Shown in pieces: positions 1 through 64,000 of a stretch of DNA of 64,000 bases. The translations under genes were made by a program, and so were the position numbers. The stretch is taken from NCBI RefSeq assembly GCF_036067295.1, contig NZ_CP107954.1, positions 4,960,001-5,024,000 on the forward strand, in the 5' to 3' direction. Each line of letters begins with the position of its first letter. Position 1 is the first letter of the stretch. Under the pieces are notes generated by a model. It was not told where the DNA came from. It ran no database searches and was given only the letters and a program-made list of their open reading frames with translations. This stretch comes from Kribbella sp. NBC_00382 (lineage in GTDB: Bacteria > Actinomycetota > Actinomycetes > Propionibacteriales > Kribbellaceae).

Positions 1-53
1 GTGCCGGCTCCGCCTCGTCCTCCGCCGCCGAGTCCTCCTCCGCGGCCGAATGA
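1..53 (+). CDS. C-terminal tail of a truncated upstream gene (probably rsfS, ribosomal silencing factor)
   Basis: The window opens inside a reading frame that ends with the TGA at 51-53. The visible residues are a low-complexity Ala/Ser/Glu tail (about 16 residues), so no domain can be recognised. The stop overlaps the ATG of the next gene as ATGA, showing translational coupling. In actinobacteria the gene before this histidine phosphatase is commonly rsfS, in the order nadD-rsfS-phosphatase; the identity is therefore inferred from synteny only. Confidence 0.45.
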   Translation, partial: AGSASSSAAESSSAAE

Positions 54-694
54 CCGCGGGCAGGCTGATCGTCTGGCGCCACGGCCGGACCGAGTGGAAC
101 CTCCAGGACAAGATCCAGGGCCAGGCTGACATCCCCCTGGACGACGTCGGCATCGCCCAGGCCCGGGCCGCCGCCGCACGCCTGGCCTCCCTCGCTCCGA
201 CCCGCCTCTTCTCCAGCGACCTCCAACGCGCCGCCGCGACGGCCGGTGAGCTCGCGTCCCTCACCGGCCTCAAGGTCGAGTACGACGAAGCCCTCCGCGA
301 AATCAACGTGGACGACTGGGCCGGCATGACCATGGACGAACTGGCAGCCATCCACCCGGAAGCAGCCGCCCGCATCCGCTCCGGCGAACCCCAACGCCGA
401 GGCACCGCCGGCGAAACCGTCGAAGAGGTAGCCGAACGCTTCGCCCCCGCCCTAGCCCGAGCGATCGAACACGGCGAACCCTCCGACACCGTCGTAGTAG
501 CCACGCACGGCCTGGCTGCCCGAGTAGGCATCTGCCTCTTCCTAGGCATCCCCAAAGCCCACTGGCCTGCCTTCGGAGGCCTCTCCAACTGCAACTGGGT
601 CTCTTTGCTCCCCGGCCGCCACGGCTGGCGAATCGAAGAATGGAACGCCGGCTCCCTCCCCGAACCAGTCATGAGCGACGACCAACAACGCTAG
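50..694 (+). CDS. Histidine phosphatase family protein (phosphoglycerate mutase-like)
   Basis: This 214-residue cytoplasmic protein belongs to the histidine phosphatase superfamily. The catalytic RHG motif lies at residues 10-12, and His11 would form the phosphohistidine. The second conserved histidine is in the ATHGLAARV segment near residue 155. Length and motif spacing fit the cobC/GpmB-like phosphatase branch rather than the 250-residue glycolytic mutase, so the substrate is unknown. The ATG overlaps the upstream stop codon (ATGA), so it is co-translated with the preceding gene. It is followed by a 620-bp gene-free repeat region and then tRNA-Ala. Family assignment is firm; the physiological substrate cannot be read from sequence. 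Confidence 0.9.
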   Translation: MTAGRLIVWRHGRTEWNLQDKIQGQADIPLDDVGIAQARAAAARLASLAPTRLFSSDLQRAAATAGELASLTGLKVEYDEALREINVDDWAGMTMDELAAIHPEAAARIRSGEPQRRGTAGETVEEVAERFAPALARAIEHGEPSDTVVVATHGLAARVGICLFLGIPKAHWPAFGGLSNCNWVSLLPGRHGWRIEEWNAGSLPEPVMSDDQQR

Positions 695-723
695 GCAAGA
701 CCCCCACGCGTCCCGCCGCCGAT

Positions 724-955
724 CGCTCCTGCGTCGCGCCCAGCTCTGGGGCGCTCCCGCCCGCCCTTCGGTTAAAGCCGCTCCTACGTTCGCGCGACGC
801 GACCACACCGGTGGCGGGCCGGGCGGCTCGGCAGCACCTGGTGGAGTGTTCCCCACGCGCCCGCCGCCGTCCGCTCCCATGTCGCTCTGGGCGCTCCCGC
901 CCACCCTGCGCTCTGCGGCGCTCCTACGTCGCGCGGTGGCGCTCCTGCGTCGCGG
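724..955. repeat. GC-rich repeat cluster in the gap between phosphatase and tRNA-Ala
   Basis: The 620 bases between 695 and 1314 hold no credible gene. Several overlapping frames are open on both strands only because of base composition. Four variants of a motif close to CGCTCCTACGTCGCG start near 724, 779, 919 and 940. Two of them (724 and the element near 866) are followed by a similar C-rich extension reading roughly GGGCGCTCCCGCCC. A 17-base exact reverse complement of 918-934 is found far away at 44893-44909, so this is a dispersed intergenic element rather than a local accident. Function unknown. Confidence 0.6.
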
Positions 956-1036
956 TGGGTACCCCGGACGGGCTTGCAGCCTGCCGTGAGCGTGGACTCC
1001 CAACGCGCCGGCCAGCGACCGACCTGGCGCTGCCCC

Positions 1037-1058
1037 CTTCCGTGGCATGGAAGAGGTC
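1037..1058 (+). repeat. Near-exact copy of the tRNA-Ala anticodon arm
   Basis: These 22 bases match tRNA-Ala positions 1341-1362 (anticodon stem-loop and variable region) with one A-to-G difference in the loop. A further TGGCGC at 1025-1030 matches the D-arm start, but 7 bases too close. The remaining tRNA parts (acceptor and T arms) are absent, so this is not a functional tRNA. It may be a relic of an attachment site or of a decayed tRNA copy; an integrase relic lies just beyond the intact tRNA. Confidence 0.6.
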
Positions 1059-1314
1059 GGCGTACGGGCCAAGCCGCGTCCGACCCGATGGAGCGCAGAG
1101 GACTCTCGGCTGCCAGACGGAGCCTCCTGGCAGTCGCCTTCGCTGCTCGAACTGCGCACCCCTGGAACCTCGGCGAACTATCACCAACCGCCCTCCCCAA
1201 CCCGCTGCAAACCACCCTTCCCCGGCGTGCTCTTCCTCACCTCCCCGCCCGCTCCACCCGATTTTTCTTTGCGGCCCCCCATCCGCTAAACTTCCGGAGT
1301 CCGCAAGACACCGC

Positions 1315-1387
1315 GGGGCTTTGGCGCAGTTGGTAGCGCGCTTCCATGGCATGGAAGAGGTCAGGGGTTCGAATCCCCTAAGCTCCA
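1315..1387 (+). tRNA. tRNA-Ala(GGC)
   Basis: A 73-base cloverleaf is visible: a 7-bp acceptor stem (GGGGCTT with AAGCTCC, one G-T pair), a D-arm, the anticodon stem CTTCC/GGAAG enclosing ATGGCAT with T33 and anticodon GGC, and the T-arm AGGGG-TTCGAAT-CCCCT. The discriminator base is A1387. The 3' CCA is not encoded (ACCG follows), as is usual in actinobacteria. It decodes GCC and GCT. The gene sits in the backbone between the histidine phosphatase and leuS and has an integrase remnant 72 bases after its 3' end, typical of a tRNA used as an integration site. Confidence 0.96.
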
Positions 1388-1397
1388 CCGCGAGTCA

Positions 1398-1432
1398 GAG
1401 GCCCTTTCCCGGGTAGGGAAAGGGCCTCTTTT
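1398..1432 (+). terminator. Rho-independent terminator of tRNA-Ala
   Basis: A perfect 13-bp stem (1398-1410 with 1416-1428) closes a 5-base loop, GGGTA, and is followed by TTTT. It begins 10 bases after the tRNA end, so it terminates the tRNA transcript. Confidence 0.92.
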
Positions 1433-1458
1433 CATGACCTCAGTGTCTAACTGAGTGA

Positions 1459-1605
1459 CTACCGGTTCTGAGGCAACAGTCTCTCCATCGCTTCGGCTCC
1501 CTTCATCAGCACCGGCCGCAGTTCGTGGCGATAGACGATCTCCGTCACCTGCGTGCTCTTCTGGCTGACCAACAGCGAGATCTTCTCGATGAAGTGGATC
1601 TGTGG
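1459..1605 (-). pseudogene. 3' fragment of a phage-type tyrosine integrase
   Basis: Read on the minus strand, a 48-residue frame ends at the stop 1459-1461 and is cut off upstream by an in-frame stop at 1606-1608. It contains LVSQKSTQVTEIVYRHELRP followed by a GAEAM-like tail. This is the C-terminus of actinophage or integrative-element tyrosine recombinases, including the nucleophile Tyr in the VYRH block. The upstream catalytic Arg and His-x-x-Arg boxes are missing. Its position, tail-on to the 3' end of tRNA-Ala, is the normal arrangement of an integrase and its attachment site, so this is the relic of an element once integrated there. The rest of the 1433-1714 gap shows no gene. Confidence 0.8.
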
Positions 1606-1714
1606 TCAGGTTGCTGGGCGCTGTCCCGTCGATGTGCCCGGCACGACTTTCTCGGGGCGAGGTCGCTGTCGAGGTAGCGCTGCGGCGCCTCGGATAAGTG
1701 CGGGCTCCTGCTGG

Positions 1715-2038
1715 TCAGGTGGGGTCGGTGTACGAGATTGGTTTGCCGGTGGTGCGGGCGTAGGCGATCTCTCTGCTGGTGGACTCGCCGATGTAGCCGC
1801 CGGGGTTGACGACTAGGACGCGGTCGGCCAGGTCGATCTTGCGCAGGTGGAGGGCGCCTAGCGCGGTCTGCTGCTCGTTGGTGATGAGCTCGTTTGCGTC
1901 ATCATCCTCGGTACGCGGGAAGACGCCGGGCGCGACGACGATGATGCCGGCGAAGGTCAGGTCGCGGTTTGCCGCGTGCATCTCGTCCACGAACCGGGCA
2001 GAGCCACAGATGCAGACAATCTCAGGTCGGTCAGGCAC
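1715..2038 (-). CDS. DUF4406-like / nucleoside 2-deoxyribosyltransferase-fold protein
   Basis: This 107-residue protein begins with a hydrophobic strand and the motif ICGSARF, a form of the G-S/T-R/I nucleotide-binding turn of the NDT/DUF4406 superfamily. It ends with VVNPGGYIGESTSREIAYA, the superfamily signature carrying the conserved Glu. Relatives are common in phages and mobile elements and bind or cleave nucleoside derivatives, but the substrate here is unknown. It lies just beyond the integrase relic and is probably cargo of the same event. No operon partner is obvious: the next gene on the strand starts 85 bases upstream of it. Confidence 0.7.
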   Translation of the reverse strand: MPDRPEIVCICGSARFVDEMHAANRDLTFAGIIVVAPGVFPRTEDDDANELITNEQQTALGALHLRKIDLADRVLVVNPGGYIGESTSREIAYARTTGKPISYTDPT

Positions 2039-2123
2039 GGCTCAGTCCTACGGGTCGAACGCCTGTCAGTGCGCGCGTTGAGTCACGGACAAGAACACGA
2101 GCCGACAGCTTACGCAATACGGC

Positions 2124-2939
2124 TTAGGGGGCGGGGGCCTTGATGCAGCCTCCGATGAAGTAGAGGAGGCCGAAGGTGACGTCTCCGCCGTCGGGGTGGG
2201 TGAGGACGTTGGCGCCGTCGTGGGTCAGGGTGTAGGCCTTCTTTCTGAGGCCGTCGGCGTAGTCCTGCCAGGCGAGGGCGTAGGAGAAGCGGCTTCGTGC
2301 GGCGCCGGCGATTGCGTTGAGGAAGATGGTTGTTGTCATGTCTTCCTGGTCCTGGATGCGGTTGAGGTAGGACAGTTGGACGGTGCCGGTGTTGAGTTGA
2401 CCGGCGACGGCGTCTCGCTCGTTCTGCCGCATGTAGTACTTCCAGGCGAGTTCGCAGGCTGTTTCCTGCAGGACGTCCTTGCTGAAGTCCAGGAGGGCGT
2501 CCTTGGTCTCTTCGGTCAGCAGTTGTGTGCGCGTGGAGTCGATGAGTTGGGGGAGCTCCTGGGCGGCCGACACTCGTTGTTGCGCCATGGTGGTCGCCGC
2601 GGCGGTGGCGTCGTCGTAGAACTTGATCTGGGACCGGACTCTGGCCGCGGCCGCATTGATCTGGTTCTGAAGCTCCGGTGACACCTTGTTGATCTGATCA
2701 GGTGCCGGCAGTTCGTTGATCGTCTCGGTGAGTGACTTGTTCTGGTTGCGGAAGACGTCGTCGCCGCCTTTGAACGAACCACCCTTCAGCGGGTCGTCCA
2801 ATTTATTGGCCTTGCCCAGCCATCCCTCCACGGCCGAGACCTCGGCCTTGGTGGGCTTCTGGCTGCACATGCTGAGTGGAAGCGCCGTCATCGTGAGCGT
2901 GATGAACAGCGACACCGGCTTCCTGCTGACTGAAAACAC
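2124..2939 (-). CDS. Secreted or lipoprotein-like protein of unknown function
   Basis: I do not recognise this 271-residue protein. Residues 1-25 look like a signal peptide ending in ALPLSMCSQ. The Cys could be a lipoprotein anchor, but the Met at -1 departs from the usual Gly/Ala/Ser, so the lipobox is weak. The mature part is largely helical with Ala/Gln/Glu-rich stretches and two further cysteines (one in the ETACELAWKYY segment, one near the C-terminus). It lies between the NDT-fold gene and the divergent DUF2200 gene in the region next to the integrase relic. A surface or envelope role is an inference from the signal sequence only. Confidence 0.6.
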   Translation of the reverse strand: MFSVSRKPVSLFITLTMTALPLSMCSQKPTKAEVSAVEGWLGKANKLDDPLKGGSFKGGDDVFRNQNKSLTETINELPAPDQINKVSPELQNQINAAAARVRSQIKFYDDATAAATTMAQQRVSAAQELPQLIDSTRTQLLTEETKDALLDFSKDVLQETACELAWKYYMRQNERDAVAGQLNTGTVQLSYLNRIQDQEDMTTTIFLNAIAGAARSRFSYALAWQDYADGLRKKAYTLTHDGANVLTHPDGGDVTFGLLYFIGGCIKAPAP

Positions 2940-3049
2940 CTGAACCCACCCCTGCCCCCTGGAACTCTCCCCTTATCCGGAGAGTGATCCTCAGCCGTGC
3001 GGGCGTCCAGACCTGACGGGCGGCCGGGGGTGGATCGTTACGTTGAGCG

Positions 3050-3418
3050 ATGGGCATACTGACGCTCGTGAAGCATCGGATTTATGGGACCAGTTTTGCG
3101 GGGGTCTATCCGCTGTACGTCGCCAAGGCGGAGCGGAAAGGGCGGACGAAGGCGGAGGTCGACGAGGTCATCCGGTGGTTGATGGGGTACAGCCAGGAGA
3201 GCCTGGAAGAGCAACTCGTCAAGCAGGTGGACTTCGAGACGTTCATTGCTGAGGCTCCAGAGTTGAATCCGTCGCGGGCGCTCGTCAAAGGGGTGGTCTG
3301 CGGGGTTCGGGTGGAGGAGATCGAGGAGCCGACGATGCGGGAGATCCGGTACCTGGACAGGTTGATCGATGAGCTGGCGCGGGGGAAAGCGATGGAGAAG
3401 ATCCTTCGCCAGGGGTAG
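3050..3418 (+). CDS. DUF2200 family protein
   Basis: This 122-residue single-domain protein matches the DUF2200 family along its whole length. Recognisable blocks are [47 protein letters not shown] and a C-terminal [20 protein letters not shown]. The family is small, cytoplasmic and found in bacteria from several phyla; no biochemical function is established. The start used gives family length; an internal GTG six codons later is possible. No operon partner is evident. Confidence 0.85.
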
Positions 3419-3546
3419 GGATCTACCATCGGGGGCATGCAGTGTTTTGCTGCCGGGCGTACCCGGTTCTGAAGGTGATGTGACGGCTCCGACGTGGCTG
3501 AAGCCCGTCGGAGGATTGTTCGTTCCTTCAGGCGGGAGAGTTGATC

Positions 3547-4029
3547 ATGGAGTTGCGTCCTTTCGAGCAGGGTGATCTCGAGGAGATCGTTCAGCTGACC
3601 ATTGATACGTTCGGTCCCTTTTACGAAGGCTCGTTTCGGGGGCTGGTGGGGGATCGGATCTTTGTTCATCAGCACGGCGACTGGGCCGGGGACTATCGGC
3701 GTACGGTGCCTGGGCTTCATGCGCCGCGGGACAACAAGTTCGTGGTGGTGGCGGAGGATTCCGGGCGGATCGTCGGGTACGTGGCCTGGGCAGTTGAGCC
3801 GGTCACGAAGCACGGGAGTGTTGAGTTGCTGGCGGTCTTGGGGGATAGCCGGCGTGAGCATGTCGGGCGGTCGCTGTGTGAGGCTGCGTTCGCGGAGATG
3901 CGTGCGGCCGGGGTCGAGGTTGTGGAGATCGGGACGGGTGGGGACGAGTTTCACGCTCCGGCCCGGGCGTTCTACGAGAGCCTTGGATTGATCAAGGTTC
4001 CGGTGGCCGTGTACTTCGGCGTGCTCTGA
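3547..4029 (+). CDS. GNAT family N-acetyltransferase
   Basis: The protein (160 residues) has the GNAT order: N-terminal LRPFEQGDLEEI strand-helix, a central strand carrying SVELLAVLGDSRREHVGRSL (motif A, acetyl-CoA pyrophosphate loop, in which the usual R-x-x-G-x-G/A reads RREHVGRS), and a C-terminal ARAFYESLGL motif B. The ATG at 3547 is preferred over the in-frame TTG at 3541 because GGGAG (3534-3538) stands 8 bases before it. Acceptor substrate unknown. Gene stands alone between DUF2200 and the YciI gene. Confidence 0.87.
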   Translation: MELRPFEQGDLEEIVQLTIDTFGPFYEGSFRGLVGDRIFVHQHGDWAGDYRRTVPGLHAPRDNKFVVVAEDSGRIVGYVAWAVEPVTKHGSVELLAVLGDSRREHVGRSLCEAAFAEMRAAGVEVVEIGTGGDEFHAPARAFYESLGLIKVPVAVYFGVL

Positions 4030-4114
4030 GGCGAGGGGTGTCGGATTTGGGGTTGGGCGTTCGTAGTACGGGTGAGAGGCGGCTGTGGGCTGCCGGGACG
4101 AAGGGTGACGCGCG

Positions 4115-4480
4115 ATGCCGAAGTACCTGATCTCGTTCGAGAAGGGCGCGATGGACCACATCCCGGAGGGGGACTTGGGCGAGGTGGGCAAGGCTGCCCA
4201 TGCGGTGTGCCAGGAGGCCAGCGACGCCGGGGTCTTCGTGTTCGGGGGTGGGCTGAGCTACGACGACGGTGATGTCGAGCATGCGGTTGTGGACGTCGAC
4301 GGGTCGGTCACCGACGGGCCGTATCTGGAGGGCAAGGAGCTCATCGGCGGGTTCTGGATCGTCGACGTACCGACTCGGAAAGCGGCGCTCGAGTGGGCCG
4401 CGAAGACCGCGGTCGCCTGCCGCTGTGCACAGGACATCCGCAAGTTCGGCGGCGACCCGGAGCTGGACGAGATCGTGTAG
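4115..4480 (+). CDS. YCII-related domain protein
   Basis: This 121-residue single-domain protein belongs to the YCII/DGPF family. The DGPYLEGKELIGGFWIVDVP segment carries the DGP signature and is followed by an amphipathic helix (ALEWAAKTA). Such proteins adopt a dimeric ferredoxin-like fold; members are often encoded near ECF sigma factors, but none is adjacent here. The substrate is unknown. The Met at 4115 follows GACGCGCG without a clear ribosome binding site. Confidence 0.85.
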   Translation: MPKYLISFEKGAMDHIPEGDLGEVGKAAHAVCQEASDAGVFVFGGGLSYDDGDVEHAVVDVDGSVTDGPYLEGKELIGGFWIVDVPTRKAALEWAAKTAVACRCAQDIRKFGGDPELDEIV

Positions 4481-4658
4481 GCAACCGTCCGGGCCGTCAG
4501 AACTTGCTCTGCCTGGGGAAGGCGGAGTGGAACTGGCGGCCCCGGGCGGGCTGGCTTCGGGCTGGCCTGGCTGAGTCAGGGGTGTGCCAGTGGTGCGAGT
4601 GCCTGGTGCAAGGGGGTGTTGTCAGGGTCGTTGTGTGACTCGACGACGGGAGATTTTG

Positions 4659-6137
4659 ATGTATGACGTGGTGGTAGTTGGGGCCGGGCCGGTGGGGTTA
4701 TTTCTTGCTTGTGAGCTGGGGCTGGCGGGGTGTTCTGTGCTGGTGCTCGAGCGGGAGGCGGATGAGGTGTCGCCTTGGCGGGCGATGCCGTTGGGGATGC
4801 GGGGGTTGTCGGCGGCGTCGGTTGAGGCGTTCTATCGGCGGGGGATGCTGGGGGAGGTGCTGGAGGCTTCTGGGCGGCCGGCGGATCTTGAGGAAGATGA
4901 GCCGTTGGCGCCTCGGCGGGTGGGGCATTTTGCGGGGATGATGCTTGATCCGGGCAAGGTCGACCTCGCCGCGCTGCCCCACAGGCTGCCCACCCCGGCG
5001 CCGGGCGGCGCGATGACCAGCCTTGAGGCGGTCGAAGGGGTGCTGGCGGAGCGGGCGGCCAAGCTGGGCGTGGAGATCAAGTACGGCGTGACGGTCGATG
5101 CGCTGACGCAGTACGAGGACAAGGTTGTCGTTGGCAACGAGTACGAGGCGCGCTGGGTTGTCGGGTGTGATGGCGGGCGGAGTGCGGTGCGCAACCTAGC
5201 GGGCTTCGAGTTCGTCGGTACGGAGCCGGAGTTCACCGGCTATGTCATGCACGCCACGGTCGCCGAGCCCGAGATGTTGAAGCCCTGGTTCAATCTGACG
5301 CCGACGGGCATGTACCTGCAGATGCCGACGACGGGGCACCTCGGGATGATGGACTTCGACGGTGGCGCGTTCGATCGCTCGCAGGAGCTGACTCGCGAGC
5401 ATCTGCAGGAGGTACTGCGGCGCGTGTCGGGCACCGACGTGACGGTGAGCGAGGTGCTGCGCGCGTCGAGCTTCACCGATCGGGCGATGCAGGCGACGAC
5501 GTACCGGCGAAGGCGGGTGCTGCTGGCCGGCGATGCTGCTCACATTCATTCGCCCCTGGGCGGGCAGGGGCTCAACCTCGGCCTCGGCGACGCGATGAAC
5601 CTCGGCTGGAAGCTCGCAGCGACGGTCAAACAACAAGCGTCGGACGGCCTCCTCGACAGCTACACGATAGAGCGGCATCCGGTCGGCGCGCGGGTGCTCG
5701 ACTGGTCGCGCGCGCAGGTGGCGACGATGGCGCCGGGATCCCAAGCGCTGCAGGGGCTGGTGCGCGAACTGCTGGAGACACGCGACGGTACGACGTACGC
5801 GTTCGAAAGGTTGTCGGGGGCATCTATCCGGTACGACCTCGACAGCGCGCAACCGCTGGTCGGCCGGGTTGCTCCGGAGTTCCGGCTCGAGGACGGCACC
5901 CGGCTCGCCGACCTGATGCATGGCGGCGAAGGCGTCCTTCTCGACTTCACCCAAGATCTGCAGGGCGCGGCAACCGACTGGGAAGGCCGGATCCGGTACT
6001 CCGGAAAGCCGGCCAAAAACGACCTAGGACTGGCCGCCGTCCTGATCCGGCCGGACGGCGTCGTCGCGTGGGCAGCAGCCAACCACGACGTCGAAGGCTT
6101 CGAGCAGGCCGCAACGCGTTGGTTCGGCGTCAGCTGA
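4659..6137 (+). CDS. FAD-dependent aromatic hydroxylase (class A flavoprotein monooxygenase, Rox/MhpA-like)
   Basis: This 492-residue enzyme has the p-hydroxybenzoate-hydroxylase fold: FAD-binding GAGPVG at residues 8-13, a DG-like VGCDGGRSAVR segment, and the second FAD motif VLLAGDAAHIHSPLGGQGLN near residues 287-306. The C-terminal ~80 residues (GRVAPEFRLEDGTRLADL) form the thioredoxin-like tail seen in phenol-hydroxylase and rifampicin-monooxygenase relatives. It should use NAD(P)H and O2 to hydroxylate an aromatic compound; the substrate is unknown. The ATG at 4659 has GGGAG 6 bases upstream, so a longer in-frame start at 4584 is unlikely. It converges with and overlaps the BTAD regulator by 8 bp. 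Confidence 0.88.
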   Translation: MYDVVVVGAGPVGLFLACELGLAGCSVLVLEREADEVSPWRAMPLGMRGLSAASVEAFYRRGMLGEVLEASGRPADLEEDEPLAPRRVGHFAGMMLDPGKVDLAALPHRLPTPAPGGAMTSLEAVEGVLAERAAKLGVEIKYGVTVDALTQYEDKVVVGNEYEARWVVGCDGGRSAVRNLAGFEFVGTEPEFTGYVMHATVAEPEMLKPWFNLTPTGMYLQMPTTGHLGMMDFDGGAFDRSQELTREHLQEVLRRVSGTDVTVSEVLRASSFTDRAMQATTYRRRRVLLAGDAAHIHSPLGGQGLNLGLGDAMNLGWKLAATVKQQASDGLLDSYTIERHPVGARVLDWSRAQVATMAPGSQALQGLVRELLETRDGTTYAFERLSGASIRYDLDSAQPLVGRVAPEFRLEDGTRLADLMHGGEGVLLDFTQDLQGAATDWEGRIRYSGKPAKNDLGLAAVLIRPDGVVAWAAANHDVEGFEQAATRWFGVS

Positions 6138-9100
6138 CCCCGAGGACATCCTCGACCAGTCGGCGCCAGTCTGACTCCGCGCCTTCGCGCGTCACCTCGG
6201 CGAATCGGGCTTCGCCGAGGTGGCGTCGCGTGTCCTGCTCGATCCGGACCGCGTCCAATTGCGAAAGTCCCACCCGCCCGTAGACCGCGGTGCCGGCTGC
6301 GAGCAACCGGGCTGCCTGTTCGTACTCGCCGACGCGAGCAGCCAGGTCCGCCAACCCGACAAGCATCGGCCCGAGCAGGAACGCGAGTCCCACCTCTGAC
6401 GCCGCCTCCCAGGCAGCCACTCGGTGAGTACGGGCCTCCTGGAGATCGTCGGCCAGGTACGCGCGCAGGTCGTGGAGCTGAGCGCGAACACTCGCCTGCG
6501 CAGCGGCATCGCCTAACAGGGTGGTAGCGAGGCTGACCTGACGGCGAGCCTCGTCCACATCGCCGGACAGGCGAGCAAGCCCGGCCTTGGCGAGCGCCAG
6601 GGCAGCCAGGGCGTACGGCCAGGTGACCCCCTCGGCGAGCCGCTCGGCCTCGACGATGGCGGCTGCGCTGGCGTCGCGATCGCCCATCAGCCAGTACAGC
6701 ATCGCCTGCTGGGTCCGCGTCTCGATGACATCCTCGATGGCGCCGAGCTCGGTGAGGACCGTGACCGCCTCTTCGTAGTACCCGCAGGCACGGGCGTACT
6801 CGCCACGGGTCGCCAGTTGGGTCGCCAGCTCGGACTCTGCCAGGTAGATCCCGAACCGGTCGCCGAGGACCCGGAACTCCGCGAGCGACAACTCCACCTG
6901 GGCCTCCGCCTCCGGACCGCCCTGGCCGAAGAGGGTGCGCATCTTGCCGACCTGCCAGCGCGCCAAGGCCGCGACCCACGGGTCCTCGCTGTTCAGTTGA
7001 GCCTCGAACGCGGGCAGCGCCTCCGCCGGCGCCTCGAGCAGGCGTTCCATCGGGATCACCAGGCCCAGCATGGGGTGTTTGCTCGTACTGAGCTGGCTGA
7101 ACCGGTACGCCTTGCGGATCCACTCCTCGCCCAGGTGCTCGTCGCCCTGCCCGGAGGTCACGTACAGCACCACCAGCCCGTACACCAGAGCGCGGACGTC
7201 ATCGGGCACATCGCCGGGGAGCTCGACGGCCGCGAGCGCCAACTCAAGGCCTTCGCTACGGCGCCCGCCCAGCCACCAGTACCACCCGGTCGCAGCCGCG
7301 AGCCGCATTGCCGTCTGCCCGTCTCCAGCCGCGATCGCTCCCCGCAGCGCGGCGCTGAGGTTGTCGTGGTCGGCCCTGAGCAGAGAGAGCCACTCCAGTT
7401 GCTCGGCCCGACGCAGATGCGGCTCTGCGGCCTCGGCGAACTCAGTGAAATAGGTGAGATGCGCCTGTCTGGTCTGGTCCGATTCGCCAGCCTCGGCAAG
7501 CCGATCCGCGGCGTACTCCCTGATCGTCGTGAGCATCCGGTACCTCGGAGCGCCGTCGCCCACGGGGACCAGCAGCGACTTCTCGGCCAGTGAGGTGAGC
7601 AACTCCAGTACTTGATCCCGCTCGACGTCGTCACCGGAGCAGACCCGCTCGGCCGCCTCCAGGCCCGCTCCGCCCGAGAACACCGACAGCCTGCGCAGTA
7701 CCGCCCGCTCGGCGTCGGTGAGCAGCTCCCAACTCCAATCGACCACCGCGCGCAACGTCTTGTGTCGCGGCAACGCAGTACGGCTTCCGCTGGTCAACAG
7801 CCGGAACCGGTCGTCGAGCCGGTTGGCAAGTTGCTCGATGGTCATCGTGCGCAGCCGGGCCGCGGCGAGTTCGATCGCGAGGGGCATCCCGTCCAGCGCC
7901 AGGCAGATCCGGACCATCAACGCCTTGGTGCGTTCGTCGGTCCCGAGGTCCTTGCGTACTGCGCCGGCCCGATCCCGCAGCAACCGAAGCGCCGGTGAAG
8001 CGTCGCTGGTACCGGTCGGCAGGGCCAGCGGCTCGACCTGCCACAACGCCTCGCCGGTGATCCCGAGCGGTTCTCGACTCGTCGCCAGGATCCGCAGGCG
8101 CGGGCATTCGCCGAGCAGCCGTCCGGCCAGCGTCGCCACCGACTCGATCACGTGCTCGCAGTTGTCCAGGATCAGCAGCAGTTCCCGATCGTTGATCGCG
8201 GCAACCAATCCGTCCACCGGGTCCGACGTCGGTGACGTACCGACCAGCGCGTCCCTGAGGCCGAGAGCGGCGAGCGCGGTCTGTGCCACGTCGCCTCCCG
8301 CACCGATCGGGGCGAACTCGATCAGCCAGATCCCGTCGGTCATGACACCGATCGTCGTCCGCGCGGTCTCCGTCGCCAGCCGGGTCTTACCCGCGCCGCC
8401 CGGCCCGATCAGCGTGGTCAGCCGGTGCTCCGCGACCAGTTCGCGCACCGCGGCGACATCGGCGTCCCGGCCGACGAAACTCGTCAGCTCGGCCCGCACA
8501 TTGGTCTTCCGCGTCTGGCCCAACTCGCCGCGCAGCAGTGCGACATGGAGGGCCGAAAGCTCGGGCGAAGGATCGACGCCGAGCGCGTTGGCCAAGGCTT
8601 GTCGCGTCCGCTCGTACAGGACCAGCGCTTCGCTGTCGCGACCGGCGGCCACGAGCGCACGCATCAGCCCGGCGACCAGTCGCTCCCGGAGCGGATACGC
8701 GGCCACCGCGTCGGTCAGCTCCGGAACCAGTTCGGCGCCGTTGCCGAGCGCGACCTCGCCTTCGAACCAATCCTCCATCGCCGTCAGCCGCAGCCCGTCG
8801 AGCCGGGTCGCCGCCGCATCGAACGCCTCGCTGTCCTCCAGACCGACATCCTGGAAGGCCGCACCCCGCCATAAGGCAAGGGCCTCGCGCAACAGCCGTA
8901 CCTGCCGCGGACCCTTCTCGGTGCGCGCCTGGCTGACGAGGCGTTCGAACTCCAGGGCATCGACCGCCTCGGGTTTCACCGTCAACCGGTAGCCGCCCGT
9001 TTGCCCTTTGACCGCCCCTTCCGGCAGCACCTTCCGCAGCCGGGAAACCAAGCGCTGCAAGGCATTCGCTGCCTCGGCCGGCGGTTGCTCACCCCAGATC

Positions 9101-9246
9101 CAGTCGACCAGCGTCGCCTTCGGGACCGTACGCCCTGCCTCCAGTGCAAGCGCGATCAGCAACGCTCGCAGCCGGGCACCCGGTACGTCGGCCAGGCGCC
9201 CATCGCCCGCCCGAACCTCGAATGACCCCAGTATCCCGATCTGCAC
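6130..9246 (-). CDS. BTAD / NB-ARC transcriptional regulator (AfsR/SARP type)
   Basis: This 1038-residue regulator has an N-terminal winged helix (residues 1-95, beginning MQIGILGSFEV), a bacterial transcriptional activation domain (about 95-240), and an NB-ARC ATPase with Walker A GPGGAGKT at 281-288 and Walker B LLLILDNCEH. A long TPR-like helical C-terminus follows. It belongs to the large SARP class that activates nearby metabolic genes when a ligand or ATP state changes. GTG is the start. It converges with the flavin monooxygenase gene; BTAD regulators are often found beside such genes, so the monooxygenase is a plausible target, but no binding site can be shown. Confidence 0.92.
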   Translation of the reverse strand: MQIGILGSFEVRAGDGRLADVPGARLRALLIALALEAGRTVPKATLVDWIWGEQPPAEAANALQRLVSRLRKVLPEGAVKGQTGGYRLTVKPEAVDALEFERLVSQARTEKGPRQVRLLREALALWRGAAFQDVGLEDSEAFDAAATRLDGLRLTAMEDWFEGEVALGNGAELVPELTDAVAAYPLRERLVAGLMRALVAAGRDSEALVLYERTRQALANALGVDPSPELSALHVALLRGELGQTRKTNVRAELTSFVGRDADVAAVRELVAEHRLTTLIGPGGAGKTRLATETARTTIGVMTDGIWLIEFAPIGAGGDVAQTALAALGLRDALVGTSPTSDPVDGLVAAINDRELLLILDNCEHVIESVATLAGRLLGECPRLRILATSREPLGITGEALWQVEPLALPTGTSDASPALRLLRDRAGAVRKDLGTDERTKALMVRICLALDGMPLAIELAAARLRTMTIEQLANRLDDRFRLLTSGSRTALPRHKTLRAVVDWSWELLTDAERAVLRRLSVFSGGAGLEAAERVCSGDDVERDQVLELLTSLAEKSLLVPVGDGAPRYRMLTTIREYAADRLAEAGESDQTRQAHLTYFTEFAEAAEPHLRRAEQLEWLSLLRADHDNLSAALRGAIAAGDGQTAMRLAAATGWYWWLGGRRSEGLELALAAVELPGDVPDDVRALVYGLVVLYVTSGQGDEHLGEEWIRKAYRFSQLSTSKHPMLGLVIPMERLLEAPAEALPAFEAQLNSEDPWVAALARWQVGKMRTLFGQGGPEAEAQVELSLAEFRVLGDRFGIYLAESELATQLATRGEYARACGYYEEAVTVLTELGAIEDVIETRTQQAMLYWLMGDRDASAAAIVEAERLAEGVTWPYALAALALAKAGLARLSGDVDEARRQVSLATTLLGDAAAQASVRAQLHDLRAYLADDLQEARTHRVAAWEAASEVGLAFLLGPMLVGLADLAARVGEYEQAARLLAAGTAVYGRVGLSQLDAVRIEQDTRRHLGEARFAEVTREGAESDWRRLVEDVLGVS

Positions 9247-9325
9247 CCGACAGATCTTGCCATCTGACCGGCCCGACCCGCCGACCCGTGCCTCCCACCG
9301 GCAGGTCAGTCGGCGAACCGTGGTG

Positions 9326-12037
9326 TCAGAACGAGAGATCGCGGAGCTGGCGGCGCGAGGTCAGGTCGAGTTTGCGGTAGATGTTGCGGAGGTGGGCGTC
9401 GATCGTGCGCGGGCTGAGGAAGAGGGTGGCGGCGACTTCCTTGGAGGTCGCGCCGCCGGCGACCTTGGCGGCGATCAGGCGTTCCTGAGCGGTGAGCTGA
9501 TCCAGCTGGTTGACCCCGTCACGGCGTGGGCGTTGACCGGTCGCGGCGAGTTCGCGAGCTGCTCGCTCGGCGAATCCGTTGGCGCCCATCTCGGCGAGCC
9601 GTTCGTGCGCGGCCTGGAGTTCCACCCTTGCCTCGGCGCGACGGGACTCGCGGCGTAGCCATTCGCCGTACAGGAGTCGTGCGCGGGCATGTTGAGCCCG
9701 TACTTCGGTCTGCGCGAGCAGATCAATTGCCTCCCGGAACCGGCTGTCCGTGCTCGCCGACGACGGATCGAGCAGCGCCTGCGCGAGAAGGTGTGAAGCG
9801 ACGGCCCACGGTGTCGGGTTGGTGCGGGCCAGTGCGTCGATTCGCTCCAACGCAACGGCTGCGTCCTCGGGGCGGCCGGCTCGGGCGGCGGCCTCGACGA
9901 GTTCCGCGTCGAGGGTCCACACGACGTACGAACCGCGTTGCTGTTCTTGCTGGGCGGTGAGCCCGGCCTTGAGCGCGGCTGGATAGTCGCCGAGGCCGTT
10001 GCGCAGTACTGCGGTGGCGTAGAGCTCGGCGACGATCTCATCCCGGCCGACGCGCTCGTGCATGCCGGCCAACAGTTCTTGGAACTGGTCCGCCTCGCCA
10101 CGCCAGGCAGCGAGGATGAATTCGGCGAAGGCCAGGTTGACGGTGCCTGCAGCCTCGTCGACGGCGCGTGCCTCTTCCAGATCGGCAGCCGCTGCGTCGA
10201 ACCGGCCGAGCATCGTCTGGCCGATGGCATGGAACTTCAACGCCTGCGGCAGTACCGCGAAAGCCGATTGCCGGCGAGCCAGTTCGACCTGCCGACTGGA
10301 GACCTCATCCATCGCCTCGGCGTCGCACAGGTCGATCGCCATCATGCAGATGAGCTCCATCCACCAAGGGCTGGTGAACTCCGTCGTACGGAACGCGTCC
10401 ACCGCAAGGCGCATCGTCGGTACCGCCTTCTCGGCCGGCAGCATGGCCTGGTCGAGTAACGCGTCCAGCAGCCGGTCGACCGGGCGTGGTTGCTCTGGCG
10501 TCGGTACCTGGTCACGGATGCGGGTGCCGAGCTGACGCAGCCGCCCGGGCAGGCGGTCGAGGAACATGGCGGAGGAGAAGGCTTCGAGGTAGGTCTCCCT
10601 GGCCTTGTCCGGTTCGAGATCGGCGGCGGCGCTGACGAGTGCCGCGGTGGCCTCGGGGCTGCGGTCGACGTGGAGGTCGATCAATGCCTTTTGGAGCCGG
10701 GCGTCGGCTTGGTGGGCTGGCTCGAGGGGGCGGCGCTCGGCGTGGGTGAGCAGCTCGCGGGCCTCGGGGAAGGCACCCAATCGCATCCTGAGCCGGGCTG
10801 CGGCTAGGAGGCGGCCGCCCTGGTCGGCGGCGTCGGGGGTCAGTTGCGCGGCACGTTCGAGGAATGCGGATGCGGCTGCGAGGTCGCCGCGTCGTTGCGT
10901 TCGCTCTGCCGATTGGGTCAGTTCGGCGGCGACGTCCTCGTCGGTGTCGATGACGGCGTGCGCTCGGTGCCACGCGCGCCGGTCGGGATCGAGCTGGCGA
11001 TCGGTCGCTTCGGCGAGTGCTGCGTGCAGGTTTCTGCGGGTGCCCGGAGTTGCTGCCTGGTACGCCGCTGCGCGGACGAGCGGGTGGCGAAAACGTAGCC
11101 GTGGACCGAGTACCACCAGGCCGTCGTCCTCCGCGTCGGCCAGGGCGGCGGGGTCGAGGTTGAGCAGTTTGGCGGCTCGGCGCAGCAGGCCTAGGTCGCC
11201 GACCGGCTCGGCGGCCGCTAGCGCGACGAGGGATTGAGTTGCCGGTGGCAACCGTAGTACGCGGCGGGTGAACTCGTTCGCCAGGACGTCGACGACGCTG
11301 TCCCGCGGCCGGTCGTCGCGGTCGGCGGGCAATGCCATCGGGCCGTCGTCGTGCCCGAACTCCAGCAGTGCAAGCGGGTTGCCGCGGGCCTCGGCGAGGA
11401 TCCGATCGAGTACTTCGCTGTCGACGCCGGCTCGCGTGGACGACTGCAGCAGGGTCAGCGCGTCGTTCTCGTCGAGACCGGCGAGCTGGAGTCGGGGGAG
11501 CTCGGGGAACGCGGCGGTCGGCCCGGTGGCTAGGGGGCCGCTCTCGCGGACCGCGAGGACTATGGCGAGCTGTTCGGAGGCGATGCGGCGGGCGACGAAA
11601 GTGAGGACTTGGCGGGTACCGGCGTCGATCCACTGGACGTCGTCGATCACGCAGCAGACCGGCTGGCGGCGGGCGACTTCGCAGAGCAGGCCGAGGACCG
11701 AGACGCCGACCATCAGGGGACTCGGCGTGGTGCCGTCGCCGAGTCCGAAGACTGATTCGAGTGCCCGTTGCTGCACGGCGGGAAGTTCGGCGCGGTGCTC
11801 GATCACCGATGCGCAGAGCTGGTGCAGGGCGGCGTACGGGAGATCGCGCTCGAACTCGGTGCCGTCCGCGCGGAGGATCAGCCAGCCGTCGAGCCCGTCG
11901 GTCACGGCTTCGATCAGCGAGGACTTGCCGATTCCCGCCTCGCCGACCACGACGATGGCTCCGCCGCGACCGTCGGCGGCCGCCTGGGTCACCTCGCCGA
12001 TCGCCTGCAGTTCCGCCTGCCGGGCCACGAACTGCAT
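9326..12037 (-). CDS. LAL-type LuxR family regulator (ATPase plus C-terminal HTH)
   Basis: This ~903-residue protein starts with an AAA/STAND ATPase: Walker A VGEAGIGKSS about 30 residues from the start and Walker B CCVIDDVQWID. A tetratricopeptide-like middle follows. It ends with a LuxR HTH containing LTAQERLIAAKVAGGATSKE and SPRTIDAHLRNIYRKLDLTS. The ATG at 12035-12037 is chosen because GAGGAG lies just before it; an ATG 16 codons upstream (12085) is also in frame. It is transcribed divergently from a quinone oxidoreductase gene across ~170 bp that contains CTACGTA repeats, which suggests that it controls that gene and itself. Confidence 0.9.
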   Translation of the reverse strand: MQFVARQAELQAIGEVTQAAADGRGGAIVVVGEAGIGKSSLIEAVTDGLDGWLILRADGTEFERDLPYAALHQLCASVIEHRAELPAVQQRALESVFGLGDGTTPSPLMVGVSVLGLLCEVARRQPVCCVIDDVQWIDAGTRQVLTFVARRIASEQLAIVLAVRESGPLATGPTAAFPELPRLQLAGLDENDALTLLQSSTRAGVDSEVLDRILAEARGNPLALLEFGHDDGPMALPADRDDRPRDSVVDVLANEFTRRVLRLPPATQSLVALAAAEPVGDLGLLRRAAKLLNLDPAALADAEDDGLVVLGPRLRFRHPLVRAAAYQAATPGTRRNLHAALAEATDRQLDPDRRAWHRAHAVIDTDEDVAAELTQSAERTQRRGDLAAASAFLERAAQLTPDAADQGGRLLAAARLRMRLGAFPEARELLTHAERRPLEPAHQADARLQKALIDLHVDRSPEATAALVSAAADLEPDKARETYLEAFSSAMFLDRLPGRLRQLGTRIRDQVPTPEQPRPVDRLLDALLDQAMLPAEKAVPTMRLAVDAFRTTEFTSPWWMELICMMAIDLCDAEAMDEVSSRQVELARRQSAFAVLPQALKFHAIGQTMLGRFDAAAADLEEARAVDEAAGTVNLAFAEFILAAWRGEADQFQELLAGMHERVGRDEIVAELYATAVLRNGLGDYPAALKAGLTAQQEQQRGSYVVWTLDAELVEAAARAGRPEDAAVALERIDALARTNPTPWAVASHLLAQALLDPSSASTDSRFREAIDLLAQTEVRAQHARARLLYGEWLRRESRRAEARVELQAAHERLAEMGANGFAERAARELAATGQRPRRDGVNQLDQLTAQERLIAAKVAGGATSKEVAATLFLSPRTIDAHLRNIYRKLDLTSRRQLRDLSF

Positions 12038-12107
12038 CGAGTCGGCTCTCCTCGGTAGTCGTCTTACGTCTGCGCTGGGCGCCATCGTAGGTCAGCGGCC
12101 GAGCTAC

Positions 12108-12128
12108 CTACGTACGCGATCTACGTAG
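12108..12128. promoter_or_regulatory. Candidate operator between LAL regulator and oxidoreductase
   Basis: CTACGTA occurs at 12108-12114 and again inside the palindrome CTACGTAG at 12121-12128, a 13-bp centre spacing. The only intergenic region shared by the divergent LAL gene and oxidoreductase contains them. Regulatory use is inferred from position and symmetry. Confidence 0.4.
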
Positions 12129-12208
12129 TTTTCGCCGACGCGCCACTTGCCCTCGCCACGGCATCGTCTTACTCGTCAGCACGACACTTTGGACGAAGGG
12201 ACAGCGAG

Positions 12209-13237
12209 ATGATCACCGAGGTAGAGCTGCCGGGAATCGTCGAACCGGACGGCCTGCGGCTGCGTCAGCGGGAGGTCCCGCAGCTCGCGGCCGGCCAGGC
12301 GCTGGTCCGGATGGAGGCGACCGGGGTCTCGTTCGCCGAGCAGCAGATGCGCCGCGGCCGGTACTACGATCAGCCGCCGTTCCCGTTCGTACCGGGGTAC
12401 GACGTCGTCGGGGTGATCGAGGCGCTCGGGGACTCTGCGGCCGCCGGGTTCGCCGTCGGGCAGCGGGTCGCCGCTTTGACCAAGGTCGGGGGATGGGCGG
12501 ATCGGCTGGTACTCAACACAGCCGACCTGGTCCCGGTACCGGATGGTGTCGGTGCTGAGGAGGCCGAGGCGCTGATCGTCAACGGCGTGACGGCCTGGCG
12601 AATGCTCCGGATCGCTGGGGTCGAGCGCGGCGACACCGTCGTCGTCCTGGGTGCGAACGGCGGCGTGGGATCGCTCCTGGTGCAGTTCGCCCGGTACCTC
12701 GGTGCGCAGGTCATCGGGACCGCTTCCGGGCGTCATCTGCCGTACGTGCGTGAGCTCGGCGCGATCCCCGTTGATCGGCAGCAGGACACCGTCGCCGCGG
12801 TCAAAGCGATCGCGCCGGACGGAGTGGACGCGGTCTTCGATCACGTCGGTGGTACCGGGATCCGGAACTCGTGGTCGATGCTCGGACGCGGCGGATACCT
12901 CGTGTCGTACGGGACCGCTGCTACTCGTGACCAGCAGGGCAACGCCAAGCTGCCCGTGCTCGCGCTGATCGGCCGACTGGTCACCTGGAACCTGCTGCCC
13001 AATGGCAGGTCCGCCACCTTCTTCAACCTCTGGGCCGGCAAGGCGCGACGTCCCGAGCGCCACCAGGCCGAGCTGCGAGCCGATCTGGAAGCCGTCTTCG
13101 GACTGCTTGCCGCAGGTGAGATCACCGCTCGCATCGCGCGTGCCTTCCCGCTGTCGGACGTAGCCGACGCCGTCCGCTACGCCGAATCCGGCGCCGCCGC
13201 CGGCAAGGTCGTCCTGGTCCCCGACACACTCTCCTGA
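12209..13237 (+). CDS. Zinc-independent medium-chain oxidoreductase (NADPH:quinone reductase-like)
   Basis: This 342-residue protein has the GroES-like N-terminal half (GVSFAEQQMRRGRYY, PFVPGYDVVGVIEALG) and a Rossmann half with the nucleotide-binding loop VLGANGGVGSLLVQFARYLG. The catalytic and structural zinc ligands of alcohol dehydrogenases are absent, placing it in the quinone reductase/zeta-crystallin branch. It probably reduces quinones or enones with NADPH. An A/G-rich GAAGGGACAGCGAG precedes the ATG. It is divergent from the LAL regulator, which is the likely controller. Confidence 0.88.
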   Translation: MITEVELPGIVEPDGLRLRQREVPQLAAGQALVRMEATGVSFAEQQMRRGRYYDQPPFPFVPGYDVVGVIEALGDSAAAGFAVGQRVAALTKVGGWADRLVLNTADLVPVPDGVGAEEAEALIVNGVTAWRMLRIAGVERGDTVVVLGANGGVGSLLVQFARYLGAQVIGTASGRHLPYVRELGAIPVDRQQDTVAAVKAIAPDGVDAVFDHVGGTGIRNSWSMLGRGGYLVSYGTAATRDQQGNAKLPVLALIGRLVTWNLLPNGRSATFFNLWAGKARRPERHQAELRADLEAVFGLLAAGEITARIARAFPLSDVADAVRYAESGAAAGKVVLVPDTLS

Positions 13238-13388
13238 CCCCGTCCTCCACAGCTCCGTCAGTTCGGTCTGCCTGCCGGCCCCTTCACGCCGCCCGCCATG
13301 GGCTGAACCCCCAACCACAGCGCGACTTCGGCAGTACCGTCGCAGAAGTCACACCGGCGAGCGGGCGATTCGCTCGTATGTTGGTGAG

Positions 13389-14180
13389 GTGACTGACGAC
13401 GCGTGGGCAGGGTTGGTGGATTCTTTCGCCGAGGGAGCTTATGCCTCGGCGAAGGGGCTTGTCCGTACGTACGTGATGCACCAGCAGTTGCTCGAACACC
13501 TGGCCGGGCCGCCGGGGACCGTACTTGACGTCGGTGGCGGTGCGGGGCATCAGTCGTTTCCATTGGCGCAGGCTGGTTATGAGGTGACGCTGCTCGATCC
13601 ATCGGCGGCGATGCTGGACAAGGCGCGAGAGCGGCTCGATCGGTTGCCGGAGGAGGTCCGGCGGCGGGTGACGCTTTTGCAAGGTGATGGTGAGAAGGCT
13701 GTCGAGGCGGTTGGTGGGCGGGTCTTCGATGCTGTGTTGTGTCATGGCGTGCTCGGGTACCTCGAGCAGCCGGACGGTTTGGTCGATCAGTTGTGCCAGT
13801 GCGCTGTCCCGGGTGGTCTGGTGTCGATCATGACCGGGAACGCCCAGACGATGGCGGTGCGGCCGGCGCTGGAGCAGCGGTGGGCGGATGCGTTGGCGGG
13901 GTTCGATTCCGTCGAGGAAGTCGGGGTGCTGGGGGTGCCGACCAGGGCCGACACGGTCGAGCACCTCAGCGAGTTGCTGTCGAAGCATGGGGTCGAGGCT
14001 TTGCAGTGGTACGGCGTGTGGCTGTTCACCGATTGGCTCGACTTCAGCGGGGTCGAGGTGGATCTCAGCGACTCAGAGCGGGTCGCCGCGATGGCTGCCG
14101 TCGAGTTGGAGGCGAGCAAGCGGGATCCCTATCGGCAGCTCAGTCGGCCTTTCCATCTGGTGGGGCGTCGGCTTCCGTAG
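13389..14180 (+). CDS. Class I SAM-dependent methyltransferase (CmoM-like)
   Basis: The 263-residue protein carries the SAM-binding motif I VLDVGGGAGHQSFPLA, motif post-I VTLLDPSAAMLDKA and motif IV FDAVLCHGVLGYL. The SFAEGAYASAKGLVR start and overall length resemble CmoM, which methylates tRNA cmo5U, but other small-molecule methyltransferases look similar. The GTG start at 13389 has no spaced ribosome binding site; TATGTT at 13378-13383 lies 5 bases before it, so the mRNA could be leaderless. Its 3' end faces the DUF1801 gene with only 6 bases between them. Confidence 0.82.
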   Translation: MTDDAWAGLVDSFAEGAYASAKGLVRTYVMHQQLLEHLAGPPGTVLDVGGGAGHQSFPLAQAGYEVTLLDPSAAMLDKARERLDRLPEEVRRRVTLLQGDGEKAVEAVGGRVFDAVLCHGVLGYLEQPDGLVDQLCQCAVPGGLVSIMTGNAQTMAVRPALEQRWADALAGFDSVEEVGVLGVPTRADTVEHLSELLSKHGVEALQWYGVWLFTDWLDFSGVEVDLSDSERVAAMAAVELEASKRDPYRQLSRPFHLVGRRLP

Positions 14181-14186
14181 TACGGG

Positions 14187-14648
14187 CTAGCTGGCGGCCT
14201 TCTTGATCAGCGCGGTGAGCTGCTTCTCGACGGCGGGGGTCAGCTTGGTGAGGGCCCAGGACGTCGGCCACATGTCGCCGTCGTCGAGGTTGGCCGGGTC
14301 GTTGAAGCCGAGGGTGCTGTAGCGGGCCTTGAACTTGTCAGCGGGCTGGAAGAAGCAGACGATCTTGCCGGCCTTGGCGTAGGCGGGCATCCCGTACCAG
14401 GTCTTCGGCTCGAGTTCCGGGGCCTCGGACTTGACGATGGCGTGGATCCGCTCGGCGATCGAGCGATCACCCGAGTCGGCGATCTCGGCGATCTTCTCCA
14501 GGACCGCGGCCTCCGCTTCCTCCTTGTTCGCCGCCGCCTTGAGTTCGCGGGCCCGCTCCTTCATCGCCCCCTTCTCTTCCTCCGTGAAGCCGTCGTACGA
14601 CTTCGACTTGGCGGTGGTCTTCTTCGCGGTGCTCTTCGTTGTGGTCAT
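14187..14648 (-). CDS. DUF1801 domain protein
   Basis: This 153-residue protein has a Lys/Thr/Ser-rich basic N-terminus (about 20 residues), a helical Ala/Glu-rich stretch and a C-terminal DUF1801 core (KTWYGMPAYAKAGKIVCFF and later MWPTSWALTKLT). This fold is shared with YdhG-like and frataxin-like 'iron chaperone' proteins, but no metal ligand set is evident and the function is unknown. It is transcribed divergently from the AHSA1 gene across a 146-bp region with two matching inverted repeats, so the two genes are probably co-regulated. Confidence 0.85.
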   Translation of the reverse strand: MTTTKSTAKKTTAKSKSYDGFTEEEKGAMKERARELKAAANKEEAEAAVLEKIAEIADSGDRSIAERIHAIVKSEAPELEPKTWYGMPAYAKAGKIVCFFQPADKFKARYSTLGFNDPANLDDGDMWPTSWALTKLTPAVEKQLTALIKKAAS

Positions 14649-14706
14649 GACCTCAGCCTACGAACCCGCCGCCGTCCGGTGCTTCTCGAAAACTGATCGA
14701 TCTCTC

Positions 14707-14774
14707 ATGTGCAACTAAGGGTTGCGCATCGGCTGGAGTCGGGCTAGCTTTATGTGCAACAAGAAGCTGCGCAT
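14707..14774. promoter_or_regulatory. Double operator overlapping the AHSA1 promoter
   Basis: Two copies of a 23-bp inverted repeat with arms ATGTGCAAC / G(T/C)TGCGCAT and 5-base spacers lie at 14707-14729 and 14752-14774, 45 bp apart. A promoter fits between them: -35 TTGCGC at 14722-14727, 17-bp spacer, -10 TAGCTT at 14745-14750. One operator covers the -35 and the other the transcription start, the arrangement of a repressor site. AHSA1/DUF1801 genes are often governed by ArsR or MarR/TetR repressors, but no such gene is adjacent. Confidence 0.7.
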
Positions 14775-14794
14775 GAACCTCGAGAGGAATCGAA

Positions 14795-15238
14795 ATGGTA
14801 GACATCCTGCACAGAGTCGGAGTGAAGTCCTCGGTGGCCGAGGTATACGCGACCCTGACCACGATCGAGGGCCTGGCCGGCTGGTGGACCACCCAGACCA
14901 CGGGCGAGGCCGGCCAGGTCGGCGGCGTGACGGAGTTCAAGTTCGGCCCCGGCGGCTTCAACATGAAGGTCTTGGAGCTGGACCCTGACAAGCGAGTCCT
15001 CTGGGAGGTCGTCGAAGGCCCCGAGGAGTGGATCGGCACCCACGTCATCTGGGACCTGGAGCAGGTCGACGAGTGGGCCATCATCCACTTCAAGCACGAA
15101 GGCTGGAAGGACCCCGTCGAGTTCATGTCCCACTGCAGCACCAAGTGGGCCATCTTCCTGATGAGCATCAAGTCCCTCGTCGAAACCGGCAACGGCTCCC
15201 CAGACCCCACCGACGTCCCCATCAGCAACTGGCACTGA
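14795..15238 (+). CDS. AHSA1/SRPBCC (START-like) domain protein
   Basis: This 147-residue protein has the SRPBCC helix-grip fold: VKSSVAEVYATLTTIEGLAG, WWTTQTTGEAGQVGG, and a C-terminal helix starting near FMSHCSTKWA. Such proteins bind hydrophobic ligands in a cavity; the actinobacterial ones have no settled role. GAGAGG sits 7 bases before the ATG. The promoter is flanked by the double operator at 14707-14774, and the divergent DUF1801 gene shares that region. Confidence 0.9.
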   Translation: MVDILHRVGVKSSVAEVYATLTTIEGLAGWWTTQTTGEAGQVGGVTEFKFGPGGFNMKVLELDPDKRVLWEVVEGPEEWIGTHVIWDLEQVDEWAIIHFKHEGWKDPVEFMSHCSTKWAIFLMSIKSLVETGNGSPDPTDVPISNWH

Positions 15239-15255
15239 CCCACCCCAGCCTCCGT

Positions 15256-15355
15256 GTCCCGCTCGACAGGAGGTACTGCCCGTACTGCCCCCAACCTCCG
15301 CCCACACAAGCGTGCGCCCCGACCAGCCCGGCCACTACCTCCTGTCGAGCGGGAC
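15256..15355. repeat. Perfect 20-bp inverted repeat with 60-bp interior
   Basis: Bases 15256-15275 and 15336-15355 are exact reverse complements (arm core CCCGCTCGACAGGAGG). The 60-base interior is C-rich and non-coding. It begins 18 bp after the AHSA1 stop, so it may act as a terminator, although there is no T-run. The arm length and perfection also fit a small palindromic mobile element or a protein-binding cruciform. Confidence 0.6.
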
Positions 15356-15440
15356 AAGTTCGAGCGCAACCTGCCCGGACGAAGCCGCCGCCACCGGCAG
15401 AAACGACGGGTTCGCTGCGAACCATCGCTATCGTGCAGGC

Positions 15441-15959
15441 GTGGCAGATCCCGTACTACGCCCGCTGCTCTTCCTCGACGTCGACGGCCCCCTCATCCCG
15501 TTCGGCCCGGCCTCCCAGCCGCACCCGACCTATCGGACCGGCTCGCAGCCAGCGGGCGACAACTCGAATCCGTTGCTCGATCGGGTCAATCCGTCCCATG
15601 GCCCGCGCTTGGAGGCGCTGGGGTGTGAGCTGGTCTGGGCGACCACCTGGATGACCGACGCGAACGACAGCATCTCCCCGCGACTCGGGCTGCCGGACCT
15701 GCCTGTGGTGATCTGGCCGGATCCGGGCGATGACGATGAGCGATCCGGCTTGCACTGGAAGACGCGTGCCCTGGTCGACTGGGCGGCGGGACGGCCGTTC
15801 ATCTGGGTTGACGACGAGCTCACCGACGTCGATCGCGCCTGGGTGCAAGCCAATCATCGAGGGCGGGCTTTGCTGCACCTGGTCGATGCGGGGATCGGCC
15901 TCGGCGAGTCCGACTACCTGGCGATCAGTACGTGGATGAGTGGAGAGGACGGGTTGTAA
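15441..15959 (+). CDS. HAD-like hydrolase domain protein (secondary domain, DUF of HAD superfamily)
   Basis: The 172-residue protein opens with LLFLDVDGPLIPFG, the HAD motif I (nucleophile Asp and +2 Asp in DVDG), and has WATTWMTDAND (motif II region Thr), a Lys in HWKTRALVD and the acidic pair FIWVDDELTDVD (motif III/IV). This is the short HAD group common in actinobacteria, of unknown substrate. GTG at 15441 is chosen because it places motif I right at the N-terminus; the frame is open 43 codons further upstream but crosses the right arm of an inverted repeat. TAATG couples its stop to the following VOC remnant. Confidence 0.75.
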   Translation: MADPVLRPLLFLDVDGPLIPFGPASQPHPTYRTGSQPAGDNSNPLLDRVNPSHGPRLEALGCELVWATTWMTDANDSISPRLGLPDLPVVIWPDPGDDDERSGLHWKTRALVDWAAGRPFIWVDDELTDVDRAWVQANHRGRALLHLVDAGIGLGESDYLAISTWMSGEDGL

Positions 15960-16069
15960 TGACACGTATGACTGTTGAGTTGTTTGCTGGGGTGGCGGTT
16001 CGGAAGGTCGTCTACAACGATCCCGATGGGAATGAGCTTGGGTATGGCGGCGGGCCTGCTGAGGGCTAG
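15959..16069 (+). pseudogene. Internally deleted VOC (glyoxalase-like) gene
   Basis: A 36-codon frame reads MTVELFAGVAV directly joined to RKVVYNDPDGNELGYGGGP. The first part is the typical start of a VOC-family protein and the second the typical end (DPDGNE-x-G), which are normally about 90 residues apart. The simplest explanation is an in-frame deletion of the middle of the gene. The ATG overlaps the stop of the HAD gene (TAATG) and the stop overlaps the end of the convergent SMI1 gene by 4 bp. No catalytic fold can form from 36 residues. Confidence 0.7.
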
Positions 16070-16788
16070 GGCTTCGGTGGGGCGACGGTGTCCAGCCAAT
16101 CGCGGTACCAGCGGGTGAAGGTCAACGCGGTGCCGTCCGCGGAGTGGAGTGGGCGGTAGCCGTTGTCGTCGGCGGTTTCGTCTGACCACATGTGGCCGCG
16201 GGCGGGGCCGGTGATGACCAGGGCGTGGCGTAGGGCGCAGCCTAGGTGGCTCAGGTAGAGCAGGCCGATCGAGTGTTCGGGGTCGAAGGCAACGGCGTCG
16301 TGGTGCTTCCAGTACTCCTCTTCGGCCGCCTCATACGCCTCCGGAGAGGTGAAGTCCGCCGGAGCAGGCGGCTCGGGCAGCCCCTCGGCCGGGTTGAAGG
16401 CAGCGACGTGGGGGAACGGCTGGCTCAGCGTGTCCAGGCCGGTGAGGTCGGCGCCGTCGCCTTCCCATTGCCAGCGCCCGTTGATACGGCGTACAGGGAA
16501 GAGCCCGTACGCCGGACCTGCTCCGCCACGGCCCGCTTGCAGCAAGAAGGAGCGGTAATCGTCGGGCAGGTCCACCTGGAGCTGGTCCTCCAGGTCGGCG
16601 AGATCTGCGGGGCTCAGTGGCGGCTCGAGTCTCCAGTGATGGAGTTGCGAGCCGAGGATGGCGGTCGGGAACGGGGCTCTGGTCAGGCGCTGGAGCCGAT
16701 CGCCGACATCGGACCAATCCGGATGCGTCACGGGTGGCAGGCTACCGCGAGCGCGTGGTTCAAGACGGCCACTAGCGCCGGAGTCCAT
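16066..16788 (-). CDS. SMI1/KNR4 (SUKH) family protein
   Basis: This 240-residue cytoplasmic protein contains the SMI1/KNR4 fold: LSPADLADLEDQLQVDLPDD then FLLQAGRGGAGPAYGLFP. The C-terminal half (DPEHSIGLLYLSHLGCALRH) completes the family. SUKH proteins are best known as immunity proteins against nuclease or deaminase toxins, but many stand alone; no toxin gene is adjacent here. The ATG at 16788 has GGGGATG before it; a GTG 19 codons inside (16731) is an alternative start. Its start is 11 bp from the start of the divergent MalT-like regulator. Confidence 0.82.
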   Translation of the reverse strand: MDSGASGRLEPRARGSLPPVTHPDWSDVGDRLQRLTRAPFPTAILGSQLHHWRLEPPLSPADLADLEDQLQVDLPDDYRSFLLQAGRGGAGPAYGLFPVRRINGRWQWEGDGADLTGLDTLSQPFPHVAAFNPAEGLPEPPAPADFTSPEAYEAAEEEYWKHHDAVAFDPEHSIGLLYLSHLGCALRHALVITGPARGHMWSDETADDNGYRPLHSADGTALTFTRWYRDWLDTVAPPKP

Positions 16789-16799
16789 TCATCCCCAGT

Positions 16800-19442
16800 A
16801 TGTGTCCAGGGGAGGTGGGGGAGTTGCTGGAGGGGAAGTTCCGGCTGCCCAGGCGGCGGCGCGGCGTAGTCGAGCGCGAGCGCTTGGGGGAGCGGCTGGC
16901 CGTGTCGACCGGGTTGACGCTGATCTCCGCGCCCGCCGGCTTCGGCAAGACGACCTTGCTGACCGAATGGCTGGCCGCGGACGGACGCAAGGCCGCCTGG
17001 CTCTCACTCGACGAGCGGGACAACGATGCCGCGTCGTACTGGTCCTATCTGGTCGCTGCCCTCAAGACCGCCGCTCCCGACGTCGGCGCCACCGCGGTCT
17101 CCTTGCTGCAATCCACCCAGCCACCGATCGAGGCAGTACTTTCGGCTCTGCTCAACGACCTCGGCACCATCGAGTACGACGTTGTGCTGGTGCTGGACGA
17201 TTACCACGTCATCGAGGCCCGCGAGATCCACGACGGCATGGCGTTCTTCGTCGAACACCTTCCGCCCCAGATCCACCTGGTGATCGCGAGCCGGACCGAT
17301 CCCGCGTTGCCGCTGGCCCGGATGCGAGCGCGGGGCGAGCTGGTCGAGATCCGGTCGGCGGAACTGCGGTTCACGGCCGACGAAGTCGCGGAGTACCTCA
17401 ATGGCGTGATGGGGCTGTCGCTCACGGCGCACGACGTCGCAGTACTGGAAGGGCGTACCGAAGGCTGGATCGCCGCATTGCAACTGGCCGCGCTCTCGAT
17501 GCAGGGGCGCGACGACGTCAGCGGGTTCATCGCCGGATTCGCGGGGGATGACCGGTACATCGTCGACTACCTGGCCGAAGAAGTGCTGCAGCGGCAGCCC
17601 GAGGACGTGCAGAGCTTCCTGCTCCAGACCTCCGTCCTCGACCGGCTGTGCGGGCCGCTGTGTGACGCCGTCACCGGGCAGGTCGGTGGGAAGGACCGGC
17701 TCACCGCGATCGAGCGAGGCAACCTCTTCCTCTTCCCGCTCGACGATCAGCGCCGGTGGTACCGGTATCACCAACTCTTCGCCGACGTCCTCCAAGCGCA
17801 CCTGCTGGACGAGCAGCCGGAGGTCGTCGCCGGGCTGCATCAGCGGGCCAGCGCATGGTACGAGGAGAACGGCGAGCGGGCCGAGGCGATCCGTCATTCC
17901 CTTGCAGCAAAGGATTTCGAACAGGCGGCGGCTCTGGTCGAGCTGGCCATCCCGGACCTACGCAGGACGAGACAGGAGGCCGTCGTACGGGCCTGGCTGC
18001 GGGCGTTGCCCGACGACGTGATCAGCGTCCGGCCGGTACTAGCGGTGACCTACGCCGGAGCCCTACTGATCGGCAGCGAGCTGGACGGCGTCGAGCGCAG
18101 ACTCCAGGAAGCCGAGCGCTACCTGACAGGCGACGAGGAGATGATCGTCGTCGACCACGACGCGTTCAGCCGCCTCGCCGAATCGATCGAGACCTATCGA
18201 GCCGCCCAATCCCTGACCCTCGGAGATCTCCCAGCAGCCGTCACCCATGCCAGCCAAGCGCTCGCCATCGCAGCCGAGGACAGCCACCTCTGGCGCGCCG
18301 CCTCCGCCGGCCTGCTCGGCCTCGCCTACTGGTCCACCGGCGACCTCGAAGCAGCACACGAAGCCTGGACCGCCTGTACTACGGGATTGCAAGCAGCTGG
18401 CTACACCTCAGACGCCCTAGGCTGTGCGATCGCCTTGGCCGACATCCGCCTAGCGCAGGGCCGCCCCAGCGACGCGATGCGAACCTTCGAGCAAGCCCTG
18501 TTGCTCAAACCCGGCCAAGGCGAACCAGTACTCCGCGGCACCGCCGACATGTACGTCGGACTGGCCGAGCTGCACCGCGAACGCAACGACCTGCAGGCCG
18601 CGACCCAGTACCTGGCCAAGGCGCGGGCCGTCGGCGACCAGGCCAGCCTGCCGCAGTACTCGTATCGCCGCCGCGTCGCGATGGCCCGGATCCGTGCCGC
18701 AGAAGGCGATTTCGCCGCAGCGCTCCAGCTGCTCGACGAGGCGGAGAGTGTCTACGTCGGCGACTACTTCCCCAATGTGCGCCCGATCCCGGCCGTGCGC
18801 GCGAGAGTGTGGCTCGCGGCGGGGGAGCTCGACAAGGCGCTCGGCTGGGTGGCCGACCAGGGGCTGACTGTCGATGACGACCTCAGTTATCTCCGTGAGT
18901 ACGAGCACCTCACCCTGGCGCGCGTGCTCTCGGCCCAAGAAGCAGGCTCGTTTCTGGACCGTCTCCTGGCCGCCGCGGAGGACGGCAAGCGGACCGGAAG
19001 CGCGATCGAGATCCTCGTCCTGCGAGCTCGCCAGGCGTCTGACAGCCAAGCGGCGCTCGCCGACCTGCAACGGGCGCTGACCCTGGCCGAGCCTGGCCGC
19101 CACGTCCGGATCTTCGCCGACGAGGGCCAGCCGGTGATCTCCCTGCTCCAAACCCTCGCAAAACAAGGCGAAACCCGAGCCAAGCGTGTCCTCGAAGCAA
19201 TCGAGAGGACGGGCCGTGCCATGCCGGCCAAGCAAGGCCTGATCGAACCGCTCAGCGCGCGTGAGTTCGACGTACTGCGCCTGCTCGGCACCGAACTCGA
19301 CGGCCCCGGCATCGCCCGCGAACTCGTCGTCTCGCTCAACACCGTGCGCACCCACACCAAGCACATCTACGCCAAACTCGGCGTCACCAACCGCCGCGCC
19401 GCGGTCCGCCGGGCCGGCGAGCTCGAGCTCTTCTCCCGCTGA
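16800..19442 (+). CDS. MalT-like LuxR family ATPase regulator
   Basis: This 880-residue STAND regulator has Walker A SAPAGFGKTT at about residues 43-52, Walker B VVLVLDDYHVIE, the IASRTDPALPLARMRARGEL segment typical of MalT relatives, TPR-like repeats in the middle and a LuxR HTH at the end (LSAREFDVLRLLG, LNTVRTHTKHIYAKLGVTN). It should activate transcription on binding an inducer and ATP. The two-gene DUF4386 operon begins 65 bp downstream behind a palindromic site, making it the likely target. ATG at 16800; ribosome binding site not obvious. Confidence 0.92.
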   Translation: MCPGEVGELLEGKFRLPRRRRGVVERERLGERLAVSTGLTLISAPAGFGKTTLLTEWLAADGRKAAWLSLDERDNDAASYWSYLVAALKTAAPDVGATAVSLLQSTQPPIEAVLSALLNDLGTIEYDVVLVLDDYHVIEAREIHDGMAFFVEHLPPQIHLVIASRTDPALPLARMRARGELVEIRSAELRFTADEVAEYLNGVMGLSLTAHDVAVLEGRTEGWIAALQLAALSMQGRDDVSGFIAGFAGDDRYIVDYLAEEVLQRQPEDVQSFLLQTSVLDRLCGPLCDAVTGQVGGKDRLTAIERGNLFLFPLDDQRRWYRYHQLFADVLQAHLLDEQPEVVAGLHQRASAWYEENGERAEAIRHSLAAKDFEQAAALVELAIPDLRRTRQEAVVRAWLRALPDDVISVRPVLAVTYAGALLIGSELDGVERRLQEAERYLTGDEEMIVVDHDAFSRLAESIETYRAAQSLTLGDLPAAVTHASQALAIAAEDSHLWRAASAGLLGLAYWSTGDLEAAHEAWTACTTGLQAAGYTSDALGCAIALADIRLAQGRPSDAMRTFEQALLLKPGQGEPVLRGTADMYVGLAELHRERNDLQAATQYLAKARAVGDQASLPQYSYRRRVAMARIRAAEGDFAAALQLLDEAESVYVGDYFPNVRPIPAVRARVWLAAGELDKALGWVADQGLTVDDDLSYLREYEHLTLARVLSAQEAGSFLDRLLAAAEDGKRTGSAIEILVLRARQASDSQAALADLQRALTLAEPGRHVRIFADEGQPVISLLQTLAKQGETRAKRVLEAIERTGRAMPAKQGLIEPLSAREFDVLRLLGTELDGPGIARELVVSLNTVRTHTKHIYAKLGVTNRRAAVRRAGELELFSR

Positions 19443-19443
19443 A

Positions 19444-19501
19444 TCACCACCGTGAATCACCACTTGTGGTGACGCCGGCTCACCACATCGCCGCCTAGCT
19501 T
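19444..19501 (+). promoter_or_regulatory. TCACCAC operator array and promoter of the DUF4386 operon
   Basis: TCACCAC occurs at 19444, 19457 and 19480; the middle one is half of a perfect 16-bp palindrome (19457-19472, arms TCACCAC/GTGGTGA). A -10 box TAGCTT at 19496-19501 stands 6 bases before the ATG at 19508, so the mRNA may be leaderless. The palindrome ends exactly where the -35 would start, the position expected of an activator. The MalT-like regulator encoded just upstream is the natural candidate. Confidence 0.55.
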
Positions 19502-19507
19502 GCGGTC

Positions 19508-19723
19508 ATGGACGAACCGTACGAAATCCGCCTCCAAGGGCATCTCGACGCCCGCTGGGCAGCGTGGTTCGACGGGCTCGCCCTGACCAACGAGAGCGAC
19601 GGCACGACCGTCATCAGTGGACCGGTGGCCGACCAGGCCGCGCTGCACGGCCTGCTGCAGAAGGTCCGCGACACCGGCCTGCCGCTGCTCTCCATCCAGC
19701 GACATAGGGAAAGGGCACCATGA
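19508..19723 (+). CDS. Small protein encoded ahead of a DUF4386 gene
   Basis: This 71-residue soluble protein is not recognised with certainty. It has a strand-rich pattern (EIRLQGHLDARWAAWFDGLAL, TTVISGPVADQAALHGLL) like small proteins that often precede DUF4386 genes in actinobacteria. The ATGA overlap with the next gene (19720) shows translational coupling, and the TAGCTT box 6 bases before its ATG suggests a leaderless transcript. A partner or regulator of the membrane protein is a reasonable guess only. Confidence 0.75.
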   Translation: MDEPYEIRLQGHLDARWAAWFDGLALTNESDGTTVISGPVADQAALHGLLQKVRDTGLPLLSIQRHRERAP

Positions 19724-20439
19724 CCACCATCACTCGCACCACCGCACCGCCAAAGGCCGACTCGTTGCGAAGGACGGCGCTGGTGGCGGGCGTCCTCTAC
19801 CTGATCACCTTCGTCGCGTCGATCCCGGCGCTCCCGCTCTACTCGAACCTGGTCGGCGACCCGAGGTACATCCTCGGCTCCGGTTCCAGCGCGGGGGTCT
19901 TCCTCGGCGGCGCGCTCGAAGTCATCACCGCACTAGCGGGCATCGGTACTGCGGTAGTCCTGTTCCCGGTCGTGAAGCGCCAGAGCGAATGGCTGGCCCT
20001 CGGCTTCGTCACCTCACGCGTGATCGAAGGGGTGTACATCGTCGTCGGCGTCAGCGCCCTGCTCTCGGTGGTGACGCTCCGCGACAACCCGATCGCCGGT
20101 GCGGACCCAGCCGCACTCATCGCCGCCCAGCAGTCCCTCGTCGCGATCCACGACTGGACCTTCCTCCTCGGCCCCGGCGTGATGCCCGGTGTGAACGCGC
20201 TCCTGCTCGGCACCCTGCTCTACCGATCCGGCCTGGTACCGCGCATCATCCCGCTGATCGGCCTGGTCGGCGCCCCGATCTTCCTCATCTCCGCCGTCGC
20301 CCTGATCTTCGGCGCCTACGACCAGCTCTCCCTCCCGTCCGGCATCGCCACCGTCCCCATCTTCATCTGGGAACTCTCCCTGGGCCTCTGGCTCACCTTC
20401 AAGGGCTTCAAGCCGTCCCGCATCACCGCGGGTAACTGA
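19720..20439 (+). CDS. DUF4386 family integral membrane protein
   Basis: The 239-residue protein has six to seven predicted transmembrane segments, starting with RTALVAGVLYLITFVASIPA after a short cytoplasmic N-terminus, and ends with a basic tail (KGFKPSRITAGN). It matches the DUF4386 family in length and in the YLITFVASIPALPLYSNLV and GVMPGVNALLLGTLLYRSGL blocks. The function of the family is unknown. It is coupled by ATGA to the small upstream gene and lies behind a putative LAL/MalT-type operator. A hairpin follows at 20445. Confidence 0.88.
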   Translation: MTTITRTTAPPKADSLRRTALVAGVLYLITFVASIPALPLYSNLVGDPRYILGSGSSAGVFLGGALEVITALAGIGTAVVLFPVVKRQSEWLALGFVTSRVIEGVYIVVGVSALLSVVTLRDNPIAGADPAALIAAQQSLVAIHDWTFLLGPGVMPGVNALLLGTLLYRSGLVPRIIPLIGLVGAPIFLISAVALIFGAYDQLSLPSGIATVPIFIWELSLGLWLTFKGFKPSRITAGN

Positions 20440-20444
20440 ACCAC

Positions 20445-20483
20445 CCCCTCGCCTGCCGAATGCATAGGTCCGCAGGCGAGGGG
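20445..20483 (+). terminator. Terminator-like hairpin after the DUF4386 operon
   Basis: CCCCTCGCCTGC (20445-20456) pairs perfectly with GCAGGCGAGGGG (20472-20483) around a 15-base loop. It starts 6 bases after the stop codon. No T-run follows, as is common for actinobacterial terminators. Confidence 0.65.
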
Positions 20484-20486
20484 TGA

Positions 20487-22776
<2,290 letters not shown>

Positions 22777-22780
<4 letters not shown>

Positions 22781-23403
22781 TGCCCGCTACGCGCGAGCCG
22801 GAAGCCGAGGTCGTCGATGTGGAAGGTCGGGTGGCTCTTGCGCCGGCTGGAGGCTCGGCAGGCGTTCGGCGGATCGTAGGCGCCTCCACCCCGAAAGACC
22901 CGGTACGGTCCGTACGCCGCCGAGTGGAGGTCCCAGGTCCACTCCCACACATTGCCGAGCAGATCGTGGAACCCCCACCGATTGGCGAGCTTGCCGCCGA
23001 CCTCGTGCACCCGACCACCCGAGTTGTCCCGGTACCAGGCGATCTCGTCCAGCTCGCCATACCGTTGCTCAGGGCCCCCAGTACGGCAGGCGTACTCCCA
23101 CTCCGCCTCCGACGGCAGCCGATACCCGCTAGCGGTCCAGTCGCAGCTGACCTGCTCCCCGTCCCGATCCCCATCAACCAGCGCGTACGCCGGTAGCAGC
23201 CCCTCCGCCGTCGATAGCGCGTTACAGAACCGAACCGCATCCAGCCACGACACATCGGTAGCCGGCAACTCACTAGGTCCACCTTCGTACTGACCCGTGG
23301 TGACCGTACAGGCGGCCAACCGGAAGGGCGCCACCTCCGCGACCCACGACCCGCCCGACCCCTCGTCCCGCAACGCAACCTTGCCACCCGGAAGCTCAAT
23401 CAT
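22777..23403 (-). CDS. SUMF1/formylglycine-generating-enzyme-domain protein
   Basis: This 208-residue protein is a single SUMF1 (FGE-sulfatase) domain: TDVSWLDAVRFCNAL, YRLPSEAEWEYACRTG, DLLGNVWEWTWD, and the C-terminal FRGGGAYDPPNACRASSRR leading to LGFRLAR. True formylglycine-generating enzymes have two copper-binding active-site cysteines in that last region; only one Cys is visible here, so oxidation of sulfatases is doubtful and a structural or other SUMF1-type role is more likely. No sulfatase gene is adjacent. ATG at 23403 places the domain at the N-terminus; longer readings upstream are antisense to the RclA gene. Confidence 0.85.
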
Positions 23404-23435
23404 CAGACCCCGGACGCTAACACCGTCCGCGGCCT

Positions 23436-24815
23436 TCAGATGATCGCGTCCAGCACGTCGTTGAAGGCCTCCGTCGAGCTGGGGTGGGTGTAGATGGAGT
23501 CGCGGAGCTCGGATGCGGTGATGCCGTGGCGCATCGCGAGCGTGACGGTGTTGATGAGTTCCTGGGCGTCGACGCTGAGCAGGGCGGCGCCGAGGATCTG
23601 GTCGGTGTCCGCGTCGATGACGAACTTCATCAGGCCGCGGGTCTCCTCGACGATGTAGGCGCGGGGCATCGCGATGATGTCGGCGACGTTCTGCCGGGCA
23701 ACCTTGATGTTGCGGCCGTCGGCGCGCGCCTGCTTCTCGGTCAGCCCGACCGTGGCCAGCGGGGGAGACATGAACAGCGTCGCCGGTACCGCCACCCGGT
23801 CCGTGGTCGAGCGCTTGCCTTCGCCGAGGAGTTGGTCGAGCACGATCCGGCTGTCGTCCAGCGAGATGTACGTGAACTGGGGACCACCGTTCACATCGCC
23901 GAGCGCGAAGATGTGGGGCTGGCTGGTGCGCAGGTACTCGTCGACGGCGACCGCGCCGCGCTCCGTCGTACGGACTCCTGCCTTGCCCAGGTCGAGGCCT
24001 TCCGTCACCGGGGCGCGGCCCGTCGCTGCGAGGACCGCGTCGACGGTCAGGGTGTGCCGGCGACCGCCCTTCTCGTACACGATCACCGTCTCGGTGGCCT
24101 CGTCGCGCACCTCGATCACCTGGGTGCTGGCGATGATGTCGACGCCTTCGTCGGTGAGAATCTGCTCGGCAGCAGCCGCAACGTCGTCGTCCTCGCGGCC
24201 GAGGATGCGGGGCGAGGACTCGAGTACGGTCACCTGGGAGCCGAACCGGTGGTAGATCGACGCGAACTCGATACCGAGGTACCCGCCGCCGATCACGCCG
24301 AGCCGGCCGGGCAGCGTCGTGTTCTTGATCAGGTCGACATTCGTCACGAGCCGTGAACTGTCCCGCAGGCCGGGGATGCCGGCGATCACCGGCGCCGATC
24401 CGGTGTTGATCAGGATCGTCTCCGCGGTCACCAGGATCCGGTCCGAACCCTTGCCGACGGCAACGGTATGCGGGTCGGTGAAGGACGCCTCGCCGGTGAT
24501 CACGGTGATCGTGTCGGCGCCGTTCATGGCGTCGTAGTTGCCGGCCCGGAACAGCGACGTGAGCGCCTGGACCTCGCCGACCGCGTGCTCGAACCACTCC
24601 TGCGGAGAGTCGTCGGGGCGCCGCTTGCCCGAGTGGTGCACGAGCGCCTTGGTCGGCACACAGCCGACGTTCGGGCAGGTGCCGCCGTACATCTGGTCCG
24701 ACTTCTCGATCAGTACGACGCGCTTGCCCTCGCGCCCGAGGGCCGCGGCGGCGAGCTTGCCGCCCTTGCCGAAGCCGATCACGATCACGTCCGCGTGCAG
24801 GGTGTTGTTGTCCAT
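23436..24815 (-). CDS. rclA: RclA-like flavin disulfide reductase (reactive chlorine resistance type)
   Basis: The 459-residue pyridine nucleotide-disulfide oxidoreductase has FAD-binding GFGKGG (14-19), redox-active CPNVGC (Cys47, Cys52), NAD(P)-binding IGGGYLGIEFASIY and the dimerisation domain. It is distinguished from lipoamide dehydrogenase and mercuric reductase by FTYISLDDSRIVLDQLLGEG and FMSPPLATVGLTEKQ, blocks I recall from Escherichia coli RclA, a copper-reducing enzyme protecting against hypochlorous acid. The divergent AraC gene resembles RclR, which supports the call. E. coli rclB and rclC counterparts are not present. Expected location cytoplasm; product of the reaction is reduced metal or flavin-linked detoxification. 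Confidence 0.85.
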   Translation of the reverse strand: MDNNTLHADVIVIGFGKGGKLAAAALGREGKRVVLIEKSDQMYGGTCPNVGCVPTKALVHHSGKRRPDDSPQEWFEHAVGEVQALTSLFRAGNYDAMNGADTITVITGEASFTDPHTVAVGKGSDRILVTAETILINTGSAPVIAGIPGLRDSSRLVTNVDLIKNTTLPGRLGVIGGGYLGIEFASIYHRFGSQVTVLESSPRILGREDDDVAAAAEQILTDEGVDIIASTQVIEVRDEATETVIVYEKGGRRHTLTVDAVLAATGRAPVTEGLDLGKAGVRTTERGAVAVDEYLRTSQPHIFALGDVNGGPQFTYISLDDSRIVLDQLLGEGKRSTTDRVAVPATLFMSPPLATVGLTEKQARADGRNIKVARQNVADIIAMPRAYIVEETRGLMKFVIDADTDQILGAALLSVDAQELINTVTLAMRHGITASELRDSIYTHPSSTEAFNDVLDAII

Positions 24816-24818
24816 GGA

Positions 24819-24853
24819 GCTAGTCTCGGAGTGAGCAAGTGATCCGCACTAGC
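24819..24853. promoter_or_regulatory. Inverted repeat in the rclA/rclR intergenic region
   Basis: GCTAGT at 24819-24824 and ACTAGC at 24848-24853 form an inverted repeat in the 73-bp divergent promoter region, and AGCTGCTTTCAGCT overlaps the right arm as a small hairpin. The region must hold both promoters. Binding by the RclR-like protein is inferred. Confidence 0.35.
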
Positions 24854-24888
24854 TGCTTTCAGCTCGATTTTCATCGCGAGAGTCTCAC

Positions 24889-25809
24889 ATGGACCCGATC
24901 AGTCACCTCATCGAACTCGCCCGCGTACGCGCCGTGCTCGACGTCCGCTGCCTGCTGGCGGCGTCAACGGTGATGGAGGTCGCGGCTTACGGCGACTCCG
25001 ACACCGCCTTCCATTTCCTGCTCGACGGTGAGTGCACCCTCGAGGTGGCCGACAAGTCCTATCCGCTCACCGCCGGCGACGCAGTCCTGCTCCCCACCAG
25101 CCCACCTCACAGAATCCGTACCTCCGGCACCGCCCCACTGCAAACCTCAACCAAGACTCCAGGCCAGGCCTTCGGCACCATCCGCACGACGAGCTCCAGT
25201 GCGGACGGTGTGATCGACCTCTTCTGCGGCCACTACACCTTCGGCTCGGCGGCCGGCCTCCTGCTCGCGCAAACCCTGCCCGATCCGGCCATCGTCTCGT
25301 TCGCGCAGGACGACGAAACCGTCCGGACCATGTGCGGCCTGATGCGCCACGAGGCGAACCACAACGGACCCGGTACCACCGCGATCCTCTCCTCCATCTG
25401 CACAGCCATCCTCACCATGCTGCTGCGCAACTCCACCCCCAAACTCCCCGACACCACCCTCTGGACCGCCACCGCCGACCCCCGGATATCCCAGGCGATC
25501 AACGCGATCCTGCAAGCCCCCGCCAAACCCTGGCCGATCGAGAAGCTGGCCGCCATCGCCACGATGTCCCGAGCCACCTTCCTCCGCCACTTCACCAAGT
25601 CCACCGGCACGACAGTCGGCGCCTTCCTCACCACCATCCGCATGATGCACGCAACGGATCTCCTGGCGGACCCTGCACTCACGGTCGCCTCAGTGGCCAC
25701 CCGAGTCGGCTACGCCTCCGAATCCGCCTTCACCCAGACTTTCCACCTCGCCACCGGCACAACTCCCGGCCGGTTCCGACGCACCAGGGCGGTGCCGCCG
25801 AACAGCTGA
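24889..25809 (+). CDS. rclR: RclR-like AraC family redox regulator
   Basis: This 306-residue protein has an N-terminal cupin (DSDTAFHFLLDGECTLEV, AGDAVLLPTSPPHRI) and a C-terminal AraC double HTH (LAAIATMSRATFLRHFTKSTG, SVATRVGYASESAFTQTF). It resembles Escherichia coli RclR from the first residues (MDPISHLIEL). In RclR, Cys21 and Cys89 are the HOCl-sensing residues; here Cys21 is conserved at the same number and a Cys-Gly at 113-114 may be the second, with a further Cys at 49. It is divergent from the RclA-like gene, the natural target. Its stop codon lies in the loop of the terminator hairpin that follows. Confidence 0.83.
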   Translation: MDPISHLIELARVRAVLDVRCLLAASTVMEVAAYGDSDTAFHFLLDGECTLEVADKSYPLTAGDAVLLPTSPPHRIRTSGTAPLQTSTKTPGQAFGTIRTTSSSADGVIDLFCGHYTFGSAAGLLLAQTLPDPAIVSFAQDDETVRTMCGLMRHEANHNGPGTTAILSSICTAILTMLLRNSTPKLPDTTLWTATADPRISQAINAILQAPAKPWPIEKLAAIATMSRATFLRHFTKSTGTTVGAFLTTIRMMHATDLLADPALTVASVATRVGYASESAFTQTFHLATGTTPGRFRRTRAVPPNS

Positions 25810-25822
25810 CGGCACCGCCCTG
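25785..25822. terminator. Bidirectional terminator between rclR and the sugar dehydrogenase gene
   Basis: A 13-bp perfect stem (CAGGGCGGTGCCG with CGGCACCGCCCTG) encloses 12 bases that include the rclR stop codon. It lies between convergent genes, so it can serve both. Confidence 0.75.
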
Positions 25823-25834
25823 AGTGGTTGTGGC

Positions 25835-27904
25835 TTATGGAGTTGGGAACTTCAAGCGGACGATGACGTTGTCGATGCCGCTTGGGGTGCCGCCGTTCAT
25901 GTCGGCGTTGGTGGAGGTGAGCCAGAGGGCTCCGTCGGGGGTTTTGGTGACGCTGCGGAGGCGGCCCCAGCGGCCGGAGAAGACGGCTTGGGGAGTGCCT
26001 ACGCCGGTACCGGCGGAGTTGATCTGGGTGACCCAGAGCTGCTGGCCGGTGACGCCGGCGATGTAGATCCAGTCGTTGACGATCTCGACACCACTCGGGC
26101 CGGCCTGCGACGTGGACCAGGTCCGCTTCGGCGCGATGTAGCCGCCGCAGTCGCCGATGGTTCCTTCACAAGCAGGCCAGCCGTAGTTGCCGCCCTTCTG
26201 GATCAGGTTGAGTTCGTCCTGGCTGTTCTCGCCGAACTCCGCGGCCCACAGTTGCCCACGGGAGTCCCACGCCAGACCTTGCGGGTTGCGGTGGCCGTAG
26301 CTGTAGACGTAGCGCGCGTTGCCGCCTTCGCTGAAGAACGGGTTGTCGCTCGGCGCGCTGCCGTCGGCGTTCAGCCGCAGGATCTTGCCGTTCAGCGAGC
26401 CGCGGTTCTGCGAGTTGCCGCTGTTCTTCGCGTCGCCCACAGTCGCGTACAGCTTGCCGTCCGGCCCGAACCGCAGCCGGCCGCCGTTGTGGTACCGGTT
26501 CTTCGCCAGCCCGGTCAGTACCGGCTCCGACGTCGTGGCCAGCACACCGTTCTCGTACTTCATCCGCACGATCCGGTTGTCGTTCGCGGCCGTGTGGTAG
26601 AAGTAAACCCAGTGGTCGGTGCTGAAGTTCGGCGACAACGCCAGCCCCAGCAGACCGCCCTCACCCGTCGTGGTGACAGCGCCAGGGACCTTGCCCAGCG
26701 TGGTTTTCTGCCCGGTCGACGTCACCAGCAGTACTTCGAAACGGTCCCGCTCGGTCACGAGCGCCGAGCCGGATCCGTCCGGCAGGAACGCGACGCTCCA
26801 CCCGAGGTCGACCTTCGCGATGTCCCGGTCGTACCCGGGAATGCCGCCCGTCCCGGTGCTAGCCGTCCGCACACTCACCGCGTTGCTCGGACCCGACGCA
26901 TTGCCATCAGGGTCGCGTGCCTTGACCGTGAACGAGTACTGCGTATTGGGAGTCAGGTTCGTGATCGTGGCCGTCAGCGAGCTCGTCGTCGACACCTTCG
27001 TCGCGCCTTGGTACACGTCGTACCCGGCGATGCTCCCGCTGTTGTCGGTCGACGCGTTCCACGCCAGCCCGACACTGTTCGAGGTGATCGACGTCGTGCG
27101 CAGGTTGCCGGGCACGCTCGGCGGCTGCGTGTCACCGCTCGTCGGTGTCGTGAACGCAACCACGTTGCTCTGCTGCGAAGCGTTGCCCGCGGCATCGAAC
27201 GCGCCCACGGACACGTCGTACGCCGTATTGGAGGTCAGCGTGTCGACCGTGGCCGTCAAGGTGTTCGCGTCGACCACCTTGAGCACGTTGCCGCCGCGGT
27301 TGATCTCGTACCGGACCACGCCGACGTTGTCGGTGGCGGCCGTCCAGGTGAAGGTCGCGGCGTTCGACTTGATGTTGCTGACGGCAAGGTTCCCGGGAGC
27401 CGACGGCGGCGTGGCGTCGTCGTTGGTCGGGGTGACGGTCAGCTTGTCCGCATTCGGGCCGCCGTCGGCAGTGGTCGCGCGAGCGCGGATCTTGTTCGTG
27501 CCGGCGGCCAGGGTCAGCCGGACGGTCTTGGTCTGCCAGCTGGTCCAGTCGCCAGTACCGGGGAAGGTGATGCCGACCGCGCCGGCCACCCCGTTGACGG
27601 TGAAGTCGAGCGGCCGCTGGGCGGTCGTACCGTTGGCGTAGCGAAGCGTCACGTCGGCCGGTCCGGCGGGTGCCGTCACCGTCCACTCGACGTAGCTGCC
27701 GACGAGGTTGTCGTAGTTCACGAAGCCGGTACCGGTGTAGCCGGCGTGGTTCGACTCGACCACGCCTTGGGAGATGGTGGCGTTCTCGGCCTGGTAGTCG
27801 GTGGATGCCGCGGTCGCGGCCGGAGTGAGGGGTGCGAGGGCCAGCGTGACGGCCACGGCCGACAGGCCGCTGAGCAGCGCACGCCGAAGGGATCGACGGG
27901 TCAT
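25835..27904 (-). CDS. Secreted PQQ-dependent sugar dehydrogenase with CBM35 and two FnIII domains
   Basis: This ~689-residue exoenzyme has, in order: a Tat/Sec-type signal (RRSLRRALLSGLSAVAVTLA), a CBM35-like carbohydrate-binding module (ending TTADGGPNADKLTVTP), two fibronectin type III domains (PPSAPGNLAVSNIKSNAAT and PPSVPGNLRTTSITSNS), and a C-terminal GSDH/Hhip-like six-bladed propeller (EGGLLGLALSPNF, FGHRNPQGLAWD-like GHRNPQG, FGENSQDELNLIQKGGNYGW). It should oxidise sugars outside the cell with PQQ and an electron acceptor. ATG at 27904 has AGGAG 6 bases upstream; a longer start at 27952 would prefix residues before the twin arginine. A palindrome at 27958-27983 may control it. Confidence 0.9.
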   Translation of the reverse strand: MTRRSLRRALLSGLSAVAVTLALAPLTPAATAASTDYQAENATISQGVVESNHAGYTGTGFVNYDNLVGSYVEWTVTAPAGPADVTLRYANGTTAQRPLDFTVNGVAGAVGITFPGTGDWTSWQTKTVRLTLAAGTNKIRARATTADGGPNADKLTVTPTNDDATPPSAPGNLAVSNIKSNAATFTWTAATDNVGVVRYEINRGGNVLKVVDANTLTATVDTLTSNTAYDVSVGAFDAAGNASQQSNVVAFTTPTSGDTQPPSVPGNLRTTSITSNSVGLAWNASTDNSGSIAGYDVYQGATKVSTTSSLTATITNLTPNTQYSFTVKARDPDGNASGPSNAVSVRTASTGTGGIPGYDRDIAKVDLGWSVAFLPDGSGSALVTERDRFEVLLVTSTGQKTTLGKVPGAVTTTGEGGLLGLALSPNFSTDHWVYFYHTAANDNRIVRMKYENGVLATTSEPVLTGLAKNRYHNGGRLRFGPDGKLYATVGDAKNSGNSQNRGSLNGKILRLNADGSAPSDNPFFSEGGNARYVYSYGHRNPQGLAWDSRGQLWAAEFGENSQDELNLIQKGGNYGWPACEGTIGDCGGYIAPKRTWSTSQAGPSGVEIVNDWIYIAGVTGQQLWVTQINSAGTGVGTPQAVFSGRWGRLRSVTKTPDGALWLTSTNADMNGGTPSGIDNVIVRLKFPTP

Positions 27905-27957
27905 GGAGGTCTCCTGATGTTCCGGGGCGGAAAGGAGCTGCAGGAACCACAATCAAT

Positions 27958-27983
27958 AGTTAGGAAAGTTTCCTGTCCTAACT
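27958..27983 (-). promoter_or_regulatory. Palindromic operator upstream of the secreted sugar dehydrogenase
   Basis: GGAAAGTTTCC (27963-27973) is a perfect odd palindrome, flanked by AGTTA on the left and CTAACT on the right (one arm offset by 3 bases). TTAGGAAA...TTTCCTAA-type palindromes are common upstream of secreted carbohydrate enzymes in actinomycetes and are usually ascribed to ROK/NagC-like repressors. The assignment here is by resemblance. Confidence 0.45.
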
Positions 27984-28056
27984 ACCAGTTGGCATCACAC
28001 CACTGTCCGTCGAAGACTGTCAACCCTCCGGGAATGCGCTTGCCCAACGAACCGGT

Positions 28057-29073
28057 TCAGCTGACGGTGATCAGCACCTTGCCGGTGGCGCCCGCTTCGA
28101 CGGCCTGGTGCGCCTCAGCGGTCTGAGCCAGATCGAAGGTGTGCAGGGGGAGACCTGCTTCCTCGCCGACGGGCAGGACGCCGGCCGCGATCGCCGTACT
28201 GATGTCCTCGGCCGCGGCGGTGATGGCTTCCGCGCCGACGCTGTAGAGCAGCAGGAACTGGTACCGGGCGTTCAATCCCATGTTCGCGCGGATATCGAGG
28301 GTGATCGGCTGGTTGCCGTCGTTCGCGTAGATCGCGATGGTGCCGCGAGAGTTCAGGACCGCGAGGTTGAGCTCGTTGTTGGCGCCGGCGGCCACCTCGA
28401 CGATGATGTCGACGCCGTCCGGAGCGAAGGACCGGATCTGCTTCGCCGCATCCTCTTCGCGGTAGTTCACGACGTGATGCGCGCCTGCGGCTTCCGCATA
28501 CTTGGTCTTCCCCGGGCTGGTCGTCGCGATCACGGTCGCACCCGCCCAGCGAGCCAACTGAATCGCCGCGTGCCCAACTGCGCCGGCGCCGCCCGCGACC
28601 AGAACGACCTTGCCCTCAAGCGCACCCGGCGACAGTCGAGTCGGCCCACCTTCGGCAACCGTCAACGCACGATGCGCCGTGATTGCCGGTACGCCGACGC
28701 TCGCGCCGAGCTCGAATGAAGCGTCGTCCGCCAACGGAAAGACCCGCTCAGCCGGCAGCGTCGTGTACTCCTGCGCCGAACCGCTGAGCGGCCGCTGGTA
28801 CGCAGCCAGTGTCAGCCAGACCCGGTCGCCGACGTTGATCCCCTCCACGCCGGGGCCGACCGCGTCGATGGTCCCCGACCCGTCCTGGTTAGGGACCGAC
28901 TCAACGGCCTCACCGCCGTACAGCCCGGTCCGCGCCTTCCAGTCAGTCGGATTCACCCCCGACACCGCAATCTTCACCCGAACCTCACCCGCCGCAGGTT
29001 CAGGAACCTCACGCTCAACAAGACGAAGAACAGAGTCGGCCGCACCAAGCTGGTCAAACACGATTGATCTCAT
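28057..29073 (-). CDS. NADPH:quinone reductase-like medium-chain oxidoreductase
   Basis: The 338-residue protein begins MRSIVFDQLGAADSVL and has the GroES-like half (GVNPTDWKARTGLYG, VPNQDGSGTIDAVGPG) and a Rossmann half with VAGGAGAVGHAAIQLARW. Zinc ligands are absent, so it is in the zeta-crystallin/quinone reductase branch and probably reduces quinones or enones with NADPH. The ATG at 29071-29073 matches the family start; the frame runs on for another 38 codons upstream only because of a repeat block. That 97-bp repeat array begins about 60 bp upstream of its start and so lies in its promoter region. Confidence 0.88.
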   Translation of the reverse strand: MRSIVFDQLGAADSVLRLVEREVPEPAAGEVRVKIAVSGVNPTDWKARTGLYGGEAVESVPNQDGSGTIDAVGPGVEGINVGDRVWLTLAAYQRPLSGSAQEYTTLPAERVFPLADDASFELGASVGVPAITAHRALTVAEGGPTRLSPGALEGKVVLVAGGAGAVGHAAIQLARWAGATVIATTSPGKTKYAEAAGAHHVVNYREEDAAKQIRSFAPDGVDIIVEVAAGANNELNLAVLNSRGTIAIYANDGNQPITLDIRANMGLNARYQFLLLYSVGAEAITAAAEDISTAIAAGVLPVGEEAGLPLHTFDLAQTAEAHQAVEAGATGKVLITVS

Positions 29074-29129
29074 GCGAAGTACAGCCCCACAACCTCCCCA
29101 CCTATTCCACCCAACCCAACCCGAAGCCG

Positions 29130-29515
29130 CAGCCGGGCTAGCTGGTTGAGCGACGGCCGCCCGTATGTGGTGCGACTGCTTGCGCATCGCCCCGGCGGAT
29201 TGCCGGTCGCGTGGCTACTGGTGCCGAAGCCAGGCTGGCCGGTTGAGCCACGGCCGCTCGAACGGAGTGCAACCGCTTGCGCAACGCCTCGGCGGGTGGC
29301 GGTCGCCTTGCTGCTCGTGCTGTAGCTGGGCTGGCTGGTTGAGCGACGGCCGCCCGCATGGGGTGCGACTGCTTGCGCAACGCCCCTGCGGGTTGTCGGC
29401 CATGAGACTGCCGGTGCTGGGGTCGGGCTGACCTGTTGAGCCACGGTCGCTCGAACGGGGTCCGGCTGCTTGCGCAAGCTCCGGCCGCCAGGCCCCGGCA
29501 TGGCCGACCGGTTTG
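29130..29515. repeat. Four tandem ~97-bp repeats upstream of the quinone reductase
   Basis: The anchor TTGAG[CG][CG]ACGG starts at 29146, 29243, 29339 and 29436, giving periods of 97, 96 and 97 bp. Each unit runs GGCTGGCTGGTTGAGCGACG..., then CTGCTTGCGCAACGCC about 40 bases on, then a more variable GC-rich part. Because 97 is not a multiple of three, the open frames across it change frame from unit to unit and are not genes. A fifth copy lies inverted at 29783-29841. Confidence 0.85.
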
Positions 29516-29666
29516 GTCCGTACCGCGTAGGCCGCTGACGCACACTCGCTGCGCTGAGCGATTGTGGCTGTCTGGAAACTATTCGTCGTGGTGTGCAAGT
29601 TAGTTACCACCTACCCGCAGGTAGCGTCGGCATCACCCCAAACCCCACCATTCCCAACGGTCAGCC

Positions 29667-29702
29667 CGGCCAGCCCGACGACGACGGCCGTCGGGCTGGC
29701 CG
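29667..29702. terminator. Strong GC hairpin between repeat block and DUF6458 gene
   Basis: A perfect 14-bp stem (29667-29680 with 29689-29702, arm core CCAGCCCGACG) closes an 8-base loop. It lies 143 bp beyond the end of the DUF6458 gene on that gene's strand, so it could terminate its transcript. No T-run. Between 29516 and 29666 there is also a small hairpin CTACC-CGCA-GGTAG at 29611-29624 but no gene. Confidence 0.55.
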
Positions 29703-29782
29703 CCGACAGGGTGGACCCGCCCGGAGTTCCGTAGCCGCGTCGGGTCGCACGGATCGGGCTAGGGTCGCGCTTGGGCCCTGCC

Positions 29783-29841
29783 CGCCGGGGCGTTGCGCAA
29801 GCGGTGGCGCGCAGTTCGGGCGGCCGTTGCTCGCTTGTGGT
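29783..29841 (-). repeat. Inverted fifth copy of the 97-bp repeat
   Basis: On the minus strand these bases read as the conserved part of the repeat: GAGCAACGGCCGCCCG followed ~25 bases later by GCTTGCGCAACG. The copy sits at the end of the DUF6458 gene, in opposite orientation to the four tandem units 270 bp away. Confidence 0.7.
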
Positions 29842-29844
29842 GGA

Positions 29845-30078
29845 TCAGAGGCGCGGGTCCCGGGGGTCCCGGACGTCGCGGTGTTCTTCTACGACTGTGG
29901 TGTGGGTGGCTCGGGTGCGTTGGCTGTTCAGGAGGAGGAACAGGGCTATGCCCAGCGCGCCGGCGCCCATCAGGATGTAGCCGACCATGGTGAGGTCTAC
30001 GCCGCTGATCCGGTCCGAGACGGCGAATGCGAGTACGCCGCCAACGGCGAGCAGAAAGATTCCTGCGCCGATACCCAT
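29845..30078 (-). CDS. DUF6458 family small membrane protein
   Basis: This 77-residue protein has two transmembrane helices (IGAGIFLLAVGGVLAFAV and TMVGYILMGAGALGIALFLL) joined by a short DRISGVD loop, and a charged C-terminal tail ending RDVRDPRDPRL. This matches the small actinobacterial DUF6458 family of unknown function. GGAGG stands 6 bases before the ATG at 30078, which fixes the start; upstream extension has no family support. Confidence 0.85.
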   Translation of the reverse strand: MGIGAGIFLLAVGGVLAFAVSDRISGVDLTMVGYILMGAGALGIALFLLLNSQRTRATHTTVVEEHRDVRDPRDPRL

Positions 30079-30283
30079 CAGATTCCTCCAGGTTTCAGGC
30101 ACCGTCCTGCCCGGGGCGGCGGGCGGCGCCCACTCCGCGTACCCGGGTGGCCGACAGGGCAAACGGTGCCAAGGGGGCTGGTACCGGAATCTGTATGCGG
30201 TACACGATGTTGGGCAGAACAGGCCGGTTGTGACGTGGTGCACGGCGGACAAACTGGGTACCAGGTAGGCTCGGTCTGTTTGT

Positions 30284-30407
30284 GGAGGGGAGTATTCCTT
30301 CGCGGCAGCGTCGTCATCACGGTGAGCCTTGGGCCCACCCGGTGCTGTCGGTCCGAGAACCCGCGGGCGGAAGAGACCTCCGGACCGCCCTTGTCGACGT
30401 CCGGAGG
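30284..30407 (+). ncRNA. yybP-ykoY manganese riboswitch with Shine-Dalgarno switch
   Basis: The leader of terC has the conserved parts of the Mn2+ riboswitch: GGGGAGTA at 30287-30294, GTCGTCA at 30310-30316 followed by GTGAG, and GAGACCT at 30373-30379. P1 is GGAGG (30284-30288) paired with CCTCC (30377-30381). The same 3' strand, extended to CCTCCGG (30377-30383), is perfectly complementary to the ribosome binding site CCGGAGG (30401-30407). Thus without metal the SD would be sequestered, and with Mn2+ P1 forms and frees it: translational activation. The mechanism is inferred from the pairings and known for the class. Confidence 0.88.
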
Positions 30408-30413
30408 AAAACC

Positions 30414-31409
30414 ATGGTCTCTGCCGTGCCTGCTCAGGTGTGGATCCTTACGATCGTCGGTCTGCTGGCGATCGTCGCCTTCGATCTGATCGTGATCGCC
30501 CGCCGCAACCACACGGTCACCATCAAGGACGCGACCCGCTGGGTGCTGTTCTACGTCGGGCTGGCCGCCGTCTTCGCTCTGCTGCTGTTCGTCTTCAAAC
30601 CCGGTGACGCGTCCGGCTCGGAGTTCGTCGCCGGGTACATCACCGAGTACAGCCTCAGCGTCGACAATCTGTTCGTCTTCGTGATCATCATGGCCAGGTT
30701 CGCGGTCCCGTCGCTGGCCCAGGACAAGGTGCTCTACATCGGCATCGTCGTCTCGATGCTGCTCCGCGCCGTCTTCATCCTGGCCGGCGCCGCCGCGATC
30801 GCCGCGGCCAGCTGGGTGTTCTACATCTTCGGCGCGTTCCTGGTCTACACCGCGGTCCGGCTCGCGCTCGAAGGCGAGAACGACGAGACGGACTTCCAGG
30901 AGAACGTGGTCATTCGCGGTATGCGCCGGATCCTGCCGCTGCAGCACGACTACGACGGCGCCAAGCTGGTCAGTACGAACTCCGCCGGCAAGAAGATGCT
31001 CACCCCGCTGGTGATCGTGATCTCCGCGATCGGCATGGCCAACGTGATCTTCGCGCTCGACTCGATCCCGGCGATCTTCGGCCTGACCCAGGACGCGTAC
31101 GTCGTACTGACCGCCAACGCCTTCGCGCTGATGGGCCTGCGGCAGCTGTACTTCCTGATCGGCGGCCTGCTCGAGCGGGTCATCTACCTCAACGTCGGCC
31201 TGTCCGTGATCCTCGCCTTCATCGGCGTGAAGCTGATCATCGAGGCGCTGCACGGCTCGCACATCGACGACATCGGAGCAATCCACCTGCCGCACATCGG
31301 GATCGCCACCTCGCTCGGCTTCATCGCCGGAACCCTCCTCGTGACGACGGTCGCCAGCCTGATCAAGACCGGCCACGACCGCCGCCGCGTGGAGGCCGAG
31401 GTCGACTAG
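30414..31409 (+). CDS. TerC family membrane protein (probable Mn2+ exporter)
   Basis: This 331-residue integral membrane protein has about nine transmembrane segments and the two signature acidic motifs of the TerC/Alx family, EYSLSVDNLFVFV and FALDSIPAIFG, whose aspartates are thought to bind metal. It is of the Alx/YceF type that exports manganese, consistent with the Mn2+ riboswitch in its leader. CCGGAGG 6 bases before the ATG at 30414 fixes the start; an in-frame upstream start would read through the riboswitch. It overlaps the convergent MFS gene by 4 bp. Confidence 0.92.
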   Translation: MVSAVPAQVWILTIVGLLAIVAFDLIVIARRNHTVTIKDATRWVLFYVGLAAVFALLLFVFKPGDASGSEFVAGYITEYSLSVDNLFVFVIIMARFAVPSLAQDKVLYIGIVVSMLLRAVFILAGAAAIAAASWVFYIFGAFLVYTAVRLALEGENDETDFQENVVIRGMRRILPLQHDYDGAKLVSTNSAGKKMLTPLVIVISAIGMANVIFALDSIPAIFGLTQDAYVVLTANAFALMGLRQLYFLIGGLLERVIYLNVGLSVILAFIGVKLIIEALHGSHIDDIGAIHLPHIGIATSLGFIAGTLLVTTVASLIKTGHDRRRVEAEVD

Positions 31410-32677
31410 CTCTTCGCCGCTTCTGCGGCCGGTACTACGTTGCGCGTATCCGGCCGCAGTCGCAGGTAGAGCAGCGGGATCGGGGACAGGATCAGCCCCG
31501 AGACCGTCAGCGCGGTACGGATCGACGTCGCCCCGGCCAGCGCCCCGAGCGGGGGACCGCCGGCGACCTGGCCGATGGCGTTCGCCTGACCGACCATCGA
31601 GATCACCGTCGCGCGTGACTTCGAGTCGAGGTTGCGGTTCAGCCAGGCGGACTCGATCGGGTAGCTGATGGTGGCCGCGATCGCGCCGAACCACATCGCC
31701 GCCAGTGCGATCCAGAGCTGCCCGGCGAGGGCGAATCCGATCACGCCGGCCAGCTGGAACAGGCTGAGCAGGGCGAGCAATCCATTCGGGTGCAGAGAGT
31801 TGACCCGGTCGGCCGAGACCTTGTTGACCACTAGCGAAGCGCCCAGCGCCAGGAATGTACCGATCAGCGAGAAGACCGTGAACCAGACAGCCGGATTGGT
31901 CGTACCGAGCAGGTCGGGGAAGTGGAAGTCGGACAGGATCTTCACCGACCACAACCGGTCGAAGGCCTCACTGGACAGCCCTGAGATCAGGCTGATCAGC
32001 ACCAGGGCACGGACCACCGGGCGGCGCCGGGCCACCGCCAGACCGTGCTTGAACGTGTCGGCCATCTGCTGGAAGTTGTCCCGCTCGGCGGCCGGGGTCG
32101 GGTGGAAGTTCTGCTCGCGCATGAAGAAGAACAGGACCAGGGCGAGCAGGATCATTCCGATGCCCGCCACCTTCATCGGCAGGCTCAGGCTGAGCAGCCC
32201 GATCGCACCCGCCGAGACGGTGCCGGCGATCTGCGCGGCCAGCGAGATCTGCTGGCTGCGGACGAAGATCGGGCCGACGTTGTCCTCACCGAGTTCGTCG
32301 GTGATCCAGGCCTGGTCGGCGCCCGAGGTGAAGGTGTAGCCGAGTCCCCAGATCACCTGGGCGATCAGGATGGCGAAGAACGCGGGAACGAAGCCCTGGA
32401 GCAGGAACGAGACCCCGATCAGGGCGAACCCGATCAGCACCGACAACCGCCGGCTGCGCAGGTCGGCGACGATCCCGGTCGGGATCTCGAACAGGAAGCA
32501 GGCGATCTCCATCGTCGTCCCGACCAGGACGAGCTGGAGCGGGCTGAGCCCGACTTCCTTGATCTGGTAAACGAGGTTGAGGGTGAAGGTCAGCGCGGAA
32601 AGATAGGCCCAGACGCCATGGAAGGCGTAGTAGGTCCGGGCCGGATCGGCCCCTCGGTAGGCAGGAAAAAACGGCAT
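31406..32677 (-). CDS. MFS transporter (multidrug/DHA-like)
   Basis: This 423-residue protein has 12 predicted transmembrane segments. The first cytoplasmic loop carries a variant of MFS motif A (GIVADLRSRRLSVLIG) and TM4-5 holds GLGYTFTSGADQAWITDEL, typical of the group annotated as tetracycline-resistance-like or DHA exporters. Substrate unknown. An odd feature is a charged central loop (EQNFHPTPAAERDNFQQM). The upstream intergenic region to the divergent kinase gene contains a TetR-like palindrome at 32783-32798. Confidence 0.87.
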   Translation of the reverse strand: MPFFPAYRGADPARTYYAFHGVWAYLSALTFTLNLVYQIKEVGLSPLQLVLVGTTMEIACFLFEIPTGIVADLRSRRLSVLIGFALIGVSFLLQGFVPAFFAILIAQVIWGLGYTFTSGADQAWITDELGEDNVGPIFVRSQQISLAAQIAGTVSAGAIGLLSLSLPMKVAGIGMILLALVLFFFMREQNFHPTPAAERDNFQQMADTFKHGLAVARRRPVVRALVLISLISGLSSEAFDRLWSVKILSDFHFPDLLGTTNPAVWFTVFSLIGTFLALGASLVVNKVSADRVNSLHPNGLLALLSLFQLAGVIGFALAGQLWIALAAMWFGAIAATISYPIESAWLNRNLDSKSRATVISMVGQANAIGQVAGGPPLGALAGATSIRTALTVSGLILSPIPLLYLRLRPDTRNVVPAAEAAKS

Positions 32678-32782
32678 CGTGGCTGTACTCCTGAAAGCTA
32701 CACGTCAGTTGGGCATGACAAAGCGCGACCGTGCTGGGCGACGGTCAAAGCGCCGGACGTGACGCACAACGGCACAGCTCGC

Positions 32783-32798
32783 CTGACAGTTGTGTCAG
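32783..32798. promoter_or_regulatory. Palindrome in the MFS/kinase divergent intergenic region
   Basis: CTGACA-GTTG-TGTCAG is a perfect 6-bp inverted repeat about 105 bp upstream of the MFS start. The 316-bp gap (32678-32993) also has a hairpin GCCCGCGA/TCGCGGGC at 32869-32894 and CATACT at 32982-32987, a likely -10 box of the kinase gene. No gene is visible in the gap. Use as an operator is inferred. Confidence 0.4.
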
Positions 32799-32993
32799 TC
32801 AGCGGCGGAAGTGCGCTTTCAGGAAGAAGCTTGCATGTCGCCGATGCTAAACCAGACTTCGGGTCGCCGCCCGCGAATTTCGTTACTCGCGGGCACCGAA
32901 TACCCGGTTGGGCAGCCTCCGCAGGGGTACCATCGAAGAAGCCCGGCCCGGCCGTTCCCCCGTGATGGTCGGGTCGGGTCTCATACTGGCCGG

Positions 32994-33902
32994 GTGCTAT
33001 CGACACTGCGGGACGTCACCGCACGGCTCGAGCTGACCTTCGAAAGTTTCGAGGAAACCCGCCCGGCCGACGCGGACTCGGTCGGAAACGGCAACTGGCT
33101 CGGGCACACTCCGACCGGGCAGTGCCTGGTACTGCGGCGCTATCACGTACTGCGCACCGAGGCCGACCTCGCCTACGAGAGCGCGGTACTACATCACCTC
33201 ACGGCCAAAGGGTGGACCGTGCCGACGCCGGTCGCGGGACCGGTCTGGCACGACGGGCGGCTGTGGGCGGCGACGCGGTTCGTGCCGGGCAAGCCGCATG
33301 CTGCGGAGACCGCCGAGCAGGTCGAGAAGCGGGGGTCGGTACTTGCGCGGCTGCATGCCGACCTGCGGGAGCTCGAGCTGGGGCAGCGGCACGGGTTCTT
33401 CCAGGGATGCGATCTGGAGGCGATGGGTGCCTTCCAGGATTGGGATCCCGGTGTTGTTGCCCTGCGCACGGAACGCGGTGATCTGGCTGACTGGGCCGAG
33501 GCGGCGATGGCCGAGGTCAAGCAGCTCGTTGCTGGGAGCAACTTATCGACATTGCCGCAAACGGTGGTGCACGGCGACTTCGCGGAGTGGAACCTGCACA
33601 TCACCGATGACCGGCTGAGCGGGATCATCGACTTCGATCTGGTGCATGCGGACAGTCGGTCGTGGGAGTTCGTGATCGCGCGCGTTCATCGGTCGCCGGG
33701 GCTGCTGACCGGTTACCAGCGGACGGCGACGGAGCTGGGCATTCCGTTGAGTGAGGAAGAGATGGCCGCGATCGACCCGCTGCAACGCGTCTTCCGGGTC
33801 AACATGGTGATGGCTGAGCTCTGGTCAGGACCTCGCACGGGGCGTTTCGACGTACCGATGATCGAACGGCAACTGGGTCGCACCGGCACTCCCAAGCCGT
33901 AG
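32994..33902 (+). CDS. Aminoglycoside phosphotransferase (APH) family kinase
   Basis: The 302-residue protein has the APH/protein-kinase-like fold: a nucleotide-binding N-lobe (GNGNWLGHTPTGQCLVLRRYH), the catalytic loop VVHGDFAEWNLHI (HGD-x4-N) and the metal-binding GIIDFDLVH. Such proteins phosphorylate small molecules such as aminoglycosides, choline or sugars; the substrate is unknown. GTG at 32994 follows CATACT by 6 bases, suggesting a leaderless mRNA; the frame is open further upstream without family support. A GNAT gene follows 10 bp downstream. Confidence 0.85.
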   Translation: MLSTLRDVTARLELTFESFEETRPADADSVGNGNWLGHTPTGQCLVLRRYHVLRTEADLAYESAVLHHLTAKGWTVPTPVAGPVWHDGRLWAATRFVPGKPHAAETAEQVEKRGSVLARLHADLRELELGQRHGFFQGCDLEAMGAFQDWDPGVVALRTERGDLADWAEAAMAEVKQLVAGSNLSTLPQTVVHGDFAEWNLHITDDRLSGIIDFDLVHADSRSWEFVIARVHRSPGLLTGYQRTATELGIPLSEEEMAAIDPLQRVFRVNMVMAELWSGPRTGRFDVPMIERQLGRTGTPKP

Positions 33903-33912
33903 GGTTCAAGCC

Positions 33913-34503
33913 ATGCCTGTGCTTGTTGAACCGGCCCTGCCCACTGGAATCCTGCGCGATGAAGAGCAGCCTCGGTTGATGGGTGACGGGCTGGTGCTGC
34001 GGCCGTGGGGTGTCGACGATGCGCCGTTGGTGCGGGAGGCCTTTGAGTGCCCGGATATCCAGCGGTGGCACGTTCGTCGGCTTGATACTGCTGAAGAGGC
34101 CATCGAGTGGACTGTTCAATGGCCTTTGCGGTGGGCTGCCGAGGAGGCTGTGAGCTGGGCCATCGTCGATGACGGCAATGAGCCGGTTGGGCAGGTGGGG
34201 CTGCGCAGCATCTCGTTGGCGGAGGCGGTGGCCGGAGTTTCGTACTGGGTGCTGCCGGCCGCACGGGGACGAGGACTGGCCGTGCGGGCTGTGCAGGTTA
34301 TGTGTGATTGGGCTTTCGGCGAGGTCGGCCTCCATCGGTTGGAGAACCATCACTCGACCCTGAACGACGCCTCCTGCCGGGTCGCGGAGAAGACCGGTTT
34401 CGCTCACGAAGGAACGCTGCGGCAGGCGATCAAGCACGCCGACGGCTGGCACGACTGGCACGTCCACGGCCGCCTCCGCGCCGAAGTACTCGGCGGCCAG
34501 TGA
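33913..34503 (+). CDS. GNAT family N-acetyltransferase (RimJ/RimL-like)
   Basis: This 196-residue protein has the RimJ/RimL layout: LVLRPWGVDDAPLV at the start of the domain, acetyl-CoA motif A in VLPAARGRGLAVRAVQVMC and motif B NDASCRVAEKTGFAHEGTLR. Ribosomal-protein or small-molecule acetylation is possible; the substrate is unknown. It lies 10 bp after the kinase gene, probably in the same operon. Its ~30-residue N-terminal extension before the domain is slightly longer than usual. Confidence 0.87.
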   Translation: MPVLVEPALPTGILRDEEQPRLMGDGLVLRPWGVDDAPLVREAFECPDIQRWHVRRLDTAEEAIEWTVQWPLRWAAEEAVSWAIVDDGNEPVGQVGLRSISLAEAVAGVSYWVLPAARGRGLAVRAVQVMCDWAFGEVGLHRLENHHSTLNDASCRVAEKTGFAHEGTLRQAIKHADGWHDWHVHGRLRAEVLGGQ

Positions 34504-34666
34504 GAACTCAAGTCTTGACATAAGCGGCAGGCAGCGGTTGACTGCGATATAGTTCACTAAGGAAATAAAGTCAGTGCATCAGGTCAAGGGTCGCAGCTCA
34601 GAGTGACCCCACCTGGCGCGCTGCCGGCCGCCCAGGTCCCGTGGAGTCCCGCGGGACCTTGTGGCG

Positions 34667-34687
34667 TTTGTTGCTATAAGCAACAAA
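34667..34687. promoter_or_regulatory. 9-3-9 inverted repeat upstream of the fucoside ABC operon
   Basis: TTTGTTGCT-ATA-AGCAACAAA is a perfect 21-bp inverted repeat in the 399-bp gap before the permease gene. Other elements in the gap (34504-34902) are TTGACA at 34515, TATAGT at 34548 (spacing too long to be one promoter) and a hairpin GGTCCCG/CGGGACC at 34636-34658; no gene is visible. The size and symmetry are those of a LacI- or ROK-type operator, but no such regulator is encoded nearby. Confidence 0.6.
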
Positions 34688-34902
34688 TCTGCCGAGCTTG
34701 TGGAGTCGGCCGGAAATCCTTGTAGGCAAGGCCGGAGCCGTCATGGTCAAGGTCCGGTATCGACAGTGAATGTTGCTCTTCCACTCATCGGGGTTCTGTG
34801 TCATTCTCCCGGTGGAAGCCAACATCCTATCGGATATCGGTTTGGCTCCGAGAAGTCAGCGGATCGTCACAGTACGTGCGGCAACACCGAAGGGACGCAG
34901 GT

Positions 34903-35904
34903 GTGAGCGGAACGATCGAGGTGAAACCGGCGCCGACAGCGCCGGCGCTGAATCAGGCGGTGAGAACGCCCCGGAAGATACCGCGGCCGAGCCGCTGGAC
35001 CGAGGCGCGGCGCAGTTTCCGCCGGCACTGGCAGCTCTACCTGCTGATCATCGTCCCACTCGCGTACTTCGTGGTCTTCAAGTACATCCCGATCTCCAAC
35101 GCGGTGATCGCGTTCAAGGACTACAGCCCGGTCAAGGGACCGTGGGGCAGCCCGTGGGTCGGCTTCAAGAACTTCGAACTGTTCTTCCAGAACCCGGTGT
35201 TCTGGACCCTGGTGAAGAACACGTTCTTTCTCGCCGCCTACACCGTGCTGGCCAGCTTCCCGATCCCGATCATCCTGGCGATCGCGCTGAACGAGATCCG
35301 GGTCGGCGTCTTCAAGAAGACGGTGCAACTCGTCACCTACGCGCCGTACTTCATCTCGACCGTGGTCGTGGTCTCGATGACGATCCTGGTGCTCTCCCCG
35401 CAGCTCGGGTTCGTGAACGACGCGATCGGGCTGTTCGGGATCCCGAAGATCGACTTCCTCGGCCGGCCGGACTACTTCCGGCACATCTACGTCTGGTCCG
35501 ACGTCTGGCAGACCACCGGGTACTCCGCGGTGATCTACCTGGCCGCGCTGGCCGGCATCGACCCGGCGCTGCACGAGTCGGCCCGGATCGACGGGGCCAG
35601 CCGGTTGCAGCGGATCCGGAACGTGGACCTGCCCGGCATCATGCCGACCGCGGTGATCATCCTGGTCCTCGGCGTCGGCAACATCATGTCGATCGGGTTC
35701 GAGAAGGCCTTCCTGCTGCAGAACCCGCTGAACACCGCGCAGTCCGAGATCATCGCGACCTACGTCTACAAGACCGGCCTGCTGAACGCCGACTTCAGCA
35801 TGGCGACCGCGATCGGGCTGTTCAACTCCGTCATCAACCTCGTCCTGCTGGTGGTCGTGAACTTCGTCGCCAAGCGGATCACCGGGAACGGACTGTGGTC
35901 ATGA
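34903..35904 (+). CDS. ABC sugar permease, LplB type
   Basis: This 333-residue inner-membrane protein has six predicted transmembrane helices. After a cytoplasmic basic N-terminus comes HWQLYLLIIVPLAYFVVFKY, and the EAA loop reads ESARIDGASRLQRIRNVDLP. The strong resemblance is to LplB, permease of the LplABC-type importers for oligosaccharides, which work with a separate shared ATPase; none is encoded here. GTG at 34903 is the likely start. It is first in the operon permease-permease-binding protein-GH95, with an ATGA overlap to the next gene. Confidence 0.92.
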   Translation: MSGTIEVKPAPTAPALNQAVRTPRKIPRPSRWTEARRSFRRHWQLYLLIIVPLAYFVVFKYIPISNAVIAFKDYSPVKGPWGSPWVGFKNFELFFQNPVFWTLVKNTFFLAAYTVLASFPIPIILAIALNEIRVGVFKKTVQLVTYAPYFISTVVVVSMTILVLSPQLGFVNDAIGLFGIPKIDFLGRPDYFRHIYVWSDVWQTTGYSAVIYLAALAGIDPALHESARIDGASRLQRIRNVDLPGIMPTAVIILVLGVGNIMSIGFEKAFLLQNPLNTAQSEIIATYVYKTGLLNADFSMATAIGLFNSVINLVLLVVVNFVAKRITGNGLWS

Positions 35905-36851
35905 GCGTCACTCTGCAGGGAATCCGGCGGCCGGCCCGGCAGCCGAAGGGGTCGCAACGGACCGCGATCGAGGAGACCAGGACAGACAAGATCTTCCTGT
36001 TCGGCGTCAAGATCATGCTCTGGCTGGCGCTGATCGTGGTCGCCGTGCCGCTGATCTACATCGTTGCCAACTCGTTCAGCAGCCCGTCGGCCGTCAGCGG
36101 CGGCCGGGTACTGCTGTGGCCGATCGAGCCGAGCATCAAGGCGTACCAGGAGGCCTTCAGTGATCCGTTGATCATGAAGGGCTACCTGAACTCGTTCATC
36201 TACGCGATCGGCGGCACGCTGATCAGCGTCACGCTGACGATCGCGATCGCCTATCCGTTGTCGCGCCGGACCTTCTACGGCCGCAACGTGATCATGAGCG
36301 CGCTGATCTTCACCATGCTGTTCTCCGGCGGCCTGATTCCCACCTACCTGGTGGTCCAGGACCTCGGCATGCTGAACACCCGCTGGGCGATGGTGATCCC
36401 GAGCGCGATCGGGGTCTGGCAGGTCATCATCGCGCGGACCTTCTTCCGCTCGACCATCCCGGACGAGCTCTACGAAGCGGCCACCATCGACGGAGCCAGT
36501 GATCTGCGGTTCCTCTGGTCGATCGTGATCCCGTTGTCCAAGCCGGTGATCGCCGTCATCGCACTGATGTACGCGATCTTCCAGTGGAACAGCTACTTCG
36601 ACGCCCTGATCTATCTGAAGGATCCAGGCCTCTACCCGTTGCAGATCGTGCTGCGCAACGTGTTGATCCTGAACACCCTGACCGGATCGACCACTACCAC
36701 CAACCTGGCGCAGCAGCTCGAACAGCAACAGCTGGCCAACGTTTTGAAGTACGCGCTCATCGTCATCTCGAGCCTGCCCGTACTGATCATCTATCCATTC
36801 GTCGCTCGCCACTTCACCAAGGGCGTGATGGTCGGCGCGGTCAAGGGCTGA
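35901..36851 (+). CDS. ABC sugar permease, LplC type
   Basis: The 316-residue second permease has six helices and the EAA loop EAATIDGASDLRFLWSIVIP. After a basic 40-residue cytoplasmic N-terminus, the first helix is MLWLALIVVAVPLIYIVANS. ATG at 35901 overlaps the stop of the first permease (ATGA). It pairs with the LplB-type gene to form the membrane channel of a carbohydrate importer. The lipoprotein gene follows 28 bp downstream. Confidence 0.93.
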   Translation: MSVTLQGIRRPARQPKGSQRTAIEETRTDKIFLFGVKIMLWLALIVVAVPLIYIVANSFSSPSAVSGGRVLLWPIEPSIKAYQEAFSDPLIMKGYLNSFIYAIGGTLISVTLTIAIAYPLSRRTFYGRNVIMSALIFTMLFSGGLIPTYLVVQDLGMLNTRWAMVIPSAIGVWQVIIARTFFRSTIPDELYEAATIDGASDLRFLWSIVIPLSKPVIAVIALMYAIFQWNSYFDALIYLKDPGLYPLQIVLRNVLILNTLTGSTTTTNLAQQLEQQQLANVLKYALIVISSLPVLIIYPFVARHFTKGVMVGAVKG

Positions 36852-36879
36852 AAAGCCCATCCAGAAAGGAAACACAGCA

Positions 36880-38541
36880 ATGCGCTCATCCGTGCGCACG
36901 GTCACCGCCTTAGTCGCGGCCGGCCTGCTCGCCACCGTGGCTGCGTGCAGCTCCGACAAGTCCACCGGGGCGACGAACGAGACGTCGGCCGACGGCAAGG
37001 TGATCATCGACACCTTCACGCCGGCCGACCAGACCATGAACCTGGACACCAACCAGGTCACCAAGATCATGAGCGACAAGTTCAAGATCCAGTTCCGCTG
37101 GCAGACCACCACCTTCGACGCCGGTCCGGCCAAGGAGAAGCGGCAGATCGCGCTGGCCAGCAACGACTACCCGGATCTGTTCTTCCTGATCCCCTGGGTG
37201 GACGCGTTCACGCAGGCCGAGGTGCTCAAGCTGGGCCAGCAGGGCGTCGCCCTGCCGCTGGAGCAGCTGATCAAGGACAACGCGCCGAACATCCAGAAGG
37301 CGCTGGACACCAACAAGACCTACAAGGAGATGTCGACCGCACCTGACGGTCACATCTACGCGCTGCCGCAGTGGGCCGACTGCTTCCACTGCAGCGCGTC
37401 GGACAAGCTCTGGATGAACAGCGCCTGGCTGAAGAAGCTCGGCCTGCAGCAGCCGAAGACCACCGAGGACCTGCGCAAGGTGCTGCAGGCCTTCAAGACC
37501 CAGGACCCGAACGGCAACGGCAAGGCCGACGAGATCCCGATGACGTCGGACGTCCAGGACAGCAGCCTGATCGCGTACCTGATGGGCGCGTTCGCCTACG
37601 ACCCGGTCGGCGCGAACAACGGCGTCCGGTCGCTGCTCGCCCTGAACGGCGACAAGGTGGTCACCCCGGTGAACGCCCCGGCGTGGCGCGAGGGTCTCAA
37701 GTACATCGCCTCGCTGTACAAGGAAGGCCTGATCGACCAGGCCGCGTTCACCCAGAACGCGCAGGCGCTGCAGGCCCAGGGCAACAACCCGAAGGCGATC
37801 ACGCTCGGCTCGGTACCGGTACTGCACCCGTACATCTTCGTCCAGGCCGACTCCAAGGACGGCCGGGACCGGCAGTACGACGCCGTCCCGCCGCTGACCG
37901 GCCCCGAAGGCAAGAGCTACACGGGTTGGAACTACCCGAGCTCCACCGGTTACACCTTCATGCTGACCAACAAGGCCAGCAAGGAGGCTCAGGTCGCGGC
38001 GATCAAGATGCTCGACTACATCTACACCGATGAAGGTCAGATGACGACCAACATGGGTCCGCTGGGCGTCGGCTGGAACAAGCCGGGACCGGGCGACGTC
38101 GCGCTCGACAAGAGCACCAAGCCGCTGTACAAGCCGGTCCAGAACGCTCCGAAGAACATCAGCTGGGGCGCGCTGGGGCAGTACAACAACACGCTCGCCT
38201 TCCGTAACGCGCAGGTCGTCCCGACCGACGCCCTGTCCGGAGCGGGGTACGAGCGGCGGCTGTTCGACGCCACCAAGCTCTACGAGACGCACTTCGACAA
38301 GTCGCAGTACTTCCCGCAGACCTCGGTCTGGCCGGACCCCAGCCTGAGCGGCGAGCTGGCCACCCTGCAGACCAACCTCAACTCCTACGTGAACCAGAAC
38401 CAGCTGGCGTTCATCACCGGTTCGAAGAACCTGGACACCGACTGGGACGCGTACGTGAAGGGCCTGGACAGCACCGGGATGCCGCGCTACCTGGAGATCA
38501 ACCAGCAGGCCTACGACAAGTACAAGGCCGGCAGCAAGTAA
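36880..38541 (+). CDS. Extracellular solute-binding lipoprotein of the sugar ABC importer
   Basis: This 553-residue protein has a lipoprotein signal peptide with lipobox TVAAC (Cys23) and a long family-1-type extracellular solute-binding domain, LplA-like in length. Segments DYPDLFFLIPWVDAFTQ, YALPQWADCFHCSASDKLWM and AYDKYKAGSK mark the ligand-binding lobes. AAAGGA lies about 10 bases before the ATG. With the two permeases and the GH95 gene it forms a locus for uptake of fucosylated oligosaccharides (inferred from GH95). A strong hairpin after the stop probably reduces expression of the downstream enzyme relative to the abundant binding protein. Confidence 0.92.
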   Translation: MRSSVRTVTALVAAGLLATVAACSSDKSTGATNETSADGKVIIDTFTPADQTMNLDTNQVTKIMSDKFKIQFRWQTTTFDAGPAKEKRQIALASNDYPDLFFLIPWVDAFTQAEVLKLGQQGVALPLEQLIKDNAPNIQKALDTNKTYKEMSTAPDGHIYALPQWADCFHCSASDKLWMNSAWLKKLGLQQPKTTEDLRKVLQAFKTQDPNGNGKADEIPMTSDVQDSSLIAYLMGAFAYDPVGANNGVRSLLALNGDKVVTPVNAPAWREGLKYIASLYKEGLIDQAAFTQNAQALQAQGNNPKAITLGSVPVLHPYIFVQADSKDGRDRQYDAVPPLTGPEGKSYTGWNYPSSTGYTFMLTNKASKEAQVAAIKMLDYIYTDEGQMTTNMGPLGVGWNKPGPGDVALDKSTKPLYKPVQNAPKNISWGALGQYNNTLAFRNAQVVPTDALSGAGYERRLFDATKLYETHFDKSQYFPQTSVWPDPSLSGELATLQTNLNSYVNQNQLAFITGSKNLDTDWDAYVKGLDSTGMPRYLEINQQAYDKYKAGSK

Positions 38542-38554
38542 AGCACCCCCCTCC

Positions 38555-38592
38555 GGCCGTACCGGGAGCTCCGTCCAGCTCCCGGTACGGCC
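38555..38592 (+). terminator. Hairpin between binding-protein and fucosidase genes
   Basis: A perfect 16-bp stem (38555-38570 with 38577-38592, arm core GTACCGGGAGCT) closes a 6-base loop, 13 bases after the binding-protein stop. No T-run. It may be a partial terminator or an mRNA-stabilising structure that sets the ratio between binding protein and enzyme. Confidence 0.75.
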
Positions 38593-38635
38593 GTCCCTCT
38601 GCCTTCCGCCCCCTGCCTTTAAGGAAGCTCGCTGT

Positions 38636-40909
38636 ATGTCGCACGAACTGTGGTTTCGTACTCCGGCGCCGGACTGGTTCGAGGCGCTGCCGGTCGGCAA
38701 CGGGCATCTCGGCGCGAAGGTGTTCGGCCGGGTCGCCGACGAGCGGATCGCGCTGAATCTCGACGATGTCTGGTCGGGCGCGGGTGCACGGAAGCTGGCG
38801 GTGACCGACGGGCCCGAGGTGGTGGCCGACATCCGCCGGCTGCTGCTCGAGGAGGGCGACCGGTACGCCGCGACCGAGCGATCACGTGCGTTGCAAGGGC
38901 CGCTGGTCGAGTCGTTCCAGCCGCTGGGCGACCTGCTGATCACGTCGCCTGGTGATGCTTCGGAGTACCGGCGGTCGTTGGATCTGCGGACCGGGATCGT
39001 TGCGATCGACTACAGCCGTGGGGGAGTGCGCTTCCATCGCGAGACCTATGTGTCGACGCCGGACCAGGTGATGGTCTGGACGATCGAAGCCGATGCGCCG
39101 GGTGCTATCGACGTCGACCTCGCACTGACCAGTCAGCACCCGATCAGCCTCGACGCAGCGGACATGACCGCGACGATGGTCGGGCGTGCCCCGTCGGATC
39201 TGACCATCGAGTACCGGACCAGCCCCGACCCGATCCGCTACGAGGAAGGCCAGGGGATCGGCTTCGGCGTCGCCCTGCGCGCCTTCGCCACAGGTGGAAC
39301 GGTCACCGCAACTGATGCCGGTCTCAGCGTTCGCGGTGCCGACAGCCTGACCGTTCTGTTGTCAGCAGCAAGTACTTTCCAAGGCTGGTCCGTTGTCCCT
39401 GGCTCCGATCCTGCCGTTTCGTTGCGCGAGGCAATTGACCTGCTCGAAGCGGTCGACCTCGGCGAGCTCAAGCAGCGGCATCTCGATGACCACATCACCC
39501 TGTACGACCGGGCCGGTCTGACCCTTGGCGAGCCGGTCGACCTGCCTACCGACGAACGCGTCAGCGCGGTCGCTGCCGGTGGTACCGATCCTGGACTGAG
39601 TGCGCTCATCTTCAGCTTCGGGCGCTACCTGTTGATGGCGTCCTCCCGGCCCGGAACGCAGGCCGCCAACCTGCAGGGCATCTGGAACGAGGACCGCCGC
39701 CCGATGTGGGCCAGCGACTTGACCAACAACATCAACACCCAGATGAACTACTGGCCCGCCGACGTCACCGGCCTGCGCGAGTGCTTCGACCCGTTGACCG
39801 ACCTGCTCACCGGCCTGGCCGAGTCCGGCTCCGAGACTGCCCGGATTCTGTACGACGCACCCGGCTGGGTCTCACACCACAACTCGGACATCTGGATGGC
39901 GAGCTGGCCGGTCGGCGACGGCGGCGACGACCCCGTCTGGTCGATGGCGGCCACCTGTGGCGTCTGGCTCTCGGCGCATCTGATGGAGCACCACCGCTTC
40001 CACCCGGACCTCGACTTCCTGCGTGACAAGGCGTATCCGGTACTGCTCGGCGCGGCGGAGTTCGTGCTCTCGATGCTCGTCGAGGACGGCGAGGGACGGT
40101 TGCAGTTCATCCCGTCGACCGCGCCCGAGCACCACTTCTTCGTACCGTCGGGCGAGAAGGCGTCGGTCGACCTCACCACGACGTACGACAACTGGCTGAT
40201 CCGCGAGTTGGTCGCCAATGTCGTCGAGGCCGAGGAGGCGCTTGGGTTGTCGAGCGAGGTCGCCGCGCGCGGGCAGGCCGCAGTACTACGGTTGCCGTCG
40301 ATCGAGCTCGCGGAAGACGGCCGGATGATGGAGTGGCAGACCGACTGGCCGCCCTCCGAGTTCGACCATCGGCACCAGTCCCACCTCTACGGGCTGTACC
40401 CGGGTGCACAGATCGACCCGGCCGGTACGCCGGAATGGGCGGCTGCCGTGCGTGCCTCTCTCGCAGTACGGACGTCAGGCCGGCCTGCTGGCGGGTGGAC
40501 CAGCGCGTGGCTGATCGCCTTGTGGGGAAGGCTCTTCGAGCCCGAGAAGGCGGCGGCCGTCCTGCGTGACTACACGAGCCGGCTCGTCTCGGACAACCTG
40601 CTCCACCGTGACGGCGACATCTTCCAGATCGACGCCAACTTCGGCCTCACGGCAGCCATCGCCGAACTCTTGATCCAGAGCCACACGGACGTGATCCACC
40701 TGCTGCCCGCGTTGCCTGCCGAGTGGCCGGACGGCTCGTACATCGGTCTGAGGGCTCGTGGAGGCCTTGCCTTCGACGTCACCTGGGCAGGCGGTCAGGT
40801 GCAGAAGGTCTCGGTGACCGCGGAGGTCGCAGGGACCTTCACTGTCCGTGTTGCCGATCGTGACGCCGTGGAGATCTCCATGTCAGTAGGAGAGACGGCC
40901 ATCCTCTGA
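38636..40909 (+). CDS. GH95 family alpha-L-fucosidase
   Basis: The 757-residue cytoplasmic enzyme (no signal peptide) matches glycoside hydrolase family 95: N-terminal beta-sandwich (LPVGNGHLGAKVFG), then the (alpha/alpha)6 barrel with NNINTQMNYWPADVTGL near residue 363 (the catalytic-base asparagines of the inverting mechanism), EWQTDWPPSEFDHRHQSHLY near 565 (general acid Glu) and QIDANFG near 664. It should hydrolyse alpha-1,2-linked L-fucose from imported oligosaccharides; some GH95 members act on alpha-L-galactosides. It ends the ABC transporter operon. Its stop codon abuts an iron box for the next gene. Confidence 0.92.
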   Translation: MSHELWFRTPAPDWFEALPVGNGHLGAKVFGRVADERIALNLDDVWSGAGARKLAVTDGPEVVADIRRLLLEEGDRYAATERSRALQGPLVESFQPLGDLLITSPGDASEYRRSLDLRTGIVAIDYSRGGVRFHRETYVSTPDQVMVWTIEADAPGAIDVDLALTSQHPISLDAADMTATMVGRAPSDLTIEYRTSPDPIRYEEGQGIGFGVALRAFATGGTVTATDAGLSVRGADSLTVLLSAASTFQGWSVVPGSDPAVSLREAIDLLEAVDLGELKQRHLDDHITLYDRAGLTLGEPVDLPTDERVSAVAAGGTDPGLSALIFSFGRYLLMASSRPGTQAANLQGIWNEDRRPMWASDLTNNINTQMNYWPADVTGLRECFDPLTDLLTGLAESGSETARILYDAPGWVSHHNSDIWMASWPVGDGGDDPVWSMAATCGVWLSAHLMEHHRFHPDLDFLRDKAYPVLLGAAEFVLSMLVEDGEGRLQFIPSTAPEHHFFVPSGEKASVDLTTTYDNWLIRELVANVVEAEEALGLSSEVAARGQAAVLRLPSIELAEDGRMMEWQTDWPPSEFDHRHQSHLYGLYPGAQIDPAGTPEWAAAVRASLAVRTSGRPAGGWTSAWLIALWGRLFEPEKAAAVLRDYTSRLVSDNLLHRDGDIFQIDANFGLTAAIAELLIQSHTDVIHLLPALPAEWPDGSYIGLRARGGLAFDVTWAGGQVQKVSVTAEVAGTFTVRVADRDAVEISMSVGETAIL

Positions 40910-40928
40910 TTAGGTTTGCCTATCCAAA
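40910..40928 (+). promoter_or_regulatory. Iron box (DtxR/IdeR type) upstream of the siderophore-binding lipoprotein
   Basis: TTAGGTTTGCCTATCCAAA matches the 19-bp DtxR/IdeR consensus (TTAGGTTAGSCTAACCTAA) at 16 positions. It lies 52 bp upstream of the binding-protein gene; a -10-like TAATCT at 40936-40941 follows, so Fe-bound repressor would block the promoter. A hairpin TCAACCAG/CTGGTTGA (40941-40964) occupies the leader. The box begins directly after the stop codon of the GH95 gene. Confidence 0.82.
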
Positions 40929-40980
40929 GTTGTTGTAATCTCAACCAGGCCCCCAACTGGTTGAAGAGATAGGACAGCTT

Positions 40981-42003
40981 GTGAGTGGATCGGCTCGGCG
41001 GTTGGTCGCCGGCGCGATGATGATGGCGGTGCTGCTGGCGGGATGTGGCAGCAACGACAAGAAGTCGGCGGACACCGGCGTCGGTGACACGGACGTGGCG
41101 ACCGGTGGGCGGCTGTTCTCCACTGCCGATGCGGAGACCGCGAAGCTCGGCTCGGATGCGCAGCCGGGGGCCTTCCCGCGGACGGTCAAGCACGCGCTCG
41201 GTGAGACCAAGATCGAGAAGAAACCCGAGCGGGTCGTCGTACTGGACAGCGGCGAGCTGGACGACGTGCTCGCTCTCGGCATCACGCCGGTGGGGATGGC
41301 GACCAACTCCGGGCAGACCGGCGTACCGAGCTATCTGGCCGACAAGGCGCAGGGCATCAAGACGGTCGGCAATGTCAGCGAGCTCAACATCGAGGCGATC
41401 GCCGCGCTGAAGCCGGACCTGATCCTTGGCTCCAAGCTGCGCGCCAATGACCTCTACTCCAAGCTCAGCGCGATCGCCCCGACCGTCTTCAGCATCCGGC
41501 CGGGGTTCCCGTGGAAGGAAGACTTCCTGCTGGTCTCCGAGGCGGTCGGCGAGGAGACCAAGGCGGTTCAGGTGCTGAACGACTACCAGAAGCGCGCCAC
41601 CGAGGTGAAGGGCAAGATCGACGGTTCGCCGACGATCTCGCTGGTCCGGTTCCGGCCGGGGGAGATCCGGCTGTACGGCAACCTGTCGTTCATCGGCGTG
41701 ATCCTGAAAGACATCGGGCTGCCGCGGCCGAAGGTGCAGGACGTGCAGGACCTGGCTGTGGAGGTCTCCGAGGAGAACATCGGCAAGGCGGACGGCGACT
41801 GGATCTTCTACTCCAGTTTCGGTCCCGCGACCGGTACCAAGGAGAACCAGGTCGTCGGCGGGGCGATCTGGAAGGCGTTGCCCGCGGTCAAGGCAGGCAA
41901 GGTCGCGCGGGTCAACGACGAGGTCTGGTTCCTCGGCCTCGGCCCGATCGGGGCGATGGCGACGCTGGACGACCTGGAGAAGCTGCTCGGCGGTAAGAGC
42001 TAG
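40981..42003 (+). CDS. Iron-siderophore ABC transporter substrate-binding lipoprotein
   Basis: This 340-residue lipoprotein (lipobox LLAGC, Cys22) is a class III periplasmic-binding fold: PERVVVLDSGELDDVLALGI, VGNVSELNIEAIAALKPDLI and the C-terminal WKALPAVKAGKVARVNDEVW are the FecB/FhuD-type blocks. It should capture a ferric siderophore. GTG start at 40981. The upstream iron box indicates repression in iron-replete cells. No permease or ATPase gene is adjacent, so it works with proteins encoded elsewhere. It overlaps the convergent decarboxylase-family gene by 4 bp. Confidence 0.92.
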   Translation: MSGSARRLVAGAMMMAVLLAGCGSNDKKSADTGVGDTDVATGGRLFSTADAETAKLGSDAQPGAFPRTVKHALGETKIEKKPERVVVLDSGELDDVLALGITPVGMATNSGQTGVPSYLADKAQGIKTVGNVSELNIEAIAALKPDLILGSKLRANDLYSKLSAIAPTVFSIRPGFPWKEDFLLVSEAVGEETKAVQVLNDYQKRATEVKGKIDGSPTISLVRFRPGEIRLYGNLSFIGVILKDIGLPRPKVQDVQDLAVEVSEENIGKADGDWIFYSSFGPATGTKENQVVGGAIWKALPAVKAGKVARVNDEVWFLGLGPIGAMATLDDLEKLLGGKS

Positions 42004-42446
42004 GTCGTAGGTTCGCCGCCCACGGGCAGTAGGCCGCGGGCGGCGAAGACCTTCTTGGCGGTGAAGATCGCGTTCAGTGCCTTGGGGAAGCCGCAGTAGC
42101 CGGCGGCGTGGGTGAGGGCCTCCACGATCTCGGTCGGGGTCAGGCCGACGTTGAGGGAGGTGCGCACGTGCACCTCGAGCTGCGGTTCGCAGCCGCCGAG
42201 GGCGGTGAGGATGCCCAGCGTGACGAGCTGCCGCTGCTTGGGGTCCAGGCCGGCGCGGGCGTAGATGTCGCCGAAGCCGAACGCGACGATGTGGTGGGCC
42301 AGGTCCGGCGCGATGTCGGCCAGTGCCTCCATCACGGCGGGGGCCGAGCCGCCGTCGACTGCGTTCAAGACGGCGGCGCCACGGTCGTACCGGGCCTGCT
42401 CTTCGGGGCTGTCGAGGCTGGGGGCCGGCGCGAAGGATTCAGTCAT
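42000..42446 (-). CDS. Carboxymuconolactone decarboxylase family protein
   Basis: This 148-residue protein contains one CMD domain: DPKQRQLVTLGILTALGGCE, QLEVHVRTSLNVGLTPTEI and AAGYCGFPKALNAI. The conserved Glu and His of 4-carboxymuconolactone decarboxylases are present; the peroxidase-type CxxC of AhpD is absent. It may be a true decarboxylase of protocatechuate breakdown, but no other pathway genes are adjacent. ATG at 42446 follows TACCGT by 7 bases without a ribosome binding site, so it may be leaderless. Longer readings upstream overlap the next gene antisense. Confidence 0.86.
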   Translation of the reverse strand: MTESFAPAPSLDSPEEQARYDRGAAVLNAVDGGSAPAVMEALADIAPDLAHHIVAFGFGDIYARAGLDPKQRQLVTLGILTALGGCEPQLEVHVRTSLNVGLTPTEIVEALTHAAGYCGFPKALNAIFTAKKVFAARGLLPVGGEPTT

Positions 42447-42472
42447 GCTTCGCACGGTAAGCGGTCGAAGGG

Positions 42473-43087
42473 TTACTCCGGGACACGACCCCGGTCGGTG
42501 ACCGGGATGTGTGGCGCATGTCGCTTGACCGCTTCGGCGAGGGCATCGAATTCGAGCGGCTTGCCCATGATCGCGTGGGTGCCGGGCCACTGCCGCGATG
42601 GACCCCAGTGCCTTGAGTCGCCGGCCTCGGGATGGGTGATGACGACCAGATACGGGTCCCAGCCCTCGCCGTCCTCGCCGTGATCCCAGTGCCGCTCCAC
42701 CCGGCAGATCCCGTGTACCTCGTCCCAGGGCAGGATCTGCGGCTGGTCGCCGCCGAGGTAGACGCGGTCGGCGTCGACACACAGCAGTACTTCGTCCGAG
42801 TCGGCTTCGTGGCGCGATTCGGCGGTGGTGATCGCGCCGACCAGGATGAGGATCGGCAGGCCGATCGCGAAGATCAGCGGTGCTCCGCCCCAGGACAGCC
42901 AGATGGCCTCCAGCGGTCTCCGCATGGGGGAGTCGGTGATCACGGCCCACAGGACGGCGCCGACGGTGAGCAGGATCTCGAGGGCGACGAGCAGCGCACC
43001 GACGTACAGGATGGACAGCGTCGTGCCGAGCCCGGTACGCCGTACGACGAACGGCTCTGTAGTCGTGTCCTCACGCATATCCCGCAT
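42473..43087 (-). CDS. Membrane protein with two transmembrane helices and PH-like tail, unknown function
   Basis: I do not recognise this ~204-residue protein. Two adjacent hydrophobic helices (LGTTLSILYVGALLVALEIL, PLIFAIGLPILILVGAITTA) are followed by a cytoplasmic beta-rich domain (LLCVDADRVYLGGDQPQILP, WDPYLVVITHPEAG) that resembles the PH-like domains of small actinobacterial membrane proteins. ATG at 43087 or 43078 is likely; the open frame extends to 43168 without support. It is divergent from the YegP gene. Confidence 0.6.
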   Translation of the reverse strand: MRDMREDTTTEPFVVRRTGLGTTLSILYVGALLVALEILLTVGAVLWAVITDSPMRRPLEAIWLSWGGAPLIFAIGLPILILVGAITTAESRHEADSDEVLLCVDADRVYLGGDQPQILPWDEVHGICRVERHWDHGEDGEGWDPYLVVITHPEAGDSRHWGPSRQWPGTHAIMGKPLEFDALAEAVKRHAPHIPVTDRGRVPE

Positions 43088-43198
43088 TGTCGGTGCGTGG
43101 AGGGTCCCACGCCAGAAGTCACGGCGATTCGCGGTAACACCCGCGCTCTGTCGGCGATAGTCAGGCATAGGACGACCCGTGACCAGAGAGGGTGGATC

Positions 43199-43378
43199 GT
43201 GGCGGCCAAGTTCGAGGTCTACAAGGACGCGCGAGGTGAGTACCGGTTCCGGCTGAAGGCGCCGAACGGGCAGATCATCGCGAGTTCCGAGGGGTACAAG
43301 AGCAAGGATTCCGCACTGAACGGGGTCGCGTCGGTGAAGAAGAACGCCGCCGACGCCCTCGTGGACGACCAGAGCTAG
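43199..43378 (+). CDS. YegP-like DUF1508 protein, single domain
   Basis: A 59-residue protein made of one DUF1508 repeat: KFEVYKDARGEYRFRLKAPN and IIASSEGYKSKDSALNGVAS. The Escherichia coli YegP has two such repeats in about 110 residues, so this is the half-length actinobacterial form. GAGAGG precedes the GTG start by about 8 bases. Function of the family is unknown; a stress-related role has been suggested. Confidence 0.85.
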   Translation: MAAKFEVYKDARGEYRFRLKAPNGQIIASSEGYKSKDSALNGVASVKKNAADALVDDQS

Positions 43379-43547
43379 CGCCCTGGGTCAAGGGGGTCCG
43401 GGTCCAGGCCTGTTGCCTTGGGCAACGGGTCTGGAGCCGTACCTTCGGACGGTGCGGTGGTACCAAGGGATGAAATGAGCCCGCCGTCGGGATGATCGGG
43501 GTCGCCCCGGCTTTGGTCCGGGACGGGCGTGGGCAAGAATCGACCTC

Positions 43548-44579
43548 ATGTCCGACCGCCAGACACTGCCCAACCGCCGCAAACCCGGAGCCGGCCGCCG
43601 TAAACCGGGTACCGGGCGGGCTTCCTCGCGCGCCGCTTCGCGGCAGCAACGCAAGGGCGGCAGGTGGCGCCGAGGCTGGTTCATCGCGTTGCTGGCGCTC
43701 CTGGTCACGCTGCCTCTGCTGTTCCACCGGCGGATCCCGAACTCGTTCGGCAACCTCGGCAGCCTGGTCGATACCTTCCTGCCGTGGGTCGGCGTCGCCA
43801 TTCCTTTGCTCGCCGTCGCGGCGATCGTCCGCCGCTCTGCTACTGCTGGGGTCGCGCTGCTGGTGCCGACGCTGGTCTGGGGAATGATGTTCGGCAACGC
43901 GCTGATCCCGGGCAAGGGCGGTGGCGCGGCCGATGTGCGAGTGCTCTCCCACAACGTGGACGCGGCCAACAAGGATCCGGAGCAGACCGCGCAGGACCTG
44001 CTCGCGGCCGATGCCGACATCGTCGCGCTGGAGGAGATCACTCCGGCCGACCTGAAGATCTACAAGGCGCAGTTCGCTGAGACCTATCCGCACGTGGTTG
44101 CGCGCGGCACGGTCGCCCTCTGGTCGAAGTTCCCGGTTGAGGAGAGCCAATCGGTCGACGTCGGCTTCGCCTGGACGCGTGCACTGCGTGCCGAGGTCGC
44201 GACTCCGCAGGGCAAGGTCGCGGTCTACGTCGCCCATCTGGCTTCTGTCCGGGTAGGCACCAGCGGCTTCACCTCTGACCAACGCAACAACACCATCAAG
44301 CAACTGGGCCAACAGATCGCCCAGGAAAAACTGGCCGGCGTGATCGTCATGGGCGACTTCAACGGCACCGCCAACGACCGCAGCCTCGCCCCCCTCACCT
44401 ACGGCCTCCGCTCAGCCCAAGGAGCCGCCGGCTTCGGCTTCGGCTTCACCTGGCCCTCCAAGTTCCCCATGGCAAGAATCGACCACATCCTCGTCCGAGG
44501 AGTCACCCCCACGAAGGCCTGGGTAATGGACTCAACCGGCAGCGACCACCGCCCTGTTGTGGCCGAACTCCGCATCTGA
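43548..44579 (+). CDS. Membrane-anchored endonuclease/exonuclease/phosphatase family protein
   Basis: The 343-residue protein starts with an Arg/Lys-rich cytoplasmic stretch, then three transmembrane helices (GWFIALLALLVTLPLLF, FLPWVGVAIPLLAVAAIV, GVALLVPTLVWGMMFG), then an external EEP domain: VRVLSHNVDAAN, DIVALEEITP (metal-binding Glu), VIVMGDFNGT and the terminal GSDHRPVVAEL. Enzymes of this type cleave phosphodiesters of nucleic acids, lipids or nucleotides; the membrane-anchored actinobacterial ones are not characterised. A hairpin follows at 44587. Confidence 0.88.
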   Translation: MSDRQTLPNRRKPGAGRRKPGTGRASSRAASRQQRKGGRWRRGWFIALLALLVTLPLLFHRRIPNSFGNLGSLVDTFLPWVGVAIPLLAVAAIVRRSATAGVALLVPTLVWGMMFGNALIPGKGGGAADVRVLSHNVDAANKDPEQTAQDLLAADADIVALEEITPADLKIYKAQFAETYPHVVARGTVALWSKFPVEESQSVDVGFAWTRALRAEVATPQGKVAVYVAHLASVRVGTSGFTSDQRNNTIKQLGQQIAQEKLAGVIVMGDFNGTANDRSLAPLTYGLRSAQGAAGFGFGFTWPSKFPMARIDHILVRGVTPTKAWVMDSTGSDHRPVVAELRI

Positions 44580-44586
44580 CGGCCAG

Positions 44587-44671
44587 CCCGCCACCCGTCA
44601 GGCCAGCTGGCGGGTCTGCGACGGCTGGCTGGTTTTGGTGCCGCTGGCGTGATGCAGCGCGCTAGCGGCAC
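44587..44671 (+). terminator. Two hairpins downstream of the EEP gene
   Basis: CCCGCCA/TGGCGGG (44587-44593 with 44608-44614) begins 7 bases after the stop and is followed, after a TTTT at 44633, by a second stem GTGCCGCT/AGCGGCAC (44638-44645 with 44664-44671). They probably end the EEP transcript. The rest of the 44580-45010 gap has no credible gene; it contains the dispersed repeat at 44893. Confidence 0.5.
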
Positions 44672-44892
44672 GATAACCCGCCAGCGACGACAGGCATCGA
44701 CCTGCCGTGTCGGCTATGCCGCTGGCCGGCTGTCGACCTCCGCACCCGCCCAGTCGTCTGCGGTCGTCGGCTGGGCGAGTGCGTGGACGTTTGAGTGGAC
44801 CGGCTTGTCGGTCGGCCCCGGTATGCGGAAGGCCGCGATCGGTTGTCTTCCCGCACGGTCAGCTCGGCTCGGCGGGTGTCTACTCTCGATGC

Positions 44893-44909
44893 GCGCGACG
44901 TAGGAGCGC
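44893..44909 (-). repeat. Distant copy of the 724-955 repeat motif
   Basis: These 17 bases (GCGCGACGTAGGAGCGC) are the exact reverse complement of 918-934. The similarity continues more loosely for ~50 bases (AGAGC, GGGTGGG, GAGCG blocks in the same order), so the two loci share an intergenic element family. Confidence 0.6.
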
Positions 44910-45010
44910 AGAGCTGGGTGGGTATGAGCGTCGAGTGGTGAGCTACGGAGGAGCGAGCGGCGAGGCGGCGTGGGGATGCCTGGGGTGGGGTGCTGCGGTG
45001 GGTGTGCTCG

Positions 45011-45655
45011 TCAGGCTTCGGCTAGGCCGTGGCGGTAGGCGTAGCGGACTGCTTCGGCGCGGTGGCGGGCGCCGATTTTGGCGAAGGTGTTGTTGATGTG
45101 GGTTTTGACGGTGGTTTCGCCGATGAAGAGGAGGTCGGCGATCTCGGCGTTGCTCAGGCCTTGGGCGATGAGTTTCAGGACCTCGCTCTCGCGGGCGGTG
45201 AGGCCGTCGTTGCGGGGGGCCGGGGTCGGGTTCAGGCCGGCGATCAGTTTGCGGGAGACCTCGGGGTCGAAGGTCGACTGCCCGGCGGCTGTTGCGTGCA
45301 GAGCCGCGCCGATCTCCACCCGGCCGGCGTCCTTGGTCAGATACCCACGTGCTCCGGCCCGCAGCGCCAGTGCGATCGATTCGTCATCGGCGTACGTCGT
45401 CAGTACCAGAACAGCAACCTCCGGGTACTCCGCGGTGATCCGTGCCGTCGCCTTCACCCCGTCAAGCACCGGCATCCGCAGATCCATCAACACCACATCC
45501 ACCCCACCAGCAGCCACAACCTCAATCGCCTGCGCCCCGTTACCGGCCGCTCCCACCACCTCGACCCCATCGATCAGCCCCAGCAACGCGACCAACCCTT
45601 CACGAACAACCTGCTGATCATCCGCAACCACCACCCGCACCACCTGCTCAGCCAT
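45011..45655 (-). CDS. NarL/FixJ family response regulator
   Basis: This 214-residue response regulator has a receiver domain (VVADDQQVVREGLVALLGL, phosphoacceptor Asp in VDVVLMDLRMP, Thr in LVLTTYADD, Lys in YLTKDAG) and a LuxR-type HTH (LTARESEVLKLIAQGLSNAE, GETTVKTHINNTFAKIG). It is the partner of the histidine kinase encoded 104 bp upstream. ATG (MAEQVVRV) at 45655 fits the family; the frame is open 8 codons upstream. The 105-bp gap between the two genes contains short CAGCGCCCGGTACCA-like repeats. Confidence 0.93.
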   Translation of the reverse strand: MAEQVVRVVVADDQQVVREGLVALLGLIDGVEVVGAAGNGAQAIEVVAAGGVDVVLMDLRMPVLDGVKATARITAEYPEVAVLVLTTYADDESIALALRAGARGYLTKDAGRVEIGAALHATAAGQSTFDPEVSRKLIAGLNPTPAPRNDGLTARESEVLKLIAQGLSNAEIADLLFIGETTVKTHINNTFAKIGARHRAEAVRYAYRHGLAEA

Positions 45656-45759
45656 GCACCACCACCCACTGACCAACACCCGGTACCACCACGGGCTGCC
45701 CAGCGCCCGGTACCAATGTCAGCTGGCCAGCATCCGGCGCCAGCACGCGCATCGACGAA

Positions 45760-47070
45760 TCAGGCATCTGCCACCTCCGCGATGACCAGCCAGCCGTCGC
45801 TGACTGGGCCGGCCTCCAGGCTGCCACCGACCAGGGCCAGGCGCTCCCGCATCCCAGCTAGCCCGAAACCGTTGTTGGCTGGTCCGGCCTCCGGCTGGCT
45901 GCGGTCGAGCGCAGGTAGCTCTCGCATCCCGGCCAACCCGAAACCGCTGCCGGTTGGGTCGGCTCCTGGCTTGCCGCCATCGAGGGTGAGTTGCTCCCGT
46001 GCCTCCGCGAGCCCGGGCCTGTACCCGGGCGAGGCGGTGGGATCCAGGAGCGGATCAGCCGGGTGCCGGTCCTGTGCTTGGCCCGTTGTCGGGTTGTGGA
46101 TGGTTAGGCGGAGGGGGGTGTCGTAGGAGAGGTGGATGGTGATGGGTTGGGTGGGGGCGTGGCGGGCGGCGTTGGTGAGGGCTTCTCGGGCGGCGCCTAG
46201 GAGGGCGACGGTGATGCCTGAGGGGGTTGGTCGGGGAGTACCGGATTTTGTTGTTGTGACCTTGGTTTGGTGGTCCGTGGAGTGTTGGTCGGCCAAGGCG
46301 GTGAGGGCCTCGGGTAGGGATGGTGCCTCGTCGGAACGTAAGGCGGCGACGGCGCTTCGGGCTTCGACCAGGCCTTGGACGGCGAGGCGGCGCGAGCGGC
46401 GTACGCGATCCAATGCACCGGCCGTGTCGTTGCGGTCGGCAAGCAATGCTTCGGCTAGCTCGAGTTGCACCGACAACGCACCCAAGGAATGGGCCAGTAC
46501 GTCGTGGAGGTCGCGCGCGATTCGGCCGCGTTCGTCCAGGGCGGCTGCGCGGGCGTGCTCCTGTTGGGCTAGCTGCGTCTGCTCGAGCAACTGCGCCGTC
46601 TGACGAGCCTGTACTTCGTACTGCCGCCGATTGAGTCCGAACGCGACCAGGATCGCCGTCCACATCAACTGGCTCAAGTACCAGCCGACCGAGCGATCCC
46701 ACCACACCGCCGAGAGCGCGAAGGCAATGGCGCAACTGATGCCGACGGCAATGATCGGGCGGTTGCGCCAGGGATGCACCATCACGGCGATGTCGGTGAG
46801 CGGGATGAGTACGAGCACGAGCGCGTTCGACCCGGATACGCCGGTGACGAGCGCCGAGCTGATCGCGGCGTACGCGAGGAAGCCGAGCGCCCAGTACGGC
46901 CGGTAGTTCATCAGGAAGGTACCGGCCAGGAAGGTGACCAGGCCGACCCCGAGCACGACCCAGACCCAGCGTTGCTCCGGCCGCGCGGTCGCCAGCACGC
47001 CGATCGCCACGGCCGACGTCATCGCCCGGCCGAGCCAGCCGGTCTCGCCGAAGATCGCCCTCGTGTTCAC
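45760..47070 (-). CDS. NarL-type sensor histidine kinase with triplicated segment
   Basis: The 436-residue kinase has about five to six membrane helices (residues 15-145), a coiled coil, the HisKA_3 box RIARDLHDVLAHSLG (His189) and an ATPase N-box GAAREALTNAARHA near 292-305. The C-terminus is unusual: residues 351-425 are three tandem 25-residue units (RPGLAEAREQLTL..., GFGLAGMRELPAL..., GFGLAGMRERLALVGGSLEA...), so the G-box and ATP lid region is present three times, only the last being canonical. GTG start overlaps the upstream TGA. It forms an operon with the membrane gene before it and the response regulator after it. Confidence 0.92.
   Translation of the reverse strand: MNTRAIFGETGWLGRAMTSAVAIGVLATARPEQRWVWVVLGVGLVTFLAGTFLMNYRPYWALGFLAYAAISSALVTGVSGSNALVLVLIPLTDIAVMVHPWRNRPIIAVGISCAIAFALSAVWWDRSVGWYLSQLMWTAILVAFGLNRRQYEVQARQTAQLLEQTQLAQQEHARAAALDERGRIARDLHDVLAHSLGALSVQLELAEALLADRNDTAGALDRVRRSRRLAVQGLVEARSAVAALRSDEAPSLPEALTALADQHSTDHQTKVTTTKSGTPRPTPSGITVALLGAAREALTNAARHAPTQPITIHLSYDTPLRLTIHNPTTGQAQDRHPADPLLDPTASPGYRPGLAEAREQLTLDGGKPGADPTGSGFGLAGMRELPALDRSQPEAGPANNGFGLAGMRERLALVGGSLEAGPVSDGWLVIAEVADA
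45796..46020 (-). repeat. Three in-frame 75-bp repeats inside the histidine kinase gene
   Basis: The coding sequence for residues 351-425 consists of three 75-bp units. The second and third are most alike (both encode GFGLAGMRE...EAGP), the first is more diverged (PGLAEAREQLTLDGGKPGA). The reading frame is preserved, so the expansion has been kept under coding constraint. Confidence 0.85.
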
Positions 47071-47561
47071 CTGCTCGAGTACTCCTCAGCCTGTCGATGT
47101 GCTTTGGACTGGACGACTACCGACTGGACCAGCAGGTTGGCGCCCAAGGTCAGTAGGAGCGACCCACCGCCAGAGGTGATCGTCGCACCCAAGAGGTGCC
47201 CCACGCCGGCAAGACCCAGCCGGAGGACGAGGTAGCCGACCATGATCCCGAGCCCGGGCAGCCCGAGTCGGTAGAACACTTTCGGACCCCGATGCTCGAC
47301 CTGCGCGACGCGTCCGGTGGCCAGTCCGGCGAAGAGCGCGAGCCCGACGCCGAGGATCAGCAAGGTGATGTCGAGCGGCCCCAGCTCGGCGCCGGTGAGC
47401 TTGTCGTGCAGTTGGTAGAGGCCGATACCGGCCATCACGAGTGGGCCGCGCCAGACGTCGGTGTCGGAGTTCTCCAGCTCCGACCAGGACAACCGGCGGG
47501 CGAGGACGGCGATCACGATCACGACCACGATCGCGGCATTGGCAAGGGAAGAAATCGACAT
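47067..47561 (-). CDS. DUF1453-like membrane protein, first gene of the two-component operon
   Basis: This 164-residue protein has four predicted transmembrane helices (NAAIVVVIVIAVLARRLSW, ITLLILGVGLALFAGLATG, LGIMVGYLVLRLGLAGVGHL, SLLLTLGANLLVQSVVV). The layout resembles CcdC/DUF1453-type proteins, a tentative match. The TGA overlaps the GTG of the kinase (GTGA), which shows translational coupling, so it may be an accessory sensor or a membrane partner of the kinase. The start at 47561 has only a weak ribosome binding site. Confidence 0.72.
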   Translation of the reverse strand: MSISSLANAAIVVVIVIAVLARRLSWSELENSDTDVWRGPLVMAGIGLYQLHDKLTGAELGPLDITLLILGVGLALFAGLATGRVAQVEHRGPKVFYRLGLPGLGIMVGYLVLRLGLAGVGHLLGATITSGGGSLLLTLGANLLVQSVVVQSKAHRQAEEYSSR

Positions 47562-47728
47562 GATCCTGAAGTTAGAAAATTACTGCCACGTTTCGGACCG
47601 CCTATGGGTGGAGATCGGGGTGGAGAAACCCACCGGCGCGGCCCGGTGGGATCGAGTGCGGCGAGGAGAGTAACGTTCCTCACCGGTAGCGTCACTAAGC
47701 GTCAGGACGACGATGCGGAGGCCGGCTT

Positions 47729-49414
47729 GTGTTAGCGCAAGACTCGATCCTGCGGCTCGATGCCACAGCGATCGACTACATCATCATCGCGTTGTACTTC
47801 ACGTTCGTGCTCGGCATCGGATACCTCGCCAAACGCGCGGTCTCGAACAGCCTCGACTTCTTCCTGTCCGGGCGATCACTGCCCGCCTGGGTGACCGGCC
47901 TGGCGTTCATCTCGGCCAACCTGGGCGCGATCGAGATCATGGGCATGTCGGCCAACGGCGCGCAGTACGGGATGCCGACCGTGCACTACTTCTGGATCGG
48001 CGCGATCCCGGCGATGCTGTTCCTCGGCGTCGTGATGATGCCGTTCTACTACGGCTCCAAGGTGCGCAGCGTGCCGGAGTTCATGCTGCGGCGGTTCGGC
48101 AAGACGGCGCATCTGGTGAATGCGATCAGCTTCGCCGTCGCCCAGGTGCTGATCGCCGGCGTGAACCTGTTCCTGCTGGCCACCATCGTCAACGTGCTGC
48201 TCGGCTGGCCGATCTGGCTGTCGCTGATCATCGCCGCGGCGATCGTGCTCAGCTACATCACCCTCGGCGGTCTGTCCGCGGCGATCTACAACGAGGTGCT
48301 GCAGTTCTTCGTGATCGTCGCCGCGCTGCTGCCGCTGACCATCATCGGCCTGCACAAGGTCGGCGGCTGGCAAGGACTGGTCGACAAGATCACCGCCGAT
48401 CCCAACGGTGGCAGCCAGCAGTTGCATGCCTGGCCGGGCGAGCAGCTAAGCGGTTTCACCAGCAGTTGGCTGTCCGTGATCGGGGTCGTCTTCGGCCTCG
48501 GCTTCGTGTTGTCGTTCGGCTACTGGACGACGAACTTCGTCGAGGTGCAGCGCGCGCTGGCCAGCAAGAACATGTCGGCCGCCCGGCGGACCCCGATCAT
48601 CGGCTCGTTCCCGAAGATGTTCATCCCGTTCATCGTGATCATCCCCGGCATGATCGCCGCCGTCGCGGTCCCGGAGATGCAGCAGCTCAAGGCCAACAAG
48701 GGTGACGGTTCGGTGACCTACAACGACGCGTTGCTGCTGCTGATGCGCGACCTGCTGCCGAACGGCATGCTCGGCCTCGCCATCACCGGTCTGCTGGCCT
48801 CGTTCATGGCCGGTATGGCGGCGAACCTCAGCTCGTTCAACACGGTCTTCACCTACGACCTGGTCGAGCGGTACATCGTCAAGGACCGCGACGACGCGTT
48901 CTACCTGCGGCTCGGCCGCTGGGCGACCGTCGGCGGCACCATCGTCGCGATCGGCACGGCGGCGATCGCCTCCGGCTACAGCAACCTGATGGACTACCTG
49001 CAGCAACTGTTCTCGTTCTTCAACGCCCCGCTGTTCGCCACCTTCATCCTCGGTATGTTCTGGAAACGGATGACGGCGACGGCCGGCTGGGTCGGCCTGG
49101 TCAGCGGTACCTCGACGGCGATCCTGGTCTTCATCCTGTCGGAGACCGGCGCGATCGACCTGCCCGGGCAAGGTGCGAGTTTCGTCGGCGCCGGCGCGGC
49201 CTTCGTGGTCGACATCCTGGTCAGCATCGTGGTGAGCATGGCGACCAGACCGAAGACGGACGAGGAGCTCAAGGGGCTGGTCTACTCGCTGACCCCGAAG
49301 CAGGACCGGACCGAGGTCGCCGAGGAGGGCGACCACGGCTGGTACCGCAAGCCGACCGTGCTGGCCGGCATATCGCTGGCGATGGTCGTCGTGCTGAACA
49401 TCGTCTTCGGCTGA
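47729..49414 (+). CDS. Sodium:solute symporter (SSS family)
   Basis: The 561-residue membrane protein has 13-14 transmembrane helices. SSS signatures are visible: FFLSGRSLPAWVTGLAFISA in TM2, SYITLGGLSAAIYNEVLQFF, and GLLASFMAGMAANLSSFNTVF. The length and these blocks fit the SGLT-type sugar branch, though the substrate is not certain. GTG start at 47729, with GATGCGGAGG about 9 bases before. The next gene (80 residues) begins 13 bp downstream with GAGAGGGG and is probably a small partner subunit, as seen for some bacterial SSS transporters. Confidence 0.9.
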   Translation: MLAQDSILRLDATAIDYIIIALYFTFVLGIGYLAKRAVSNSLDFFLSGRSLPAWVTGLAFISANLGAIEIMGMSANGAQYGMPTVHYFWIGAIPAMLFLGVVMMPFYYGSKVRSVPEFMLRRFGKTAHLVNAISFAVAQVLIAGVNLFLLATIVNVLLGWPIWLSLIIAAAIVLSYITLGGLSAAIYNEVLQFFVIVAALLPLTIIGLHKVGGWQGLVDKITADPNGGSQQLHAWPGEQLSGFTSSWLSVIGVVFGLGFVLSFGYWTTNFVEVQRALASKNMSAARRTPIIGSFPKMFIPFIVIIPGMIAAVAVPEMQQLKANKGDGSVTYNDALLLLMRDLLPNGMLGLAITGLLASFMAGMAANLSSFNTVFTYDLVERYIVKDRDDAFYLRLGRWATVGGTIVAIGTAAIASGYSNLMDYLQQLFSFFNAPLFATFILGMFWKRMTATAGWVGLVSGTSTAILVFILSETGAIDLPGQGASFVGAGAAFVVDILVSIVVSMATRPKTDEELKGLVYSLTPKQDRTEVAEEGDHGWYRKPTVLAGISLAMVVVLNIVFG

Positions 49415-49427
49415 GAGGGGCGGACAG

Positions 49428-49670
49428 ATGGCAGACAAGAAGAAGGCCGGCGCGTTCGACATCCGGGTGGTGATCGCGCTGCTGATCGCGATCTACGGGG
49501 TGGTGCTGACGATCCTCGGGATCATCGCCGACCCCAAGGAGGTCGACAAGGCGGCCGGTATCAACATCAACCTGTGGGGCGGGCTCGCGATGCTCGTCTT
49601 CGCGGGCATCTTCATCCTGTGGGCCCGGCTGCGGCCGATCGTCGTACCGGTGGAGAAGGCGAGCGAGTGA
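49428..49670 (+). CDS. Small membrane protein paired with the SSS symporter
   Basis: This 80-residue protein has two helices (VVIALLIAIYGVVLTILGII and LAMLVFAGIFILWARL) separated by a polar loop, with a Lys-rich N-terminus. The first gene of the pair ends 13 bp upstream and a GAGAGGGG ribosome binding site lies 11 bases before the ATG. I do not recognise a family; the close linkage suggests an accessory subunit of the symporter. Confidence 0.78.
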   Translation: MADKKKAGAFDIRVVIALLIAIYGVVLTILGIIADPKEVDKAAGININLWGGLAMLVFAGIFILWARLRPIVVPVEKASE

Positions 49671-49803
49671 CCTGTCGGCACCACTGGTCGTGGTAGGACC
49701 AGTGGTGCGTGTCCGTTTGACGAACATCGGCGTCCGGGCAGATCCTGCTGCTCGGACGTCGATGTTCCTACGCTCGGTAGTACCCGAACAGGAGGAATCC
49801 GAG

Positions 49804-50571
49804 ATGACGATCACGCAGAGCCGGACGGATCTGCCGGCGCTGGCCACGCAGTACGCCGAGCAGGGCTTCGTACTGGTGAAAGGCCTGCTCAGCAAGGAAG
49901 AAGCGGCCGCCTACCGGGAGACCAGTCACGCGTTGCTGGCCCGGCTGAACCGCGAAGACGACCCCACCTGGCAGTCCGCGATGGGTATGTCGAACGCGAA
50001 GACCCGGCTGCAGCATCTGCACGACGCGCAGTTCTACGACGCGGCGTTCTCGAAGCTGCTGGTGGACCCGCGGTTCACCGACGTGGCCGCTGCGGTGATG
50101 GGGGTGGAGGACGTCCAGCTGCACCACACCAAGCTGTTCGTGAAGCCGCCGGAGAACGGGTCGCCGTTCCCGCTGCACCAGGACTATCCGTTCTTCCCGC
50201 ACAAGTACCACCGGGTCGGCGCCGCGATCTTCCACTTCGACGACGCGCCGGAGGAGAAGGGCTGCGTCCGGGTGATCCCGGGCAGCCACCTCGCCGGGCC
50301 GCGGGAGCACGACCCCGAGGGGTCGTTCCACCTTCCCGACGTACCGTTCGACGACGCCGTCCCGCAGCCTGCCGAGGCCGGCGATGTCCTTTTCTTCACC
50401 TACCTGACCGTCCATGGCTCCGGCGTGAACGTCAGCAGCGAGCCGCGCACCACTTGGTTGGTCCAGTACCGCGACCCCTCCGACCCGCCGACCGTGAAGA
50501 CCCATGATCACTCGCTCGGGCAGGGCATGATCCTGAGAGGGATCGACCCCACCGGTCGCGGTTCGGTGTAG
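49804..50571 (+). CDS. Phytanoyl-CoA dioxygenase (PhyH) family Fe(II)/2OG oxygenase
   Basis: This 255-residue enzyme has the PhyH double-stranded beta-helix with metal ligands His and Asp in PFPLHQDYPFFPHKYHR and the distal His in YLTVHGSGVN, followed by RTTWLVQYR with the 2-oxoglutarate-binding Arg. It should hydroxylate an unknown substrate using O2 and 2-oxoglutarate. AGGAGG stands 9 bases before the ATG at 49804. An AraC family gene follows 9 bp downstream, probably its regulator in the same operon. Confidence 0.9.
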   Translation: MTITQSRTDLPALATQYAEQGFVLVKGLLSKEEAAAYRETSHALLARLNREDDPTWQSAMGMSNAKTRLQHLHDAQFYDAAFSKLLVDPRFTDVAAAVMGVEDVQLHHTKLFVKPPENGSPFPLHQDYPFFPHKYHRVGAAIFHFDDAPEEKGCVRVIPGSHLAGPREHDPEGSFHLPDVPFDDAVPQPAEAGDVLFFTYLTVHGSGVNVSSEPRTTWLVQYRDPSDPPTVKTHDHSLGQGMILRGIDPTGRGSV

Positions 50572-50580
50572 GAGGTTTGC

Positions 50581-51477
50581 TTGAGCCTGGCAACGGTCGC
50601 CGCGGCGGAGCGGTTCGTCGACCTCTGGGGGCTCTTGGAGTCCTGTGAGGTCGGCGAGTTCCGTGCGGACTTCGTGAGCTGGGGGCATTACCGGCCGGAG
50701 TACTGGCGTAACTACTGGCACAGCCACTCCTTCTATGAGGTGTGTCTGGCCTACTCCGGTGAGGGACGGTTCAACTGTGGCTCGGCGGAGTACGACGTCA
50801 GCGCGGGGGATCTGTTCCTGGCAAGGCCGGGTGATGTGCACGAGATCGAGTCCAGCCGGTCGGCGCCGCTTGGGATCGCCTTCTGGGGCTTTACTTTCCG
50901 CCCGACGTCCGTTGTCTCCGGCACCGGATGGTGGTCGGGGCTGAATCGGCCGGACGGGCCAGTGATGTCGCGCGAGCTGGGTGGGCTGCCTGGTCTCGTC
51001 ACTGCGTTGGCAGGTGAGGCTGCGGAGCCGCGGTCCGGGTACGGCGAGGTAGTGGCGGCACTGGGGGCTGCGCTCGTGCTGGACACGGCGCGGGCGTTCG
51101 CACTCGACCAGGATCTGTCGGTGGCTCCCGTAGTACGGGAGAGAGGGTTGGTGGTGGTTGAGGCGATGCAGCGGCATCTGCTGGACAACCTGGCTCGGCC
51201 GGTGACCGTACGGGAGGTGGCGGCTGCAGTACATCTGTCGGAGCGCCACGCGGAGCGGCTCTTCCGGCAGGTCATCGGGGCGTCGATGATGTCGACGCTG
51301 CGCCGGATGCGGCTGGAGCTCGCCGCGCAACTGCTGTTCGACCCGGCGTACACGGTGACCGAGGTGGCGCGCGCTTGCGGGTACTCCGACGTACGGCCGT
51401 TCTCCACCGCGTTCAAGCGGCATTACGGCCGTACGCCCGGAGAGTTCCGGCGTACCGGCGGAACCTCCTTCGTCTGA
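50581..51477 (+). CDS. AraC family regulator with cupin domain
   Basis: The 298-residue protein has an N-terminal cupin (YWRNYWHSHSFYEVCLAYSG, SAGDLFLARPGDVHEIESS) and a C-terminal AraC double HTH (VREVAAAVHLSERHAERLFR, VARACGYSDVRPFSTAFKRH). Such proteins sense small sugars or related ligands through the cupin. TTG start at 50581 follows AGGAGG by 5 bases. It lies 9 bp after the PhyH gene and is likely in the same transcript; the nearby SSS symporter may belong to the same response. Confidence 0.9.
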   Translation: MSLATVAAAERFVDLWGLLESCEVGEFRADFVSWGHYRPEYWRNYWHSHSFYEVCLAYSGEGRFNCGSAEYDVSAGDLFLARPGDVHEIESSRSAPLGIAFWGFTFRPTSVVSGTGWWSGLNRPDGPVMSRELGGLPGLVTALAGEAAEPRSGYGEVVAALGAALVLDTARAFALDQDLSVAPVVRERGLVVVEAMQRHLLDNLARPVTVREVAAAVHLSERHAERLFRQVIGASMMSTLRRMRLELAAQLLFDPAYTVTEVARACGYSDVRPFSTAFKRHYGRTPGEFRRTGGTSFV

Positions 51478-51494
51478 TGCGGTAATCTATGGCT

Positions 51495-51521
51495 ATGCGA
51501 GTGACCCTGCTCCTTAGTTAG
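51495..51521 (+). CDS. leuS leader peptide MRVTLLLS
   Basis: The codons ATG CGA GTG ACC CTG CTC CTT AGT TAG encode eight residues, three of them leucine in a row with different Leu codons. A second in-frame ATG two codons earlier (51489) would start inside the -10 spacer and is less likely. The distance from the -10 box suggests a leaderless mRNA. The role would be to sense charged tRNA-Leu for control of the downstream leucyl-tRNA synthetase. Confidence 0.75.
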   Translation: MRVTLLLS

Positions 51522-51559
51522 CCGTACTGGCGCCTTCTGAGCGCTGACCAGTACGGCGT

Positions 51560-51588
51560 CCCCTCCTGTGCGAGGGGATTTTTTATTT
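51560..51588 (+). terminator. Attenuator terminator before leuS
   Basis: CCCCTC (51560-51565) pairs with GAGGGG (51572-51577) around a 6-base loop and is followed by ATTTTTTATTT. The T-run is unusual in this GC-rich window and marks a true intrinsic terminator between leader peptide and leuS. Confidence 0.85.
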
Positions 51589-51629
51589 GCAGGGTTCCCA
51601 GGTCATCCCTAGAACGCAGGAGTACGACG

Positions 51630-54119
<2,490 letters not shown>

Positions 54120-54131
54120 GACGCTGCACGG

Positions 54132-54551
54132 ATGCGTTCAGAGCTGATCGACGTTCAGACCGGCGGCCGCGAGGTTGTCTTCGATCTGACCAGCAGGTGT
54201 GAGCAGTTCGTCGCCGCTGAGGCCCACCAGGCCCAGGGCGACGGACTGCTGCACCTGTTCGTCCCGCACGCGACTGCTGGGATCGCGATTCTGGAGACGG
54301 GCGCGGGGAGCGACACGGACCTGCTCGCAGTACTGGAGGAGTTGCTGCCGCGCGACTTCCGCTGGCAGCACCGGCACGGTACGCCGGGGCACGGGCGCGA
54401 TCACGTGCTGCCCGCGCTGATCCCGCCGTACGCGTCGATCCCGGTGATCGGCGGCCGGCTCGCGCTCGGTACCTGGCAGTCCATCTGCCTGGTCGACACC
54501 AATGTGGACAATCCCCAACGGCAGGTACGCCTTTCCTGGTTGCCGAGTTAG
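54132..54551 (+). CDS. YjbQ family protein (UPF0047)
   Basis: The 139-residue protein matches the YjbQ/UPF0047 fold: FVPHATAGIAILETGAG, HGTPGHGRDHVLPALIPP and the ending GTWQSICLVDTN. The conserved histidines could bind metal. Some members show a thiamine-phosphate synthase side activity; the true role is unknown. It starts 12 bp after leuS and is probably co-transcribed. Confidence 0.9.
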   Translation: MRSELIDVQTGGREVVFDLTSRCEQFVAAEAHQAQGDGLLHLFVPHATAGIAILETGAGSDTDLLAVLEELLPRDFRWQHRHGTPGHGRDHVLPALIPPYASIPVIGGRLALGTWQSICLVDTNVDNPQRQVRLSWLPS

Positions 54552-54647
54552 CTGTTTTTTCAATGGACTCGCAGATTGTTCATGCCTTATTGCGATGTTG
54601 CCGAATGCGTTACGTATGCGAAACACGTCTCCGCTTGAATACTCGGC

Positions 54648-54854
54648 ATGGCGGCCCTGGAGAACCTGCGTGAGCACTGGCTCGTGGTTGGCACCGAGCT
54701 CCTGGTCCGCGCGACCCGGGGCATTTGCGACGGCAGTCTGCTGAATGCGGATTCGGGCCGCGCCGACACCCGGGCCCGGATCGAAGAATGGACCAGTGTG
54801 CTGTCTTTGTACGCACCTGTGAATGAAGTGGATTCAGTACGCGTCAGTGCCTGA
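54648..54854 (+). CDS. Hypothetical small protein
   Basis: A 68-codon frame with mostly actinobacterial codon use lies in an otherwise gene-free 427-bp gap. The protein (MAALENLREHWLVVG... ending DSVRVSA) has no recognisable motif, and no good ribosome binding site precedes the ATG. The preceding 90 bases (54552-54640) are clearly richer in A/T than the neighbourhood and may hold its promoter. It may also be a chance frame. Confidence 0.35.
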   Translation: MAALENLREHWLVVGTELLVRATRGICDGSLLNADSGRADTRARIEEWTSVLSLYAPVNEVDSVRVSA

Positions 54855-54978
54855 CGCGGCAAACAATCGTTTGCCTGCTCGCCGTCTCGATCCCTGGTCA
54901 CCGGGTGCGTACGGGCCCGACACCCCTGTCACGCTATGTTGTGGGGGGACTGTGAGGCTCTGAATGGGGTGACGGGCT

Positions 54979-57540
54979 TTGTCGGACGCGGATGGCCGGG
55001 CTGAGGAGAGGCGTGGTTTCGCCGATCTCTTGCTTGACCTGAGGGTCCAGGCAGGACTGTCACAGGAGGAGTTGGCCGACAAGGCCGGGCTCAGCGTGCG
55101 GACCATCCGCGAGCTCGAAGCGGGCCGGGTCGCCCGGCCACGCAAGGATTCTGTACGCCTGCTCGCTGAAGGTCTCGGGCTGCGCGACGGCGACGCCGGC
55201 CGGTTCCTGGCCGCCGCCGGTCATGCGACGGTGCGGCCGGTCATCGCGGTGGCTGATCCCGCGCCGACCGGGTTGCGTTGGCGAGGTACCAGGCCGATCC
55301 CGGACGGTCTCGTCGGGCGCGAGGTCGAGCTGGCGGAGATCGAGAAGCTGCTGCGGCAGAACCGGCTGGTGACGCTGGTCGGGCCGGGTGGAGTCGGCAA
55401 GACGGAGCTCGCGCTGGCCGCTGCCGATCGGGTCTCGTCGGTCGACACGGCCGTGGTGGTCGTCGACCTCACGACGGTGCAGCGCGATGCCGCAGTACCG
55501 TCAGCGATCCTCGATGCTTTCGGTACGGCTCCTGGGACGTCGGATCTGGATGACGTGTTGTCCGGGCGCAAGCCGGGTGACCTGGTGATCGTCGAGGACA
55601 ACGCCGAGCACGTGCTCGACGGGGTCGCGACCGTGGCGAACCGGATGGTGCGCAGCTTCCCGGGGATCGGCGTACTGGTGACTTCGCGGATTCCATTGGG
55701 GTTGCCGGATGAGGTCGTGCGTCGGGTGCAGGTGCTCGGCGTACCGGCCAATGACAAGGATCTGGAGGAGATCGCGGCGTCGCCGGCCGTGGTGATGTTC
55801 TGCCGGCGGGCGGCTCGGGTGCGGCCTGACTTCGCTTTGACTCCTGAGAACGCGGCGACGGTTGCTCGGCTTTGCCAGCGACTGGATGGCTTGCCGTTGG
55901 CGTTGGAGCTTGCGGCTGCGCGGGCTGGGTCGTTGTCGGTGGAGACGATCCTGGCGGCTCTGGATGACCGGTTCCGGTTGTTGTCGGGGCCGCGGCGGTT
56001 TGGGGCGCCGCATCAGCGGACGTTGGCGGACACGATCGCGTGGAGCGTCGACGCGCTGTCGGATCCTGCGCGGCAGTTGCTTTATCGGGCCTCGATGCTC
56101 GGGTCGCCGTTCACCTTGGACGCGGTGGTGGGGGTGTGCACGGGTTCGCCGATCGACGCGTTGGACGTTCCGATGCTGCTCGCTGAGCTGGTGGACAAGT
56201 CACTGCTGCAGCCGGTGCTGGAGTTCGAGGCGCTGTACGGCGCGCGGTACAAGATGCTCGAGACGATCCGCGAGCACGCCTATGCGGGGTTGTCCTCGCA
56301 GGGTACCGACCTGGTGGAGTTCAAGGATCGGACTGTTGCGTGGTGCTCGACGTACGTCGAGTCGCTGGACGGGGCCTGGTCGAGCCCGGACCGCGAGCGG
56401 CGCTACCGGGCGGCCAACGCGAACTCGGCGACCTTCGAGGTCGCCCTGGAGCGGGCATCGGCGCTGGGGGACTGGGACACGGCTGCGGCCATTGTGCTCG
56501 GGTTCCGGATCGCGTGGCAGTACCAGGCGAGCGTGGCCGAGAGCGGGATCCAGTGGGCGAGCGTGTGCGCGGAGAACGTCCACGACAAGGAGGTCAGCGG
56601 TCGACTGCTCGCTATCGCCGGCCGGCTGTCCAACCTGACCGGTGACGTCCGAGCCGCTCGCCGGTACTACGGGGAGGCGCGGACACTCATCTCGCCGTCC
56701 TCGGAGATGGGGCTGATGGCCCGTGGCGGGTGGGTGTCGTCCGGGTCGCTCCTGCTCGACACACTGAGCTTGGCGGAGATACCGGCGCTGGTTGATGACG
56801 CCTTGAAGCATGGCGATGTGCAGCGGTCTGCGACGGTGCAGGCGATCTGTGGGCTCGCGCTGGCTCGGTGGGGGCGGCTGCCTGAGGCCAAGGAGCTGCT
56901 GCTCGCTTGGGAGGCCGCGCTGGCTAATCCGGGGGTGTACCCGGATGAGATCGCGTATATGGCGCTGAGCCGGGTTGAGTCGGAGCTGGGGAATCTTGCG
57001 GAGGCTCGCCGCTGGGCTGAGCTGGCGCGGGGGAGTCAGGCTTCCGATGACCCGGAGCGGACCAAGGTGGCTGGGTGCCTGGCGATGGTGGAGTTCCAGG
57101 CTGGGCGGTACGAGCTGGCGCAGGCGCTGATCGATGAGGCTGATGCTGACATTCGTGGGCATCGCGGGTACTTCGACTACCTGGTGATGCTGTACCGGAG
57201 CCGGCTGGCCCGGCGTACGGGGGACTTGGAGCAGGCTAGGTCGTCCATCCGGGACGCGGTGAGCCGGTTGCTGGTCGAGGGACGGGTTGTTTACCTGCTG
57301 GACGTCATGCCTGAGGCTGTGGCCGTGCTGCATGCGTTGGGGCAGCACGAGCAGGCCGATGCGCTCTGTGGCCAGCTACTGGCCTGGCAACGCACGATGG
57401 ACCCGCCCATGCTCCCCACTGCATGGGCCGTCCTACAGGAGTCCTGCGAGAGCGCCCCGGTCGCCGAAGGCTGGCCCCTGCCGGACCCCGCCGAAGCAGT
57501 ACGCCACATGGCCGACGAACTCCTCGCTGCACTGTCCTAG
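54979..57540 (+). CDS. XRE-HTH / NB-ARC / TPR regulator
   Basis: This 853-residue regulator has an N-terminal helix-turn-helix (residues 12-75, LRVQAGLSQEELADKAGLSV, RTIRELEAGR), an NB-ARC ATPase with Walker A VGPGGVGKTE at 134-143 and Walker B DLVIVEDNAEH, and a long TPR-like C-terminus. It is the XRE counterpart of the BTAD and LAL regulators elsewhere in the window. TTG start at 54979 with GGGGTGACGGG upstream. Its likely targets are unknown; the downstream region is gene-free and carries the RNA candidate at 58195-58428. Confidence 0.9.
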   Translation: MSDADGRAEERRGFADLLLDLRVQAGLSQEELADKAGLSVRTIRELEAGRVARPRKDSVRLLAEGLGLRDGDAGRFLAAAGHATVRPVIAVADPAPTGLRWRGTRPIPDGLVGREVELAEIEKLLRQNRLVTLVGPGGVGKTELALAAADRVSSVDTAVVVVDLTTVQRDAAVPSAILDAFGTAPGTSDLDDVLSGRKPGDLVIVEDNAEHVLDGVATVANRMVRSFPGIGVLVTSRIPLGLPDEVVRRVQVLGVPANDKDLEEIAASPAVVMFCRRAARVRPDFALTPENAATVARLCQRLDGLPLALELAAARAGSLSVETILAALDDRFRLLSGPRRFGAPHQRTLADTIAWSVDALSDPARQLLYRASMLGSPFTLDAVVGVCTGSPIDALDVPMLLAELVDKSLLQPVLEFEALYGARYKMLETIREHAYAGLSSQGTDLVEFKDRTVAWCSTYVESLDGAWSSPDRERRYRAANANSATFEVALERASALGDWDTAAAIVLGFRIAWQYQASVAESGIQWASVCAENVHDKEVSGRLLAIAGRLSNLTGDVRAARRYYGEARTLISPSSEMGLMARGGWVSSGSLLLDTLSLAEIPALVDDALKHGDVQRSATVQAICGLALARWGRLPEAKELLLAWEAALANPGVYPDEIAYMALSRVESELGNLAEARRWAELARGSQASDDPERTKVAGCLAMVEFQAGRYELAQALIDEADADIRGHRGYFDYLVMLYRSRLARRTGDLEQARSSIRDAVSRLLVEGRVVYLLDVMPEAVAVLHALGQHEQADALCGQLLAWQRTMDPPMLPTAWAVLQESCESAPVAEGWPLPDPAEAVRHMADELLAALS

Positions 57541-57640
57541 CCCGCACCCCGCACCCCGCACCCCGCACCCCGCTCTCGGCGCTCCGCCTCCGCACCCCGC
57601 TCTCGGCGCTCCGCCCTCGCACCCGCACCCGCAGTCCTCC
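57541..57640. repeat. Short C-rich tandem repeats after the XRE-NB-ARC gene
   Basis: Four CCGCACC units directly follow the stop codon, then GCTCTCGGCGCTCCGCC occurs twice with a 27-bp period (about 57572 and 57599), and CGCACC again. All frames across it are open because of composition. The bases 57641-58190 are also GC-rich, without a recognisable gene. Confidence 0.7.
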
Positions 57641-58194
57641 CCGCGCCCCCGCCGTCCTCCCGACGCCAGCGCGGTCCCTCGCCGGCGCCCACGCCATTCC
57701 ACCCGGCGCCATTTGTCCCCGCGCTCACGCCGTCCCTCCCCACCCCAACGCCTGGCGACCGGGCCTCCACTCCCTTCGCCTTCCTTCCCTTGCCGCGTCG
57801 AAGGGTGCTGGCGCCTGACGAGCCAGCTCGGGTTTCGTGACGGGGATCGGTGGAAGCTGCCGGGGAACTGCCGGTGCTTCTGCCTCGTCCGGACATGGCC
57901 TGCGGAACAAGAATTACAGCCGTAGGACAGGTTCCACGAGACAGAGATCCGAGACCGGGTTCGAGCGATACGGAAGGAGGCGATGACCATGCCGAGGCAG
58001 ACATGGCTCGCCGGACTGCCGGGAAGCTCGGCCAATCCGGAGCAGGCGACGCGGAGGACATCCGGCAGTCGGACGGTGGGGGCGCCGAACAACTGCCGAG
58101 ATCTCCGGAGTGCTGGCTCGTGTGGAGCTGCCCTACCTCACACCGGGGGCCGTGCACCGTCAGGGCACGTGACCCGGGGCGGGGTCCCAGCAGC

Positions 58195-58428
58195 GACCAG
58201 GCACACGACACAGGGGACGAGTGCCGGTCCGGTCGACACGGGAAAGCCGGCGGGTTTGGTCACCCGCCGGTGGGTCGACCGCTGGGGCTCCCCGGGGGAT
58301 TGCGGTGAGCCTCACAGGGGACGGCTCGCCGCGTAGCCGGTACCAAGCCATGTGAGCTGACACCGAGGGGGAGTCAGCTCTAGCGGCGAGGTGGAGGACC
58401 ACACAGGGGATGGTCCCTCCACCTCGCC
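58195..58428. ncRNA. Candidate structured RNA: five hairpins with recurring AGGGG loops
   Basis: Five hairpins follow each other: 58195-58229 (loop ACACAGGGGA), 58230-58281 (two-tier stem, CCGGCGGGT/ACCCGCCGG inside GGTCGAC/GTCGACC), 58302-58332 (10 bp, loop TCACAGGGGAC), 58354-58380 (8 bp, loop ACCGAGGGGGA) and 58385-58428 (16 bp with one bulge, loop ACACAGGGGAT). Four of the five loops share an AGGGG core, while their stems differ in sequence, which points to selection on loops in a folded RNA. The last hairpin also serves as a terminator for either neighbour. On the minus strand the loops would be TCCCC-rich, like anti-Shine-Dalgarno sRNA loops. Strand and function unknown; no known family recognised. 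Confidence 0.55.
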
Positions 58429-58436
58429 GAGGCGGA

Positions 58437-58955
58437 TCAGGTAACGGCTTGGGCCAGTACTGCGGTCTTGTCGAAGGCGTAGCCGACCATCCAGTGCGGC
58501 TGGAGGCGGCAGTACGCGATCTCGTCGGCCCAGCTGGAGGGGGAGCTGCCGTAGTGGGCCACCAGGTGGGCCTCGATCTCGGCGAAGTCAGGGTGGTCGG
58601 TGGTGAGGAACTCGACCTGCCCGTGGCTGAAGACGCCGATCCGCTCGCCGTCGACGTACGAGATGCTTGCGGCAGGTCTGGCCTTCAGTTGGCGTGCCTT
58701 GGCCGCCTGCATCGACGTGGTGAACACCCAGCGAGCATGCAGGAAGTGGCCGTCGACGGCGCTGATCCTCGGCTCACCCTTTGCGGTCACGGTAGCCAGG
58801 TTGAGCGTGCACATGCCTTGCAGGATCCGGACCAGCTCGGCGGCGGTCAGCCGCCGCTCGTCGCTGATGATCTCGCGCAGATGCTCCGTGGAGCGCTCGT
58901 AGGCCGCCTCGAGCAGCCGCTGCAGGTCCCCGACTTCCTCGCTCGTCTCTTTCAT
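58437..58955 (-). CDS. Pyridoxamine 5'-phosphate oxidase family (split-barrel flavin-binding) protein
   Basis: The 172-residue protein has an N-terminal helix (LQRLLEAAYERSTEHLREII) and then a PPOx-type split barrel: MCTLNLATVTAKGEPRISAV, WVFTTSMQAAKARQLKARP and SYVDGERIGVFSHGQVEFL. These bind FMN or F420, but the reaction is unknown. ATG at 58955 has no distinct ribosome binding site; longer readings cross the promoter of degV. Its 3' end touches the last hairpin of the RNA candidate (8 bp away). It is divergent from degV. Confidence 0.87.
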   Translation of the reverse strand: MKETSEEVGDLQRLLEAAYERSTEHLREIISDERRLTAAELVRILQGMCTLNLATVTAKGEPRISAVDGHFLHARWVFTTSMQAAKARQLKARPAASISYVDGERIGVFSHGQVEFLTTDHPDFAEIEAHLVAHYGSSPSSWADEIAYCRLQPHWMVGYAFDKTAVLAQAVT

Positions 58956-59007
58956 TGACCGAGTCTGACACCGGGCGCGGACGAAAACTGTCCGGTAACC
59001 TCGCTGC

Positions 59008-59850
59008 ATGTCAGCCCGCGTGCACGTCGTCACCGACTCCACCGCGGGTCTGTCGGCGCACGAGGTGCTCCGGCTCCCGCTGACCGTAGTACCGCTGCAG
59101 GTGGTGATCGGCGGGACGGCGTACGACGACGGCGCGACCAGCTCGGACGCCGTCGCGGAGGCGCTGAAGACGTTCACCCCGGTGTCGACGAGCCGGCCCG
59201 CTCCTCAGTCGTTCGCGGACACGTATGCCGAATGCGCCGAGGCCGGGGCCGAGTCGATCGTCTCGATCCACCTGTCCGGCGACATGTCGGGGACGTTCGA
59301 GGCGGCCATGATCGGCGCCAAGGAGTCGCCGATCCCGGTGCGAGTGGTCGATTCGCGGTCGCTGGGGATGGGGTTGGGCTTCCCGGTCCTCGCTGCTGCT
59401 TTGGCTGCCGCTGACGGGGCGGACCAGGCGGGCGTCGAGGCGGCTGCCCGCGCGCGGATGGCTGCGGTCTCGTCGTACTTCTATGTCGACACCCTCGAGT
59501 ACTTGCGCCGCGGCGGCCGGATCGGAGCAGCCCAAGCCCTGCTCGGTACTGCGCTAGCAGTCAAGCCACTGCTGACCATCAGCGGTGGGCGGATCGTCCC
59601 GCTGGAGAAGGTCCGCACGTCAAGCCGCGCAATCGCCCGCCTCGCCGACATCGCAGTCCAGCGCGCCGGTGACGGCCCGGTCCAGGTAGCCGTCCATCAC
59701 CTGGCCAACCTCGACAAGGCCCAGACCCTCGCAGACGGCCTAGCCGACCGCCTCCCACAGGCGGAAGAAATCGTCCTCCGCGAGGTAGGTGCAGTAATAG
59801 GCGCCCACGTCGGCCCCGGCATGCTCGCAGTAGTAATCGCTCCCCGCTGA
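59008..59850 (+). CDS. DegV family fatty-acid-binding protein
   Basis: This 280-residue protein has the DegV fold: VVTDSTAGLS at the start, TSRPAPQSF, SIHLSGDMSGTFEAA and VDTLEYLRRGGRIGAAQALLG. DegV proteins (FakB-like) bind fatty acids for phosphorylation; a FakA-type kinase gene is not adjacent. A -10-like TAACCT at 58996-59001 stands 6 bases before the ATG, so the mRNA is probably leaderless. The last 12 codons are the first unit of a 38-bp tandem repeat that continues beyond the stop. In actinobacteria degV is often found near comEA, as here. Confidence 0.92.
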   Translation: MSARVHVVTDSTAGLSAHEVLRLPLTVVPLQVVIGGTAYDDGATSSDAVAEALKTFTPVSTSRPAPQSFADTYAECAEAGAESIVSIHLSGDMSGTFEAAMIGAKESPIPVRVVDSRSLGMGLGFPVLAAALAAADGADQAGVEAAARARMAAVSSYFYVDTLEYLRRGGRIGAAQALLGTALAVKPLLTISGGRIVPLEKVRTSSRAIARLADIAVQRAGDGPVQVAVHHLANLDKAQTLADGLADRLPQAEEIVLREVGAVIGAHVGPGMLAVVIAPR

Positions 59851-60041
59851 CCCCCGGCATGCCCGTGGTAGTAGTCCCTCCCCGCTGCCCCCCGGCATGC
59901 CCGCGGTACCCCTCGCTTCCCGCTGACCCCCGGCATGCCCGTGGTACCCCTCGCTTCCCGCAGACCCTCGGCATGCTCGCGGTACCCCTCCCTCCCCGCT
60001 GACCCCCGGCATGCCCGCGGTACCCCTCGTTTCCCGCTGCC
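59814..60041 (+). repeat. 38-bp minisatellite starting inside the degV 3' end
   Basis: Six units of exactly 38 bp, beginning CCCCGGCATGC and ending CCCCGCTGAC or similar, start at 59814, 59852, 59890, 59928, 59966 and 60004; a shorter decayed copy follows to about 60075. The first unit is coding: it encodes the last 12 residues of DegV (GPGMLAVVIAPR) and its stop. The units are therefore copies of the gene's own end. 38 is not a multiple of three. The remaining 60076-60178 holds no gene. Confidence 0.92.
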
Positions 60042-60178
60042 CCCGGCGTGCTCTTGTACTCATCCGCCCCTGCCAACCACAGCGACCCGGCGACGCTTGT
60101 CCCGGCGATGCCCGCTGGTGCCAACGCAGGGTGCTGAACCCGGACGGGGATCGTCCGCTAACAGTCCTACGCTGAGGC

Positions 60179-61387
60179 ATGGCCGAGACGGATGGTGTTG
60201 ACGGGTGGCGGGTTCTTGACGGCGGGCTGAGCGCTTGGTTCGACTCGCCGTCGTTGAGCGTCGGGGCGGCATTCGCCGGTCGCATCGTCGGGTTGGTGGG
60301 CGGGCGGGGGATGCCGGATCTGGATCTGCGGGGTGGTGGGGTTCGGGTGCGTATCGGCGTACCGGGAACTGAAGCGGGTGATGCTGACGTGGAGCTGGCT
60401 GACGCGATCTCGGCGGCGGCTCGGGAGCTTGGGATGGCTGCGGATTCGGCGGGGCTGCAGGAGTTGGGGGTGGCGGTCTCTTCCACCGACTTGCTTCCGG
60501 TGGTGTCGTTCTGGCGTAGCGCCTTTGCCTATGAGCCGGTGGGCAGTGACCGCTTCGGGGATTCGTTGCGGCGGGATTCGGGGATCTCGTTCCATCGACT
60601 GGAGCAGCCGCGGCCGTTGCGCAATCGGTTCCATGTCGACGTGAGCCGGATGCCTGACGCGGTGGAGGAGTTCAAGGCGGCTGTCGGGCAGGAGTCGTAC
60701 GGTCCGTGGGGAGTTGCGCTCGCCGACCCCGACGGCAACGAGATCGACCTTGTCCCGGGGAGCGAGCTTGCCGATGGGCCGGCGACCGCTGACTGGCGGG
60801 TGCTGTTCGGCGCGATGACCTTCTACCCGACGACTTCCGCTGCGCAGGCAGTCCAGCTGGCGACGGCTGTTGCGCGTCTCGCCGACGAGGCCGGTCGGCC
60901 GTTGCTGGTGGATCTGCGCCCGGACGGCGTCACGATCGACAGCGGGAAGGACCAGTGGGAGAACGACGTCGCCGAGTTTGTTGAGCTGGCCGCGCGGATC
61001 CAATCGGCCGCGCGCGAGCTTGGGTTGTCGGCGGATCTGGGGCGGCTGCGCTTCGTCCAGTTCGGCATCGACGCGGTCGACGTTGCCGCAGTACGGGCGT
61101 TCTGGACGCGCGTACTCGGCTATCACGAGGACCCTCGCGGCAACGACATCTACGACCCGCGACGCCTCAACCCAACCTTCATCTTCCAGCAGATGGACGC
61201 CGCCGACGAGGCGCGCCGCCGCCAGCGCAACCGAACCCACCTCGAACTCTCGATCCCGTCTGACCAGCTCCAGACCCGCCTCGACGCAGCCGTCGCCGCC
61301 GGCGGACAGATCTTGCCCACCGACCGCCCGGGTAGCCACGCCGTTGCCGACCCAGAAGGCAACGAACTCAACCTCCTCACCGCCTGA
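60179..61387 (+). CDS. Fusion of two pterin-dehydratase-like and two VOC domains
   Basis: The 402-residue protein repeats one architecture twice. Residues ~8-85 resemble a pterin-4a-carbinolamine dehydratase (WRVLDGGLSAWFDSPSLSVG, MPDLDLRGGGVRVRIG) and ~97-200 a VOC domain ending ALADPDGNEIDLVPG. Residues ~209-300 repeat the dehydratase-like part (WRVLFGAMTFYPTTSAAQAV, PLLVDLRPDGVTID) and ~310-402 the second VOC domain (AVADPEGNELNLLTA). The usual dehydratase active-site His pair is not obvious, so catalysis is uncertain. TACGCT 5 bases before the ATG suggests a leaderless start; GAGG is also present. Confidence 0.78.
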   Translation: MAETDGVDGWRVLDGGLSAWFDSPSLSVGAAFAGRIVGLVGGRGMPDLDLRGGGVRVRIGVPGTEAGDADVELADAISAAARELGMAADSAGLQELGVAVSSTDLLPVVSFWRSAFAYEPVGSDRFGDSLRRDSGISFHRLEQPRPLRNRFHVDVSRMPDAVEEFKAAVGQESYGPWGVALADPDGNEIDLVPGSELADGPATADWRVLFGAMTFYPTTSAAQAVQLATAVARLADEAGRPLLVDLRPDGVTIDSGKDQWENDVAEFVELAARIQSAARELGLSADLGRLRFVQFGIDAVDVAAVRAFWTRVLGYHEDPRGNDIYDPRRLNPTFIFQQMDAADEARRRQRNRTHLELSIPSDQLQTRLDAAVAAGGQILPTDRPGSHAVADPEGNELNLLTA

Positions 61388-61484
61388 CCCAACCTCTTCG
61401 ACTACTTACGGTTCTGGTACTTCGCGCGCTCCGCCTTGGTGAGGCCTTAATGCCTTGTGGATAACGGAAAACGGCCGTCCTGAT

Positions 61485-61529
61485 TTGCGCGCGAGCAACT
61501 ACACAGCGTATTATCGAACACATGTTCCC
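61485..61529 (+). promoter_or_regulatory. Promoter and LexA-type SOS box over the HNH gene start
   Basis: -35 TTGCGC (61485-61490), 18-bp spacer, -10 TATTAT (61509-61514), and 7 bases further the ATG at 61522, a layout that indicates a leaderless mRNA. TCGAAC-ACAT-GTTCCC (61514-61529) matches the actinobacterial LexA box TCGAACNNNNGTTCGA except for the last two bases and covers the -10 edge and the start codon. LexA binding would block both initiation and the start site. Confidence 0.75.
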
Positions 61530-63174
61530 CTCTGATCTGGATGGCTACGGCGCCCGCGAGACTCTCGCCGCGCTGGTGGACGTCCACGATCTGCAGCGCC
61601 AGGCCGACCTCGCCGAGATACGTCTCGCCCTGCACTTCGCGGACCTGCACCCTGACCCCGCGACACTCTCTGGCGAGGTCGCGATGCCTGGTGGGGAACG
61701 CGGCATCGTGTACGGCGGCGCGGGCTGTCCCGCGGTCGCCGAGTTCGCCCCAGCGGAGTTCGGCGCCGTGACCGGTAGGTCAACGGGGGCCGCGGCGACC
61801 TTCCTCGGGCAGGCGCTGGCGCTGCGGCACCGGCTCCCGCAGACGTACGCGCAGGTGCTTTCGGGACACGCGACGGCTTGGAAGGCGCGCAAGATCGCCA
61901 CCGCCTGTATGGAACTGTCAGAGGAAGCGGCCGCGATCGTCGACCGCAGAGTCGCCGCCATCGTCGACTCGGTCACTCCGCTGCGACTGGCGAACATCGT
62001 CAGGGCGGCGATGTGGCAGGCCGACCCCGAGGCGGCCCAGGCCAAGGCCGAGGAGAGGGCCCGGAAGCGAGGGGTGTGGGCCGGACGATCCGATGAGTAC
62101 GGCACGACGATGTTGTTCGTCCGTGCCAGCTCGGGTGACGTGATCCGGTTCAAGGCGACCGTCGATCAGGTCGCCGACGCGCTGGCAGCCCTTGGCGACA
62201 AGGATTCCAAGCAGCAGCGTCGCGCGAAGGCACTTGGCGTACTCGCCGACCCAGCACTGGCCGACAAGCTCCTCCAGGTCGCCCACCACCTGACTGCGAC
62301 CTCCGTGGTCGTCGGCAGCGCCGATACCGACCCAACGGCCAGCGCCACTCCAGACGCGGCTCCCGATGCAACCGCCGACGCCCAGAAGGCCGACTGTCCG
62401 CCAACCGGGCCGGCGTTGGTACCTGCCCCCGATTCGGAGCGGCAGCGGGACGACTTCGACCGCGAACCTGAGAATGACGCCTACACCGAGGACGCTCCGC
62501 ACCCCAGCGACCCTGCCTTCGACGACTACCTTCCCGATCCTTCGCAGCGAACCGATGAGCCCTGGTCGTCCGACCGGACGGACGAACGGCAGGAATCGGA
62601 TCGCGGTATGGATTGGGCCGCGCGCCGGGACCTGGCCAAGAAACTCGATGCCATCCGGCAGATCGCCCACACCGGGCGGAGACCCAGACAGACGGTCCTC
62701 TATGCCCACATCACCGACGAGGTTCTCCTCGCCGGGCAGGGCGTCACGCGCGTCGAAGGGTATGGCCCGGTCTACGTCGACCGGCTGCACGAGCTCCTCG
62801 GTCATGACCAGGTGGTCATCCGGCCGGTGATAGATCTCAGGGTCGGTGTCAGCGCTGACGCCTATGAGATCCCTCGCCGGATCCGCGAACAGGTGAAGCT
62901 CACCTACCCGGTCGAGCAGTTCCCGTACGGCACGGCCACGACCACCGACAGCATCGATCTCGACCACATCGAACCCTTTGATCCGCACGGACCACCGAAG
63001 CAGACCAGTACGGCGAACCTCGTACCCCTGCGGCGATTCAGCCACCGGGTGAAGACCCATGGCGGCTGGGGATTCCGGCGCATCGACGAACTCACAGTGG
63101 AGTGGACGACTCGCCACGGATTCGTCTTCCATGTCGATCACCTGGGGACCCACCGCGTCGACGACGGTGACTGA
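61522..63174 (+). CDS. DUF222-HNH endonuclease domain protein (13E12 repeat family)
   Basis: This 550-residue protein has an N-terminal DUF222 region (YGARETLAALVDVHDLQRQA..., TAWKARKIATACMELSEE), an acidic low-complexity linker (about residues 270-370, Pro/Asp/Thr rich) and a C-terminal HNH nuclease (SIDLDHIEPFDPHGPPKQTS, NLVPLRRFSHRVKTHGGW). The family includes the mycobacterial 13E12 repeat proteins, several of which are LexA-regulated; the SOS box over its start fits that. The role in DNA damage or mobility is unknown. It starts leaderless behind TATTAT. Confidence 0.9.
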   Translation: MFPSDLDGYGARETLAALVDVHDLQRQADLAEIRLALHFADLHPDPATLSGEVAMPGGERGIVYGGAGCPAVAEFAPAEFGAVTGRSTGAAATFLGQALALRHRLPQTYAQVLSGHATAWKARKIATACMELSEEAAAIVDRRVAAIVDSVTPLRLANIVRAAMWQADPEAAQAKAEERARKRGVWAGRSDEYGTTMLFVRASSGDVIRFKATVDQVADALAALGDKDSKQQRRAKALGVLADPALADKLLQVAHHLTATSVVVGSADTDPTASATPDAAPDATADAQKADCPPTGPALVPAPDSERQRDDFDREPENDAYTEDAPHPSDPAFDDYLPDPSQRTDEPWSSDRTDERQESDRGMDWAARRDLAKKLDAIRQIAHTGRRPRQTVLYAHITDEVLLAGQGVTRVEGYGPVYVDRLHELLGHDQVVIRPVIDLRVGVSADAYEIPRRIREQVKLTYPVEQFPYGTATTTDSIDLDHIEPFDPHGPPKQTSTANLVPLRRFSHRVKTHGGWGFRRIDELTVEWTTRHGFVFHVDHLGTHRVDDGD

Positions 63175-63239
63175 GGTGGTTGTCCCCAGGCCGAGAACTT
63201 CCTCCGCCGGATACCGGAAAGGCTCGTACTTTCCCTGGT

Positions 63240-64000
63240 GTGAAGCTCTCCCGCCGACCCCCACCCCCGGACCCGGAAGCCCGCCGACAAGCCCTCTCCC
63301 GCCTCCAGGGCGCCAGCCATCCACGAGAAGGCCGAGACCCCGACGAAGTCAGAGGTGGCTGGACCCCGCCGGTAGCTCTGCCCGACCAGCTGAAAGGACC
63401 GCTATGGACACTCCAACCTCGCCACGTGGTCGTGCTCGCCCTCGTCCTTGTCGTCGGATTGGTGTGGGCGGGCTATGCGCTCTTCCGTACGAAGCCCGAG
63501 CCGATCCCCAATCCACCAAGCAGCCTGACGTCCGGTTCACCTGTTGCGTCACCAGACCAGGGGACGCAATCCGTTGGTACGCCGCCCGCCGGCACACGGC
63601 CTCCTGCGACGCAGCCTCCGGGCGCGCCGGCCACGATAGTGGTGGATGTTGCCGGCAAGGTCCGGCGCCCTGGGCTGGTTCGCGCACCGGCGGGCTCGCG
63701 AGTCGCGGACGTACTGGCTGCCGCGGGCGGAGCGCTCCCAGGGGTGGACCTGACGACGCTCAACCTCGCTCGCCAGGTCACCGACGGCGAGCAGATCGTC
63801 GTCGGAGTCCCATCACGTGCACCCGCCGGCACTCCAAGCACAGGACAGCCAACCGGTACGCCGGGAACCTCTGCTGACACGCCCCTCGATCTGAACACAG
63901 CAACCCTCGCCCAGCTGGACGCCTTGCCAGGCGTCGGCCCGGTCCTCGCCCAACGCATCCTCGACTGGCGCACCGAACACGGCCACTTCACCACCACCGA
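63240..64000 (+). CDS. comEA: ComEA, competence/DNA-binding protein (5' part, runs off the window)
   Basis: From the GTG at 63240 the frame is open to the end (253 codons visible). The order is that of ComEA: a basic Pro-rich cytoplasmic N-terminus of ~60 residues, one transmembrane helix (VVVLALVLVVGLVWAGYALF), a Pro/Thr/Ser-rich linker, a SLBB domain (IVVDVAGKVRRPGLVRAPAG, GEQIVVGVP) and a helix-hairpin-helix (LDLNTATLAQLDALPGVGPV) cut by the window edge. It should bind incoming DNA outside the membrane. comEC would be expected next. degV-comEA proximity is normal in actinobacteria. Confidence 0.9.
   Translation, partial: MKLSRRPPPPDPEARRQALSRLQGASHPREGRDPDEVRGGWTPPVALPDQLKGPLWTLQPRHVVVLALVLVVGLVWAGYALFRTKPEPIPNPPSSLTSGSPVASPDQGTQSVGTPPAGTRPPATQPPGAPATIVVDVAGKVRRPGLVRAPAGSRVADVLAAAGGALPGVDLTTLNLARQVTDGEQIVVGVPSRAPAGTPSTGQPTGTPGTSADTPLDLNTATLAQLDALPGVGPVLAQRILDWRTEHGHFTTT

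Follow-up and report, generated by a model that had tools for sequence, protein, structure and literature searches.

A conserved structured RNA of Kribbella whose variable hairpins display a common AGGGG-type loop

Why should neighbouring hairpins that differ in their stems agree in their loops? This question is raised by an intergenic region of Kribbella sp. NBC_00382, within a window of 64,000 nucleotides (the whole stretch of DNA analysed here, positions 4,960,001 to 5,024,000 of NZ_CP107954.1), for which an initial annotation had listed five consecutive hairpins at 58195-58428, four of them with an AGGGG loop. Folding of the plus strand bears out both the hairpins and the recurring loop, but not the 234-bp length given for the element: the five hairpins make up the 3' portion of a structured RNA that is about 600 nt long, lies on the plus strand and starts upstream near 57833. 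Moreover, although all five hairpins are real and consecutive, the first two are branches of one domain, which has its own closing helix (Table 1).

When copies from different genomes are aligned in one orientation, the conserved unit is seen to start near 57833 (TTTCGTGACG) and to end with the terminal hairpin, at 58429. A DNA search with 57850-58440 finds the RNA in all 38 Kribbella genomes (source genome included), the 37 other genomes of the genus matching the whole conserved region, and a search with 58160-58450 finds a match in each of the 36 other Kribbella genomes tested. There is one main place per genome in all 38 and the locus is the same throughout, with an NB-ARC gene upstream of the RNA and a DegV gene downstream in 38 of 38 genomes. 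(The product of the upstream gene scores above the Pfam cut-off for HTH_3 and below it for AAA_16 and TPR_12.) An invariant core pattern occurs in 22 records, all of them from Kribbella except one labelled Streptomyces sp. SID13031; this record, NZ_JAAGLV010000017.1, carries the Kribbella RNA, and its strain name looks wrong.

Other genera gave no convincing copy, and plasmids and phages yielded no match to the RNA. A covariance model of the 3' core domain (R1), run over 294 genomes of the order with 12 candidates scored per genome, matches the 38 Kribbella genomes alone; because so few candidates per genome were scored in the large searches, a diverged relative may exist outside Kribbella. 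With filters off, the same model, applied to leuS-degV loci in other families (11 genomes), gives chance-level matches, the best of which (E 0.18) lies inside a methyltransferase-like open reading frame and was rejected. The NB-ARC gene is absent from these 11 loci, except for one distant paralogue in the opposite orientation, and a search of 395 genomes belonging to the class gave no close orthologue of it (35-44% identity at best).

Table 1. Features of the RNA locus and of the second RNA candidate (window positions unless a locus or contig is given).
Feature	Position	Strand	Remarks
XRE-HTH + AAA/NB-ARC-like + TPR regulator gene	54979-57540	+	Directly upstream of the RNA
C-rich low-complexity spacer	57541-57832		Insertion in this species; outside the RNA
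Proposed noncoding RNA gene	about 57833-58430	+	Conserved region TTTCGTGACG... through last hairpin; 5' end approximate
5' hairpin GCCGG..CCGGU	57859-57875	+	98% of cells paired
Long-range domain	57922-58136	+	Closing helix 57922-57933/58125-58136, 12 bp
GGGG-tetraloop hairpin	58061-58101	+	16 bp, 95% paired, 5 double-change pairs
Hairpin CCGGG..CCCGG	58143-58177	+	Outer helix 98% paired
3' core domain	58173-58297	+	Helix 58181-58191/58281-58291 and two branches; covariance model R1
Hairpin A (first hairpin of the initial annotation)	58195-58229	+	Loop ACACAGGGGA
Hairpin B (second hairpin of the initial annotation)	58230-58281	+	Loop TTTGGTC, without AGGGG
Array hairpin 1	about 58301-58333	+	Loop TCACAGGGGAC; part of Kribbella lacks it or has a replacement
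Array hairpin 2	58354-58380	+	Loop ACCGAGGGGGA
Terminal hairpin	58384-58429	+	Loop ACACAGGGGAT here, CCGGAGGGGTG in most species
PPOx (pyridoxamine 5'-phosphate oxidase-like) gene	58437-58958	-	PF01243; convergent, outside the RNA
Second RNA candidate	L176:1360-1540 and L195 (G000:C1 about 718480-718640)		Beside ABC-F gene; conserved GGTGACTTCGGCGGCAAGAGGTGG... body

Is this conserved region an RNA, and on which strand? The stretch 58195-58428 folds far better than shuffled sequences on both strands, reaching -135.7 kcal/mol on the plus strand versus -107.4 +/- 5.2 for shuffles (z -5.4; 0 of 200 as low). For the core of about 480 nt, aligned over 38 sequences, RNAalifold gives -311 kcal/mol on the plus strand versus -256 on the minus strand; alignments with shuffled columns reach -231 +/- 6. 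The helix that closes the long-range domain is 97% paired, with 4 double-change pairs and 116 G-U versus 3 A-C cells; inside the body, the GGGG tetraloop at 58079-58082 and GGUGGGGGCGCC are nearly invariant across the genus alignment. Among the 38 pairs of the 3' core domain 98.1% of cells are paired, as compared with 38-48% for slid controls, and 16 pairs show a compensatory change, a degree of covariation reached by none of 500 shuffles. Within this domain hairpin B is 96-99% paired with multiple compensatory changes, and the core of hairpin A, CACACGA(C/G)ACAGGGGACGAGTG, is identical in all aligned genomes but for one position. The terminal hairpin likewise is paired in 95.7% of cells over its 16 pairs, 11 of which show a compensatory change among 20 distinct sequences (0 of 500 shuffles). 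Because the structure was taken from the same alignments (which are sequence-based, that is, not fitted to structure), these pairing percentages are flattered; given the effect sizes, this is unimportant for the conclusion. Thus compensatory changes in the stems and conservation of the loops among relatives, which had been set beforehand as part of the test of an RNA, were both found, and it is near certain that the locus is a structured RNA gene. A coding signal was sought in the core of about 435 nt, whose length takes all residues modulo 3 across the genomes; long stop-free runs are common in such GC-rich DNA and say little about coding.

The plus-strand structure contains 581 G-U versus 91 A-C cells, whereas the best minus-strand structure contains 246 versus 224, where it should be borne in mind that choosing a structure on one strand biases toward G-U on that strand. 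Since the minus-strand structure shows no such preference, we infer that the transcript comes from the plus strand, which argues against two earlier proposals. One took the minus strand to form TCCCC-rich loops like those of 6C RNA; beyond the G-U counts, the 6C family (RF01066) has no match at the locus at either gathering or permissive threshold. The other derived a small RNA from the 3' untranslated region of the PPOx gene, which would lie on the opposite strand; moreover, PPOx was not detected in 5 of the 38 loci (L027, L035, L036, L037 and L068), all five of which keep the RNA.

What distinguishes the 3' part is the uniformity of its loops. Among the strong array hairpins of the 38 genomes (score >= 9), 48 of 49 have a plus-strand loop with [AGT]GGGG[AT], as compared with 6 (plus) or 4 (minus) of the 296 hairpins of like strength that 400 kb of the source genome contain; hence, together with the covariation, the fixed loops uphold the initial description of a structured RNA with different stems and a common loop. 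The loops are mainly GGAGGGGT, ACAGGGGA, CCAGGGGG and CGAGGGGG. The number of such hairpins ranges approximately from 2 to 8 per genome, in a scan that overlooks hairpin A in most genomes and picks up a few matches outside the array, overlapping the core domain. Extra copies with new stems are seen, for instance, in L010 and L013, whereas in a few genomes (e.g., L012) the scan finds only two array hairpins. This variation suggests that equivalent binding sites have been gained and lost. An intramolecular G-quadruplex built from four loops was also considered, but it is not required, since in some genomes the loop hairpins number only about three.

Does the loop occur elsewhere? The 9-mer CACAGGGGA occurs 22 times in the 8.5-Mb genome, three times within 200 bp at the RNA, and one of the 19 other sites (G000:C1:718621) forms the loop of an 18-bp hairpin adjoining the stop of an ABC-F gene. 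With permuted 9-mers a hairpin score of at least 15 is reached at 1 of 1783 sites, so that one such hairpin among 19 sites is unlikely by chance (about 1%). (A hairpin at another CACAGGGGA site, inside a Rieske-like open reading frame, was judged a chance occurrence.) The DNA around the ABC-F site matches all 38 Kribbella genomes, although in some of them the match takes in the end of the ABC-F coding sequence and a shorter piece of the RNA; outside Kribbella only short matches were found, mostly toward the ABC-F coding end. In each of 30 aligned loci the terminal loop ACAGGGGAT is unchanged on stems of differing sequence, and strong conservation extends over about 130 nt upstream. By inspection, a promoter-like TCGACA-18-TAGNGT (here TCGACA-18-TAGTGT) recurs upstream in the same direction; fold energies (-175.8 versus -174.8) and G-U to A-C counts (178:45 versus 177:93) are weak evidence as to strand. 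This second RNA candidate, which has no match in Rfam, is unrelated to and unlinked from the RNA of about 600 nt, and exposes the same ACAGGGGA loop. That two unrelated RNAs share a loop probably means that some component of the cell recognises it.

The best known multi-site titrating RNAs belong to the CsrA system, and the plus-strand loops had indeed been likened to CsrA sites. This likeness fails on two counts: CsrA (PF02599) is absent from all 38 Kribbella genomes, in a search that found its positive controls, and the main array loops listed above lack A-N-GGA. What remains is a resemblance of architecture. Like CsrB, RsmZ and RsmY, the Kribbella RNA combines several hairpins of different stems with one short G-rich loop motif, varies in copy number of that motif and is supposed to titrate a common binder; unlike them, it has (C)ARGGGG loops, a conserved body of about 400 nt, no CsrA in its genomes and no match in Rfam. 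These Csr/Rsm RNAs (PMC7652899, PMC4005645) serve as the model for a titration reading.

A common partner that recognises the loop is the best explanation for loops that stay fixed, in two unlinked RNAs, on stems that change in sequence and number. Accommodating this, we regard it as probable, though far from assured, that the RNA of about 600 nt acts in trans, its multi-copy loop titrating or gathering a common candidate partner. In outline, a gene downstream of the NB-ARC gene would be transcribed from the plus strand into a structured noncoding RNA, whose conserved, multi-branched 5' and central body would hold the molecule together and whose 3' part would display species-variable hairpins with loops exposing (C)ARGGGG. 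Each repeated loop would be a docking site, with several copies of one partner (most likely a putative RNA-binding protein) bound at a time, and the second RNA would bind the same partner through the same loop. A protein is preferred to an RNA as partner, with modest confidence, because CsrA is excluded, the loops lack A-N-GGA and sites complementary to the loop are not clearly enriched (see below). Titration itself we infer by analogy with Csr/Rsm RNAs, to which this RNA would be analogous without being a member. Several considerations temper the docking-site reading. The AGGGG loop may serve structure instead of binding, neutral duplication could account for part of the spread of array hairpins, and in a few genomes the scan finds only two of these. 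Conservation, moreover, is stronger in the body than in the array, so that the main role may be something other than titration, and the large body may have a function of its own.

How do other explanations fare? That the loops pair with another RNA (by kissing or sRNA-target interaction), the array being a sponge or target set for an sRNA (of 6C type, for instance) that carries a UCCCC(U) loop, we consider unlikely. G-rich loops would pair with C-rich ones, and 6C-type RNAs with C-rich loops are known in Actinobacteria; however, complementary UCCCCUGUG sites, proposed earlier as targets, show no clear excess (22, including the three antisense copies at the RNA, versus 14 for the control), a weak search of this genome and five relatives (150 of about 2,800 candidates scored; one control sub-threshold) found no 6C RNA, and the variable flanks of the loops are more in keeping with a short motif bound by a protein than with extended pairing. 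The RNA might, on the other hand, be the 3' untranslated region of the NB-ARC mRNA, acting in cis on stability or feedback, with hairpins that protect the 3' end. The NB-ARC gene is always there, the RNA starts 13-14 nt past its stop in most genomes, and a consensus scan found no separate promoter for the RNA; yet 313 nt of unrelated, mostly C-rich sequence intervene here, inserts occur at this point in other genomes too, an ornate fold of 600 nt and the conservation of its loops far exceed what protection of a 3' end needs, and the same loop is found in an unlinked RNA. A cis-acting role of this kind is thus unlikely.

The remaining alternatives set the loops aside. One is a large ornate RNA of structural or catalytic function, whose hairpin array would be only a device for assembly or protection. 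In its favour, the body (5' and central) makes up most of the molecule and is strongly structured; near-identical array loops on stems that change in sequence and number favour loop recognition instead and make this very unlikely. Scarcely credible is an array of ordinary bidirectional terminators between convergent genes: the last hairpin is long and lies 8 bp from the PPOx stop, but no T tract was found in 57400-58600, the other hairpins and the body of 400 nt would be left unexplained, termination needs no loop identity, the RNA is kept where PPOx is missing, and the covarying body and the loop statistics already disfavour it.

Extending the docking-site reading, one may tentatively suppose, though we think it more doubtful than probable, that Kribbella has a post-transcriptional network of its own, with (C)ARGGGG as its loop code, in which a putative RNA-binding protein stands in CsrA's place and no fewer than two conserved, unlinked RNAs control it, among them a multi-site RNA of about 600 nt with a species-variable number of sites. 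Few RNA chaperones are known in Actinobacteria. If true, the presence of a Csr-like architecture with a different loop code throughout a genus without CsrA would suggest that Actinobacteria have a global RNA-binding regulator that has gone unrecognised, and the fixed loop is a ready bait in the search for this partner.

The RNA is previously undescribed: Rfam has no matching family, and among open-licence papers no description of such a Kribbella RNA was found. Of all 4227 Rfam families searched against the window, tRNA alone was found; at the RNA locus no family reached the gathering threshold, and matches at permissive thresholds were chance-level. The families that it calls to mind differ from it in specific ways. 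Like 6C RNA it is an actinobacterial hairpin RNA defined by its loops, but it exposes G runs on the supported strand where 6C exposes C runs. Like the large ornate RNAs GOLLD, ROOL and OLE (PMC12286853) it is several hundred nucleotides long and multi-branched, but it is so far confined to one genus, its signature is the repeated AGGGG loop, and the covariance models of these three families have no match. Like Ms1 (RF02566) and 6S it is a single-copy structured RNA of Actinobacteria; Ms1, however, which has been reported for Kribbella, has a gene that adjoins a HAD hydrolase (HAD-IB) gene (PMC9130861), whereas the neighbours here are NB-ARC and PPOx/DegV genes, and the Ms1 and 6S models have no match in the region. 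HAD-hydrolase loci searched for 6C and Ms1 gave one weak Ms1 match, below threshold (32 bits, E 1e-4), at L168:4811-5008 (G000:C1 about 2994810-2995008); it adjoins a HAD hydrolase gene and probably is Kribbella's Ms1.

The flanks of the locus have features of their own. Between the NB-ARC stop and the RNA, 57541-57710 consists of C-rich tandem repeats with units of 7, 20 and 27 bp. At the 3' end of the NB-ARC gene (about 57515-57540; also, e.g., in L013) a valine GTA (94%) and a leucine CTT (84%) close to the stop are unusually fixed in most Kribbella genomes, possibly reflecting a promoter or RNA element that overlaps the coding end. Farther downstream, at 59814-60051, a 38-bp unit is repeated in tandem (6.3 copies, 85% matches); the array spans the end of degV and continues beyond it.
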